This document shows positions 1 through 64,000 of a stretch of DNA of 64,000 bases, in pieces; position 1 is the first letter of the stretch, and each line of letters starts with the position of its first letter. The notes under the pieces were generated by a model. That model had not been told where the DNA came from. It did not search any database and saw only the letters and a program-made list of their open reading frames with translations. Both the position numbers and the translations under genes were made by a program. Source of the DNA: Polytrichum commune (taxonomy: Eukaryota > Streptophyta > Polytrichopsida > Polytrichales > Polytrichaceae); NCBI GenBank assembly GCA_950295325.1, contig OX485803.1:65115554-65179553 (forward strand). The letters are read 5' to 3'.

Positions 1-790
1 TTTCCTAAGTCAACACTATATTTTCCAATATAAATCTCAGGGGAAGGAATGTCGTTTATTCTAGGCTAAAAAAAACCCTACGTATGAGTATTAGCCTAGG
101 TTGTAAGGTTTTGGTAAATTGCCGTAAGGAGGGTTATTGGCCTCCAATAAGTGAGATCCATGGACTCCCCCTCTTTAGGGATTAGGCTAATAAGCCCCCT
201 AGTAATGCCTTCATGCAATGCCTCATTTTCTATACCCCTCTTTAGCATTTGGTGAAAATCAAATCCTATCATTGGCCAAAATTGTTGAAAAAACTTCATA
301 GGAATTTCATCATGCCTGGAAGCTTTCCTCTTTGTCATTGAGATGATTGTTAAAGATAACACTTTCTCCGTGATTTCTCTTGACAGAGAGTCACTCATAG
401 CGCCTGTAAACATGGTTAGAAGACCCTCTAAGACCTCACTAAGTGTGTTTTTTGATACTTCATTTTATTAATAAACGTCCCGATAGAAATCAAAACATAT
501 CTTCTCTAGGTCCTTCATTTTCCTAAAGCTTCTACCTTGTTTGTCTCTTAGCTCTAAGATGACTCCTTGCGAGTTTTTTTGTCTTTCTAACTTAAAAAAC
601 TCTGCAATGCACTTCTCTCCCACCTTTTGCCACTTGATTCTTGATCTTACTTTTGCCCCTCCTTTATGAGACTCTTGTATTGGTTAACCTCCCCTTGTTT
701 TCCTACGTTATATATGTCATCATGAAAATTAGTCGTGGCTACCTCTAGCTTGGCCCTAATATTGAGTTCTTCCCACTTGTGCTTCTTTGC
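1..790 (-). pseudogene. LINE (L1-type) ORF2 reverse transcriptase fragment, decayed
   Basis: On the minus strand, residues encoded at 413-96 carry the pattern of the N-terminal reverse transcriptase region of plant L1-type LINEs: a block like 'ASRHDEIPMKFFQQFWPMIG' followed by 'LISLIPK' and 'YWRPITLL'. Upstream of it (about 620-420) another frame gives the usual pre-RT linker with 'ELRDKQGRSF' and 'DLEKICFDFYRDVY'. Frames change and stop codons occur, so the element is dead. The fragment runs off the left edge of the window. It is the downstream part of the LINE whose endonuclease lies at 4473-5435; the reading frame resumes across the insertion at 796-4467. Confidence 0.8.
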
Positions 791-795
791 CTTTT

Positions 796-3700
796 TGTAA
801 GCCCCAATCACCCCCACCCTTCAATTGCGTCCTAGTCCGGGTGAGGGATCATGTGCCACATTCAAGCATATCATTCACGTGTGCAAGCATAATCAAAGAT
901 GTGGGAGAAGTGGTGTGTATAACACCCTTGTATTCCAATTACTCAAGCACTTACAAATACTTGAGCTCCCTACAAGGCCAATGGAACTCCTTACCGCTCA
1001 ACTACCCTTAATGTTTTAAGTGCTCACCTACACTTAATTACCCTTTCCTCTCTAACTACCTGTGAGGCCAAACCACCCACCCTTAAGCGTCATAGTCCGG
1101 GTGAGGGGATGGGTATCACATTCATGTTTCCATACTCCATTTTACCAAATTCGTGAGACTTCATTACAATTCCCATCAATAATTGCACACCAATCCATTC
1201 CATGATAATATTACAAGTGTTAAGAAACACTCTTCTCTATTATCCCAATCATAACACCCCCTATTGCTATCCAATATCACTCACACCCCACATTCAACCG
1301 CTAATCCTACTATCAACTACTTCTTGTTCTCCTAGTTTACTAACGACTAATTATGTGAACTAATGTTGAGTGACCGCCTAATTAATTATCTACTCCTTAG
1401 CCTAAGGTGGCACCAAGGCTCCCTCCTTTATATAACCTTGGCCCAACTGTCCTGGCAGCTGCCTCACCGCCTTGGCTAAGTATTTAGTTGCCTCCTTAAA
1501 CTGGTCCTAGCTGACCCTTAAACCTAATTCCAGCTGCCCTTCAACCTGGTGTCAGCTGCCTCCTTACTGTCCCCGCTAAGTATTTAGCTTCCTCCTTAAA
1601 CTGATTCCAGCCGACCCTGTAGACCTGGTCCCAGCTGACCCTTACTGTTCCCGCTAAGTATTTAGCTGCCTCCTTAAACTGGTCCCAACTGACCCTTAAA
1701 CCTGATTCCAGCTGCCCTTCAACCTGGTGTCAGCTGCCTCCTACTGTCCCCGCTAAGTATTTAGCTGCCTCCTTAAACTGGTCCCAGCTGACCCTTAAAC
1801 CTGATTCCAGCCGCCCTTAAAACCTGATTCCAGCTGCCCTTCAACCTGGTGTCAGCTGCCTCCTACTGTCCCCGCTAATTAAGTATTTAGCTGCCTCCTT
1901 AAACTGGTCCCAGCTGACCCTTAAACCTGATTCCAGCTGACCCTTACTGTCCCGGCTAAGCATTCAAATCCTAATTAACTAAGTTAATCCCCTACTTGGC
2001 CTCACTAATCTCCCCAGGACCCTTTCACTAATATTCCTACCTAATCACACTAAATCCCCTAATACACTATTTTCTAATTCACACCTTTTTTTTCTAACTC
2101 TAAGAACTTCAAATCCTAGAGAGGAGGGTGAGAGAGAGGGAGAGAGGGAGAGGAAGAGAAGAGAGTGAAGAGAGAAGAGGAGGAGGAGAGGGCACCCAAG
2201 ACCACAAGCCCTTCAACCTCCTCCTACTTAGTAGGACCTTATCCTATCCATTAAACCCCCACCTTCTAAACCAACAAGGGCATGTTCTAATTCAAACATT
2301 TAAATCCAAGGCCCTTCCTCTTGCTTCATCAATCCCTACTCACTTACCAAAACACTCCCTAATGTCACTAAGCTTCTACTTCACTACACAAAATAAGCTT
2401 AAGGCCTAAACATAAATCCACACCAAGCCTCACTCTTTTTATACTTTTGATTGTTTCAATAACACTCCAAATGCAATTCTAAATAAATTCTAAACATAAA
2501 ACCAATATGAGCATTCATTTTGGGCTCATACTACCTGGTTGCTCACAACTGCTATGTGCTGCCCAGCTTTGGCCCTTTCTCTCAGTCTCACACGTGCCAT
2601 CCTCCCCTTCGGTCGCAGTACTCCTATCCTCCTTCCCGCCTGCCGTTCCAGGGACTTCCACTCCAACACCACATCAAGCTGGTAAGCTTGAAAGTTAGAC
2701 TCAATGCGCCCTCTCGGCAGCCCTCAGTCCATCCATCGGCCATGTTCTGGGGGCGCCTCCAGTCTTGGATGACAACCGTTGCAAATTTGTGTACACATGT
2801 CGCCTCCTGCCGCTCGAAGCCTGGCCCTGCAGCAGCTCCCACAACACAACGAACTCCGGACAAAGAGGATTTCCACAATTGCTAAAATTTCACGATGAGG
2901 CAGATTTTTTATTGTTATGGACACCCGGTCAGGCCCATGTTGCAGCTGCATGAGTTGCGGCCCCTGCAATTTTAACCCTTTCACTCTACTCCTTATGACT
3001 TCATTCCCTCATTTGATGCCAATAAGTTGGATCCTCGCCTCACTCCTATTAATCACTCGACCACTATCCACTTCTGTGGTGGCACTGTTTCACTTGACAG
3101 CACTATACTCACACCTTGGCCACTTGTTGGCTCCTCACTCTTGATCGATCTCAGGATTCTACCCGCCCATCCACTGATGGGTGAGGTTCTGCATTAGACA
3201 GCAACCACTCATCCGTGCGCGAACTGAGGCATGGTAGCCGTCACCTCCCGCTGTCGGACCCTCCCTCGACTACCTAATTTGACCTCCGCTCACGCACTCC
3301 GGCATGAATAAATCTCCACCGGTGGCGATTCTAAAGGTCGCCATAAGGACTACAGCCTGAGCAACTCTCTACTTCTGTCCTCCGCGGCTAGCCCCTCATG
3401 CTCATTCTTACTTGATCCCTAGTTCAGTTCATTCCCGTTGCAACAAGATCTGTCCCCCCTTCTAAACTATTGGGTTTGCCTAGTCGATCTAGGTCTTTCC
3501 ACTTTTTAGATGATTATCACATTCGAGAGTTGGGCAGCAATACTGAGATCAGATGCCTTTCTTCCCTCTCCTCTCCTGCTCTCCCACAGGGCGTCCCAGG
3601 TTACTTACCTCATCACTACGGTTGTCCTTCCTTCCACCATTTCCACTGAATGGACACCAGATTTCCTGTCTCTCTTAAGAGCCAGCATTACTCACCCTTG

Positions 3701-4467
3701 CAACACCTACGCTCCCCCGTACTCCAATGAAAACCACTGCGACTCACCATGATAGCAGTTCCATAGGCCCCTCCCCTGGTGCTGCTCTTCCCCAGTATGG
3801 TCACCGTCGGTCCAGCCATCTCCCTGCTCCCTGCCCCCTTCACCCCGAAGGAGGGATTCATCCCCGGCCATGGTGCGCCTTCCACATCTCCGTTACCTCC
3901 AAGGTTGATTAGTGCCCGCAGCGAACATGTCTCTTCCTCCCCTCTCGACGCCCGTTTTCTTCCATACCAATAGGGCTTCTGCCTCCTCCTTGCTCTCTCA
4001 CTCTCTCATCATTTTGGCATGGCTTCGCCCTCCTAGCTCCTCTCTCACTTCTCTACTCACCTATTCTTCTACATGCATAATGAGGCTCCTCTCCCTTGCC
4101 TCCCGAGACCCCTCCAAGCTTCTCCTTTTTTTCCGGGTTGCCCGGCATCTTTCGGGCCGCCCGAGAAGAAAAACGAGTTGAGCTTCTTCCCTTGGCCTTT
4201 ACCCCTTTCAAACTCCACTTCCCCACTCCCCTAGTTGACTTTTCCTCCCCCTAGACTCACACTTAACTACTTAATTTTTCCCACCGTTAATTCCTCTAGG
4301 CCTCTTGCCTTGCCTAGTCCCTAACTCCCCACTTAACTTAATGAAATCTAGACTTTAACTCCTCACCCTTTTTCTTATCTTTTTAACTAACCCCGAAAAC
4401 ACCATATTAAGATTTTTAATAGATTTTTATGGTTAAGTCTTCATGTGGGCACAATCTTGGGCTCACA
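796..4467. mobile_element. 3.67-kb TG...CA-bounded element inserted into the LINE, 5-bp target duplication
   Basis: The element starts TGTAAGCCCC and ends GGGCTCACA, with imperfect inverted ends, and is flanked by CTTTT at 791-795 and 4468-4472. Removing it together with one CTTTT restores an uninterrupted LINE reading frame on the minus strand, which strongly supports these borders. A 5-bp duplication and TG...CA ends are typical of LTR retrotransposons. No reverse transcriptase, integrase or clear identical long terminal repeats are visible. A second motif resembling the right end occurs near 2528 (ending GGGCTCATA), which hints at old, strongly diverged LTRs. The interior at about 2530-4180 is GC-rich, with short open frames on both strands and no recognised product. 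A non-autonomous LTR element is the best guess. Confidence 0.6.
1477..1965. repeat. Imperfect tandem repeat, five units of about 78-126 bp
   Basis: Units begin with TAAGTATTTAGYTGCCTCC near 1477, 1577, 1655, 1754 and 1880. Each continues with CAGCTGACCC and CAGCTGCC motifs. The array lies inside the 796-4467 element. Confidence 0.8.
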
Positions 4468-4472
4468 CTTTT

Positions 4473-5435
4473 GTTTGTTGAGTTGCATGTAAAATCTAGT
4501 TACGTGCATATGTTTGTAGAAGAATGACACATCGTTTGGCAGATTAATCCACTTTTCTCAAATCCTATATGCAACCTCTCATTTAAGGTGTGATATATTC
4601 CACCTTAAACGCAGATTCTCTCACCTCTCTACTTCCCATACACACTTCCACTTGGACTGGCGAGTGATCCGACCCAACCGGGTAACCGTGAATGAAATAT
4701 TTTGTGTGGTGTATTTCTAACCTACTATGCGTTGGGATATAGAACCTATCAAGTCTTGCTAGTCTTCGCGTCTGACCCACCTCTGCATTGTTCCATGAAA
4801 ATTGAGGTCCACCTTGATGGACATATGTGTCTTTTATTTGCAAAGCGTTAAGTAGATCGTTTCATGTATAGCTTTCTAAATTACTAATAACCCTTCTGCA
4901 ATCGTTGGATTTATATTCCGGACTCTCTGTCATATTAAAGTCCCCCCCCCCCCAATCATCCGCTCGCAATCCTTGGGTAGAGAATCTATCATGATATGCC
5001 ATAAGTGCCTTCAATCTGTGGGGATATTAGCTGCGTAAATGCATGCCATTCCAATATTACTTCTTTCTATTCCTTCCATCTTAATCCAGACTACTATGTT
5101 TTTGTACAATGCTCCATGTGCAATAACTAGTCTTGCATATTTGTGAGAGAGTAATATTCTCACACTCGCCCCCCTTTACTTGCCGTGTTTGGGTTAGGCC
5201 AATTCCTTTCACCTAATGTTGATTCTAAAACCCAACTTGCACAACCTGGTATGAGTCTAGCCCCTAAGTCCTCTAGTATCATGCCTCTTAGTTTATGCTC
5301 TTGAATCATAACAATATTTGCCCTAGTTGTTAATGACTTAATAAAACACCAATCTTTTACAATTCTTTTGTTTTCCAAGTCATTAAGTCCCCAGATATTG
5401 TGCGTGATAATATTCCACTTCATAAGGGTGCTCAA
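4473..5435 (-). pseudogene. LINE ORF2 endonuclease (APE-type) domain, decayed
   Basis: Reading on the minus strand from 5435, the start resembles the first beta strand and metal site of LINE APE-type endonucleases ('MKWNIITHNIWGLND', then 'IVMIQEHKL' with the catalytic-type Glu). At 4843-4583 the C-terminal part is seen: 'FSWNNAEVGQTRRLARLDRF' and 'GSDHSPVQVEV' (the conserved SDHxP motif). The middle is frameshifted. After the SDH motif the frame continues with stop codons to 4473, where the 796-4467 element interrupts it. In an active element this enzyme nicks target DNA for target-primed reverse transcription. Confidence 0.85.
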
Positions 5436-5459
5436 AGGTGTTTTGTGACCTTGCTTTTC

Positions 5460-5648
5460 CTAACCCCCTAGCAGGGATTTGCTTCTAAATTTCCATATTC
5501 TCCCTTGCCTAGGGGTTAAAACATGTTTCCCTAGAGCCTTAAAGCTCGTAGCACAGTTACAAATAGGTGTATTGACTAGTGTTGCTCTTTGGCCTTGCCC
5601 AATTACATCCTCACCCCTAGTCTCTTTTGAAGTAGTTGGGCTATCCAA
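5460..5648 (-). pseudogene. Probable C-terminal remnant of LINE ORF1 / ORF1-ORF2 junction
   Basis: An open minus-strand stretch of 62 codons lies directly upstream of the endonuclease start at 5435, where the end of ORF1 would be expected. No zinc knuckle or other domain is visible. The assignment rests on position only. Confidence 0.35.
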
Positions 5649-5887
5649 TCCAATGCTAGCTACGATGTCATAAGTTCGTGGAGGAACTTTAACGTCCCCA
5701 AGAGGGAATTAGCCGGCACTTGAAAAAATAAATATATATTGACCGATCCAAATTAATGGCAACAAGTTTGCAAGCGGTCAAATCCTGGAAAAAAAAAACA
5801 AAAAAAACGGTAGAAGTTGTGAAGGGACAGATTTTAGCTGATTGAGCTCAAAAATCTCCCAAACTCTGTACGAAACTCATTCATTAA

Positions 5888-6120
5888 CCCTTAAAGGACA
5901 ATGCTGCCCCACGGGCTTGGTATTATTTTGGGAGAATCTTGTTCAAAACTTCTACTCCATTGCACCAAATGGGGTTTTTAGAATGCCAAATCGAGCATCT
6001 TAACAAGATCTATACTTCTTTAGAATGGAGCCTATGTAAATTAATTGGTTAATCATGCTTAAAATGAATTTTAAAAAACATTTTGGGTGTGGTATCGGGA
6101 AAGCATATGTCCTTTAAGGG
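5888..6120. mobile_element. 233-bp MITE with TTAA (or TA) target duplication
   Basis: Inverted ends CCCTTAAAGGACAATGCT (left) and the complement of AGCATATGTCCTTTAAGGG (right) are flanked on both sides by TTAA (5884-5887 and 6121-6124). A TTAA duplication next to CCCT-type ends is the signature of piggyBac-like elements. The same sequence can also be read as a TA duplication with AACCC ends (Tc1/mariner type). It has no coding capacity. Confidence 0.65.
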
Positions 6121-6344
6121 TTAAGTGCGCTGGCCTTTGTTGTTATCCACATGATCCACATGCTCATGATGAACGGACACAATGGTTTCCCTTGGCAAAT
6201 TAATTTGGCAAGAACAAAAGAGGACGGACATAACTATGGTATCTATATGTGTACGTATATGGTACATAATAGGTTTTATACACTCATATGGGATTCAAAA
6301 GTCAAGCAAAGATCGCTGACTTTAAGGTGGTGTGAGTTGGTGTC

Positions 6345-6420
6345 CAGTGTTCGGGGAGATTTTTGGGCACAATCGGTCGAGAACCTTTTGGCTATTCTTT
6401 ATTAAATTGAGGAGTATTCT
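6345..6420 (+). repeat. Fragment of the dispersed AACCGGTT-rich repeat family
   Basis: It contains CGGGGAGATTTTTGGGCA and a diverged AATCGGTCGAGA, matching the start of the longer copy at 42394-42660. Only the first 75 bp or so are preserved. Confidence 0.55.
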
Positions 6421-6814
6421 GTCATGAAGTATGATATTCAGTGTCATTTGGTATTTAATGTCATTATGGTAACTTTTGGAATGACATTTCTTATGAATTA
6501 GTGAACGAATATTGTCATGGATGATGCATGAGTTCATCCATGGACCAGAATCTTACTTTCTTGTCAGCAACTTGTGATGAAATATTGTCATGGAAGATTG
6601 AAATTTGGATGAAAAATCACTTGGTAAGTGACAGTAATTGCAAACACTGTAAATTTATAATCCCCCAAATTTTTGCAAGGTATGACAAATAACATTTTGT
6701 GTTGGTCACACTATACCATGGTTTATAATTAGTATTGAGCAAGACAAATAGAATTGGTGAAACTAAATATCATATTTAGTGTAGTTGTTGGCTCTCCTAT
6801 TCATTGGTTGGGCT

Positions 6815-7361
6815 CCCGGGTACGCAACTCCTGTATTATATGTTCCTGATTATAATCACTTATAATGCGTTTTAGTCCAATATTGAGTGATACAATTTGT
6901 TTTAATGTAGGAAACCCTTGTAGCCCTTCTAACAAGGAATCCAAAAATGTAATTATATATAGGAAATGAATATATTTTGAAGCATATAATTGCATTAAAA
7001 ACCTAATTATATGGTTTTTTTAATGCATGTACCATAGGTCAAACTACCCAACTTTTTGGACTTTTTAATAAAAATTTGACATTGTGAATGAATTATAATT
7101 TTAATGGGAGGCAACTATTCGTGGCTTATAATTTTAATGGGAGGCTTAATAAATATGCAACCCAACTTTTTTTCCATCTCATTTTATTTAATTTGGTCTT
7201 TATCCAGTTTTTTTTTCATCTCATTTTATTTAATTTGGTCTTCACCCAACTTTTTGATCATTTTAATTTGATGTAATTTGATGTAATTTTTACAAAAGCT
7301 GTCCTCTAAGCCATTTTAAGTACGATGCCCCCTGCGTATAATATGGGAGTTGCGTACCCGG
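6815..7361. mobile_element. 547-bp Mutator-like MITE with 9-bp target duplication
   Basis: The inverted ends are CCCGGGTACGCAACTCC at the left and GGAGTTGCGTACCCGG at the right. A perfect 9-bp duplication, GGTTGGGCT, flanks it at 6806-6814 and 7362-7370. Nine-base duplications are typical of Mutator-superfamily insertions. The interior is AT-rich and holds two copies of a roughly 40-bp direct repeat (CATCTCATTTTATTTAATTT) near 7176 and 7217. There is no transposase. Confidence 0.8.
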
Positions 7362-7546
7362 GGTTGGGCTAGGGCTAAGACGGTCACCTCTTTGATTTGA
7401 GTGCCCATCATTTATTACCAAGGTAAAAGGGGTCTAGTAAAAAAATCACCCCCCCCCCCTCCCATAGGTTTGTGGTTTTATTCATGTTAAGTTAGTTGCT
7501 CTAGACTAATTTGAAGTACTTGATGTTCATTTTGATGTCAAATTAT

Positions 7547-7556
7547 ACACACACAC

Positions 7557-7593
<37 letters not shown>
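7547..7593. repeat. (CA)n microsatellite
   Basis: An almost pure CA dinucleotide run, broken once by G. Confidence 0.95.
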
Positions 7594-7596
<3 letters not shown>

Positions 7597-8212
7597 TATA
7601 ATAAAATTGTTTTCTTTTTCACCTCGGGTAATAGTGGTAGGGGCCCAACTCAAAAAGGTGAGTTGCCAAAGTATTGGAAATAAGGGGCGATTACCTTAGG
7701 TGAGCTTACTACAATCACCTACTTAGTACTTTCTGCATTTTGGCATTATATGAGCACATTATTTTTTAAAAAAAAAGTGTTGAATTTACAACAAGGAAGA
7801 CAAATGTGGAGCTACCATGAGCAGCCTTTGAATTCTTAAAGTGTTACTTTGTAGATTTGAAATGGTTTTGTTTGGGAAATGTATATTGTAGACTTGAAAA
7901 TGTAAGTGTGGTAGAAGCTGAGGCAAATCTGACACTTTTCCTCTTTTTTTGGGTCCCATATTGGACAACAGCTACGCACTTCAAAAAAATAATACTAATG
8001 ATTTTATTTTAAAGACCAAAAACACACTCAATTCAGGTCAAACTAATCACCCTTAAATGTCAGGTCAAACTAAGCGGTGAAACTAAGCGGTGAAATCTAT
8101 TTTCTCTTTTATTGGAGGGCTCTGCGTTACACTTCACATCAAAAAGAAACCTCGACTTTCATAGCAATACATCCACATCACATGATGTCAAAACTTCATG
8201 AACTCAAGTGCA

Positions 8213-9110
8213 TTAGCCTAATAGGTTCGCTGATCTCTCAAAAATTCCAAGAACATTTTTAAGCATCTTAAGGTGTGCCTCAAAGTGTCCGTTATAGGCA
8301 CTTCTACCTTGTGTGTATGTCAGAAGACTCCTGTAATCCGCCCCCAGTCTATCGTGATTTTTGTCATCCACACAAGTAACAACCTGACAGACAAATCCAT
8401 CACAGAATTTGCGATCAAAAAAAAGAAAGAGCCACATGGTAGAATCCAGTTCTGAGGGTGCATTCTTGTGCAGATTGGTCATCAAAGTCAACATTCAAAG
8501 GAGGTTGACATTTGAATCCAAGATTTGGCTACCGTGGTTGCAATTGCCTTGAAGTACATAGTACGTCATCCAAATCCTATATAAATTAGAGGCAGGCTAT
8601 CAAAGGTTGAACCAGTACCGAACACCCAACACTTCTTCAGCATCACATTGGCCACCACAGCGTTTTCTCTAGAGCTCCAGGTACTTGGCTCATTCATGTG
8701 CTCGATCTTCAGATCATAATATTTCCTGCTTGCAGACTTGCTTCTACTCAAACACAGTATCATCATGTGATTCCAGTTTAGCTGTTTCGTAAGATAAGTT
8801 GTCATCGCTATTTGAGAATGTAGTTCTAGGGAGTCTCAAGTCTTTCTTTCAATCATATCATCAAGTTGATATTAGCTTCTACCTCTTGGAGGCTACCACA
8901 CTCCGTCACTCTAGAGAATTAGTTGGTTTGGAATCATCTTGATATATTTTCAATCTCATTAGCCTTTTCAACATCCCGGACTTCAAAGTCAATTTCATTG
9001 CATTGCATTGAGTGTAGACTTCGTTTCTCTGGATGAGTTTTAACTCGTTGGCTGACAAGGGAGTTACTTGTAGTACTTACATGTGTCTTATGTAATCACC
9101 CAATGTTAAG
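8213..9110 (-). pseudogene. Coding-like minus-strand relic, family uncertain
   Basis: Two open minus-strand blocks (8805-8566 and 8494-8213) have protein-like composition, including 'NEPSTWSSRENAVVANVMLK', followed by 'CWVFGTGS', and 'RKFCDGFVCQVVTCVDD'. Further upstream, near 8905-8850, a short frame reads 'ECGSLQEVEANINL', which resembles a leucine-rich-repeat segment. The blocks are in different frames and separated by stops. The W...CW pattern is loosely like a phloem-protein-2 type lectin, but this is a guess. I do not recognise a definite family and consider it a broken gene or pieces of one. Confidence 0.25.
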
Positions 9111-9738
9111 TTAGGCCCTCAAGTTCATCAGCTAATCTTTCTAGTAACCAAGATCTTTGTAGATGGTACCTACTACCATTGGTGAAAGTGGTGCATCTAC
9201 CCCCGTGTTAGATATCATGACAGAGGGGATGAGCTGTAGACCCCTCTTTATGTCACGTACACTATTTGTGAAGGACCTACAATAGATGCTTACATGTCAT
9301 GCCCGCTCATTGCCAATATGATTCCATTTGTCAACATAAGTAATTATTTGAAGTGAAAAATATCTACATTATGACATTTAGAGTAGCACATTGGGACATG
9401 TTAGATGATAGTCTTGAACTTTAGTACGCAAGGGGGAGATATTTCTTGAGCATACTAATGACAAGTGTCATTTGTGTACGCTTTAATCAACTTGTAAATC
9501 ATTTTGTAACATAAGCGTGCACCTCATAACATTATTGAACATACTCTTGCCAAGATATTAGTAACCACACTTGAACGCCAATTGTCATGAGGTGATACTT
9601 ATGGTGAAGTTGTTAATCATAAATATAACCTAGCATACGCCTCAAAATAGGGTAAGTGACACTGTATATTATAAACAGTGTAGTGGAAGTGACACATCTG
9701 CTTGGATCCGACAGGCCCCTGTGTAGGATTCCAGCAAC

Positions 9739-9748
9739 ATATATATAG
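9739..9748 (+). promoter_or_regulatory. Candidate TATA box of the Gnk2-like gene
   Basis: ATATATATAG lies about 330 bp upstream of the start codon at 10075. It sits between two direct copies of TAGTGGAAGTGACACATCT (9681-9699 and 9793-9811). The long distance to the ATG makes this tentative. Confidence 0.3.
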
Positions 9749-10074
9749 TTCCACAGGGGTTTAGGGTTCATCACCTAGTTTAGATTTTATTATTAGTGGA
9801 AGTGACACATCTACTTCGGTTCTACATATGGGGACAGGGGTGATGAAGTTTAGGCCCCTCTGTATAATGAAGCTGGTTCCTGAGCTCATCATCTTGATGA
9901 AATAATTCGCCCGAAATCAGAGATCTTACGGATCAGATCAGGTGATGCACTCCAGGCTCTTGTGTTCTGAGTGCTCGCTATTGTAAGGTTTGTGATTACT
10001 TATGCTGAGAGTCTGATTCCACATTCTCTGTGTCGACACAGGGTTGCAAGGTCGGCTGCGAATCCAGATCTGAA

Positions 10075-10476
10075 ATGGCCACGAAGAGGATGATGCAGGT
10101 TGTAGTGGTTGTGGCCCTGGTTGTTGTTGCTGTTGCTCCTGCAGCGCAAGCCTTCGACGGCACCTTCAAGTTCTCTGCGTGCAACTTGTCCACGTCGAAA
10201 GCTGGGAGCCCCTTCGAGAAGGCGGTGGTGGACGTGCTGGCCAACTTGGCCAGTGAGACGCCGTTCAACAGCTACGATTACTTGAACAACCAGGTGAACT
10301 CCGGCTCGACTGCCTTCGGTCGCGGATCGTGCAGGTATGGCCTGGATGATTGCACCGCGTGCCTGCAGGCGGCGGGCAAGCAGATCCGGACTGCCTGCCC
10401 TCACGCCGTGGGTGCTCGCCTCCAGATCGGTGACTGCTTCATTCAGTACGAGAGCCAGGCCATCCAATCCATCTAA
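10075..10476 (+). CDS. Ginkbilobin-2-like secreted cysteine-rich protein (single DUF26 / Gnk2 domain)
   Basis: This intronless gene of 133 codons plus stop encodes a 26-residue signal peptide (positive MATKRMMQ, a valine-rich core, cleavage after AQA) and a mature part of about 107 residues, close to the 108 of ginkbilobin-2. Six cysteines fit the three disulfides of the family. In mature numbering Asn11, Arg89 and Glu100 fall where the mannose-binding Asn11, Arg93 and Glu104 of Gnk2 lie, with the same 11-residue spacing of the last two. The motif 'AFGRGSC' leads into a cysteine cluster spaced C-X6-C-X2-C instead of the usual C-X8-C-X2-C. An in-frame upstream start at 10030 is possible, but 10075 begins directly with the signal peptide. 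Known relatives are apoplastic antifungal or embryo-abundant proteins, so a secreted mannan-binding defence role is inferred. The codons are GC-rich compared with the flanks. Confidence 0.9.
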   Translation: MATKRMMQVVVVVALVVVAVAPAAQAFDGTFKFSACNLSTSKAGSPFEKAVVDVLANLASETPFNSYDYLNNQVNSGSTAFGRGSCRYGLDDCTACLQAAGKQIRTACPHAVGARLQIGDCFIQYESQAIQSI

Positions 10477-10784
10477 AGGTGACTCGTCGATCCCGTTAAT
10501 CGTCATGCGCGGAGCCTTGTGGGGCTTCGGGGGAAGCTGGCAGTTTGAGTGTAGGCCGATTGAGGATCATTCGTGTCAGATGATCTGGGCTGCTGCAATG
10601 TGCATCATAGCCGCAGTTGGTGTATTTCGGATGACAATCCAGTATCGTATTTGGGAGTTGCTTTCATTTCATCTGTAGATTCTTGGCTGCCACATGGACA
10701 ACATGTTTTAGCAGTTGTTGAGATGTCGTTTGTGGTTTTGGAAAACACTAGACTGCCGTCGTAATGGTGAAGTGTCATTTCTAA

Positions 10785-10790
10785 AATAAA
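10785..10790 (+). terminator. Candidate polyadenylation signal AATAAA
   Basis: AATAAA lies 309 bp after the stop codon of the Gnk2-like gene. The intervening sequence is a plausible 3' UTR with no other coding signal. Confidence 0.4.
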
Positions 10791-11304
10791 TCATGGCTCG
10801 GCGGTTTTAATGCATGTACACTTAGTGTAACCAATGGGATCCAAGTGTTAATGTACTCATGAAATAACCGATTTAGGTGATGTTCTGTATGAAAATGCGG
10901 ATTACCGTGTTTGGTGTAGGGAGAATCTAGTGAATGAGTAGGGATTTGGAGAACTTTCCACTTTGAAAAATTGTAGCATTTTTTATATAGGACAGAGAAA
11001 TATGAAATAAGTTGCATTCTTCACGAATCCTTCTCGTCTATCTTGAAAAATTATCTCATGATTATCAGACCAGATCTTCAATGCGAATCACCTTATTTTC
11101 ATGGGTTATGGTTTTTCTACCTTAAATGCCAGCCCAACTAAAATGTTGATCATCTCGTACTGAAATACTGATCACGTGTTAGTATCCTGGACTAAGTGTC
11201 CATTTTAAGCCAAATGATGACAGCATGTGTTTAATACCCTAAGAGAAGTGGGCCAGGTGGAAAATAAGTGCTCATTTTAGGCCCACTTACAGTACCTTAA
11301 TTAC

Positions 11305-12366
11305 GGCGGACATAAAGTTGCCCCATACGAACTATGGGGCGTGTCAGATCCGGGCGGGGGCAGCCTCCAGTGAAATTTCTGAACCCAACTGAAAATTGTT
11401 GCCCGCCCCGCCCGAATTCGAAAAAAATATTGCCCTTGCATTCTTGAAGGCCGCTTGACTACAAACCCCATATCGAGTGCACTTCACCTTCAAGGTCTAA
11501 AATCCAATATATATGTGCACTTCCAACTAGTAAATAAGCAATTCATTGGGATTTCATTCCGAAAGTGAAACCACCGATGAAGCATGTAATTAACTTGGAG
11601 GTCAAATAAAATTATAAATTCCTTATTAACATTGAGGTTATAATTTTTATGACTTACCATTTGAAATTTTCTTTGTCATTCTAAAATGGCACTTAAATTT
11701 AGTGTGCTGATTTAGTATGTAAATATTTTAGTAATGCCGTCAACTTTCACAAGTATTCATTTCCAGTAATTAAATTTTATAATTAATTAGTCTTACTTAA
11801 TTTGGTAAGCATACTTTTCTGATTTATTTGGACTTAATTAGGATTAATCAGAATTAAGTAGACTTAATTACATTAAATTACACTTAATTGGTTTGAACGT
11901 GTATGAATACTTGTGAAAGTAGACGGCATTACTAAAATATTTTAAAATATACATACTAAATCAGCACGCTAAATTTAAGTGCCATTTTAGAATGACAAAG
12001 AAAATTTCAAATGGTAAGTCATAAAAATTATAACCTCAATGTTAATAAGGAATTTATAATTTTATTTGACCTCCAAGTTAATTACATGCTTCATTGATGG
12101 TTTCACTTTCTGAATGAAATCCCAATAAATTGCTTATTTACTAGTTGGAAGTGCACATATATATTGGATTTTAGACCTTGAAGGTGAAGTGCACTCAATA
12201 TGGGATTTGTAGTCAAGCGGCCTTCAAGAATGCAAGGGCAATATTTTTTTCGAATTCGGGCGGGGCGGGCAATAGTTTTCGGTCGGGTTCAGAAATTTCA
12301 CTGGAGGCTGCCCCCGCCCGGATCTGACACGCCCCATAGTTCGTACAGGGCAACTTAATGTCCGCC
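11305..12366. mobile_element. 1,062-bp Mutator-like foldback element
   Basis: The element begins GGCGGACATAAAGTTGCCC and ends with the inverse, GGGCAACTTAATGTCCGCC. It is flanked by a perfect 9-bp duplication, CTTAATTAC (11296-11304 and 12367-12375). The two arms are inverted copies of each other over roughly 450 bp, leaving only a short AT-rich spacer around 11770-11890. The outer part of each arm is strikingly GC-rich (CCCGCCCCGCCCG near 11401 and its complement near 12260). A 9-bp duplication and long inverted arms point to the Mutator superfamily. There is no transposase. One-armed relatives lie near 22160-22625 and 31875-32285. Confidence 0.85.
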
Positions 12367-12375
12367 CTTAATTAC

Positions 12376-14640
12376 TGCCTAATTTTCCATTCAAGTATGA
12401 TATGCTACCAAGCTCTTCCAAGTTCCACTTCCCACCATATGACAATTCTCCCAACCCCCTATTTTGTCTCACCTTTTTCGCACTTTGAAAATTGTCAGAA
12501 TGGCCATCATGTGCTAATTCAAGTAGCATACCTTTGGTGTCTGGACCGCTTGGTGTACATGTTTATTACATACGGAATATGTCTACTGCGTACCCTTCAG
12601 GAGCTGGTTTTAGAGGTTACACTCTAATTTTTATAGTAGCACATCTGTGGCAACCAAAGTGCATGTGATATTATGGAGTTTTGTAGTGTTAACATGGATG
12701 TATGATAATAGAGAATTAGTGTAGCATGTGACATTATGAAATAATACAAAGTGCAACATTCTAATGTTGAATATGATGATTTCATACATGGGATACGGAT
12801 AATCTTCCAAAGTTGCACACACATGCAAAGCTTATGATACGATTGGGCATATTATGGTATGACAGAGTAGTCCAAGAAGTTGAGAAACCCTTTGTATAGG
12901 ACCTTGGTGCAAGACCCCAACATTGAGCATATCAGGAAGATTGTGGAGAGGTGGGGAGAATGATACAATTGATCTATAAAACTTTGGAGATGATGAAAAT
13001 TGGTTCAGTTCTCCGGTGGGTGGGCAACTAGATGATCTTGATTTTGGGTTGAGTGAAGATATGAAAGCTTTGGATGTAGGAGGGAGGCATTTGGGCACCC
13101 AAGGCATTTGATGTGGGTTTTATGAAGATGATGAAGAAGAATACAAACTCGATGATTTTTGGACAACAACAATTGTGCAGTGGACTCTTGGTGTGCATGT
13201 GTCCACATAAGTGAACATTTTTGAGAAGTTGAATCTTACTTCTTCTTTTTGCCTTCAAACAAAACACTTTGTAGATTTCAATCTTAATAGAAAACAACAT
13301 TTGTGTAAATGTTGAAATGGAACTTGCTAGCACTAATAATTCATGTCATGTGTGGACCAGAATGAAGTGATGATATTGAAATATGTGAAAAAAATAGACA
13401 CTAAAGACAAGAAGCTCAAGGTGCAATAGTTCCAACTTAAAGGAGAAGAGAAGGACTTTACCTCAATTTTGATCCATTTAGAGGAATTTATAGAATATTC
13501 TTCAATTTAGCAAAGAAATAATGAAAGATGTCAACATGTAACCGGTTGGTCTAGGGAACACTAGAATCTTGACCGATTGTGTCCAAAATCCTCCTCGGAC
13601 ACTGACAACTTTGTATGCATCATGGTCAAAACTTATAGATCCCCCCTATAATGGGCTATAATTTGGCATCACATCAACCCTTGGGCAAAAAGGATCCACT
13701 CTTTTCACATATTCACTGACAATTATGAGGGACATACATTTCGCACATTTGAGCTCACCAAAAAATTACCTCAAGAAACATACATGGAAAAGAAATATCA
13801 ATATAAGGGCGTCAACCAAATGCAAACAAGAATGCAACTCACCTCATCTACCCTTTCAAATTTCAAAGAGATGGCATTGTAAAGGTCAGCAAATTGTTCT
13901 TTGTTGATCCCGAGACAACCAACACATCAAATTCACGACCTAGGCTCTAAGATTTGTTGCACCAACAATTTGAAAGAAGAAAAATAAATAAGAAGACACT
14001 CTACATATTGACACATGGCAAAATGCGAGAGTGTGGGTTGACTTCTCTCGTGATTTACATTAATGGCAAAACCTGTGATACAAGGGAGAGAAATGTGACA
14101 ATATTACAGAGTTTAGAGTGTAACATGATCAACCCTAAATATGTGCAAATAAATGGACATATTTTTGGAAACAATAAAAAACCTTAGGATATCTTTGTCT
14201 CAATGTATGTCCTAATGCTTGTCTCTACAAAAGACGGAAGCTCAGAGGATTCAAGAATCAACACACCAAAAAGGATATAAAGGGTCTGGACTCTGAAGCG
14301 ATGGCAGGCATTCATGATTGATGGCAGAGAAAGAGATTTTAAACTCAGTTTAAAATGTAAACCTGAATGACCTCACCCTCCCACAGTAGATCAAATGGCC
14401 AAAGAACAGTGTTGACACCTTGACTATTACCTTCATATGCTTGCATCTGTCAATTTGAAACCCATTGTCCACCTCAGATAATAGCCTTCCTAAAAAAATG
14501 AATCTTCCGTCTAGTCTTCCTCTTCACTTTCTAAAACTATCTAAGACTAAATCTATGATCCTGTGTTCTCATCTGTCATCATCTACAAATTCTCAAGAAT
14601 TGTAGAGTTTCTTTTGGTAAAGTTCATTTTACTTTCAAAA
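12376..14640. other. Intergenic; weak coding-like relic at 12840-13200
   Basis: No intact gene is visible. On the plus strand around 12960-13190 a frame reads 'DDENWFSSPVGGQLDDLDFG' and later 'DDEEEYKLDDFW', which looks protein-like but is broken by stops and matches no family I know. The rest is AT-rich sequence between the foldback element and the 3' end of PYRR. Confidence 0.3.
13470..13608 (-). repeat. Copy of the dispersed AACCGGTT-rich repeat family
   Basis: It contains GATGTCAACATGTAACCGGT, TCTTGACCGATTGTGTCCAA and a CCTCCTCGGACACTG end. This is the inverse of the order seen at 42394-42660. Confidence 0.6.
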
Positions 14641-14671
14641 AAAGAAAGCCAACATTACTATTTCCATTGCC

Positions 14672-17600
14672 TTAAAGTGCAATACTTGGGTCTACATAAC
14701 CAGACCTATATGCATGCCCATTAGCATATGTGCTACCTGGTTCACCCCCTAGAAAGTCCTCTCTCAAATCCATGAGCATCCGGCCAAGTTGGTTGAACCC
14801 AACACCATTTCTTGAAGTACCCCAGAACAGATCACCTTGTGATGCGTTTACAAGAATAGAGTTATCGGTCGAGATAAGTAGCGATCTTAGTGCAGGATAA
14901 GTTGCAAACTTTGCTTGAAGCCCTTTGTACATGATTTGTAATTTCAAATTAACCCAATCCTTGCGTACCTGGTAAGAGAAATCATCATGATTTAGTGGAT
15001 GAAATACTCATCAGGAGTACAGAGGCTTACCTTGCCCCAATAACTACACTGTTTATGGAATTAGTGTCACTGGCCTATTGGTGTCTTTCATTATAAGGCC
15101 TCTGCCTAGGTTACTATAATGATTAACAAGTCTTCCATCAATGTAACCACAAGACACTTGCATAATATCTTCAGCTTGCATACTAAAACATAAAACTATC
15201 ATCTCAAGTATTCCAATGTGCTACACTAAAGGTCACACCATTAAAAACAAAATCACTTTCAAAAGTTCCTTATATTGACAAGTAGTATCATATTGACAAT
15301 TAGCAGACATAACATTTCTAGGCCTCTAGGTAATTTAGTGTACATGCACTTCACAAATGGTGTACATGACACTAAATAACAATACCAGTGTACTAGTTAC
15401 AGTGATATACAAGTAAACTCTTCACTTGATTTCTATATTTTGTTGAGCCATATGCTTGTTTGATACAATGACATACCAGATTTGGATTGCTCCAAGCCAA
15501 TCTACGGCCAAGCACTGCAGCTTCTTCAGGACTTGCAGCGTTCTGAATCTGATGGATAATTTGAATTGCTTGTTCATCCTCTACCCTCTCAAACCTCTGA
15601 GCCTGCAACGGTGTATACAGGTCAATGCAATGCATTTCAGTGATACCCATGTCTTGGATTGAAAGTGCACTTTGTTTCGATGACAAATGGCATGCAAAGT
15701 GTTTGTAAGTTAAGCAGGCCTAATTTGGTTACTTATCTTAATCGGACACCTGTACTTTGAATGATGGGTGGTTAGGTACAGATCTAATATGGGCACCAGA
15801 AAGACATATGTTCCAAAGAGATTGGCCTACGTGCTCAAAATTTGTTACCTATTCTAAATTTAGTAGTCAACATAATTGAGAGGACCTATGTGGCTTTATG
15901 GCTCACTGTTAGTGGTCATATGACAATTCATAAAATTTCAAGATTGGCTCCAAAACTGTCTGGGCTTGATCCTGGCTTTATATACATTTACGGACACAGA
16001 AATTTCAACCTCACAAATCCAAATCATATAAGGTGGCAAACAGCAAAAGTAACCAACTAAAGCCCATCTACCTTAAGATAAATTAGCAGCAAGTTACCTG
16101 ATAATAATGTTCCACACTATTCCAGACTGTTGGCTTGAAATTTGAATCTACTAAGGTGATTGGGTGGGGGGAATAGTTGGAAAAGGCACCATACAGATCC
16201 CATGCTTTATTGAAGCGGATGATTGATGGCTTTGGAATATTTGATTCCCCGACTTCCTTACTTGACGTTGTTTCCAATTGAAAAGGACTTTGCAAGAAAC
16301 CAGTAACTAGCATATCAGGTCCAATCTGCAATCCAGTAACACAACATTTAGTAATCCAGTAGAGAAAAGGACAAGCACAATTCAATGTATAGTGCCTATT
16401 CAACACTGGTGTGAACTTGCAGAAGTTGCATTCCTCCTGCCTAACTTAACCCTCAATGACCTGAGAGTAGCATCGGATTGAGCATGAAAGATTACACTCA
16501 CATCAAAAGGAAATCACTAGAAACCAATCCAGACACAGGTGTTTTGTCACAATTACACGTCAATCAGAGAAGCTAAATAAACTAGCCATCCACAATCATG
16601 CAAATTGTTGTATATACCACTCACCACAACAAACTTAGTAATAACAAAGGAAACATCATTGGCAACTTCAGAGGAACTAGAAGACAAAGAAAAGAAATTA
16701 GACTTTTCAACACACCTGTTCAAAAGAGACATTCGACAAATTTAAGGCTTGAGTCATCTGCACCATGCCAAGCTCTCCGACAGGGGTGGGAGCTTTTAAC
16801 CCTCCAACAATCTTTGGAGCAATGAACGCCATAACCTGCCAAACATAACACCACCACCATTAAGGCCACTGCAACTATCCACATTCCAGAAAATTAATGC
16901 TTCAGTTCCACATTTAAGATGGACAAGTCACAAGTCATATGACCCTTGAGAGTTGATTATACAAAAATTACTGATTCCTCAAAAATATGCCAAAAATACC
17001 TTGGTGTGCCTCACCAGATAGATTTGTTGACAATACATGCCACTTGTTCTATGATAAAGGAAAAAAATTCATAATTTTCACCATTAAGTATACAGAAGTT
17101 CATCATATCTATGATAGGTAGAGGGAGCTAAACCAACACCCCACCCAGAACCAACAAACTAAAATCTTGCACAATAAGCACATATTGATTCTGAGAATAT
17201 CCACCACCCTAACATTGGGCTACCCTAGGAATCTACCGGTGAAACTTTGAACCCTTATAACTTTTGCATACGGAATCCATTGGAATCCCCCCCCCCCCCC
17301 CCCTCCCCCTTCTTTTGTCATTCTAAAAATAGTATCTATACTCAGCACTTAAGGTGACGGTTTTAGCACCCTCTCCCTTACGGTTCTTACTCTTCATGAA
17401 CTGCAAAGATTAACCAAAAAGAAGTTAAGAGGGGCAAGTAAGACTTGCCTTATGAATTACACCTGCTTGGATGGCAGGAGCAGAAAGCATGCCCCCACAC
17501 TCCCACATGACTGAGAGGTAGCCACGTGAGTAGCAATATTCCATTACTACCCGAGGATCAAGGAAATCAAATTCAACAACTTCCACCCCCTTTGCTGCAA

Positions 17601-20376
17601 GATGTTTTTGGAAGTCTTTATTAGCTCCTTTCTGTGTGGCTACTATAGTCTCTGTTTTAGAAACGTCCCATAAGTTGGCTTCTGTTGGTAGATCCAGGCA
17701 CCGTGACATAACAATGCGAGCCGGTTGATGGCCATCATCTTTCCTCGTTGTAAGACTCGGATCTGTTCTCACACACGATCCATATGAGTGACATCATTCC
17801 TACGTTTAATATGTATAATACAATACATATGTTACATATATGTGTCCATGTATTAAGGTTGTTTCATAATACATGAAGTGAATTTTGGTTGAGACACTCC
17901 CATCATTTGCAACAAGTGGTAACCCAGAATAAGGTAAGCGGGCCCAATGCAGTTACTCATCTTACACAGACACCAATATTTGAGTGGTGTGTGGTTAGGT
18001 GTGGAACTAAGATGATCTTGCACTAATTTCGTGCTTTATATCCTACAAGAAGTGGGTGCAGAGCTAAAAGTGTCCTTTTGAGACCCGCTTACGTTATGAC
18101 ATGTGTTAAAGGAGAGCTCGTAGTAGGAACGCAACAAATTACACAAGAGCAAAAGCAAGGACAACATCATGTACACAAATCTGGAAAGACAAGGACATTT
18201 TCTTAAATTTACTCCTCACAGACAACAATATGATGTGGACAAAATATTGAAAACTTACTGTCCCGTCGGACAGTGTTGCCTCCAACGACCACAGCATCAC
18301 TCTCAGCTCGGGTTTTGAACACCTGCTGCCGTGATAGGGCACTAGACACCCACGCAGCATGCCCACTACTTGCGGCAATTTTCCCTGCAAAAATTGCACT
18401 TACATTCCATGGTTAAGATACAATATATATTTTCTGCATTTCTTCATACATTGTTCTTGGAAGCATACAACGGAAGTCTGAAGTTTGATGTAACAGCAGG
18501 ACCTGTAGTTAGGATGGACTATTTCTGCTGCCATAGATCAAAGACTGAATCTCCACAAAAGTTGGCAAAACCTACCGTCAAGTGTCATGGCGTACTTCAA
18601 GGTTGACATAGGCAGCTGCTGGGTTGCTCTGTACAATAGTGGGGCATTTGCAACCTTGCATGCATCCAAAGCAGCCTGTACTATGCCCACATATCCAACG
18701 GTCAGCTGAATTGAGGAGACTTGCACTAAAACAAGCCCAATGAAGTTGCAATCCAGAAACTCAGTGCGCACTAATATAACACTAAAGAACTTGAGAAAGA
18801 ATGACCATGCTCTCTTTTAGCTAAACTGAGGAGACTTGCACTAAGACGAGTGCGATGAAGTTGCAATCCAAAAACTCAGCACTGATATAACACTAAAGAA
18901 CTTGAAAAAGAAAGACCATACAGTCTAACAGCTAAATTGAGGAAACTTGCACTAAGACAAGCGCAATCAAGTTGCAATCCAAAAACTCAGCACTGATATA
19001 ACACTAAAGAGCTTCACAAAGAATGGCTGTACTCTCTTATAGCTAAACTGAGGAGACTTGCACTAAGACAAGTGCAATTAAGTTGCAATCCAAAACTCAG
19101 CACTGATATAACACTAAAGAATTCGACAAAGAAAGAACATACTGTCTAACAGCTAAATTGAGGAGACTTGCACTGAGATAAGAGCGATGAAGCTCCAATC
19201 CAAGTAACCAGCACTGTTATGACACCCAAAGAACTTGACAAAGGATGACCATACACTTTAATAGCTCAATTGAGGAGAATTGCACCAAGAAAAGAGCAAT
19301 GAAGCTCCAATGCAAGTAACCAGCACTGATAAAACACAAAGAACCTGACAAAGCTGATCTCAAAGAAATCGACTAAACAAAAGACAGAAATTGACTAAAA
19401 TATATCAACAACAAACAAGTAGTGCCTTGCAGTAGAGAGAAATCCCGCAAAAGGGACAATTCGTAGACACCAAAATTCAAATTCGAGCACAACTTGAGGT
19501 ATAGAGATCTCTAAGGTTTCAGCTGGAAGTAGGGATAAAGAAAAACATCAGATATGTACCGCGATAGCACCCTCCCCGCTCTTCAACTCCTCGCCACCGA
19601 CATCAACCCTCACACCCATGCCTCGCAAGGCGTCGATTGCTTTGCCCTGAAAATGCGAGAGTGGGTGACGCATGCCCACCACAACGCGTCCCAATTGTGC
19701 CTGCAATTGCGAAAATCAAAACCCTTGTCAACCACCAACATCATCATCATCGTCTACACACACAAAACATTCAAGAATTTCACACATACACACACATCCT
19801 TCCGATCACCCAAGGAGACTTCAAATAACATCATCGTGAACACACATAAAAAACCAAAATCAAAATTGGCATCCAAACCCACATCTTTCCGATCACCCAA
19901 GAAGGCTTCAAACCAAAACCATCATCAACACACATAAAGCACTCTAATTTCTCACACAAACACACATCTTTCGGATCACCCAAGAAGTCATAAACAGAAA
20001 ATAATAAATAAAGGCCTCAACAAACAAACAAACAAACGACCTGCGCAAGGGCCGTGATCGCAGAGTCATCGCCTGCGCAATCCCCTGGCTCCAAATTCAG
20101 GTACGCAGTGGCCCCCCTGGCAGACTCCCCTGCCCGCTCTACAGCTTGCACTTCCGCAGATTTGGTGCCTTGCGCATACAAGAATCCTTCTCCCACAATG
20201 CGAGGGCCGCGGGCTATGACGCACCCGAGATTCGGGTGCGGGGCAGTCAGCCCGGCCGAGGATTGGGCAAGCTCCGCTGCCCGTTGCAGGTGGATGGGAT
20301 CGTCATCCACGGAAGAACATGCCCTCACTGATGAGGGCATCCGAATTGCCATCCCCAACGTCGTTGTTGTTGCCAT
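14672..20376 (-). CDS. PYRR: Riboflavin biosynthesis protein PYRR (5-amino-6-ribosylamino-uracil phosphate reductase), plastid; nine exons
   Basis: The coding exons, 5' to 3', are 20376-20041, 19700-19560, 18675-18576, 18384-18259, 17762-17449, 16835-16716, 16325-16098, 15602-15477 and 14968-14672; all phases join, giving about 595 residues against roughly 600 in Arabidopsis. Residues 27-165 form a RibD-like deaminase domain that has lost its zinc site: the HAE motif reads SAE (73-75) and PC reads PG (97-98). This is the hallmark of plant PYRR as opposed to the active deaminase PYRD. Residues 181-390 are the RibD_C reductase, with 'LKYAMTLDGKIA', 'VVVGGNTVRRDNP' and 'WECGG'. Residues 415-595 are the C-terminal NADAR/YbiA-type domain, with Trp421, 'YGAFSNYSPHPI' and 'SVEHYYQ'. 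The first 25 or so residues (no acidic residue before Asp24) may be a short transit peptide. Splice sites are GT-AG except intron 5, which is GC-AG. The enzyme reduces the ribosylamino intermediate in the plastid riboflavin pathway. Confidence 0.93.
15706..15910 (+). repeat. Copy of the TAAGCAGGCC repeat family in PYRR intron 7
   Basis: It starts TAAGCAGGCCTAATTTGG and continues with GGTTACTTATCTTAAT and ACGTGCTCAAAATTTGTTAC, matching the element at 32471-32805. The matching right end is missing. It lies between exons 7 and 8 of PYRR. Confidence 0.6.
16836..17448 (-). other. PYRR intron 5 with a non-canonical GC-AG boundary
   Basis: The donor reads AAG|GCAAGT on the minus strand and the acceptor is CAG|GTTATG. 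Only this junction joins '...AIQAGVIHK' to 'VMAFIAPKIVGG' in frame. The nearest GT, four bases further on, would break the frame. AG|GCAAGT is the usual consensus of the minority GC-AG class of introns. Confidence 0.85.
17115..17380. mobile_element. TIR element (AGGTAGAGGGTGCT family) in PYRR intron 5
   Basis: The left end AGGTAGAGGGAGCTAAACCA and the right end GGTTTTAGCACCCTCTCCCT are inverted copies. The family also includes 54504-55678, and a one-ended fragment near 28673-28710. A run of about 17 C lies at 17287. No clear target duplication is seen. Confidence 0.6.
17930..18095. mobile_element. Short copy of the TAAGCAGGCC family with both ends, PYRR intron 4
   Basis: The left end GTAAGCGGGCCCAAT and the right end GAGACCCGCTTAC are inverted. 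The interior shares TTGAGTGGTGTGTGGTTAGG and AAGAAGTGGG with the copy at 32471-32805. The target duplication is unclear. Confidence 0.5.
18704..19370. repeat. Six-unit tandem repeat of about 111 bp in PYRR intron 2
   Basis: Units start with AGCTRAATTGAGGAGACTTG at about 18704, 18819, 18930, 19041, 19151 and 19263, spaced 110-115 bp. Each contains GAAGTTGCAATCC and CAGCACTGATATAACAC. The array begins 29 bp from exon 3, immediately upstream of its splice acceptor on the transcribed strand. Confidence 0.9.
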
Positions 20377-20524
20377 GGCGATGATGATATTGGCGACGAG
20401 ATTAATAATAATGAATACGATCTCCTTCCCTCAAACCTTCTTCTTCTCACTACTACTACTGCTCTCCGAAGCGCACTTGACACAAAAACCAACATCGCAC
20501 AACAACGCATCCCACCCAAAACAT

Positions 20525-20534
20525 AATATATAAA
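20525..20534 (-). promoter_or_regulatory. Candidate TATA box of PYRR
   Basis: On the minus strand GGGTTTATATATTATG lies about 150 bp upstream of the PYRR start codon, a normal distance for a plant promoter with a 100-130 nt leader. Confidence 0.45.
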
Positions 20535-20649
20535 CCCTCACATCCTCATCACTCACTCCCGGCCCTTGCAAATTATACACATCTTTTACTTCCGCCAAAC
20601 TTTTTCTTTCGCCAATTTGAGGCTCACTTCACTCTTGCACCAAATTCAG

Positions 20650-20925
20650 ATGAAGAGGAGTAAAAATAGGTTCAAAAGCTTCCCGAACCTCCACACCCCG
20701 ACCTTCAAAACCCTCCTTACTTCTTCACATGGGCGCCAACCCCTCTACCTTACCAACCAGTTAACTTACATCGATGAATGTGTCCTGGAACTTGCTGCAA
20801 TCCACCCAACTCCACTTAACTTGCAGCAAGTGATGGCAGGTGTAACATGTGCGTGCATTGTCACGATCAGCGCCAGGAAAGTATGGGAGTTGTATGTTAC
20901 GATGATGAAGAAAACTGGCAAATAA
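20650..20925 (+). CDS. Unassigned open frame, possible first exon or relic, divergent from PYRR
   Basis: A plus-strand frame of about 90 codons starts at 20650 with a basic, Ser/Thr-rich N terminus ('MKRSKNRFKSF') and continues with 'IDECVLELAAIHPTPLNLQQ'. A possible donor (CAG|GTGTAA) follows about 20840. The 'PTPLNLQQ' stretch is faintly like the N-terminal helix of mitochondrial dehydrogenase kinases, but that is a guess. No continuation of such a protein is seen downstream. It may be chance, or a fragment of a gene sharing the PYRR upstream region. Confidence 0.2.
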   Translation: MKRSKNRFKSFPNLHTPTFKTLLTSSHGRQPLYLTNQLTYIDECVLELAAIHPTPLNLQQVMAGVTCACIVTISARKVWELYVTMMKKTGK

Positions 20926-22140
20926 TGAATTTTAGGTGAAAGGCCATTTAAAATGCCCTAATCCCACCTGACTTTAGCGGTCATGGATCTTATACTCTAG
21001 AACCGCCCTTGTTTCTAGGGCTGGGCCCGTTCACACGGGCGTAGGCTCAATTCCGGTTTCCTCTAAGAGTGGTATATAAGACCACCCTCATTTTGAAGGG
21101 CCTTAACTACCTTAGGAGTTTTAGTGTGCCACATCCCTCACTTGGGATCGCACTCATCGTACCTTCTCCACATGCGGAGCTTTTACCAAACCTCTTTCTT
21201 AGTGAGCCTTTTTGCTTTCAAAGGCCCAACACTTTTCCACACAGTTTTTCTGTGATTTACATTTGATATTCACAAGTTGTCAAGTGATTGATTTTTGCTA
21301 GTGTGTTGCCATGTATTCAAATGTCGATGCCAACATTTGAAAGCTTCCTACTTTTTGCACAACTCAGTTTTTCATCCAGCAGTATGTAAACCAAAAAAAC
21401 AACCTTGTAGAATGAATTTCAGTTCCATTCCCAATGTGAAGTGAACCCAACCTGTAAAGCTTTTCAGAAGGTTTCTACTTGAAGCACAAAGTCCAACACA
21501 AGAAATCATGTAGCTAAAGATAAATACAAGTGATGGGGAGGTGACTAAACATGAAATTGAGCTCATGGAAGAAGCCATACTTGAGGTTGTCTATGTTGAG
21601 CAGATGTGCAAATGAATTCTTCAAGCTTGACTGCAATAATTTGTAGCTATCATAGTGGTGCCATTGAGAGGTTGCTAGCCAAAGTCTCGGCCAACTAAAA
21701 GCAAGTTGTTGATGCTACAAATTGGCAAATGTTGTGGTTTTAAGTTAATGTAGGGTTCTACTCATCATAGTAATGACAATGATTGACCAATGGGAGCGTC
21801 GAGAGCTACCAACTTTAGAGATCCAAGTTTTTGGTTGATGTGGCGTGGTTTGTAAGCGGACTCGCAAGCTTGGAGTTTACAACATGGTTTTAGTCCCTAT
21901 CACTTCCTCGACAATGTAGGCTCAACACAAGATACCCACATAGGTAAAGAAAAGGAGGTAACTAAACTTGTTGACCCCGCTAAAAATCTAAGAGTTAGGG
22001 TCAAGTGGGGCATAAGTGATTGAGGGTGGAGTTTGGACGTCAAACCTCTCCCTACAAGTTTTTAGGGGAAGAAGCCTCCTGCTATGATAAGGGTAAGGGT
22101 AGGGGCCTTGCACCCCTTGGGCTGTCCCCAAACAATTTTT
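20926..22140. other. Intergenic, no gene recognised
   Basis: A moderately GC-rich stretch at 20990-21260 includes a TATA-like GTGGTATATAAG at 21070. It could be a promoter or LTR remnant, but no partner is visible. The remainder shows only short frames without recognisable domains. Confidence 0.3.
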
Positions 22141-22159
22141 CTAAACATGACCAAAAAAC

Positions 22160-22625
22160 AATGTCTTAGACAATCTCCGCCAAATTATTTGAATAAAAAT
22201 TATAGTTTGATGTGTTTATTTGCACTTAATTGGGTTTAATTAGTTCAATATGTATGAAAAAAACTTGTAGAAATTTACTTGTGAAAGGAAAAGACAATAA
22301 CTAAAATATTGTCAATTGGATTATCTTAAAATTAGCACAATATTTTCAAGTCCAATTTTTAGAATGACAGAGACCCTTTAAAATGGTAAGTCACAAAAAG
22401 TATCACCTCATTGCTAGTGAGGTATTTTTCGTATTTCTTACTTCCGGGTTGATGTCATACTTTACTAATGGTTTCACTTCGAGAATGAATACCCAGACAA
22501 TTAATTATTCACTAAGTGGAAGTAAACATATATGTTAAATTTTGAACCTCAAATATGAAGTGCACTCAATGAACATATGATTTTTTTGAACAAGACGCCT
22601 TCAAAAAGGCAAAGAACAGTAGTTT
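22160..22625. mobile_element. Diverged single arm of the Mutator-like foldback family
   Basis: It shares the order ATGACAGAGACCC, AAAATGGTAAGTCACAAAAA, ATCACCTCATTGCTAGTGAG, GGTTTCACTT and GAAGTGCACTCAAT with the right arm of 11305-12366. It ends before the GC-rich terminal part, in a poly-T run at 22622. Confidence 0.6.
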
Positions 22626-22858
22626 TTTTTTTTTTTTTTTGGGAAGTTGGATAGATGGAAAAACAACATTTTTCGGTCATGTCCCAAAGACAAACTTGTG
22701 GGTTGTCGTCATGTACCCTAGCCCTTATCCTAGCAAAAGACCTCTTACCCCAAAAGCCGGGAAGGTTTTACTAAAACCCATAGGTGAGATGAGGTGCGGT
22801 GGTTTATTCTATGATGGCCCCTGATGCTTTGCTGCAATACAAGCAAAGGGCTTACTTA

Positions 22859-23252
22859 GAGCATCCTCAGTCGGTCTAGGTAAAGCTCACTGCAAACCAA
22901 AACCTATCTTTTGACTGACCTAAAATTAGAAACTGAAATTACCATCATTAGAAGCACACCTAAATAAACGTGAGATATTTCTCAAGAAAAAAGAATTGTA
23001 AAAATTTGACGTAGGTGAAATCCCTCATTGAAAACACCACATTTTCAAAATTTAGAGGGAGTGCACCAAATCTTGCTTAAAAATGGAAAGATCCTCCCAC
23101 ACTCCCTCCAAATTTTTGACATTTAGAGGGAGTGTGGGAGGATCTGTCCATTTTTAAGCAAGATTTGGTGCACTCCCTCTAAATTTTGAGCATTTTAAGC
23201 AAGATAGGTCTTGGTTTGCAGTGAGCTTTACCTAGACCGACTGAGGATGCTC
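22859..23252. mobile_element. Tourist-like (PIF/Harbinger) MITE, 394 bp, copy 1
   Basis: Inverted ends GAGCATCCTCAGTCGGTCTA / TAGACCGACTGAGGATGCTC are flanked by TTA on both sides. The outer 45 bp or so pair, but most of the right arm is missing. Instead a central inverted repeat (TTAGAGGGAGTG and its complement) forms a second, inner hairpin. The left arm is nearly identical to the element at 55212-55661. Confidence 0.85.
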
Positions 23253-23264
23253 TTACTTCAATGA

Positions 23265-23485
23265 ATAGGGAGAACTGACTGCTAACTTAGTTACAGATGA
23301 ACTGATTGAGTTTGAGAAATAACCAGCTGAAGTTCAAGACGTCAGGAAAATTACTGATCATTTTCGAGAAATTTATAGAACATACCCAATTTAATAAAGA
23401 AAAGTCAAAAGATCACAACATGTAACCGGTTAGACTTGGAAACACTAGGATCTTGACCAATTATGTCCAAAATCCATTCCGGACT
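23265..23485 (-). repeat. Copy of the AACCGGTT-rich repeat family
   Basis: It contains GAACTGATTGAGTTTGAGAA, CACAACATGTAACCGGTTAG, TCTTGACCAATTATGTCC and ATTCCGGAC, the inverse order of 42394-42660. It follows directly after the Tourist-like MITE. Confidence 0.65.
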
Positions 23486-23489
23486 TTGC

Positions 23490-25120
23490 CTTACTTAGAA
23501 ATAGGAAGCTTCCCTTTTGGCTTCCTTCCACTTTGCAAAAAGCATGTAGTCCAACTTTCTTCCACTTTTTGGGTATACACAATACATGCACTTATTTCCA
23601 ATTAGGACCCCATCGGCAATCTATAGGGTACCTCAATTTCAATCATGTCAGAACCAATATAATAATCTCCTGTTTAAGTACGCATCCCGGTTAAGTGTGC
23701 AATTTTCTTGACAAAAATTAGGGTTCATACTTTATTGTTTGAACATGTCATGCAGTCATTTGTTACGAATTCATGAATTTTATACGCTTGACATACAATG
23801 TCAGTTTGTTAACGTTTTGCTACAATGTCTCAAGCGATCGTAGCAGTTCATCATACATATGTCCAACTTCCGTTCGAACATCGGAGCAAATCAATTGATC
23901 GTCGATATCGAGAACAATGTTGTGTAAAGCTTCGAAGCTTTTGAAGTTGGTGGCACTTTCAGATTCAACAAATGTCTCGATATGCTGGATTTCATTGCAG
24001 TATGTTCTCTTGATTATCCCAAACTTTCCGGATGGTGCCTTCACTGACTTCATACTCCTGCCCTAGCGCATGCTTGCTTGGCACATTCAACTTACATAAT
24101 TGAGGGGAACACTATAGTTATCCATAAAGTCCCTCAAAGAGGGATGAAACCATGGGTTTGACCCTTCCTTGAGAAACATTCCTATTAATAACATGTCAGC
24201 TCACCATGTATCGGAGCCTCTTTTGAAAGTCGGTGGAAACGTTTGGGACTTCCTCTTTCCACTCTTCAAAACTTTCAAAGAATTTTAGTACATGAAATAA
24301 GGTATGCTCATGGGACCCGTTGTCTTAAATCCTGGATCGGCCTATGCAAGGTTAGCTTGGCCCACCCATCCTTAGTAGGAAAAGCTAGAAAACTAGTATT
24401 TAATAGCCAAATGCCACTTTTGTGTATGGTAGTCTAAGCATTAAGAAAAAATGAGTGACGTTGTGATAATTCTTATAAACTCAGGGTTTGGGACTAAACC
24501 CATGATTTTGTTTGCTTTACTTTACAACGATTGTAACTCTACTATATGACCAATTAATGAGCAAGAAAATCTTCACTTTGATAATGAATAAGATATTCAT
24601 ATGAGCTCTGAAATTTATGAGGAAAAGTGGCTATGGCCTCGATTTGGATTTGCTAACCATCTCAAACTAAATAATCACATGTATCACATCCTAGCAGAAG
24701 TGGGCTAGTTGGGAAATGTAACCATTTAAGATCCATCTCCCTTAAGTTGGGGTGTTGGTGTGAAGGAGAGCAACCTCACCTCTACTCTACTAAAGTAGTG
24801 TAGAGAAAGTAGGAAGAGGTACTATAGCAGTGACTCACTGCCTAAGTTGCCTAAGTTAGCATAAACAAAAACAGAACAAAACAAAACCAAAGGAAGGAAG
24901 GAAGGAAGGAAGGGAGGGAGGAATAAATTCTCTTTCTCTCTTCCCGGCCTCCATCGCCACAACTTAGCTCAATTCTATCCTCCCCATGTCTCCAATCTTT
25001 ATGCTCACCTGACCCTGTCTGCCATGAATTTGGTTGCATCATTCACTTGATACTGGGATTTTGGGTTTAGGGTTATGGGCTAGGGCTTTTTTGGTGTGTC
25101 GGTAACAGGGTGGATCATTA
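23490..25120. other. Intergenic, no gene recognised
   Basis: Ordinary AT-rich sequence. A short (GGAA)n run lies at about 24892-24920, and AGCAGAAGTGGGCTAG near 24693 resembles the right part of the TAAGCAGGCC repeat family. No coding signal. Confidence 0.4.
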
Positions 25121-25129
25121 GGATGATGT

Positions 25130-25535
25130 GGTGAGTTTTAATTTTGGGCCTGTCAAATGTGAAATTTGGCCTCTCTTGGATGCATGTTGCCTCATCATTC
25201 ACTTACCACTCGGTGTTCAGGTTTCGATTTTTGTGATGATTGTTGTCTGTGGTGAGTTTGAGGTGTGCCCTACCAATTTATGCTTAACCTGCTCTTTTTT
25301 CTTGAATGCATTTGGTCTGCACCACTAACTTTGCACTTGGATTCAGTGCTTTGAGTTTTGATTTTAATTTTTTTAATTTGGAAATGTTGTCTGTTCAAGA
25401 ATCAAGTAGGATGCGGTGAGTGGGAATTGGCTCTGTCAATGCTTAACCTACCTCCTCTCGCATGCACGTCGCTTGCACCATTCACTTTGGGTCACGGGTT
25501 TTTAGTTTTTGCGATGATTCTTGTTTGCAAGGAGC
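25130..25535. repeat. Decayed tandem repeat, about three units of 125-150 bp
   Basis: Recurring blocks GGTGAGTTT, TGCTTAACCT, TGCACCATTCAC and TTTTTGYGATGATT appear in the same order at roughly 25130, 25250 and 25415. Confidence 0.5.
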
Positions 25536-26002
25536 ACCATGAGGATATTTGATGTTTCAATTCCCAACCCCATCGCCATTTTGGGTTGTTTCAGATCGCA
25601 GTGACTCCTGCAGGTTTTGATCTGTGATTGGCTGTTCTGTTTTAGGCCAGACTTTGTGGTCCTGTAGGTGTTATTTAGTTTTTATTTTTTATTTTTTAAT
25701 GTGTGCCCATTACAGTTGTAGCTGTTTTGGTTGTTAGTTCTTTGTGAAGTTGGTTTCAAATTTTAACTTGTGATGTCGCGTGTGAATTCTGGGTCAATTG
25801 TGGATTTCTCAGATTTTGCCAATGGAGAGAATTATCAAAACTTTTTATGCGCCATTGCCATAAATCTATGGCACATCTGTGTGACCGTTATCAGCAATTG
25901 AGGTAGTCAACTGGGTAAACCATGTCCTCAACCTTCCTCGTGCATTTTGATGATTTTGATGATTTGAATTCCTTGAAGTTGAGCTATTAGCGTGCACAAC
26001 CT

Positions 26003-26870
26003 CTTTGAGCATTTTGTGACCAAGGAGGCATTGACTTGTGTGTATGATTCACTGATGTATGACTTTTATGTGACTAGCTTCTGCATGAACTTCATGTTGA
26101 AGTATGTTTTGGGTTCTGAAGTTAAGCTTAAAATGCACAGATTCATGTCAATTACCTGTCTTCATTCTGGTAAGAATGTTGGTTCGTGTGTTTGTGTGTG
26201 TCACTCCATCTCTTCTTAGTGGTGGTGGGGGTTTTGTGGAGACAATTGCAGTACATGTAATGTTGCATTTACGGAGTCAACAGCAGCTTTGAGCATTTTG
26301 TGACCAAGAAATATTGGGTTGTGGGTAGGATTCACTGATTTGTGACTTTTACGTGATTTGCTTCTGCATGGACTTTATGTTGAAGTATGTTTCGGGTTCT
26401 GAAGTAAAGATTCAAGTGCACAGATTCATGTCAATGAACAGTCATCTTTCTGGTAAGAATGTTGGTTCATGTGTTTGTTAGTGTCATTTTCATCTCTTCT
26501 TATAGATAGTAGGGGTTTGGTGGAAACAATTGCAGATACGTGTATTTTTGCATTTACTGGAATTCAGAGTGTCTTTGAATAGTGGGTTTGAAAGTGCACA
26601 GGCATGCCTTTGTCAGAGGGATAGTGGATAATTGACCGATTTATGACTTTCATGTGATTTGCTTCTGGGTGAACTTCATGTTCTAGTACATTTTGGGTTC
26701 TGAAGGTCAAGCTTCCAAGTGCATAGATTCATGTCATGACCAGTTATCCTTCTCATAAGAATGTTGGTTCATGTGTTTGTTAGTGTCACTTTCATCTCTT
26801 CTAATGGGGTAGTAGGGATTTTTGTGAGGACAATCGCAGATACATGTAATATTTGCATATACAAGAATTC
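26003..26870. repeat. Three tandem units of about 285-300 bp directly upstream of the F-box gene
   Basis: Units begin at about 26003, 26287 and 26573. All carry ATGACTTTYAYGTGA, TTTTGGGTTCTGAAG, ACAGATTCATGTCA, AAGAATGTTGGTTC and GACAATTGCAG in order. The third unit ends within a few bases of the first ATGs of the gene, so the array forms its promoter and leader region. Confidence 0.85.
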
Positions 26871-26871
26871 T

Positions 26872-26922
26872 ATGCCATGCAACATTCCATCAAGCGAGTT
26901 CCGTCGCTGTCGCCAGTACTAA
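26872..26922 (+). promoter_or_regulatory. Short upstream ORF overlapping the F-box start (TAATG)
   Basis: An out-of-frame ATG at 26872 opens a 16-codon frame whose TAA (26920-26922) overlaps by one base the ATG at 26922 of the main frame. It is present only if transcription starts upstream of 26872. Its effect on translation is unknown. Confidence 0.3.
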
Positions 26923-29900
26923 TGGCTTCGAGTTCTTCTGCCATTACCAATCCCTTACTCACTGGCCTACCTGATGACATTGCCATCCTCATCCTTGCGA
27001 GGCTGCCGAGGTCATACCTTCTGCTGCTGAAATCGGTGTCAAAAGCATGGAAAAATGCGTTGGAGCATGCGGGATTCGTGGATGCGAGAATGACCCTGGG
27101 CTGCTTAGAGGAGTGGCTGTACATTGAAACATGGAATTCGACCACTGAAAAGTTGTCGTGGTTCTGTTTTGACCCGCAAACTGCCAAGTGGTTGTGCCTG
27201 CCACCCGTGCCCAGGAGGAGGGGATTGTCAGCCAAGGTTTTTGGCCGAGTCTCAGCAGTGTTGAATGGCAAGCTGCTCGTTATGGGTGGCAAAGCAGGGC
27301 CTGAGGGTCCCACCCTTCGCGACCTCTTCATTTATTGTCCTCTCACCAACAAATGGTCAAGAGGGAAGCACATGATCAACACTCGCCACAGCCCTCTTGT
27401 CAGCGTCTTATCGGGAAAGGTATCCTACTTCACTACATGATTTATTCATTGAAAGATGACTGATGTTGCCATTGGCATGAATGATGGTGTTGCTTAATCT
27501 TTGAGTTGGTCTAAGTTTCAATGTAATCCCGAGACGGGCATCATGAGAATTAGAGGCCGTCCGAAACTACTGCCTCCTCCTTTTAAAGGTGAAAACCTTA
27601 ATGGGTGTAGACAAGCCAACCTGCACCTATCTCCCCTCAAGGGCAAGCCCCTAGGTTCTCACATGGTTGGTTATAAGTATCCGGTTCATTTGGATACCCC
27701 CACTATAATTGGGTGGACCATAGATGGTAGGGTGCACCAAAAATCAAGTGTTGGGAAGGTCAGCCATCCAAGTTCTATTATGGCCTTAGGCGGCCTAACC
27801 TTGGAGTTCTCATGGGATCTCAAGTTAAGGCCTTGGGTTTAAGCCACCCAGATTCACTGAATATTATTGAATGCTTGGAACTTGTTGCGATGAACAAATC
27901 GCTTTGATATACTCCATAAGAGAAAATCCTATGGTCACTGTGAAATGACTCTCAATAATCATAGGCTTTAAAAGTCTTTCGGGCCCATGCTCTGTGCTCG
28001 TCTCACAGAGTCCACATATATGGATTGTAAATGTGCATTACCCACCAATTATTGAGAGAGAGAGGACCCTCTAAAGTCCTTTGACCCTCAATCCTTGAGG
28101 GTGGGAAAGGGTGTTGAGGGTTGCCTCCCTCTTAACTGATCGGCGGGCATACGGATTTCAAAAACATGTAGGCTTCAGAATGTGGGTGGGATTGAGCATG
28201 CGGTCGTACCCCAAAAACGCTTAGCAAGCTGATTCTTGAGAGAATCATTTTCCAGTGACCATAGGAATTGGTCTTACATCAGAGGGTTAGAACCCGCACA
28301 GAATGAATCGAGCTTATGGTCTTGATCGGAATGAAGTGAGTTTCTTGCATACCTGCTGACTTTATTTGTGCAGTGCATACTTTGCAATGCTTCTGAAACC
28401 CAAAACATTCTGTTGATGAAATGCTTGCACGAGCTGTGACCAATTTCAGAGAAATCTGGTTATCATTTTCTTGCCTCCAATGGTTTCTCCTTTTGTCCGA
28501 CTCAATGATCACATTGTAGTTTTCTTGATTTATGTCAATAAGTTTCAAGTTTAAGGGAGGTTGTTCATGACTCCATTTGGAGAGGACACTGGAAAACATC
28601 TGTGGTCCGGTCTGTACTGACTTTGAGCAGGACAAGTTATCACAGATGTTCTCTAAAGATTTCTATTATACTTAAGGTAGAGGGTGCTTAAACCAACCCT
28701 TTGGTTGATTTATCCTATATATTACATCCAATATGTATAAGAGATGGCACATATGCGTTAGCAAATGCAACCTCATTGCCATAATACAAAAACTAAATAT
28801 ATAACATTAAATGTAAATATATATTCACTACAATCTGAATCTAATAGGTGATTTTTCATGACACATAGTAGCTTCTCAATGTCGTCATATAGGAGGCCCT
28901 TGACTAGGCCACTACCTAACTTCAAAGCAAGTTCCTTACAGCTTGAATTTGTCCACACTTAACTTTTTTGCAGCCCATCCTACTTGAGTTGCCTTGCCAC
29001 AACTTTAATTTGCCTGTCCTTGTTTTTGGCATGTGGTCCAAAAACCGTCCCCGTTAGCCCTATGAAGTGGACCCTATATGGCTTAATCCATCCGCAAGCC
29101 AACACACCACTTACTAACTTTGGTGCTATTTGTCATTTGATGCATCATGCGTCATTAGACCTAGCTAACTACATCTAATTAGTCTTTGTTGACCCCAAGT
29201 AGCTATTGACATGCCCAATCAATTTTGCACGTCACTAGTCTACACACTTGATGCCGACCCTTGAGCTATGTCTCACAATGGGATGGATTTAGGTTGCATA
29301 AAGTATCGGAATGGGAGGGTGACCTAGGGGACGGATTTAGGTAGGGGTTGGAATTAGTTGCCTCTACCTTAATTTGATTCACTTGACTTTTGTGTACTTA
29401 TAGAGGTTTCATATGAAGTTGTATGTGCTAGGTGGATTTGATTGGAACAATGAGCCACTGAATGCATCTGAGGTCTATGACTTCCAAAACAATGAGTGGA
29501 GTGTTATTGAGAGCACTGGTCACCCACGGCTGCGCGCACCATTGTGGTACAAGAAGGGATGGCAACCAGAATGGCAAGGCATTGTTCTCCACAATTCAAG
29601 CTACTTCTGTTCATACAAGGAGGATGATTCGCGTGCTTTTGTGAAGCATTATGACCCTGATACTGGCAACTGGGAATTTAAAAAGCCGAAGCTGAAAGCC
29701 CTACTAAGGTTTAAACATTTCTTCGAAATTTCACTTTTTAGGATTTTTGAATCTAGAAGGGTACAAGATCAAAGGGTTTATGCTGTAAAATGTACTGCAG
29801 GACCTGTGGGGTATGGACTGTAGAAATACAAATTCAAAGTATGTCTTATTTGAATTCCACATGCAAAAGCTATTAAGGGTTAAAACTTTTATTGGAAGAT

Positions 29901-30534
29901 GACCCAAAACCATCATGGGAGCTTGATGTTAAGGTGGTGGACATCTTAAACTCAACATGTACTTATTTTGCGACATTTTAGGGTGTCGGTTTTGGGTGGG
30001 ATTATGGTTTTAGCATGCTCTACGTTATCACTTCTTTGGTCAAGCTTTGGTAGTTGACATAGTATGCTCATATGAACCCTGTTACTTGTGATTCCTTTCG
30101 ATTCCTCATTTTTCTTTATTTTAATGTACTTCTCTAAATATTCCTCCATTTGCATTCTTTTGTACATGGAATTTGTGTGTATTGAGATTATTCTAATTGT
30201 TTTGTGAAGGTATGGGTTGAGCACAGTGCTTGCTGGAAAACTGCACACAGTGGATTGGGCAGCCGGAAGGGTTAGAGTTGCAGACACAAGTGGATATTTT
30301 TGGATTGACAAAAAAGATCTTCAAAATCTTCCATGGGTGGAGATTTGGAGGGCCAACCCACAAATGGTGGGTGTTGGGACATCTCTTTTTGTTGTGAAGC
30401 GTGGATTGCATATTATGAGTATAGATGTGAGCAAAGTGGACATTGGGGAAGAGGTGTTGCGGTTTTGGAATGCTCCTGTAGGTCCTGGTGTGCAGGATGA
30501 AGAGATTATATGCTGTCAAGTTTTGGCAACATGA
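26922..30534 (+). CDS. F-box/kelch-repeat protein, three exons
   Basis: Exons are 26922-27419, 29419-29708 and 30210-30534, giving about 370 residues; an in-frame ATG at 26877 would add 15. The N terminus has an F-box ('LTGLPDDIAILILARLP' then 'LKSVSKAWKNAL'), which in this family binds Skp1/ASK in an SCF ubiquitin ligase. Kelch-type repeats follow: 'GKLLVMGG...IYCPLTNKW' at the end of exon 1 and 'KLYVLGGFDWNNEP...SEVYDFQNNEW' in exon 2. I chose the acceptor at 29418 because it joins 'VLSGK' to 'LYVLGG', the canonical kelch strand; the alternative acceptor at 29403 would insert five residues (RFHMK). Exon 3 carries degenerate C-terminal blades ('GLHTVDWAAGRV'-like) and stops at TGA 30532-30534. 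Intron 1 (about 2 kb) holds a 5S-type SINE and a TIR element. Substrate unknown. Confidence 0.87.
27454..27851 (-). mobile_element. 5S rRNA-headed SINE, copy A (in F-box intron 1)
   Basis: Read on the minus strand from about 27848, the first 119 nt align along their whole length with plant 5S rRNA. The block GATCCCATGAGAACTCC differs from 5S by one base, and the box C region reads TTGGATGGCTGACCTTCC (5S: TAGGATGGGTGACCTCC). The 5S part ends at GGTGCACCC (27730). A non-5S body with GGTCCACCCAATTATAGTGG follows, and the element ends at GCAACATCAGTCATCTTTC. Probable target duplications ATTCATTGAA (27444) and ATTCACTGAA (27852) flank it. Confidence 0.85.
27928..28265. mobile_element. 338-bp TIR element in F-box intron 1
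   Basis: The left end CCTATGGTCACTGTGAAATG and the right end CATTTTCCAGTGACCATAGG are inverted copies over nearly 30 bp. The target duplication is unclear (possibly AAT). No coding capacity. Confidence 0.6.
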
Positions 30535-31870
30535 CACTACAACACACCTCCAAATTTGGGAATAGCAAGAAAGGGCAACACATATTTATCTTCATCAAAT
30601 TTCACCTCATTGCCTACATTACGGATCTACTCTGACTTGGAGGTTACTGGTTTTCTCCAGTTAAGTATACGCACGTCAAGGAATGGCAATGTATCATTTA
30701 AACATTATCAGTTGCCAATTGGAGTCAAGAACAGCAGCTGACTATGCAAACCTGTCCTGGGCTGCATTTTGCATAGATTTAGAAAATGTTGAAAGGAGTG
30801 GTGTTGAGCTAAATTGGCACAGGCATACAAATGTGATGAATACGTCTCACGCTTTCAGGTTGGGAATCCCTATTATGGGGAATCTTTGGTGAAATGAGTA
30901 GAAAAACATTTTGGTGGGTCACATCTGGGAGCTTTGAATACGGGTAATCTTACAAATTCAGGGCTTTGAAGAGCCAGGAAGCGAATAGCCCTCCTTAAAA
31001 AGCTCCGGTGTGATCTTTTACAGGCTAGTGATACCAGATTAGCCAATTTGAGAGGCACAAAGTGCAACGAACATTTATTAAATTCAATGGAGATAGGGGA
31101 AAGTGTAAAATGCAAATTCTACTGATCTGCTGTTTGCACTCTTTATATACCTAACATCTTTGTCTTTATGACACAGCATCTGGGGCGACTTAAAGTACCC
31201 CAGTGAGCACATAGTGATATGTATCAAAATAACAGAAGTGTATATTGTAATCTTCAATTTACAAGCATCTACTGGGCAACATTTCTGTAACTAGGAACTT
31301 GTGTCCTTGTTGAGGTAAAATGATTGTTTTGACTTTCTAGATGTGGTCTGAAAGATGTGCACCATTGTTAAGCAAAGAGAGTGCCTATCAACTTTGTTCC
31401 TGTCACTTGTTGGTGTACTGACAATTTGACTTTCTACAATATCTTATATGATAAGCAGGTTCAGCACTTTGATGCCGAAAAGCTAAATTTTTGAGGTGGC
31501 ACACATGATTTTGTAAAAGTTGAGATCAATAGAAAAGTGACATGTGGCACTTTGTTTGAAATCTGAATTAATTTGCGTCAAACCTGTTCATCAACTCTGG
31601 GTGCTCTTTTCAATCTTAGGATTGCATATGCACCAACTCCCATCTAGTTGTCCCGGGACACACTTTCTTATTAATGCACACTTCCATGTTGCAAAGAACA
31701 ACACTTGAAGCATAAATGTCCACATTGGCAAAAATTGCTTCCTTATGAACTTGTCAAAAGTCCGAAATTTTCTAAGTACCATTTCTAATCATATGTGGCA
31801 TTAAGTGCAAAATAACACAACTCATCATAGTGGTGGTGTAAGGATGAAAGAATGCTTTAAAACTATTCCA
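30535..31870. other. F-box gene 3' flank, no further gene
   Basis: The first few hundred bases are probably 3' UTR. No domain is recognised in either strand and no strong polyadenylation signal could be singled out. Confidence 0.4.
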
Positions 31871-31874
31871 AAAT

Positions 31875-32285
31875 AAAAATAAAATCATTAATTTTAGTTT
31901 CATTTTAGAATGACAAAGTCCCTTTGAATTGTACGTGACAAAAATTATAACCTCAGTGCTAATGAGGATTTTGTAATATTTTTGACTTCCAAGTTAATTA
32001 CATGCTTTATTGGCGGTTTCACTTTGAAAATGAAATCTAGTCAATTGCTTATTTACTCAATGGAAGTGAACATATATATTGGATTTGAGACCTTGAAAAT
32101 GAAGTGCACTCAATATGGAATTTGTGGACAAGTAGCCTTCAAAAATGCAAGCACAATAGTTTTTTGGAAATCGGGCGGGTGGGCAGTAGTTTTCGGTCGG
32201 GTGCAAAAAAAATGTCGGGCGGCTGCCCCTGACAGAATATTCCCCCCAAAAAAAGTTCGTGGGGGGGGTACTTAACGTCCTCCAA
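31875..32285. mobile_element. Single-arm copy of the Mutator-like foldback family
   Basis: It matches the right arm of 11305-12366 from CATTTTAGAATGACAAAG, through GGTTTCACTTTGAAAATGAA and GAAGTGCACTCAATATGG, to GGGCGGGTGGGCAGTAGTTT, TCGGGCGGCTGCCCC and a degraded terminus GTACTTAACGTCC. The left arm is absent. Confidence 0.75.
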
Positions 32286-32470
32286 TGGCTATAGGCCTAA
32301 TTGGATTATATCAAATTAACAAAATTAACAAACCTATTAATGTTGTGGGACAAGCATAATGCTCCATAGGGTTGTCACTTGAACCATTGGTTGAAATGAT
32401 CAACTTCAACTACATGTGAAGCTTAGGAGATGGAGACACAAGGATATGCATATCAAAGGAGCACTAGGAT

Positions 32471-32805
32471 AAAGCAGGCCTTAATTGGTTACTTATCTTA
32501 ATTAGATACCTATATTTGAGTAGTGCAAGGTTAGGTGTGGATCTAAGAATGGACAATGAAAAGAAATGTATTATGAAGCAATTGGTCTACGTGCTCAAAA
32601 TGTGTTACTTATTGTAGGTTCAACCGGCAACATAATGAGGGGGAGGGGGGGGGGGTTATATGATCTTTCAAGAAAAAAGAATTTCCACTTTGACAATAAA
32701 AAATATACTGTGAGGAAAGTAATCATCTTCTGCTTATTGATTGTTCAATATCCTAGGAGAAGTGGGCGCGGAGCGAAAAATGCTCACTTTGGGCCTGCTT
32801 ATTGT
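32471..32805. mobile_element. TIR element of the TAAGCAGGCC family, longest copy
   Basis: It starts AAAGCAGGCCTTAATTGGTT and ends CACTTTGGGCCTGCTTA, inverted over about 12 bp. The interior has GGTTACTTATCTTAATTAGA, TACGTGCTCAAAATGTGTTA and AGGAGAAGTGGGCGCGGAGC. Partial relatives lie at 15706-15910, 17930-18095, about 11170-11290 and 24690. The class is unknown. Confidence 0.55.
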
Positions 32806-32998
32806 GCGTGGAAACATGAGGGTAAAATTTGGTGCTATTGAAGCCCAAGGGGCTTGTTCTAGGTAACTGAATTAATAAATAAAAATCATTTAATCCTAGT
32901 GCCTGACATGCATGATGTCATGTGTAAGCCCATTAATGACATCATTGGGCCAACCATTGACCTCAGAGAAACATATGCAAATCAAAGTCTCTTCTCTT

Positions 32999-33046
32999 GC
33001 GTTGGCGGTTGGCCTTCTGTCTCAAAAAAAAAAAAGAAAAGAAAAA
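32999..33046 (+). mobile_element. 48-bp 5'-truncated LINE 3' tail with perfect 15-bp target duplication
   Basis: The insert is GCGTTGGCGGTTGGCC, TTCTGTCTC and an A-rich tail. AAAGTCTCTTCTCTT lies on both sides (32984-32998 and 33047-33061). The same 3' end occurs at 57133-57218, 57370-57427 and 57796-58034. Confidence 0.85.
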
Positions 33047-33061
33047 AAAGTCTCTTCTCTT

Positions 33062-36060
33062 AAAGGTAAAGCTAATTCAGGGAAGGAGAATCCTATCGAC
33101 ATCATCCACATGACATCATGCATATCATATTATCATAAGCTTAAGTTAGATCCTAACCTAAAGTATTTCTTTCTCCTGACATACTCCCAACTAATCCTGC
33201 CTTTTCTTATGAAGTTCTCCTCCAAAGCCAACCCTGCTTTGACGATCTGGAGTGGCTTTGATATAAGTCCAGTAATTGGATCTCAGCAATGTACAATATA
33301 AAAATGTTAAAAACTAAAGAAGATGACATTGAATGACATTGTATTGCTGACCGATCATTGTATGACCTCAAGGACTTGAATCAGACACCTGGAAGTTACA
33401 TACCAAGAAACATACATTTTCCCAACAGAACTATTATCTTCACTGTGAACTTATCTTCCCTTACCGAATTCTTCAGGCCTTGTTAATTTTGACCTGGAAC
33501 AACATGTAGGCTAAGCAAAGAGTTACATCCATGGCCTTATTTGGAAAGGTCTTGAAGTTTCTTGCACTTTTTGTATTGAGTGCAACCTCTTAAATAACAC
33601 TGCAGAAAGGCGTGATATTTGCTAACCATCTGCATCAAATTAATGCACATTGAGTAAAGAGGAATAGGTACATCGATTACAAGTTTGGCAAGTGAACATG
33701 TGCTCTGCTACCGCAAAGCTGTTTCCCTTGTGGTTGTAGAATTTAGAACCTATGCCAGCCAATAAACAATAATGGATGCCTTGTTGAGTACTCAATTAGC
33801 CTTTCATCAGAAGTCCCAAGCTCAAAATAGATTACAAAATCGTGTTGAAAATACAGCTGAATAGTTTGTGAAATGATTCAAGAACCAATGCTAGATAAGT
33901 TATCTGAAAGATTCAGAATTTAGTGTTGATGAAGTTGCCATTAATATACTGGTCTGAATCCACTCATCATGAATTTCACCTGATGCAGCATTGACTGTTC
34001 CTCATATCAGTAGGCGTTCTTCTGCAAAACCTCTACTAATACGTTATAGCTGCCTTAGATGGACTAGGTACAGAACAGGCATCAGAACATGCATCAGAAC
34101 AGGCAAACAATCTGCACTAGCTTGGTATGTAAGGAATAATTCAAGCGCCTTCATGTATCAGAAGTACTACTTCTGTTCTTCATACCCACATTATGTTCCT
34201 ACTACTTCTGTTCTTCATACCCACATTATGTTCCGGACAGAGAGGTCAACAAATGAGAATGTATCATCAAAACAGGTCGCTCAGTGTCTTCAGTATCATA
34301 AATGTGAGTATATGCAAATCCAGATTATGGATTGGAATGAACACCAGAGTCTTCATCGAAAATAAAAAAACAGCATCATCACTGAAGTTTCTCTACAGTT
34401 CGTATCAGGAATATGATGTGGTGGTGAATGTTTATCTTTTGAATAAAGAGAGGAAATGAAGATACATACGTAAGTAGATAGTAGGTAAGGAGCTGAACAG
34501 CTTGGCTCTGTGTTGAAGGTCACCTGTAACCGGCCAGAGTAACTGCTACCTATATATCACAATAATAAATCCCTCATTAATTCCCTATGAATCACATCTC
34601 TCAACTTAAATCAAACTTCTGCATAGGTCTCAACAGAGAGTCACACCTGTATATTTAATGTAGTCACTCTTCTATGCTATATAATTACCTGAAGAGTGTT
34701 AAAAGTTCATACATAATAATAAGGGTCATCAACAGTTCACAACAACAGTAGTGATCCATGACTTTGGCTGCTGCTGCTTCCCGTAGACGGATTAGCTCAA
34801 GAGTGATAGACAAAACAACAAGGGCCTTGCATGTAACTGCAAAGCTCTTGTCTCAAGGGTAGCTGGTTGGGCATTGAGGAGATGCCAGCTTAAGCACTCA
34901 TCACACCCTAGAGAGGCCATCCTTGACAATTATGGAAGGAGGGCAACCACCCTCCTCCCTGTGCCAGGTGGCTTCTCATTACTAGCCCCCATATCATGTA
35001 GCTCAGAAGAGGTAGCGCCTGTGTTGCAATCAAATGAGAGCCAGAGAAGCAGGCTGCACTTGTGTTGACACCGTTTTGGTTGCAGAGAGTACTTCCAGGG
35101 GGAACATGCTACTTGGGGATGATGTAACTTTTCTGTGGGAGATCACAGAGCCGGAAGAAGCTATTCTTTGGAGCAACGTATCCTGCTCTGGGTTCCTGCA
35201 TCCATGGTAAAGCAAACCATCCACTCAATGAATCTCCATAGAAACTAACCCCTGCCCCTTGATACAATGAATTCAGATGGATCATCAACACCAGCTGGTT
35301 TATAAAGTCCAGTACATTGAGAGTCACCGGCCCTCAGTACATTGGGTGTTGGCAAGGTTCCAATACACATTCCTGGGCAGGTCTGTCCTCATGAGCACAT
35401 AGCCCAGAGGAACTCAGTGATGATGTTGAAGAAATGTGACGACTCAAATTGGAGTCACCTCCTAAACCACGGTAGAATGGTGGTACCACTTTCACCACAT
35501 TTTTGCACTATCAACCCAGTGCAGTGTATTTTCGATGACATTTTGGGGATCCTTGTGAAGTCACTCCTGAATAAGCAAGAAAAAATGCTAGAAGTCTAGG
35601 CAAGTTTCTCTGAAACGTCTGCTATAAGAATCTCTGTCACTTATAAGAAGCACAAGTCTAATTCAGTAAGTTGCAGATTCTGGGAGACGATCATCGCTCA
35701 CGGAGGATGACACTCCTAGATTCTCTGCTGCAAAATTATAGGGTTGGAAAATCTGGGTGCTGCGCAGATCTCTACTGCTCAAATTCACAACTGGGAAGGA
35801 GCTATAGATGTCACTCCGCCTGCAGTTGTGGTTCATTAGTAGAAACAGGTGCAAGGAATAAGAATTGCCCTCAAGAAGAGAGTTCTCTCGCATCTGGGTG
35901 CCAAACCCTAGGAGCTAGGAATCTACCGCAGGACTCAAACTTTACAACTACCTAGGGAAGTGTGGTAGGTAGCAGACCTTTTGGACGAGCTCTGCCTTCC
36001 ACGGAACCGGAAGGAAGACATCACTTTGTCCTGAACTGGGGGCATGGTATCTAAGTTAAC
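33062..36060. other. Intergenic, no gene recognised; 35-bp tandem duplication at 34165-34234
   Basis: TACTACTTCTGTTCTTCATA and the following 15 bases occur twice in a row at 34165 and 34200. Short frames on both strands (for example 33991-34365 and 35671-35955) show no domain. The DNA is less AT-rich than its surroundings around 34860-36000, but I cannot assign it. Confidence 0.35.
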
Positions 36061-36072
36061 TATTAACCTCCT

Positions 36073-36795
36073 GCACCCACACTCACAGACAACGATTTGG
36101 CACTTAGTAGCCATTCAATAGCATAACCAATCAGCCTTAAAAGTAAGCACTGTAATGAACAGATACAACAAGATTCTATACTTAAAAATGAAAATTCAAC
36201 ACATGCAACAATGCAAGTCAGTCGGTTCCTTCGCAATCCTGGAGAAATTAGGAGTGCTGGAAGGCTAACTACACTGTACCCCAGATCCAAGCTGTCAATA
36301 AAGGGATGGAGTAACTTCATACCCATGGTGCTCCTACTGCAACAACAAAACAATGATGTTGATGATGATGTTATAACACTGTGTCTCAAGCAGAAAATAA
36401 TGGGTCACTGGAAGGAAAACATGACTAGCTACCTTCAGAACTTGTAGGAGCACCCACACTCACAGGCTTAAGAAAAGATGACTGCTTCACTTAGTAGCAA
36501 ATCAAACAGAAAAACCAATCTGTAGCCATCCAAGCTGCAAGTATCAGCAGATACGTCAACAAGAATCTAAACCAAAACCAATTTCATCATTGGCACATGT
36601 AACAATGCAAGTTAGTCGGCTCCTTCACACTCCTAGAAAAATCAAGAGTGGTGAAAGGCTAACTACACCGTACCCAGATCCAAGCTGTTAACAAAGCGAT
36701 GGAGAAACTTCCTGCTGCTGCTACTGCAACAACAAACAATGATACTGATGTTGACGTTGATGTTATAACATTGTGTCTCAAGCAGAATCAAAGGG
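36073..36795. repeat. Tandem duplication of a segment of about 380 bp
   Basis: Unit 1 starts CACCCACACTCACAG at about 36073 and unit 2 with the same bases at about 36450. Shared blocks include AACAATGCAAGT, GATCCAAGCTGT and ACACTGTGTCTCAAGCAGAA. The units differ by substitutions and small indels. Confidence 0.8.
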
Positions 36796-38360
36796 TCGCT
36801 CGGAGGAGACGAGGAGGATGGCTGTTGATGAAACGTGGGCAAGTGAGTGACCTTTCTAGTGAAGCTAGCTTGCTTGAGTTTAGGCCTCCTTGCGGGGGTT
36901 CCGGGATCTGGGGGAGGAGGATGGCAATGGCGGAGGTTATGGGTTCCATATACTTACTTAAGGCGGCGGAGCATGCTTCTCGCCCAAGTGATAAATTGTG
37001 TCAAAATTTCTGACTCACATTTTCCATCTTCCAATCTCTGGAGCTGCTGCCAACTTCGTACTTATAGGTGTATATATGTATGTATATATATACATTGATC
37101 AAGTAGTGTTTTCATACTTGAATTTGACAGCTTTTTGGATGAGGAGCATCAGAAAGCAAATGTGCATCAGGGCCCCCTGTACACTATCTAGAGCTCGAGT
37201 TGAGAGCGGAACGCTATTCCATGCAACTGTAGCGTTCCCTTATTATACTAGCAATAGCAGCCTATCAGCTCCCTCACATGTTCATATTCGACCTGAATCT
37301 GGTGCATTTGGGGTATCATTTGGGAGTTCAAGTTGGGCGCACATGATCCCCCTTGCACTAGACTTCAAGTTGAAAGCATGATGATGTTATTGGGTCCAGC
37401 CGTAGGGTCCCCACTTTAAAATGGGAGTCCATCTACACAGCTTGTTCAGATCCACCCATGATCTTATGCATAGGGGCCATCGTTAGGGTTTTATATGGGC
37501 ATAAATCTCCGTAAATTTCTAGGTTCACATGATTATGTGATTGGGTTGAATAATGATATGAACTCGTACTTGAAATTTTCGGAAGTTTGATAAGTACTTG
37601 GTTTCAAGCTCTTCAAAGGTGACAACTCCCCATTTTAGGTGAGTTACTCCTAAATCACATGTCATATTTCTAATAGATCGATGATTTGTTCTTCCACAAA
37701 GAGGATGAACATGCTTGAGAAGAGGACATTGTGATGAATTCATCGATACAGTTTGTATTTGAATTAGACAAGGTTTGCACTTTCAATTTCGCCATTTTTA
37801 AGAATAATTAGGAAAGAATACAAAAGCATGGATCATTATTCATATTCCCTAGATCCTCGATTTCATTTCCAAGAAAATTCATTAATTTCTTAGGATCCAT
37901 AGTCTATTAAATATTTACAAATGCAAAAATAGTTCCTAAACAATGCTTCTTGAAAATGGTTTAGCGACTCCAAATCAAATTCTAAAGATGGTGACCTATG
38001 CAAGTGCTAGAGATAGTTATCACCCTATGAAAATCTCAAACTAGAAGCTTGACAAATGTAAAGTGATCATGAATGAACAAACCATGCGTAAGAGGCTCCC
38101 CACCAATGAGGCTTTCTTCCTCAAGTTCCCAATCTTGGAGCTCTCTAGTTGTAAAGGGGAAGAGGGGGGGGGGTTGATATGTATGTAAGTTCAGAATGCT
38201 CCTTGATAATGACTGCGTGTAATAAGGTAGAGTTAACTTGTAGGTAATCAAGCAAACCAATTCATAAGTGCTTTGTATGCACATTGAACATCATTGTCCG
38301 CACTCAAGTGAATGAGGGCCATGCCCACTTTGGGGCCACTCTAGGTAGGGGCAGTGGTAG
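36796..38360. other. Intergenic, nothing recognised
   Basis: No gene, RNA or bounded element is seen. A short TATATATA-rich stretch lies at 37070-37095 and a G run at 38166. Confidence 0.35.
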
Positions 38361-38364
38361 TATT

Positions 38365-39340
38365 GCTAAGGGTCTAGCCACACCACCTAGTTAAGAGAAT
38401 CAGCTAACTTACGAGTTAGTGAGGATTATCTAACTAAAGTCATGGCTACACCACCTAGTTAGGAGAATTAGCCAACACTATGGTTTAGTGAAATCAACTA
38501 CCGTAAAAGGCTCTCTATTCCCAACACAAAAGAATTGTTTTCCCCTCAAAATTTGTCACCTATCATGCTCAACTTCACCACGACCCACTTGCCATCTAGA
38601 AACTACATTCCAGCACGTGTAAAGATGAAACAGGGAGCCCTCTATGGTAATTCATATGCGAGCTAACCTATCGCATAGTTGCACATCCCAGTTACCACTA
38701 ATCAAAGGTTGATCAATTTAAAAGGAGTTAAGGTCGACCAACCAAAGTTTTGCTCAACTTGCCCAAGTTTTGAACATGACACTAATTATAATACACTATA
38801 ATCATGTGGCCCACTCCAATTGTTTTTCATTATGATTACAATAGATTGAAATAATGTAATTATAATTAAATATTTTAGATTATAAATTAGAACATTGAAA
38901 ATGATATTTTTAATTTTTTTATCACTAAGATATTTTTTTATAATTTGAAATGTATGTTAATTGAGGATGATGTAAGAAATAGTGTGGTCCACCTCGTAGC
39001 AGAACGGAGAAGAGATGAAAGGCAAGCATTCAAGACAAAAACTTGGACTATTCATTTATAAATGATTAATTTGCATTATGGGTATGGATGAGTTAATATT
39101 TCTTCACAAGAGCAAGGTCCAAAAAGTAAACCAACTTCTATTTTTACAAGTATTATCAAAACCTTCAATTTAACTAGGTGTACATCCGTGAGATAGATTA
39201 GCTCTCACATAAGTTAACTACCTCATAATTAACTAACTCTCATATGTTAACTGGGTAGTGCGGCCAAAATATAACTAATTTGAGTGGTTACTTACTCTAA
39301 TAGGAGCCTTAACCAAGATGCACAACTAGACCCTTAGAAA
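38365..39340. mobile_element. Possible TIR element of about 975 bp
   Basis: The left end CTAAGGGTCTAGCCACACCA and the right end, whose complement reads CTAAGGGTCTAGTTGTGCAT, are inverted. Inside the left part CACCACCTAGTTARGAGAAT is repeated 70 bp apart. The centre (38850-38960) is very AT-rich. There is no clear target duplication or transposase. Confidence 0.35.
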
Positions 39341-40182
39341 CATAAGCAAGACAATTAGATTCCATAAAGTTAGGTATCTTTGGTGGAGTACCATTTATCG
39401 GCATCGTGCACTCAAGCCTAGCTTAGGTGGAGTTGGCACTTGATGGCCATCCTTGTTTGTACGATTTTAGGTTTCACTCCCCTACTAATCCTACATTTAA
39501 GGATGATTAGTTTGACCTGACAGGATCAACTAAGCGGTGAAGTATATAGTGCCGCCTCATTTCCCACAATAAAACAAGAAGTCCTTCATTTTGCAAGCCC
39601 ACGGACCACATCCCCAGTTGCTTGAGCAACCACTTCTGTGGTATAGAAGTTGGCAAAGCTTCAAGTTGAGATATGGGCCAATATAATAATAACCTCGCCC
39701 AAAAAGATACCCTTATAATTGTAGTCAACATTATCCATATTTGCCATGTGTGATTTTATCTAACATCCACTGAAAATGTTATGAGTCCTATCCTCATGCA
39801 AATTCGTGCCACTCTTAACCAATGAAACTCTCAGCCAATGAGAATTCGAGGTTCAAGAGTCATCTCTTCCCTATTTGGGGTTTTGATTAAATATAAGGGA
39901 GGGGGAGAGTGGGGTACCCAAAAAAACAATCAAGAGGGGAAAACATGTCATTAAGCCCATAGACCACATTACTTTATTGATATGAGAAAATATCACATAA
40001 AAGGCCACTAGAAGGTTGTAAAAGTTACCAAAAGGCCTCTTCACCATTGTAGTCCCGAATACCCCCCCCCCCCCACACACACACATGTATGTACAAGGGG
40101 ATGGCAAGTTCAATATAGTTGGTGTCGCTACCAATAGTCAAGGAGTAGGGGGGATCACCTGGCTTCCTCCCGTAGATTGCAT
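39341..40182. other. Intergenic, nothing recognised
   Basis: Mixed sequence without a coding signal. A poly-C and CA run lies at 40063-40085. Confidence 0.35.
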
Positions 40183-40194
40183 TGACGATGGAGA

Positions 40195-40570
40195 GATAGA
40201 TAGAATAGATAGAAACTCCGGTCCCTTTTTAGCAAGGGACCGGCGTGAATAAAGTGTCCGTTCGTAATGCCAATGACCCGATGCCCACTGGACAAGGGGA
40301 CATTGGGACAATACTACTCTCCCCTTTCGAGGATGGACACTATAGTGACACACTATACTAGTTCCTAGCTAGCCACTAGTGCCTTGAAGATACTAGACAT
40401 GGTATCCCCCCAAAGGGCTTTGAGGTACCCATACAACAAGGTCCAAGGACCCCCCCACCATAGTTGGGTGGACTAAGGTGGTGAGCACCACGCCGGCATG
40501 GGGAATAGAACCCACAACCTCCTCATTGGGGGCCATGAGCCCTAACCACTAAGCCAAGGCCCGTGGTGCC
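40195..40570 (-). mobile_element. tRNA-derived SINE, copy 1
   Basis: On the minus strand the element starts GGCACCACGGGCCTTGGC and ends with a CTATCT-type tail. It is flanked by TGACGATGGAGA at 40183-40194 and 40571-40582. It has the same A-box and B-box head and body as the copy at 41754-42122, over 90% alike by eye. Confidence 0.9.
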
Positions 40571-40575
40571 TGACG

Positions 40576-41199
40576 ATGGAGACATCACAAGGGACTCTGC
40601 AATTGCATATTGCAAGCCACAACATCGACAACGTTGCCGAGCAACTATGCTTTCTCCCTTGGCGACTCCCTCAACATGGTCTTCATGCAGCCAACACTTG
40701 CAAAGTTCCCTCGCATAAGAATCCAAGCCCGTGGAGGTATCGTCGCAAGAGCACACAATTGATTGCTCAATTCTCATCCCCATGTTCGAGCACTAACTTT
40801 TGTGACTTAAAATACCTCGTGTTTGAAACACCCGATTTTGGTATCAAACTAGACATTGGTAATGTCTTCCATTTCGATTTCATGAAGACTCATGATGATC
40901 TTCCATATAGAAGCCACCCTCCTAACATCCATACCGGTAAACCTCAACGGAATAATCCATGCCAGATTGGGGTAGAATGGCCCACTCTTGCACCCAATAC
41001 TTCTCCATACAAAAATAAGGCCATTGATGAGCCCTCTGTAATATATTGCTATGAGAGAGACTCACACAAATATTTAATTCCATCTTCCCAAACTTCACAT
41101 GCTCCATCTTCCCTTCATTCATGTCATTGGCGGATACATTGTGGTGCACATTCTCAAAATGCTCCTCCAATCAAACAACATATATTGACTTTCGTGTAA
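40576..41199 (+). other. Long open frame of unclear meaning beside the SINE
   Basis: The plus strand is open for about 207 codons, but the composition (Ser, Pro, His, Asn-rich) is not typical of a folded protein. The minus strand of the same segment has shorter blocks with protein-like sequence, such as 'FCMEKYWVQEWAILPQSGMD' and a Cys-rich 'KCWLHED'. It is more likely a decayed minus-strand coding region whose complement happens to be open. Family not recognised. Confidence 0.2.
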
Positions 41200-41753
41200 G
41201 TATGCCTTTTATATATGTTAGGCATACCCATTTCCAATAATTGCCCCAATCTTAATACATAGTCCCTTAAAGCTATGAAGTTCCACACATATAGCCATCG
41301 TCCTCTAAATTGAAATGTTAGAAATAGGTAGTGACCATGTGAGTTAGGAATTATGACCGTCGAGGAGTTCAATGTGATGGAAAAAGAAAGTTTAAAGGGT
41401 ATGGATTTGGGTACGTGATTGTACTCAAGTTTTCATCTATAAATTATCTTAAATAAGTCGACCTATGCTATAAATATGGGTTGGGAGGGAATCATGCTTT
41501 TGAAAACTTATTGTAATTTAAATACTTCAAAATAAATTATGATTTTTGTGGTTAAACGTTGTGATATCGATTTCCAGGTCTATAAAAAAAATAAAAAATA
41601 AAAAATAAAAACAGTTCTTCATCACACATGTACCACACTTATGTGAAATTACGTAAGTTTATTGGAAATGGGTCTGTCTACGTTATCCTAGGCACGAAGC
41701 TCTTTCCACTCTTGTTGACTCTTTTGGCCCTGGTGTGGTATGGGCATCAGTGA

Positions 41754-42122
41754 AGGCACCACGGGCCTTGGCTTGGTGGTTAGGGCTCATGGCCCCCAAT
41801 GAGGAGGTCATGGGTTCTATTCCCCATGCCGGTGTGGTGCTCACCACCTTAGTCCACCCAACTATGGTGGGGGGTCCTTGGACCTTGTTGTATGGGTACC
41901 TCAAAGCCCTTTGGGGGGATACCATGTCCGGTATCTTCAAGGCACTAGTGGCTAGCTAGGAACTTGTATAGTGTGTCACTATAGTGTCCATCCTCGAAAG
42001 GGGAGAGTAGTATTGTCCCAATGTCCCCTTGTCCGGTGGGCATCGGGTCATTGGCATTACGAACGGACACTTTATTCATGCCGGCCCCTTGCTAAAAAGG
42101 GACCGGAGTTTCTATCTATCTA
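41754..42122 (+). mobile_element. tRNA-derived SINE, copy 2
   Basis: The head has an RNA polymerase III A box TGGCTTGGTGG (41769-41779) and B box GGTTCTATTCC (41813-41823), spaced 44 bp as in tRNA genes. The body contains AGTCCACCCAACTATGGTGG and near its end TTTATTCATGCCGG. The tail is (CTAT)n. A perfect 15-bp target duplication, TATGGGCATCAGTGA, lies at 41739-41753 and 42123-42137. Confidence 0.95.
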
Positions 42123-42393
42123 TATGGGCATCAGTGAGCCATGTGAGATTTAGCTACCGTTCCACCAATGAGAGCAGGACATGTGGCACTCTCGATTGGA
42201 GGGACCCCATCTGATGTTTCTAGAGCATCAGGTGCGGAGAGGAAATTTATGTAGGTTAAGGAGCGGCTTTAAGTGAAACCTTTGCTTTTAATGGAAATCA
42301 AGAGCTGCTGTTGATCAAACCGTGTGTGGCAGAGCTGTGTCATGAGAAGGGTTGACTCACAACTTACAAGAGTTCCTCTGAAGTTTGACATGG

Positions 42394-42660
42394 TGATTGG
42401 GGAGATTTTTGGGCATAATCGGTTGAGATCCTAGTGTTTGCAAGTCCGACCAGTTACATGTTGACATCCTCCGGTTTTCCTTTATGAAATTGGGGTATAT
42501 TCTATAAAATTACTCTAAAACTATTGGTAAATTTCCTGCAGTCTTGAACTTCAACCGGTTATTTCTCAAACTCAACCGGTTCATCTGTAATGTTCTGCCG
42601 GTTCTCCCCGATCATTGGTTTGAAAGTTGATGAGTGTTGACCGATTTATTTCAAATGCTA
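42394..42660 (+). repeat. Longest copy of the AACCGGTT-rich repeat family
   Basis: It starts TGATTGGGGAGATTTTTGGG. An inverted partner TCTCCCCGATCA lies at 42603-42614, suggesting terminal inverted repeats around 42394-42614. The interior has CCGACCAGTTACATG, CTTCAACCGGTTATTTCTCA and CTCAACCGGTTCATCTG. Other copies: 6345, 13470-13608, 23265-23485, 45462-45785 and 53670-53733. Confidence 0.6.
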
Positions 42661-43011
42661 TTTAAGCTCCTCTACTTCCTCAACGAGACAACAAGTGATT
42701 ATCTATGAGTACCTCATAATGAAATTTTCACACTCCAAGAAGCTGTAAATTTATGTGTCATAAAAAGGATCTAATTGATGGAATTTGAGGGATATACAAG
42801 CTTGACAATGTGATTTTGGTGTTCATGTTGTATAATGTTGTATGTAAGGTATATGCGCATATCACCTATGAACATGTCATTATAGCCATACTAGCAAAGT
42901 CACTTTATAGACAAATATTTTCATTCATGAAGCTGGATAACGTAGTTGAAGAAACATGGGCTTTTGATCTGTTACTAAACATGTTCAAAGGTACACTACA
43001 ATATGAAAAAG

Positions 43012-43205
43012 AAAGATGACTCTGATGTTGCCACCGGCACAAATTATGGTGTTGCTTTATCTTTGGTTAGGTTAAGTCAATATGTAATCTTGAAAATTGA
43101 AACAAGCATCATACAAATTAGAGGGCCTCTAAAGATTACTACTCACTTAAAAAGGTAACCTTAAAGTTTCCATAGGATCCGGGTTAAGGCCTAGGGTGTA
43201 ATCCA
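43012..43205 (-). mobile_element. 5S rRNA-headed SINE, copy B (internal deletion)
   Basis: Read on the minus strand it keeps the first 50 nt or so of the 5S-like head (CCTTAACCCGGATCCTATGG) and then jumps to the 3' part of the family: GGCCCTCTAATTTGTATGAT, AAGCAACACCATAATTTGTG, CCGGTGGCAACATCAGAGTC and a TCTTTCTTT tail. The central body is deleted. Confidence 0.75.
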
Positions 43206-45460
43206 CCATTGCTCTTTTTTTGTAACCAAGTTGGGATGCCTTTCATGCATATTACAAGTGCCTCCTATGCAGAGTTTCATACACAACATGTACTTGTTGA
43301 GTGTGTCACAGTTACCCCCCAACCCCCCCCCCCCCATCTACAAGCCCACTTTATGAACAAGGGACTTTGAATCATGTTCCAATACTTCGATTGGAGATCT
43401 CCAATAGTATACATATTCCTATCATTGATTATCTATACCAATATCTTCCTCAAAATTGCTAGCAAAATCAATTCTTTGTCACGTTGATTCAATGGTGAAT
43501 TGGAGACACATCTATCAAATGTAAGTTAAAAGCGCCCAATTTTGTGATAAACCCAATTTGGAAGCTATTCTTGGTCCCTTTATGAACAACTACCGTTTCT
43601 TAAGTGGTTAGCACTTTAGAACCATGTATAATCATTTCACACTTGTTGAATTTCATAGTATGTGAAGAGAGACTTAATGTTTTAACCACCACATCACCAA
43701 CAATCTCAATATATGCAAGTTGGTATACATGTTCAAAATTTCACACGATGGTGATCTACCCATTGGTTGATTTAAGTAATTGAAAATCCAATTAGAAATG
43801 TTTGGACATCTATTATATCATATAGGCCAAGAGCAAAGTGGGAGGATAATGTAACAAAATTAAATTTAAGTTTTTATGTTGTTGACCATGGACCCATGCT
43901 CACTCAATATTTGTACTTGTAGATTGGTGTTAGCAATACATGTCAAACTCCATGCAACATCAAAGACTTAAATAGTTATGTGTTTATGCAAACTCAACAA
44001 TACTATAGCAACAAGATTTGGAAGATGTAGAGTGACAACATTCATGAGTTTGGAAATTGATTGTGCAAATCTTGGGCTCAAAGGCTTTTTTAAAGGGCAC
44101 ACAATTTCAATATCACACCTAAGTACATGTGCTCTTAGTTCTACAAATCCCATCATGGCTTGCACCCACCTTTCAAACTCATAAGGATCAAATGAGTATT
44201 GTAACTTTGGATACGATCCAATTTACATGTTCTCAATAGTATCGTGCTCGTAATGTACTTGCTCATTCAATTTTAAAAATAATCAGTTAGTTTTCCACGT
44301 TAGATACAAGACTATAGTGCTCAAAGTGTTTGTCATTGACGCTTCTATCTTTTCAACTTAAACGCAACAACAACAATTTACCTCGAAGAAAACCTCCAAA
44401 GGTTCGAAGGAAACAACTCAACACATCCTTTAATCATGTTATGGAGGAGGATGGGGACGAGATTGATCACAATAAGGGAGATATTTATATATGTATAAAG
44501 GGCCCATACAACAAGGTTGCAACAATGTTTTGTCGACTCAACATGTCCATTCTAAACCCCTCATAGGTTGGTCATGCCAATTTTACATCATGTTGTATGG
44601 AGTTTTGTTGTTTGGGACCATAGTTTCTACTAAGTTACATCATCTTTGTTTTAAGATTTAGGGTTTTATGTAAGGGTTATGTGACCCGCCAAGCCGGGTG
44701 CGGGACCCATGCAACAAGTTGGCTGGCCCCCCTCCCCCCAAAAAACTAAACATGATAAATTTTCGGATACATGTGACAAACATGTTTGTCACTTTGCGCC
44801 CGCCCTTGTAGGTGAACAACACTCAGGCTAAGTACAATCCATTGTGCAAGGGTGGATCATATGAAGAGGAGAATCATTCTTGCTTCATTCCCAACACCAA
44901 GGGAACAACACCCAAGTGCTAAGTCATGTTATGATAGTATTAAAGCGACTTCATGCATGTAACACTCCCACAAACTACTCTATCTACTGCCACTTTAAAG
45001 TAGGAGTTGAGGGAAGGAGAAATGTGGTGGCGGTGTTGTAGATGATGCCCTAATTAGTGTGATGATGCCACGGCTCGTGCATTGAATTTCCATATTCCTT
45101 GTCCACAATATTCCAACAGTGTGAATGTCCTTCGTGTCGCAGGCTGCTACAAATTATGGCTTTGATTTGCAGCCCTTGGAGTATGCTAGTGTAGTGACCT
45201 GCTGAGGCCCAACATTCAGTGCACTTTAATAATCGACATGGCTGACACACAGTCAAAGACGGGCACACACCAAGCTTAACTAGCTAGCTAGCCGCATCAA
45301 TTCAGTAGTAGCTAGGCCTGTCCATTCGGCACCTGTTGCACTTAATGAACCTGGTAGTACTACATACAGAATTCAACATACATTCTGGAGTCGTTCGAGG
45401 ACAGTCTTCAAGAAGACCCTGAGAACAATGAACGCGAGAACCATTCGCTAGTTAATTATG
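43206..45460. other. Intergenic, nothing recognised
   Basis: AT-rich sequence with a poly-C run at about 43317-43335. Short frames on both strands (for example 43968-44184) show no domain. Confidence 0.35.
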
Positions 45461-45461
45461 T

Positions 45462-45785
45462 ACAGATGAACCGCCGGTTTAGGCTTGGGAAAATCACTGG
45501 TGGACGTTACAAGATTTCAGGAAAATTTACCAATCATTCAAGAGGAATCTTTACATAACGTTGTTTGGATCCATACTGGAGATTCCATGACAATGTTATG
45601 TTGGACTGACAATACTTTGTGGACTACTGTTAGTTCCATAGAATACTATTATGGATTTGAGTATTGTTGTGTAGTATATACATGAAACTAGTAAAGAAGA
45701 ACCGAAAGATCACATGATGTAGCTGGTTGGTCTTAGAAACATTGGGATCTTGACCAACGATGTCCAAAAAACTCCCCAGTCACCG
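45462..45785 (-). repeat. Copy of the AACCGGTT-rich repeat family with internal extra sequence
   Basis: CAGATGAACCGCCGGTTTAG and AGATTTCAGGAAAATTTACC at the left and GATCTTGACCAACGATGTCC at the right match the family. About 110 bp of unrelated sequence sits between them. Confidence 0.5.
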
Positions 45786-45789
45786 TCTT

Positions 45790-47980
45790 ACAATTGGAAA
45801 AGGATTTGTGGTAGCCATGTGAGGTTGTTTTTACTAACATGATTAAGGGCCGTAGACCGTGACCACGAGAAATGCACATCCCTTTCAAGAAGCCCTAGTT
45901 ACAGGCAACGTAGAGCAAACTTGATCCAAGATGTAGTGTTTTGAATAATCTTGTTTTTTTTTACTAAGTAAATACATATTTGTCGAAAATGAATTGTACT
46001 ATAGAAAGTGCTATAAATATGAAAATATAATAAATCTTCTCACATGGTTGCCTTATTTTCCACTAAGACAATCAATTTGGATTTTCTTGCCGAAATATCT
46101 ATGAGATCACCAAATATTATCTAATTCTTGACCTGTACGATTCCACATCATTCCCATGTCACTTTCTTATTCATTCTTGGTGTGCTCACCCATGGTCACT
46201 TTTATTTTTGGTAACCTTGTGTAAAATGAAGTGGGACCATCACTCATTTTTACCCAATGAGAGATTTAAGAAAGGTTTTGTCAAGGTCATCAGTTACTAG
46301 TGTAAACATGCCCTAAGTTATAGGTGAAAACATTGGGAACCCTTGTAGCTTGGACACTCCTTTTCTCAAGGTGATTTACTCACTAGTATCATCATAGATC
46401 CTTGGTTCATTTGGTATTGATGCAACATGGATAACATACATGATATGTAAATCGAGAATTTCAAGTATAATCTTCAAAACCTTAAAAATTGGCCAAGGAT
46501 GTATGGGAGCCATGTAGATTGAACGTGAAGACATTGAGAACTCTTAAAGCCTGAGAAATTTAGTTGGTTAATTGCATTTAATCATGAATTAACAGTAGAG
46601 ACCCCACATTAGCCTAGTGAGATTCACTTTGGGGTGGATAAGCCATATACCTATAGGGGGTGGGTTTATATTGGGTCCCCTGACATGGGTGCCACAAATT
46701 CTAAGCCAGTAGGTATGTGGACCTTATGCATGGTCATTTTCTTGAACTCTTTAAGGTTTAAGAGGTACATTTGGGCTTGGAAGCATCATATGAAGGTGTA
46801 TAAGGGCCATTTTGCACACATCACCTAGGCTAGTGATAAAATGAAGTTGGTTCATGAATTCTCGTGGTGACAAAACTTGATCTAGAGCCATGGCCAATAG
46901 GAGTCCACGTCATTTTTTGAAAGCCTTGGTCATGTGATAAATTGCAAAGCATACTTAAACCAAATGAAAAGGGTGCATTTTTCCTAGCATCTAGAATGAG
47001 ATTATTATGTTAAAATGCAACAAAGTACCCCTAATTTTTGGTCATCCCAACATCATTTTTTATCACTCCCATAAGTTAATAGCCAATCTAGTATAAAATA
47101 CTCCAAAAGTACATATCATATTATTATGGAAAACCTAGCAACCTTTACCTTTTGTTGAAATTTTTCTTTCACAATTGCCAAAATATGGAAAATGCATCAC
47201 TTTCTATCTGTTATTTTGGTGGGTAATTGCATGTATGATAATAGGTTGAGAAGGAGCTCGTTTAGTAATCAAAATCATTAAATCTCGTCCTCATAGAATA
47301 TGATAAATAATGATTATGTAGAACTTGGTCTACATCTTGAGTTCTAAAAATATGTGCACCTAAAATGGACACAATCTACAACTTTCGTATATACTAAATG
47401 TGATATGAAAATTGTACCCTTGATTGTGTCCATTCTAGGTGCATTGTCCACAAAGATGTAGAAATCTTACATTTTAGGAACTTGTTGTAGAATTTGCATC
47501 CCATTTGACTAGGCCATTGTCTTTGAAGCACACACTCATGCCAAATGAACTAGAAAAATAACCTAGACCATTTATGGTTTCTAGTGTTTTCATTGAACAA
47601 ATGAGGGGTATGCAATTAGTTCCTGGAGCCAAATTTTCAAATCTCATCCACTATTATTATTTAGAGTTCATCTAGAGCCAAAGTGATGAGCATTGAGAAA
47701 ACACATATAAGTGATGAGCAATAACATGTGAACATTGAGCTTGAAGTCATGTAACTCTCACATGTATATGAATTATAGTGTGAAAACCACTTTCACACAT
47801 GAAAGAGTGTTTGTTACCATGCACTATATTATGTGCGGTCAAAAGATAAAGCACTTTATTAGAATCCCAATTTGATTATGACTCTTAACCAATGTTGAAT
47901 ACAAACATGAAACGTCACCTAATATCAGTAAAAAGATATGGAGAAACTTTAGAAACCCCAGCAAGTGTTCTACAACCTAG
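45790..47980. other. Intergenic, nothing recognised
   Basis: AT-rich sequence without coding signal or bounded element that I can see. Confidence 0.35.
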
Positions 47981-47989
47981 AAAGCTCAA

Positions 47990-48310
47990 GAAGTACCATG
48001 ACCTTGTTGTAGGTGTAGGTTGGGCCAAGAATAAAATTGTCGATCTTGAAGTCCACCTTGCATAGAGATTTGAACACATGGTAAAGGTATTTGTTATAAA
48101 CCCATTTTGCTTTCTTCCCCAAAGCTACATAGCACATATTGGCCCCATCCTGATGAAATCAAGCCATGAGCATTGATGGATATTGGCAATGAAAACATGG
48201 TAGGATTTGTCCTCCTCTAAAACAATGGCTTCAAATCTTGGGTATGAAATGGTTGTGACATTGATGGCATAAAACTCATCCATGAATCATGACATGCTCT
48301 TTGGTGTGTT
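47990..48310 (-). pseudogene. SWIM-type zinc-finger-like protein relic
   Basis: The minus strand reads 'DEFYAINVTTISYPRFEAIV', 'SYHVFIANIHQCSWLDFIRM', then after a frameshift 'KKAKWVYNKYLYHVFKSLC' and 'KVDFKIDNFILGPTYTYNKV'. The layout (a CSC-type strand followed by W-x-x-C-K-H-L-Y and a following Cys-Lys) is that of SWIM zinc fingers. Here the second metal Cys has become Trp, and the CKH pair Asn-Lys-Tyr. With the frameshift, this shows a dead copy. SWIM domains occur in plant nuclear proteins and Mutator/FAR1-type proteins. The assignment is by pattern only. Confidence 0.4.
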
Positions 48311-49900
48311 ATGTATTGTTCCCCAAATGTTACATGAGGGCATCTCAACATATTTATCTCGTGTCAGGTTGTGTGTAAGGAGGGCATATTAGGTATGAAA
48401 AAAAAAATTATTATCATGTATATACAAATTGATGCAGAATTAATTGACAAAACCATGTGACCACCTTGTTATTTCTAAAGGAAGCGCCAAATGCCCAACC
48501 ACTCTATAAGGCCCTACAAGCCTTCAAATATCGCAAGACTTATAAACAAACACAAACCTACATTATTCTCCGTTTTCCTGTGCATCCTCCATAGTGGTGA
48601 TGCCCTCATAGTCCTTGCAAATTTACTTGTATTGAACCTCAACGACAATTTAATGTATTTGTAGATAATCTTGTCTAGAATTGTAGACTAGTGGAATATG
48701 CACATGCCTTTGTGATCTTCCATATATACAATGGGGTCACTCAAGCTATAAAGTGCAAGAACCTATAAGGGACAGTGCATGTCAACATTGTTGTTGTTGG
48801 AACCCAACATCCTTCAAGGCAAGAATCTACCATCTAGTTTGGTTGCGCCAATATCTACAAATCATATAGTCAAAAAATGTGACCAATCTTATACATTTCT
48901 TTTATTTACTCCCTTTAAGGCAACAATTGATATTTGTGGTGCAAAACCAAATCTAATGGCACGTGGTTGTGTCTACATTATTTCCTCTTCATTATGGTGT
49001 AAGTGGGTGTTGGACCATAGTGTAAGTCTATGACATGTATTGGCACGTGTTTTGGGGAGATCTTGTCAAGGTTGACACACTATTGAGAATGCAATTACAT
49101 TCACAAACCTCCATAGTTACAATGCGGTCACTAAACCATAAATTTCTCGCATTGCAAACCGATTTTCATGGGCATTGTCCACCATAAATCCATTAATCTT
49201 TACTTTGGGGACACCATTTAAAGCCATGACTGCATTGAGGGAAATGGGAGGAGGGTGGGGGGTTACATGGCCATGATATTTGTCAATGTCAATTTCCAAA
49301 CATGCTCCATGAAGTTTGCATTCTTCTTCATGTTTTCACAATTTAAGAGATAACCAAAGAGGAATTCATTGTTCACAAACCTAACAATATCAAAATTCTT
49401 CCCACTAGGGGGTCTTCATCACCTCCTTGGCCACACATTGGTAAGTCATTTCTAAAGACTCACAACATACATTACATGAACCTGACAAAGAGCTATGCAT
49501 ACCCAAGAACCATGTCAAACCTTGCATTCAATCTTGGTTTTGTAAAGAGGAACAACAACAAAGGGAGGGCTTGCCATGGTGCCAAAATGCATGTTCAATA
49601 TTATTTGAGATTCCAATATTTTGCTCCAAGCTTAACACATTGTTCTCAAAATGGTTTTCAAGAGACCCCACTAAGTTATGGATCCAAGGGTTTTAAAATA
49701 ACCTAAAATAATGCCCCAAAAAATTAGAGTTTGTTCTTGTTCCAAGAGGAAAAAAATATTAAGAATTATCACACGGCTCTCCAGCTTGAGTTACCCTTAG
49801 GTTTTTGCATAACTAGGCCAAGGGTTTAGAGCATTTTGAAGTTGTTTTAGAACTTTATTAGAATATTGAAGAGGTATCCAAATCATCCTAGCAACACACC
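48311..49900. other. Intergenic, weak minus-strand coding traces
   Basis: Minus-strand sequence around 48740-48520 has protein-like pieces ('SDPIVYMEDHKGMCIFH'), which may be the upstream part of the SWIM-like relic. They are broken by stops and match nothing I recognise. Confidence 0.25.
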
Positions 49901-49924
49901 ATCACCAACGCTTCCAAAGGGAAT

Positions 49925-50560
49925 AATCTCCAAAGTATTGAAATTTGGTGTCTTGGAGTGGAGACATCAATTTTTCATTTTTGGGGTTTTTTAAGCCATT
50001 TGAAGCATTTCTAGGGTCATTTGGACCACATGACCAAGTTATATCCTTTTTTTTAAGGAGATGATTTCCAAAATTCTCAAATTTGGTGTCTCAGAGCTGG
50101 GAGATCAAGTTCTCATTTTTGGGAATTTTATGAAGCCCATTTGGAGACTACTTGACCAAATAAATCTTCCAAAATCTTGAATATTTGGCGTTTCTGAGTG
50201 GAGACAATCTGTTTGGAAGTTTTAATGAATCCCTAGGGAGTGACATTGGGGTCATTTGGGGTCCATGGGGATATGAAGCATTGGTGGTGCTTTGAAGAGT
50301 TCATTTGGATACATCTTGCGATCCTAACCCAACTTAAAAATGTCCAAAATTGTAATATTTGTGATGTTGGCACCATGATATTGAATTCTCATTGTTCGCG
50401 TATATATCAAAACCCCAAGGTTGTGTTGTTGTGGCCTTGATTCAATTATTTGGAGACCACTTAAACAAATCATATTAAGAAAATAAAAAACTTGCAAGTG
50501 ACAAAAATCTTGATAATATTATTTATGGCACCAAGACAACAAGTTTGCATTCTTTAGGCA
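49925..50560. repeat. Diverged tandem repeat, about four units of 100-130 bp
   Basis: Blocks CCAAARTTTTGAAATTTGGTG, GAGTGGAGACATCA and TTTTTGGG recur in order near 49930, 50065, 50166 and more weakly at 50340. Confidence 0.5.
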
Positions 50561-51900
50561 TCATGTGAAATTATTTCGAAGACCATGGTATTACAAGCAA
50601 GACTCAAGACTAGAAGACATTCATGGCAACATTGATGGACAATGGTATTCATGACCCACCTCTTATGCTTGAGACATTTCAATTTGTGAAGAGGGTAAGT
50701 GAATAACATACTATCATTCATAATATACATATGTTTCATATCCTTTCATCCCAATTGTATTGCTATGAATTGATTTAAAAAAATGAGTTGTTATTCCACT
50801 TTGCTTGTGTCCACAAGAGCTTGTAAGTTTGATCTCATTGTGGTAGATATGTTAATTTCCAGCTCATATTTCACCTTTAATTTGATTATTTGAAATACGA
50901 TGTGAAGATTGTTGTAAACGCGCATGAATTCCAATTGCAAATGATTGGGTGGGGCATTAACTTGTTAACATTTTGTTTGGGGATTGGTAGATTTGTCATT
51001 GTATATGACTACTCTTAACCTTACATTTTTCATTCATGGATTTTGTTAATACGATGCTGATGATTTTGATTTAAGTGCTCAAATATGAAGTTTTATGGTG
51101 TGTTCTAATACAATTCAAAATTTTATAGACTTGTTGTTCTCACATTGTAAAATTTTGAATATAAAGACATCCAAGCGCATTTTTGGTTTTCATAAAAATA
51201 GTGATATATGAGAGGTAGATGTGGAAGACATCGACATCTTCTTTAATCTTACCAAATTAGTTAGTGAACTCGTGATAAGAGGAGTCCCTTGGAGAGATGG
51301 ATAGAATAAACATCCCTTATATATGAAAATCCAAATATAACATTACCTAAACTTGGAGACATTGTGTTTAATGTCTAAACATTAATAATCTAAAAGAAAT
51401 ATTGTTTTGCAACTGAACCACTCACTAATTTTTTGTCACTTTTTTATATGATTTTCATGTGCACCTATTCATGCTTGCAACATAGTTATCATAACCTTGT
51501 CACATGTGACGGAGATTTGATAATTTTCAATGTCATTCAATGGCTACTATGTGCATAAATCAAGCATACGTTTAGTTTATTACACTTTGTTTCAAGCCCA
51601 TGTTAATATTACATTATAGAAATTTTATCACTTTCATTCTCCATCCATGTACGGTTTGGAGGTTTGTTGTGTCTTTAAAGCTTATTTTCTTGTTGTTTTC
51701 ACAGGAGGGTGTGGCTTTAGATTTTCATGCCATCTCTTGTGGTATTTGTATTCTTCTTCCTAGGGTCTTGGTGTCATTCAATCTTGGTGTTTAGGTGTTT
51801 AGTGGTTGGAATATTATTGGTGTTTACATGTTTTGGTATCAATCAATTTTTTGTTTTGGGTTGTAGTGGTTAGTATATTGCTAATGTTATGTGTGTATTG
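50561..51900. other. Intergenic, nothing recognised
   Basis: AT-rich, no gene or bounded element seen. Confidence 0.35.
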
Positions 51901-51904
51901 TGTC

Positions 51905-52332
51905 ATGAAAGAAAGGAAGAAAGAAAGAAGGAAAGAAAACGACTCCGATGTTATCACCGGCGTGAATTATGGTGTTGCTTCATTTTTGAGTTGGTCTACA
52001 TCCATATGTAATCATGAAACGAGCATTACAAGAATTAGAGTGCCCTAAATGACTATTGCCTGTTTTTAAAGGTGAACACCTCTGAATGAGTGTGGATAAG
52101 TGGGCTGGCTCCTATCTCCCCAAAGGGCAAGCTCTCAGGTTCCCATATGGTTGGTTGTAAATATATGCCTCACCCTGATACCCTTGATATGATTGAGTGG
52201 ATCATAAGTGATAGGGTGCACAAGAAATCTAGTGCTAGGAAGGTCATCCATCCTAACACTATTCCGGCGTTAGGTAGCTTAACCTTGAAGGTCCATGGGA
52301 TCCGGGTTAAGGCCTTGAGTTTAAGCCAACCT
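51905..52332 (-). mobile_element. 5S rRNA-headed SINE, copy C (full length)
   Basis: Read on the minus strand, 52331-52213 aligns end to end with plant 5S rRNA (about 119 nt): CCCGGATCCCATG (5S CCGGATCCCATC), GGTTAAGC (A-box start), GTTAGGATGGATGACCTTCC (box C; 5S CTAGGATGGGTGACCTCC) and the closing TTGTGCACCC. A body with ATGATCCACTCAATCAT follows, then AGCAACACCATAATTCACGC, CGGTGATAACATC and a (TTTC/TTCC)n tail at 51940-51908. A clean target duplication was not found. Confidence 0.9.
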
Positions 52333-52339
52333 TTATGTC

Positions 52340-54500
52340 ACACACTCTTGGTGTTCAAGGTTGCAATGGTGGATTTAATGTTGTTGTTCACCAGTTTGTG
52401 TTGTCACTTAGTCATCTTGTTTACGAGTTCCTTTGGCAATATTTAGGGGGTTTAGAGTACTTGCATAATGGTCACATGTCGTTGATCTTGTTGAAGCCAT
52501 CGCCACCGAAGTTATTTTAGGGGATGATGCATTAGGGTATTTGCTTGTGGATGCAATTTTGTTGCGCTGATGGGTGGTAGAGTTGTTTTTAATTCTTCGT
52601 TTCATTTTAAAGCACATGTGTTGTGCAAATGTTGTGCACATGTGAGATTTTTTGCACCTAGATGCCTATGTTTAAAAGAGTTGAAAAATAAGATCACAAC
52701 ATGGTGGATGAAACAAACCCAATTATTTTATAGCACGTACACGACTATTTCCAAACAATCTGACTCTTGAAATGACATTAAATGACTCCAAATTTACTTA
52801 GTGAGGTGTAGTTGGGATGAATCGGCCCCTCAATATGAAGATGCTTTTTGTTTATAATAACACCTTCATATTCCACGACGGATGGGTCAACAAGCTTGCC
52901 ACAAATCCCAAGCCGCCCCGAGAGAGGCGCATCCTCCATAGTCACGAATGCTGAACCATGGCAAGTGATGTTTTGTGAAGCCTACCAGAGGGAGAGAGTG
53001 AACGCAAAGCAAAACATTACATACCTCATTGTCTCCACTTCAAAACTAATCGATCCAGGAATCAAGGTGAAAGACTCCCAAAATGTACTCCAGCAAGACC
53101 CGATCGCAATGACGTAGCAACAAACTTGGGAGGGGCAATTATTCCACCCCAAACCCTTATGGCAGAGGCTTGAAATTCGCGACGTCCATGTAAACTCATC
53201 CATCATCGTGCATGAACAAGCTCTGGTAACAACAAGTCCCATCCATACAGGGTTGACGGCCAATTGCTTTGAGCTCTACTTCACTACACTAATTTGGAAT
53301 CTCCGGTCGCTATTTGCGGAGTCGAATCATCCACAAATAGTCATTTGCAAGCTACAAATCAATGCACATCCGGCGTTTTCACCTCCACGATGGATGGGTT
53401 TACATGCATAGACACCACGAACCCCTAGCCTGCCCAGGGCTGATTTTTCACAAAGTTTTTGCCCATCCACGTCCAAAAACCTTGAATTGAAAGGCAAAAA
53501 AAATTGTAACCCGTCCCAAAACTGGTAGTTTCTAAACCAACCCGTTCATGGAAAGGTTAAAGGAAAAAAACCCGTCCCAAAACCGGTTTGGAAATGAAAA
53601 TACATGTCCCGCAATACGTATAAATAAGTCTCTTACAATGTTGGTATTTTTTTTATAAAAAAAAAAAAAACCAAAAGATGTTGACATGTGATTGTTTGCA
53701 CTTGGAAACAATAGGATCTTCACAAATTATGCCTTCAATGCCCGTCAATTATTTGTCTTTTGCTGTCGATTCTCATCTTTCCAATATACCCCATTATTTT
53801 CCCTCTGCCACCATCATTTCTTTTTATTTCTTGTCCTTCAATCTCCCACTTCTTTTCCCACACTCTATCCTCAAGGTGTTTCCATCACTTGCCATCGCCC
53901 GTCCGTCACCACCCGCATTCCCTCCACAAGAGGGGTTTTTCTAGACAAAACCTAATCAAAAGTCATCTACGTGCTAGTTTGAAGTTAGAGACTTTAGATG
54001 CTTTGATGCGCATTTCATGTGCAAATATTCCAGCTGAAAACATCAATTGGAATGCAATGACGCTTATTTGGAGAAACATGAAGGACATGAGAATTCATCC
54101 ACTTCTTTGAAGGGTGAGTAGCTCTTTATTTTTAAATTTTTGAACATGTTTATATATTCTAATTCTTATTCAATTGCTAATGTTACCTTCAATTATAATC
54201 TTTGACATCATGTTAAAAAGGTTCTAAATTTTGCGGTTGATGAATTAATGTATGCAAGTGAATCAAGCACTTCAAGATGGATATTTGGATTGGGTATTAG
54301 TGGTTTGATTGCATTATGCTTATACCCACATGTCATATATGACATAATGTAACTGATATTAGTATCATTTATCTTTTTGAAAAAAAATATTTTTAAAATG
54401 TTATTTTTAGAACCTATCCACTTGAAAGGTTTTTTTTCTATGAACATGTCCCTGGACATGTTGGGGACCTTGTGAAAAATCAGCATGCGATGCCATGGTG
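52340..54500. other. Intergenic; possible minus-strand relic at 52850-53420
   Basis: Around 53260-52980 the minus strand has short protein-like pieces in more than one frame, all broken. A fragment of the AACCGGTT-rich family (GATGTTGACATGTGATTG) lies at 53670-53733. Otherwise nothing is recognised. Confidence 0.25.
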
Positions 54501-54503
54501 GGC

Positions 54504-55678
54504 AAGGTAGAGGGTGCTAAAACCAACACCCCATCCAAAACCAACACCTATAAACGCCTCCCAATAGCCAACACTCTACAACCTTGAACCGTACCCGGCG
54601 GTATAGGAGTGTCTGGGCCCACAGAGTGGCGGTTTTAGGTGCCATTAGTGGTGCCACCTCATAGCGGCCTCCATGATCTTCATGTAGGGTATGCAATGGG
54701 CTCCACTCTATCTCGGGTTGGTTCAAGGTGGGATTAGGGTGGCTTGTCAATGCCTATTCTAGTCATTCTATTCACAACGCCAAGGAGGTAGGCCCACAAA
54801 GCACAAAAGGATCATTTCCCGGGATGCAAGGGGGGTCAGTTCCCAGGATGCAAGGTGATGGTTTTGCAAGCAAACTGGGAGGGATCATGGAGATAGCCGT
54901 GTGGCTTTGCATACCATTACTACTTGGGCTTTGATGTAGTTTGGGTCTAGTACCCAGCTATGTTGTGTTGGTTCTAGGCAATGAAAGTGGGGGTCCTCAT
55001 CATATGCGAGGTTGCCATACACGGGGCCTATGGATTGGTATAAGGAAGCTAGTAGTTTTGACTTTGAATATTCATCAAATATTCAATTGAGACTAAAAAT
55101 ATTTTTTCTTTCTTGATACCTATGTTTAGCCCAAAGGCTAATATGAATATATATTTTATATATCAACCACATAGCCATATGTATGTGCAATAGCTTAAAG
55201 TGTTGGTTTAAGGGCATCGCCAGTGGATCTAGGTAAAGCTCACTGCAAACCAAAACCTATCTTTTGACTGACCTAAAATTAGAAACTGAAATTACCATCA
55301 TTAGAAGCACACCTAAATAAACGTGAGATATTTCTCAAGAAAAAAGAATTGTAAAAATTTGACGTAGGTGAAATCCCTCATTGAAAACACCACATTTTCA
55401 AAATTTAGAGGGAGTGCACCAAATCTTGCTTAAAAATGGAAAGATCCTCCCACACTCCCTCCAAATTTCTGACTTCCAATATAACTTTTCAATGAGGGAT
55501 TTCACCTACGTCAAATTTTTACAATTCTTTTTTCTTGAGAAATATCTCACGTTTATTTAGGTGTGCTTCTAATGATGGTAATTTCAGTTTCTAATTTTAG
55601 GTCAGTCAAAAGATAGGTTTTGGTTTGCAGTGAGCTTTACCTAGATCCACTGGCGATGCCCTAAGCACCCTCTACCTT
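54504..55678. mobile_element. TIR element (AAGGTAGAGGGTGCT family) split by a Tourist-like MITE
   Basis: The left end AAGGTAGAGGGTGCTAAAAC and the right end, whose complement reads AAGGTAGAGGGTGCTTAAAC, are inverted, both continuing with CAACAC. The right terminal repeat is interrupted by the MITE at 55212-55661. Without the MITE the element is about 720 bp. It has no transposase and no clear target duplication. Confidence 0.7.
55212..55661. mobile_element. Tourist-like (PIF/Harbinger) MITE, 450 bp, copy 2, near-perfect hairpin
   Basis: It starts GGGCATCGCCAGTGGATCTA, ends with the exact inverse, and is flanked by TAA on both sides (55209-55211, 55662-55664). The two arms pair almost without mismatch for about 175 bp, around a central stretch of roughly 100 bp with TTAGAGGGAGTG. 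The near-identity of the arms indicates a recent or still-mobilised element. Confidence 0.9.
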
Positions 55679-55679
55679 A

Positions 55680-57118
55680 TATATATTGTGAAGCCAATGA
55701 AGTCCGTACGAGTGGACGGCGGGCTGTGTCTGGACCCTGGAGTGGGCTGTAACTTTTTGGAATGTTGTAAGATTGGGGTCCTCACAAAGCTCCAACGAGA
55801 ACTGCCCGGATATTCTGTCTGCTAAGAGGGGCCTGCAGTGAAAGAGCTCCACGAGCCTCGAGGCAAACTTAAACTGGGGAGTCCCCAGGCCAGGCTCATA
55901 GCTAGTCATGTGGGTGCCCACAGCATGATCATGAGAACAGCAGGCACTGCAAAGTTCTCGTGCCAATGCAGCAACAAACTCGCTTGTCGTCGCAACTTAA
56001 TAAGCTTATACACTAATCAAGGGAGACGTGCTCAAATCGAACACAACCATCACTTACTGAATTAGCTTGGCTGGACACCTAGCATTTGCGAGATGATGTG
56101 TGGTTCTATATACGACAACTAGTATATAGGTGTCCAATTAAGGACATTGACCCCGGAAGGCCCAAACCTCGAATATTTTGCTGCCAATCCTAGGGCTAAG
56201 ATTTAACCCTTAAATCCCTAAGCACCATTCTCCTCAAAATTGGCCTCAAATCATTGTTTCTAAGAGAGATAATCTAGGACTCAATTTGCAGGTGTTTTTG
56301 AGCATCCAACCACACGGATATGATATCGGCCTTCGTAAGAGCTATACAACCGTTAACGTGGCAATGTGATTGAGAAACTAGTACATGTGTGAAGGTATAA
56401 TGGGCATGGTAGATGATCGAAAACAAACTTCAACCCTACTAGTATCATCAAATGGATGACGGGATGAAACCAATAGGGATGAGGCTTTTTGCAAAATATT
56501 TCCAAATAAAATGTTGAACAATTTGAGGCTTGAAATTCTATGTTTGCACCAAATGTGATTTTTCGAGAGCCCTTGCAATGTGGAGCACTCTGTTTTACAT
56601 CCTATCTTACATACTATTCTTTAAGTAACTTCAAAAACTCCAATTACCAATCCCAACGGTAGATATCTGAAACATAAAATAAACTAAATCCTCACAAATT
56701 TTCATAGCTTTCCAAGTACATTTGAGTGTTGTTTTCCTATTTAATGCATTTCCTAGTGTATCATGAGAGTTAGTCCAAATCTAATGGAATTTGAGACGCT
56801 AGATGACTTTGAAAATTTCCACAAGGCTGAGGTTTAGTCCAAGTCCAATGAAACTTGGGACGTTGGATGCATAATGAAATTCATTAATTCAAGAAAAAAA
56901 ATTACCTCCATCTAAAACAATCAAAAATCTCATTTGAAATGAGAACCATCAAAAATTGGTCATTTTGGGTCTCTCAGTGATTCAGGGGTCAAGGCATTTT
57001 GAATGCGGAGCTCTCAAACTGCTGCACCTTTGGTATGGTCATCATATTCTAATTTTGACACCCAGACTCAAACTTACCATCTGACAAATAATATTCACAA
57101 GATCGAACAGAATGTATA
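55680..57118. other. Intergenic, nothing recognised
   Basis: Short frames near 55661-56065 show no domain. No bounded element seen. Confidence 0.35.
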
Positions 57119-57132
57119 TATCTTGCTCTTTT

Positions 57133-57218
57133 TTTTCTTTTTCTTTTTGAGACAGAAGGCCAACAGCCAACGCCAAATTGAAACCAAAAAAGGGAGAAAA
57201 CGCGCCCACATCGAGGGA
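57133..57218 (-). mobile_element. 86-bp 5'-truncated LINE 3' tail with perfect 14-bp target duplication
   Basis: On the minus strand the insert reads TGTGGGCGCGTTTTC...GGCGTTGGCTGTTGGCC, then TTCTGTCTC and an A-rich tail. TATCTTGCTCTTTT flanks it at 57119-57132 and 57219-57232. Confidence 0.85.
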
Positions 57219-57369
57219 TATCTTGCTCTTTTGCACGCAAGCTAAGTTGAGGCTTGTAACCTATTTTGGGATGAAGAAACAGATACTAGTACACACTCAA
57301 TGTGCAAGCAAAAGAATTTTTAGGGTCCACATGATACCAATCCGTCGCAACATAGGTACAGGTGTCTTA

Positions 57370-57427
57370 TTTTTGTTTTTTTATCTTTATTTTGAGATAG
57401 AAGGCCATCCGAGCCAACGCCGAGTGA
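57370..57427 (-). mobile_element. 58-bp LINE 3' tail with 18-bp target duplication (two mismatches)
   Basis: On the minus strand it reads CTCGGCGTTGGCTCGGATGG, CCTTCTATCTC and an A-rich tail. ATAGGTACAGGTGTCTTA (57352-57369) and ATAGGTATACGTGTCTTA (57428-57445) flank it. Confidence 0.75.
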
Positions 57428-57795
57428 ATAGGTATACGTGTCTTAAGGATATCAAAATTTGTGTCCACTCAATTATACCAGAAAACTCTAAATGACAGGT
57501 ACTTTAGATGTGCATGTCAAGCCTATAATTAGGTGGGTGACATTACACCTTGTTGATTTTGTGCATGATTGTCAAAAGAGCGACCATTGAGTGAAAAAGT
57601 ATGTAAGAGGCATAACCCACCTTGCTGTTTAGTTGGACTTATCATGCTCACTTGTTGACCTTAACAGAAAGTGGATTTAGTCGTAACTTCATTCCTTGGT
57701 CGCATAATGCGTTTTACCTTTTTTCAGTTCCATTCAATGTACGCCTTCTACAAAGAACATTCCTAGCACCTCAAGTTTGGTCAAAGTCTAGGAGC

Positions 57796-58034
57796 ATGGA
57801 TCACCCTTTCCCAGGCCATATTGGTGGTTTGGGGGTTTCTTTGGCTGGTGGGATGGGGGTGGTCCTTGGTGGGGTCGGGTTTTTTTTTTTACTCTTTACG
57901 TGGCAACGTTTCGTATCCAAGGGGCCCCGCCTCCCCGCGTTGTGGGCGTGTTTCCTTGTTTCTTAATGATTTTGGCGTTGGCTTTGTTGGCCTTTTGTCT
58001 CAAATCAAATCAAAAATAATAAATAAATAAATAG
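57796..58034 (+). mobile_element. Longer LINE 3'-end copy
   Basis: It ends TTTTGGCGTTGGCTTTGTTG, GCCTTTTGTCTCAAATC and an (AATA)n tail, and shares GTTGTGGGCGTGTTTCC with the 57133-57218 insert. Upstream is a G-rich 3' UTR-like region. The 5' limit is uncertain and no duplication was found. Confidence 0.6.
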
Positions 58035-59590
58035 CGGGTCCGACCTTTTGATACTAAACCAAACTTTGCATGGCATTTTCTAGCCATGTGGGTTGGTTCC
58101 ATGACCTTGGAATATGGCAATTACATTTTGTGAGTCTCCAAACAAAAGTAATGATATTCATTATTATTCATTCATTAAGGTTGACACTTCGAAATATGGG
58201 TGGAGTTATACTCTTGATATTATTCACAAGATAATTCATCCCAATATTATTCACAATATTCATACTATTCATACCAATACTATTCACTATTCGTATTGGC
58301 ATTAAATTTTGCCTATTTTCTAAGTTTCTTCCCATGGAGGTGAGACAGTGGAGGCCCATGTCATATGCTAAATATAAAATGAAACACAATCATGGAGCTA
58401 AACAATGTTATGTGAGCCAGTCAATTGGTGAGCATCGTCTCTTGGGTCTTAGCTTGGGATTCATGGCAGCCAAGTCAAGAGTCCGGTAAAGAAACCCCCA
58501 TAGGTTTATGCCTAAGTGTTCATGCCAATTGAATGTCAGTGAGACCAAATTAAGATCATTGATGCTATTTTTGGGGTCAAACACGTTAAGAACAAACATG
58601 TACTTTTCCAATTATAATAGTGTCCCGACATTTTCATCTTCAACTTATGTGAATGTCACAAAATCCTTGGTTGACTATAGTGCAAGTAGTAGGGGGTTGG
58701 TAGGAGCCCATGTTGTGCACCCATGCATAGAACACATCACTTCAAAGTGGTCCCCCACTTTTCCAGAAACAATGGGGAGCAATGGGGATGACGGCCTCAC
58801 CGCCACCATCACGTCTTCCATTATTTGTGTAAAAACATAACACCTAGTTATCAAAACCTCCAAGCCACAAGCAATGAGCATCCTCATCCACCTAGCCTCG
58901 TCATCATTCGTAGTTGTCAAAGACCCTAATAAGGCATCAACATCCTTGCCCACTCACATCTCGTCATCATTCCTAGTTGTTGAAGACCTTGAGGCATCAA
59001 CATTTGTTTTTTTTCCAATACAATCCTTGCCAACAACTCTTAGTTGTCTTCAATATATTTATATACATAATAAAACTAACATAACAATATGCACATATAG
59101 GGCCCACCTTCCGCAAGGGTAGGCAATAAACCCTATTTTATAAGAACAAGGGGGCTCTTCAACATAGTAAGACCAAAGGGCTAAATTTCACTTTGACTAT
59201 AATGCCAAAGTTAGTTCTTTTCTTTTCTAATTTTTTTGAAGCACACACCCTCATCTATCTTGTCTACACCACCACTCTTAGTTATCAAGAACTTAGAGTC
59301 TTGCAGAATACTCATTTATTTCATTTCCACCACGTTAGCATTACATCTTTGACTCTGAAAATTAAAATGAAAATATATGTGATTTGTAACTGCTAACCCG
59401 ATGAGATAGTTTCCAATGGGATCCAATTGTTTGTGGAATTGTAGGTTGTTACAATATGGCCACATGCCTCACTATCAACCCATGTCATTTGGTTGTAATA
59501 AGACAACAACCTCAATAAAATAATCATTGATGTTGAAGCACGCTAGCCTGCAATGTGCGTGCAAATGATTTGCAAAATCTCATCTAAGTG
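58035..59590. other. Intergenic; small local repeats
   Basis: A short ATTCATAC/ATTCACAAT array lies at 58215-58300. A 60-70 bp direct repeat (TCGTCATCATTC, TAGTTGT, GGCATCAACAT) lies at about 58895-59010. No gene recognised. Confidence 0.4.
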
Positions 59591-59594
59591 ATCA

Positions 59595-62178
59595 TATTAC
59601 TCCAAATAACCACAGAAAGATACCAAGGGGTGGTGGACCTAAGGAGGGCTCACATTTAGACTCCAAAGACAAACTAGATGCCAAGACGGCCCATGGTCCT
59701 ATGCATGGGAACATGGTCAATGCAGGGAATGGAGTCATACCATGTTTGGCCTCAAGGAGATAGTACAAGTCTATACCCATGCTCTAGACGAAGATGGGTT
59801 CACTCTAGTCACCAATAGGAGAGCAAAAGGGAATGCTTGGGTTGAAACACTTAAGCACCAACAATCTAGAGTCTCAACTTCCACTACAAATGGCACAAAA
59901 TCAACACATGATATTAGAGGAAGCGGAATTCCTAGACAAATTAGGGCGGAAACCCAAGAAGGTCTCGATAGGGGGATGGAGGAACTACCTCCGGAAGAGG
60001 ATGCCTCCACAATTCCATACAATCCGAAATTCCCATAATTGAGAGGGAAAGAGATAGAACATTTAGTGGCCTCTTTAACAACAGAAGGGACCGGGCCCAC
60101 TAATATGAAATGGTCCCCAAGAAAAGTCTTTGGCACCAAGAGACGTGCAAATGCAATAGGAAGAAAGAATTTGGTTCATGATAGCACTCAAGCAAATAAT
60201 AACTTAGTCTTAATTCCGTTCAACATGGAAACCAACCAGCCGGTCAATCCTAGACACTCAATGGGGGAGGGAGAGACAAAAAAAAGTTTTTGAGTGAGGA
60301 TTGTGTCCCGGAAACCTAGAACTCAAATCCATAAAGCAGTCAACCCATTGACATTATAGCATTCCTTGCCAATGTGATGGACGGGGGAGGCAACAACATC
60401 TCACCCACAACAACCTTCAAACACCCAAGGATTGGTGAGGCAAATTCAATAAATGATGGTCACTCAACCTTCATTCTAAAACATGTTGGCATCATAGAGG
60501 AGGATGACCAAGAGCTTTTTATCTACACGCTTGATGATAGACCAACACCAATTTCACCAACTCCCTTTAGGGCTAAGGAAAGCAGAATGTTGTCACTCAA
60601 CACTAATATCACACTGGTTTCTTTTTCCCAGAGAATTAAGGACCCCACAACAATCGGAGAGGTCCGTCATGATCTCAACAAGGCCATGAGTGTTCAAGGA
60701 ATGAAATCATCCGCGTGAAGTAAAATCCAACAAGGCAATGTGGAGGCGCCAAGCTTCAACCTATGGAGAGGCTTCAGTCGGACGGCAAAAGAAGATATGA
60801 GCAAGCATGGCTTGGGTAACACTCCCTTACATTCCACATCCACTCAATGAAAGTATACCTCTTATCCATGAATGTATGAGGCATTAATAATGATACAAAA
60901 CGGGGGTTATTATAGATTACAAAGGCGGCCTTTCCCCAAGAGTAGATGTCCTATGTCTACAAGAGCATAAACTCAAAGGGGATAAGGTAGAGATGAACAT
61001 TAGGACATTATGGAAGAGCGAGAATTTTTGGTCCCTTGATGCTAGCCCAAGCAACGAAGTTGAAGATAGGAAAATTGGGGCACGGAAAGGAGGTATTGCT
61101 TTATGCTTCCACCCTAGACTACAACCTTGAATCATTGGTAGAGGATCTATGGCCAGCAATAGAGTCCAATGGATTAGATTCAAAGGAATAGAAGGAGGAC
61201 ATCTCGGCATCCTTAACATTTATGCATCCAACACGGCTAGCAAAAGATGCGCCACATGGAATGAGATGTTCTAATCTCTCCTAGCAGATTGCCGATGGAT
61301 CATGACAAGGTACTTCAACATAGTGGAAAACCTATTAGATAGTTCCACGTCATCATGTAGCCAATTTATGAGATTAAAAAAGGAATTGTCATGGGTGGAA
61401 ATTAAAAACAAATATAATTTTGAAGATTACTTTAGCAGGGACTAGGGCTTTCTATACTCATGGGACAACCTCAGGGAGGATGGCATCAAAGTCTTGGCTA
61501 GACTAGATAGATTTTACTCTTTCTTGAGCTCAATACAAAACCCATCTTCTCATATTACGCATTACAAGATTCTAGGATATTCTACTTTCTCCGACCAACA
61601 CCCGCTTTCTTTTCAAATTAACCTTAGTAACAACGCCCCATGAGGTCCCTTGTGAAAAGCAAATGGGAGATTCCTCCCAGAGGCCAAGGAATCGATTAAA
61701 GAATTATTGAAAATTCTCCCTCCACAAATGTCTTTCTTCACCAAATTGAGGAAAATAGCCAAGTATTACAAACAATTTTGCCTAGCTAAAGCAATGGAGA
61801 ACATATTGGAAGAAACTACTATGGCAACATCTAGAGTTTTGGCAAATTGTCCTCTATTCTGACACAACGAATGGAACAACTAAAGCTAGGATTAAGATAC
61901 TTAGGGATGAATTATAAATCTTAGCATACAAGAAAGAGGAAGGGTGTAGAATTAGGTCTCAAACCCGTTGGATGTAATCTAGAGATAGAATGAATAAACA
62001 CTTATTCTCCTCGGTAAGTGAGCATGTGAAAGCAAAAGTGGATTAAGGATGAGGTATTTAATTTGTAAGTGACCCTTGGGATCATATATTTAATCTAGAA
62101 GATGTTGGTTTCCAACTCCATAAACATGAGGGTATTACTATCACATAAACTATTGGTATTTATCTTAAATATCCCTTA
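59595..62178 (+). pseudogene. Second decayed L1-type LINE: end of ORF1 and ORF2 endonuclease
   Basis: Plus strand. 59742-60038 has 'DEDGFTLVTNRRAKGNAW', as seen in the C-terminal part of plant LINE ORF1. From about 60940 the endonuclease follows: 'LQEHKLKGDKVEMNI', 'RKGGIALCFHPRL', 'GHLGILNIYASN', 'VLARLDRFYSF' and 'GYSTFSDQHPLSFQI' (the SDHxP motif with Gln for His). Stops and frameshifts are frequent. The pre-RT linker 'MSFFTKLRKIAKYYKQFC' lies near 61730, but the reverse transcriptase is missing. It is related to, but clearly different from, the LINE at 1-5435. Confidence 0.75.
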
Positions 62179-62190
62179 CTCACATTCTCA

Positions 62191-62557
62191 AATAGATAGA
62201 TAGAAACTCCGGTTCCTTTTAAGGGGCTGGCGTGAATAAAGTGTCCGTTCGTAATGCCAATGACCCAATGCCCACTGAACAAGGGGACATTGGGACAATA
62301 CTACTCTCCCCTTTCGAGGATGGACACTATAGTGACACACTATACTAGTTCCTAGCTAGCCACTAGTGCCTTGAAGATACCGGACATGGTATCCCCCCAA
62401 AGGGCTTTGAGGTACCCATACAACAAGGTCCAAGGACCCCCCACCATAGTTGGGTGGACTAAGGTGGTGAGCACCACGTCGGCATGGGGAGTAGAACCCA
62501 CAACCTCCTCATTGGGGGCCATGAGCCCTAACCACCAAGCCAAGGCCCGTGGTGCCT
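62191..62557 (-). mobile_element. tRNA-derived SINE, copy 3
   Basis: Same family as 40195-40570 and 41754-42122, in minus orientation. It is flanked by CTCACATTCTCA (62179-62190) and CTTACATTCTCA (62558-62569). The 3' end is slightly shortened at the AAAAGGGACC stretch. Confidence 0.9.
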
Positions 62558-62569
62558 CTTACATTCTCA

Positions 62570-64000
62570 TATCTAAGTTCCATCCAATTCAGACACCCAC
62601 CCCACCACCCGGTGTTCCAAGACAACTTGGCGCAATCCAAATGCACAAATTGCAAAGCATAGGAACAAATGGGAGAGCACAACACTTATAAAGTATCCCA
62701 CGTTGGGGAAGAAATGCCAATGGGTTATACTACAAACACATGTGTATCATGTGTGTGTATATATGTGTGTGTGTGCGCGTGCGCGTGCAAGGTTGATTAC
62801 ATGATGATAAAAACCTTCGTGTATGTAGCTATACTTTTTAACTACAACAAGGTCATGCACATCATACCCGCATCATATAGGATTGCAACTGTAGTTGAGC
62901 ATTGATAGTCAATAGTATATAATCTGAATGTGATGTTAGTACATTATTGATACATCAATTTAATAAAAATTTAATATATGTAGGTAATTGTAGCTATTTT
63001 TGAGGCCCATTTACTAACATTCAATCTACAATAATATATTAAGGTTTATTCCTAGATCTACAAATGCCAAGTTCATTACATGGCAATAGACCCCTTGACA
63101 AATTGTGGAGAAGGAATTCCACAATAATAGGGTGCATTTCTCAGCTGTTAAATGCCCCTTTGCGTTTCATTTATAGCCAAACTATTTGAATTCCACATAA
63201 TATATTCTAAAAATGGAATATTGTATATCGTGTTACTACTCACCACTCACCTTTCACATGCTAGCTTCCCTCGTAGTCATATGTGAGTTATGACCATCTA
63301 TAATGAGAAGATGCCGATTTTGAAGATACGTGTTGCCACCATGTGCTTGCACACAAACAATGAAACGAGACATTCACTTCAAAACCCAAAATAAATAAAT
63401 AAATTCATCCATGCCTTGCATTGCATCGCCATACATGAGCCATCTTGCAATGCTCCATGTAATTCCACCTAAATTGTTTCCTCTTGAAGATGTTAAAGTT
63501 TTGGGATCTCCCCCCTCTTGACACATAGATACAACTCAAATTGAATAGGTGCACCACCACATCAAGGGTAATTTTATGCAATTGTCTTAGTCCACAATAA
63601 GCAATGGTAGGTTCTCCACCATTCCACCCCGTTTGCGCACATGACTCATCATCATTCCAAATTTGAGATGCAAATAATTATATTTGTCATACATCTCCTC
63701 AAAATTGTTGTAGAGGCTTGTCACATTGATTGGACATAGTTATGATGTTCTCCCCATCTCCAACTCATTAACCATCTCATCACCCCAACCCAATAAAGCC
63801 CCTTGCCCATGGTGTGCTTCTCTCTTGAGTGATTTTCAATACCTTGAATTTTAATTGACCCTCACTTGACTGCTAGTCACTTCGGCATTTGTTTCTTGGG
63901 GCTAGTTGTGAGAGACCTACATGATGAGGAAAGTGCCCCTGCCTCAAGGCCAATTGCCTTTGAAAAAATCATGGACCACCATCAGCTCTTGGACTTGGGT
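62570..64000. other. Intergenic; TG microsatellite at 62748-62788
   Basis: A (TG)n/(CGTG)n run is followed by AT-rich sequence. The minus strand at 63740-63560 has a weak open stretch without recognisable domain. Nothing else is supported up to the window end. Confidence 0.4.

Follow-up and report, generated by a model that had tools for sequence, protein, structure and literature searches.

The genome of Polytrichum commune very probably hosts a SINE family of the SINE3 type, with a promoter head captured from the host's own 5S rRNA gene. The SINE3 type itself is already known; what is unexpected is its plant host. Three copies, called A, B and C here, lie in the window, meaning the whole 64-kb stretch of DNA that was analysed (64,000 nucleotides). 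Their features are as follows:

27451 to 27849, minus strand: copy A, full-length 5S-headed SINE (consensus 1-398, 85.9% identity)
43008 to 43207, minus strand: copy B, internally deleted remnant (consensus 2-53 meets 259-401 near 43156)
51906 to 52331, minus strand: copy C, full-length 5S-headed SINE (from consensus match and sequence reading)
52213 to 52331, minus strand: 5S rRNA-derived head of copy C (locus L001; score 51, z 8.7 against native 5S)
52277 to 52284, minus strand: box A-like core GGTTAAGC of copy C (from sequence; GTTAAGC in native 5S)
52256 to 52264, minus strand: intermediate element-like GAATAGTGT of copy C (from sequence; GAATAGTAC in native 5S)
52238 to 52253, minus strand: box C-like GGATGGATGACCTTCC of copy C (from sequence)
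52333 to 52340, minus strand: 5' target site duplication of copy C, TGACATAA (by eye)
51898 to 51905, minus strand: 3' target site duplication of copy C, TGACACAA (by eye; 7/8 identical to the 5' side)

Copy C follows the family consensus from 1 to 402 (52331-51931, 84.6% identity) and then runs through a T/C-rich tail to 51906. The first-pass annotation had described all three copies as colinear with 5S rRNA over about 119 nt, which is correct for copies A and C; in copy B, an internal deletion has cut the head off after its first ~53 nt, with loss of boxes A to C. Likewise, the motifs said to be kept are all present in copy C (CCGGATCCCAT, GTTAAGC and GGATGGATGACCTTCC) and box C is retained in copy A as well, but copy A reads GTTAGGC for GTTAAGC and its CCGG is disrupted. 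We take GAATAGTGT, and GAATAGTAC in native 5S, to be the 5S intermediate element. Single copies in the window are decayed: the Rfam 5S model gives no match at E<=10 in copy A or copy C, and at the gathering threshold no Rfam match was obtained anywhere in the 64 kb. Copy A lies between an F-box/Kelch ORF (26853-27440, plus strand) and an ORF that is Kelch-like by eye (29413-29823, plus strand), and probably sits in an intron of an F-box/Kelch gene.

Family members were collected by a whole-genome search with copy C, which gave 1887 candidates. Of these, 40 were scored, and the 30 best were retrieved and aligned together with their flanks. All 40 scored candidates matched, copy C among them, the other 39 at 76-81% identity. 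The element is ~400 nt long and its copies are spread over all seven large contigs (42-78 Mb) of a genome of 407,808,757 bases in 64 contigs. In the alignment of the 30 loci, noise gives way to ~90% agreement at GGGTGGCTTAAACCC, and agreement drops again past the pyrimidine tail. Flanks are unrelated in 27 of the 30 loci; the remaining three (copy C, L002 and L004) have common flanks, ~830 bp in all, indicating that these three sit in copies of an older repeat. Mean divergence from the consensus is 12.9% (range 8.3-16.6%; 10.7% outside CpG), a value obtained from the 30 loci nearest to copy C, so that the true mean is probably higher. When at most two mismatches were allowed, the head motif GGATGGNTGACCTTCCNNGCACTTGATTT was found at 503 genome sites and a body motif at 408, the reversed control giving none in either case. 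Given that ~13% divergence over 26 specified positions leads one to expect more than three changes, the family probably exceeds a thousand copies in total. As to other contents of this genome, the chlorophyll a/b-binding family is represented by 58 matches, as befits a plant, and fourteen such matches of equal bit score span ~95 kb at C5:1751760-1846160 (the L061 region). When one of these proteins was compared with PDB sequences, the top entry was 9vfj, a 620-residue protein matched in two stretches, followed by 8htu and 7xqp (461 and 459 bits) and by entries of 438 bits or less. 8HTU is a structure from the moss Physcomitrium patens, and so is 7XQP (PMC12589708), in line with a moss host. 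The seven large contigs would fit n=7 in Polytrichales.

The evidence for a 5S origin of the head comes mainly from comparison with native 5S, for which we used the genome's own copy (109.6 bits to Rfam 5S). Aligned end to end with it, consensus positions 1-121 are identical in 84 of 124 columns (68%), with a score of 84 (z 12; best of 5000 shuffles 16), and dinucleotide shuffling changes little (z 11.2; best of 1000 shuffles 16). The heads of all 30 copies score well individually (z 7.8-12.7), whereas body segments of the same length from these copies do not (z -1.3 to 2.5). The similarity was strengthened rather than lost in the family consensus, from a score of 51 for the head of copy C to 84, and the proposal that the elements begin at 5S +1 was borne out, copies A and C starting at consensus position 1 and the consensus aligning with native 5S from its first base. 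Other yardsticks score lower: an Arabidopsis-like 5S (score 72, 83/124 columns, z 10.6), human 5S (score 42, z 6.7) and a decayed 5S-like repeat of the same genome (score 50, z 7.9). At the 21 positions that split native from Arabidopsis-like 5S, the head sides with native 5S at 13, with the other at 4 and with neither at 4. We infer that the head descends from the 5S of the host lineage and that two CpG sites which it still has, at positions 30 and 47, were altered in native 5S only after that descent. Decay is nevertheless apparent in single copies, since none of those tested exceeds Rfam's 5S threshold: the model recognises the head, on the right strand, in 4 of 20 related loci at sub-threshold scores (22-27 bits; gathering score 38), with no match at E<=5 in the other 16. 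In the predicted fold of the head, GGGTG/CACCC forms the closing pairing; we do not claim that the head folds as 5S rRNA.

Sequences resembling promoter boxes also lie in the head. The consensus has the GTTAAGC core of box A and GAATAGTAC. Of the two Cassandra/5S queries taken from the literature, the one for box C is matched with a single mismatch, whereas the longer one for box A has no match in the consensus at up to two mismatches. Box C shows no extra conservation among copies (rank 296 of 385 windows), which is expected of dead copies yet means that conservation provides no independent support for promoter function. Besides the SINE heads, the genome contains 5S copies at dispersed sites as well as decayed 5S-like copies whose flanks differ, and in the 5 kb beside the one 5S copy examined there is no LSU rRNA match. 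A second, different 5S-like repeat, above Rfam's 5S threshold, occurs at L043, L046, L049 and L050; at L043 and L046 it forms two units ~182-183 nt apart, and at L046, L049 and L050 it has common flanks by eye. It could be a 5S array that has diverged, or else a further element derived from 5S.

The ends of the element are those of a retroposon. The consensus runs from GG to (TTTC)n, and T or C makes up 322 of the 336 letters when the 12 nt surrounding the tail anchor are pooled over 28 loci. Target duplications, which the first-pass annotation had wanted checked, are present at family copies and are ~7-14 nt long, for example TCCAGAAAGCAAA (L015), TGGTACAGCAAC (L019) and TGGTAGAACA (L009). 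They were assessed in 28 loci, two flank-sharing loci having been dropped, with permuted 5'/3' flank partners as control: the mean flank-match score is 7.71 against 5.13 when permuted, and none of 20000 permutations reaches the observed value (best 6.21). Scores of at least 8 are found in 14 of the 28 loci but in only 1.7% of 756 mismatched flank pairs; scores stay below 7 in nine of the 28, so that duplications are unclear in about one third of loci. At copy C the automatic test chose another match than the one seen by eye (ACATAA, score 6); in L002, which shares its flanks with copy C, TGACACAA stands on both sides of the element. A head-blind sample of 20 loci was drawn by hand over the seven large contigs from the 65 perfect matches to the body motif. 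Ten of these 20 loci have the 5S head (z 7.1-10.6), nine starting at consensus 1-3 and one at 24; the other ten start at consensus 61-182 and are truncated, deleted or tandem, among them L090, still with box C, and L085, with the first bases of the head. No alternative head was seen by eye in the ten headless loci. The points of 5' truncation vary and the sequence upstream of them differs.

The main competitor to be considered is Cassandra, a known plant TRIM with a 5S promoter (PMC7215508, PMC10853983). The copies would then be solo LTRs or remnants of a Cassandra-like element, with 5S sequence in its LTRs and mobilised by integrase, and the single mismatch to the published box C query fits such an origin. 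The failure of the published box A query does not, and the anatomy contradicts it throughout. In none of the 30 loci do the ~3.4 kb retrieved contain another copy in the same orientation (two have a partial copy in opposite orientation), nor is there the Cassandra primer-binding site TGGTATCAGAGC at up to one mismatch within 700 nt on the element strand; a genome search for 5S box C followed by this site also gave no hit, although with an exact pattern this is a weak test. The ends are GG...TTTC and not TG...CA, 5S sequence starts at the first base of the element, the duplications measure ~7-14 nt instead of 5, and the copies have T/C tails and 5' truncations. We therefore regard a Cassandra origin as highly improbable. 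The preference for a SINE expressed in the first-pass annotation is supported, and since neither the paired LTRs nor the 5-bp duplications that would have marked a Cassandra element were found, the SINE reading stands.

The head itself could mislead in two ways. It could consist of retroposed 5S rRNA pseudogenes inserted by chance beside an unrelated repeat, and the dispersed and decayed 5S copies of this genome, with their differing flanks, do provide material for such accidents. Yet a single match covers the junction of 5S and body in 30 of 30 loci, half of the 20 loci anchored in the body retain the head, and head and body lie together within one pair of target duplications, making chance association extremely improbable. 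Alternatively, the head could be tRNA-like or of some other origin and resemble 5S by convergence, as might be suspected from a match of 68% over the whole head and from single copies that fall below Rfam's threshold. This we find scarcely credible given a score of 84 where no shuffle of either kind exceeds 16, colinearity over the full length of 5S including both ends, and the native-lineage state at 13 of 21 informative positions. ARAGORN, moreover, predicts no tRNA in the window, a weak argument because this program also misses tRNA-like SINE heads. A SINE with a head taken from the host's 5S gene thus remains the reading that we adopt.

How would such an element propagate? Judging from its anatomy and from known SINEs, box A, the intermediate element and box C of the 5S head would together form an internal promoter of type 1, from which Pol III would read through the ~280-nt body into the T-rich tail; a LINE-encoded enzyme would then copy the RNA into DNA at a nick in the target. 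Such a cycle predicts copies with a (TTTC)n-like tail and ~7-14-nt duplications on either side, whose 5' end is either 5S +1 or a point of truncation. A LINE with a 3' end matching the 5S SINE was sought in 24 loci (16 zf-RVT, 8 RVT_1), with no convincing match. Four of these LINE loci, L101-L104, have a recognisable end, which is poly(A) and not a T/C tail, and they are probably not the partner of T/C-tailed SINEs; they are LINE-type reverse transcriptase elements with open frames of 1418-1439 aa.

The same genome holds a second SINE, with a tRNA-like head. Boxes A and B of this head each differ by one mismatch from the tRNA-type consensus, and there is in the one locus tested a sub-threshold tRNA-type Rfam match (19.8 bits, E 0.21), on which a tRNA derivation would be based; ARAGORN finds no tRNA in ten of ten loci. 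When 40 of 1473 candidates were scored, 41 matches including itself were obtained, the others 91-96% identical, and this SINE is thus probably younger than the 5S-headed one. At L036, a member of this family (44-418, minus strand) adjoins a somewhat decayed 5S copy (424-542, 78.9 bits), a neighbourhood of the kind from which composite heads could arise. Three further copies lie in the window, with approximate 3' ends:

41755 to 42120, plus strand: tRNA-like-headed SINE copy
62556 to 62192, minus strand: tRNA-like-headed SINE copy
40570 to 40190, minus strand: tRNA-like-headed SINE copy

Their first ~256 nt are those of the L036 family and their 3' half differs, ending in (TATC)n, so that one head and body appear with two 3' ends. 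The copy at 41755 has a perfect 14-15-nt target duplication, ATGGGCATCAGTGA (by eye). Locus L067 contains a match to the 3' part of this window variant (77% over 53 nt, E 6e-6).

The two SINEs may be related behind their heads. Directly after the head stands CCACCTTAGTCCACCCAACTATGGTGGGGG in the tRNA-like-headed SINE and CCACCTATGGTCCACCCAATCATAGTGGGGG in the 5S SINE, within a module of ~31 nt. Its similarity score of 35 was reached by 1 of 3000 dinucleotide shuffles, and by none of 3000 when the comparison started three bases earlier; short-word BLAST gives E 0.11 and a consensus-to-window BLAST E 0.005-0.006. With looser scoring the local score is 46, below the maximum of 57 among 2000 shuffles. 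Because it fails this looser scoring, and because it was tested after the likeness had been seen, kinship of the module is probable, not proven. Common 3' ends of the two SINEs, also suspected by eye, were rejected, fractions of 0.04 and 0.81 of shuffles reaching the score. The tRNA-like-headed SINE thus resembles the 5S SINE in the module after the head and in a pyrimidine-rich tail, and differs from it in head and 3' half. A common module behind two different heads suggests that 5S and tRNA-like heads were exchanged on a common SINE chassis in this genome, in which case the 5S-headed family could have originated by fusion of a 5S head onto a body module that the other SINE also carries.

Set against known systems, the element is unusual for its host. 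That nearly all plant SINEs are tRNA-headed, as the first-pass annotation stated, agrees with a review that describes plant SINEs as tRNA-derived, names Au among the tRNA-type SINEs and presents an Angio-domain superfamily with a 37-bp 3' Angio-domain (PMC9033089). Its statement that 5S-headed SINEs are known from animals also agrees with the literature: SINE3 elements occur in vertebrates and insects, for example zebrafish SINE3, DeuSINEs and HaSE3 (PMC7245038, PMC3747384). The family described here is like them in its 5S-derived head, putative non-coding body and dispersed copies, and differs in (i) its plant host, (ii) its (TTTC)n-like tail and (iii) a head closer to its own 5S (z 11.2) than to human 5S (z 6.7). 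Outside animals, 5S-headed SINEs have been described in Aspergillus (AfuSINE3, SINE3-1_AO), A. fumigatus having five AfuSINE3 copies, 259-343 bp long, in which the boxes are poorly conserved (PMC5063351), compared with hundreds of copies here. T-rich 3' ends are reported for the plant SINEs Au and p-SINE1 (PMC3747384) and by description resemble ours, although our tail is (TTTC)n-like and Au is of the tRNA type. Cassandra TRIMs of vascular plants are likewise plant retroelements with a captured 5S promoter, but they have LTRs and a primer-binding site, with 5S inside each LTR, whereas in the moss element, which starts at 5S +1, neither was found. In titles and abstract openings of the open-licence literature we found no 5S-derived plant SINE; entries in Repbase or SINEBase may exist.

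Cassandra has been proposed to originate by insertion of a SINE3 into an LTR (PMC10886601), while a 2024 paper prefers insertion of an LTR element close to a 5S array and cites acquisition of genic promoters by SINEs as occurring 'in animals' (PMC10853983). It is tempting to combine these threads: 5S-headed SINEs would be an old land-plant lineage, missed so far by SINE searches designed to detect tRNA-type boxes, they would have donated the 5S promoter of Cassandra's LTRs, and heads would have been exchanged in the present genome. Taken as a whole, we consider this scenario rather unlikely. The family in Polytrichum nevertheless means that capture of a 5S promoter by a SINE happened in a plant too, and that a plant now has the type of element proposed as the source of the Cassandra 5S promoter (PMC10886601). 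If the same is true elsewhere, 5S-headed families would escape SINE annotation that depends on boxes A and B of the tRNA type.
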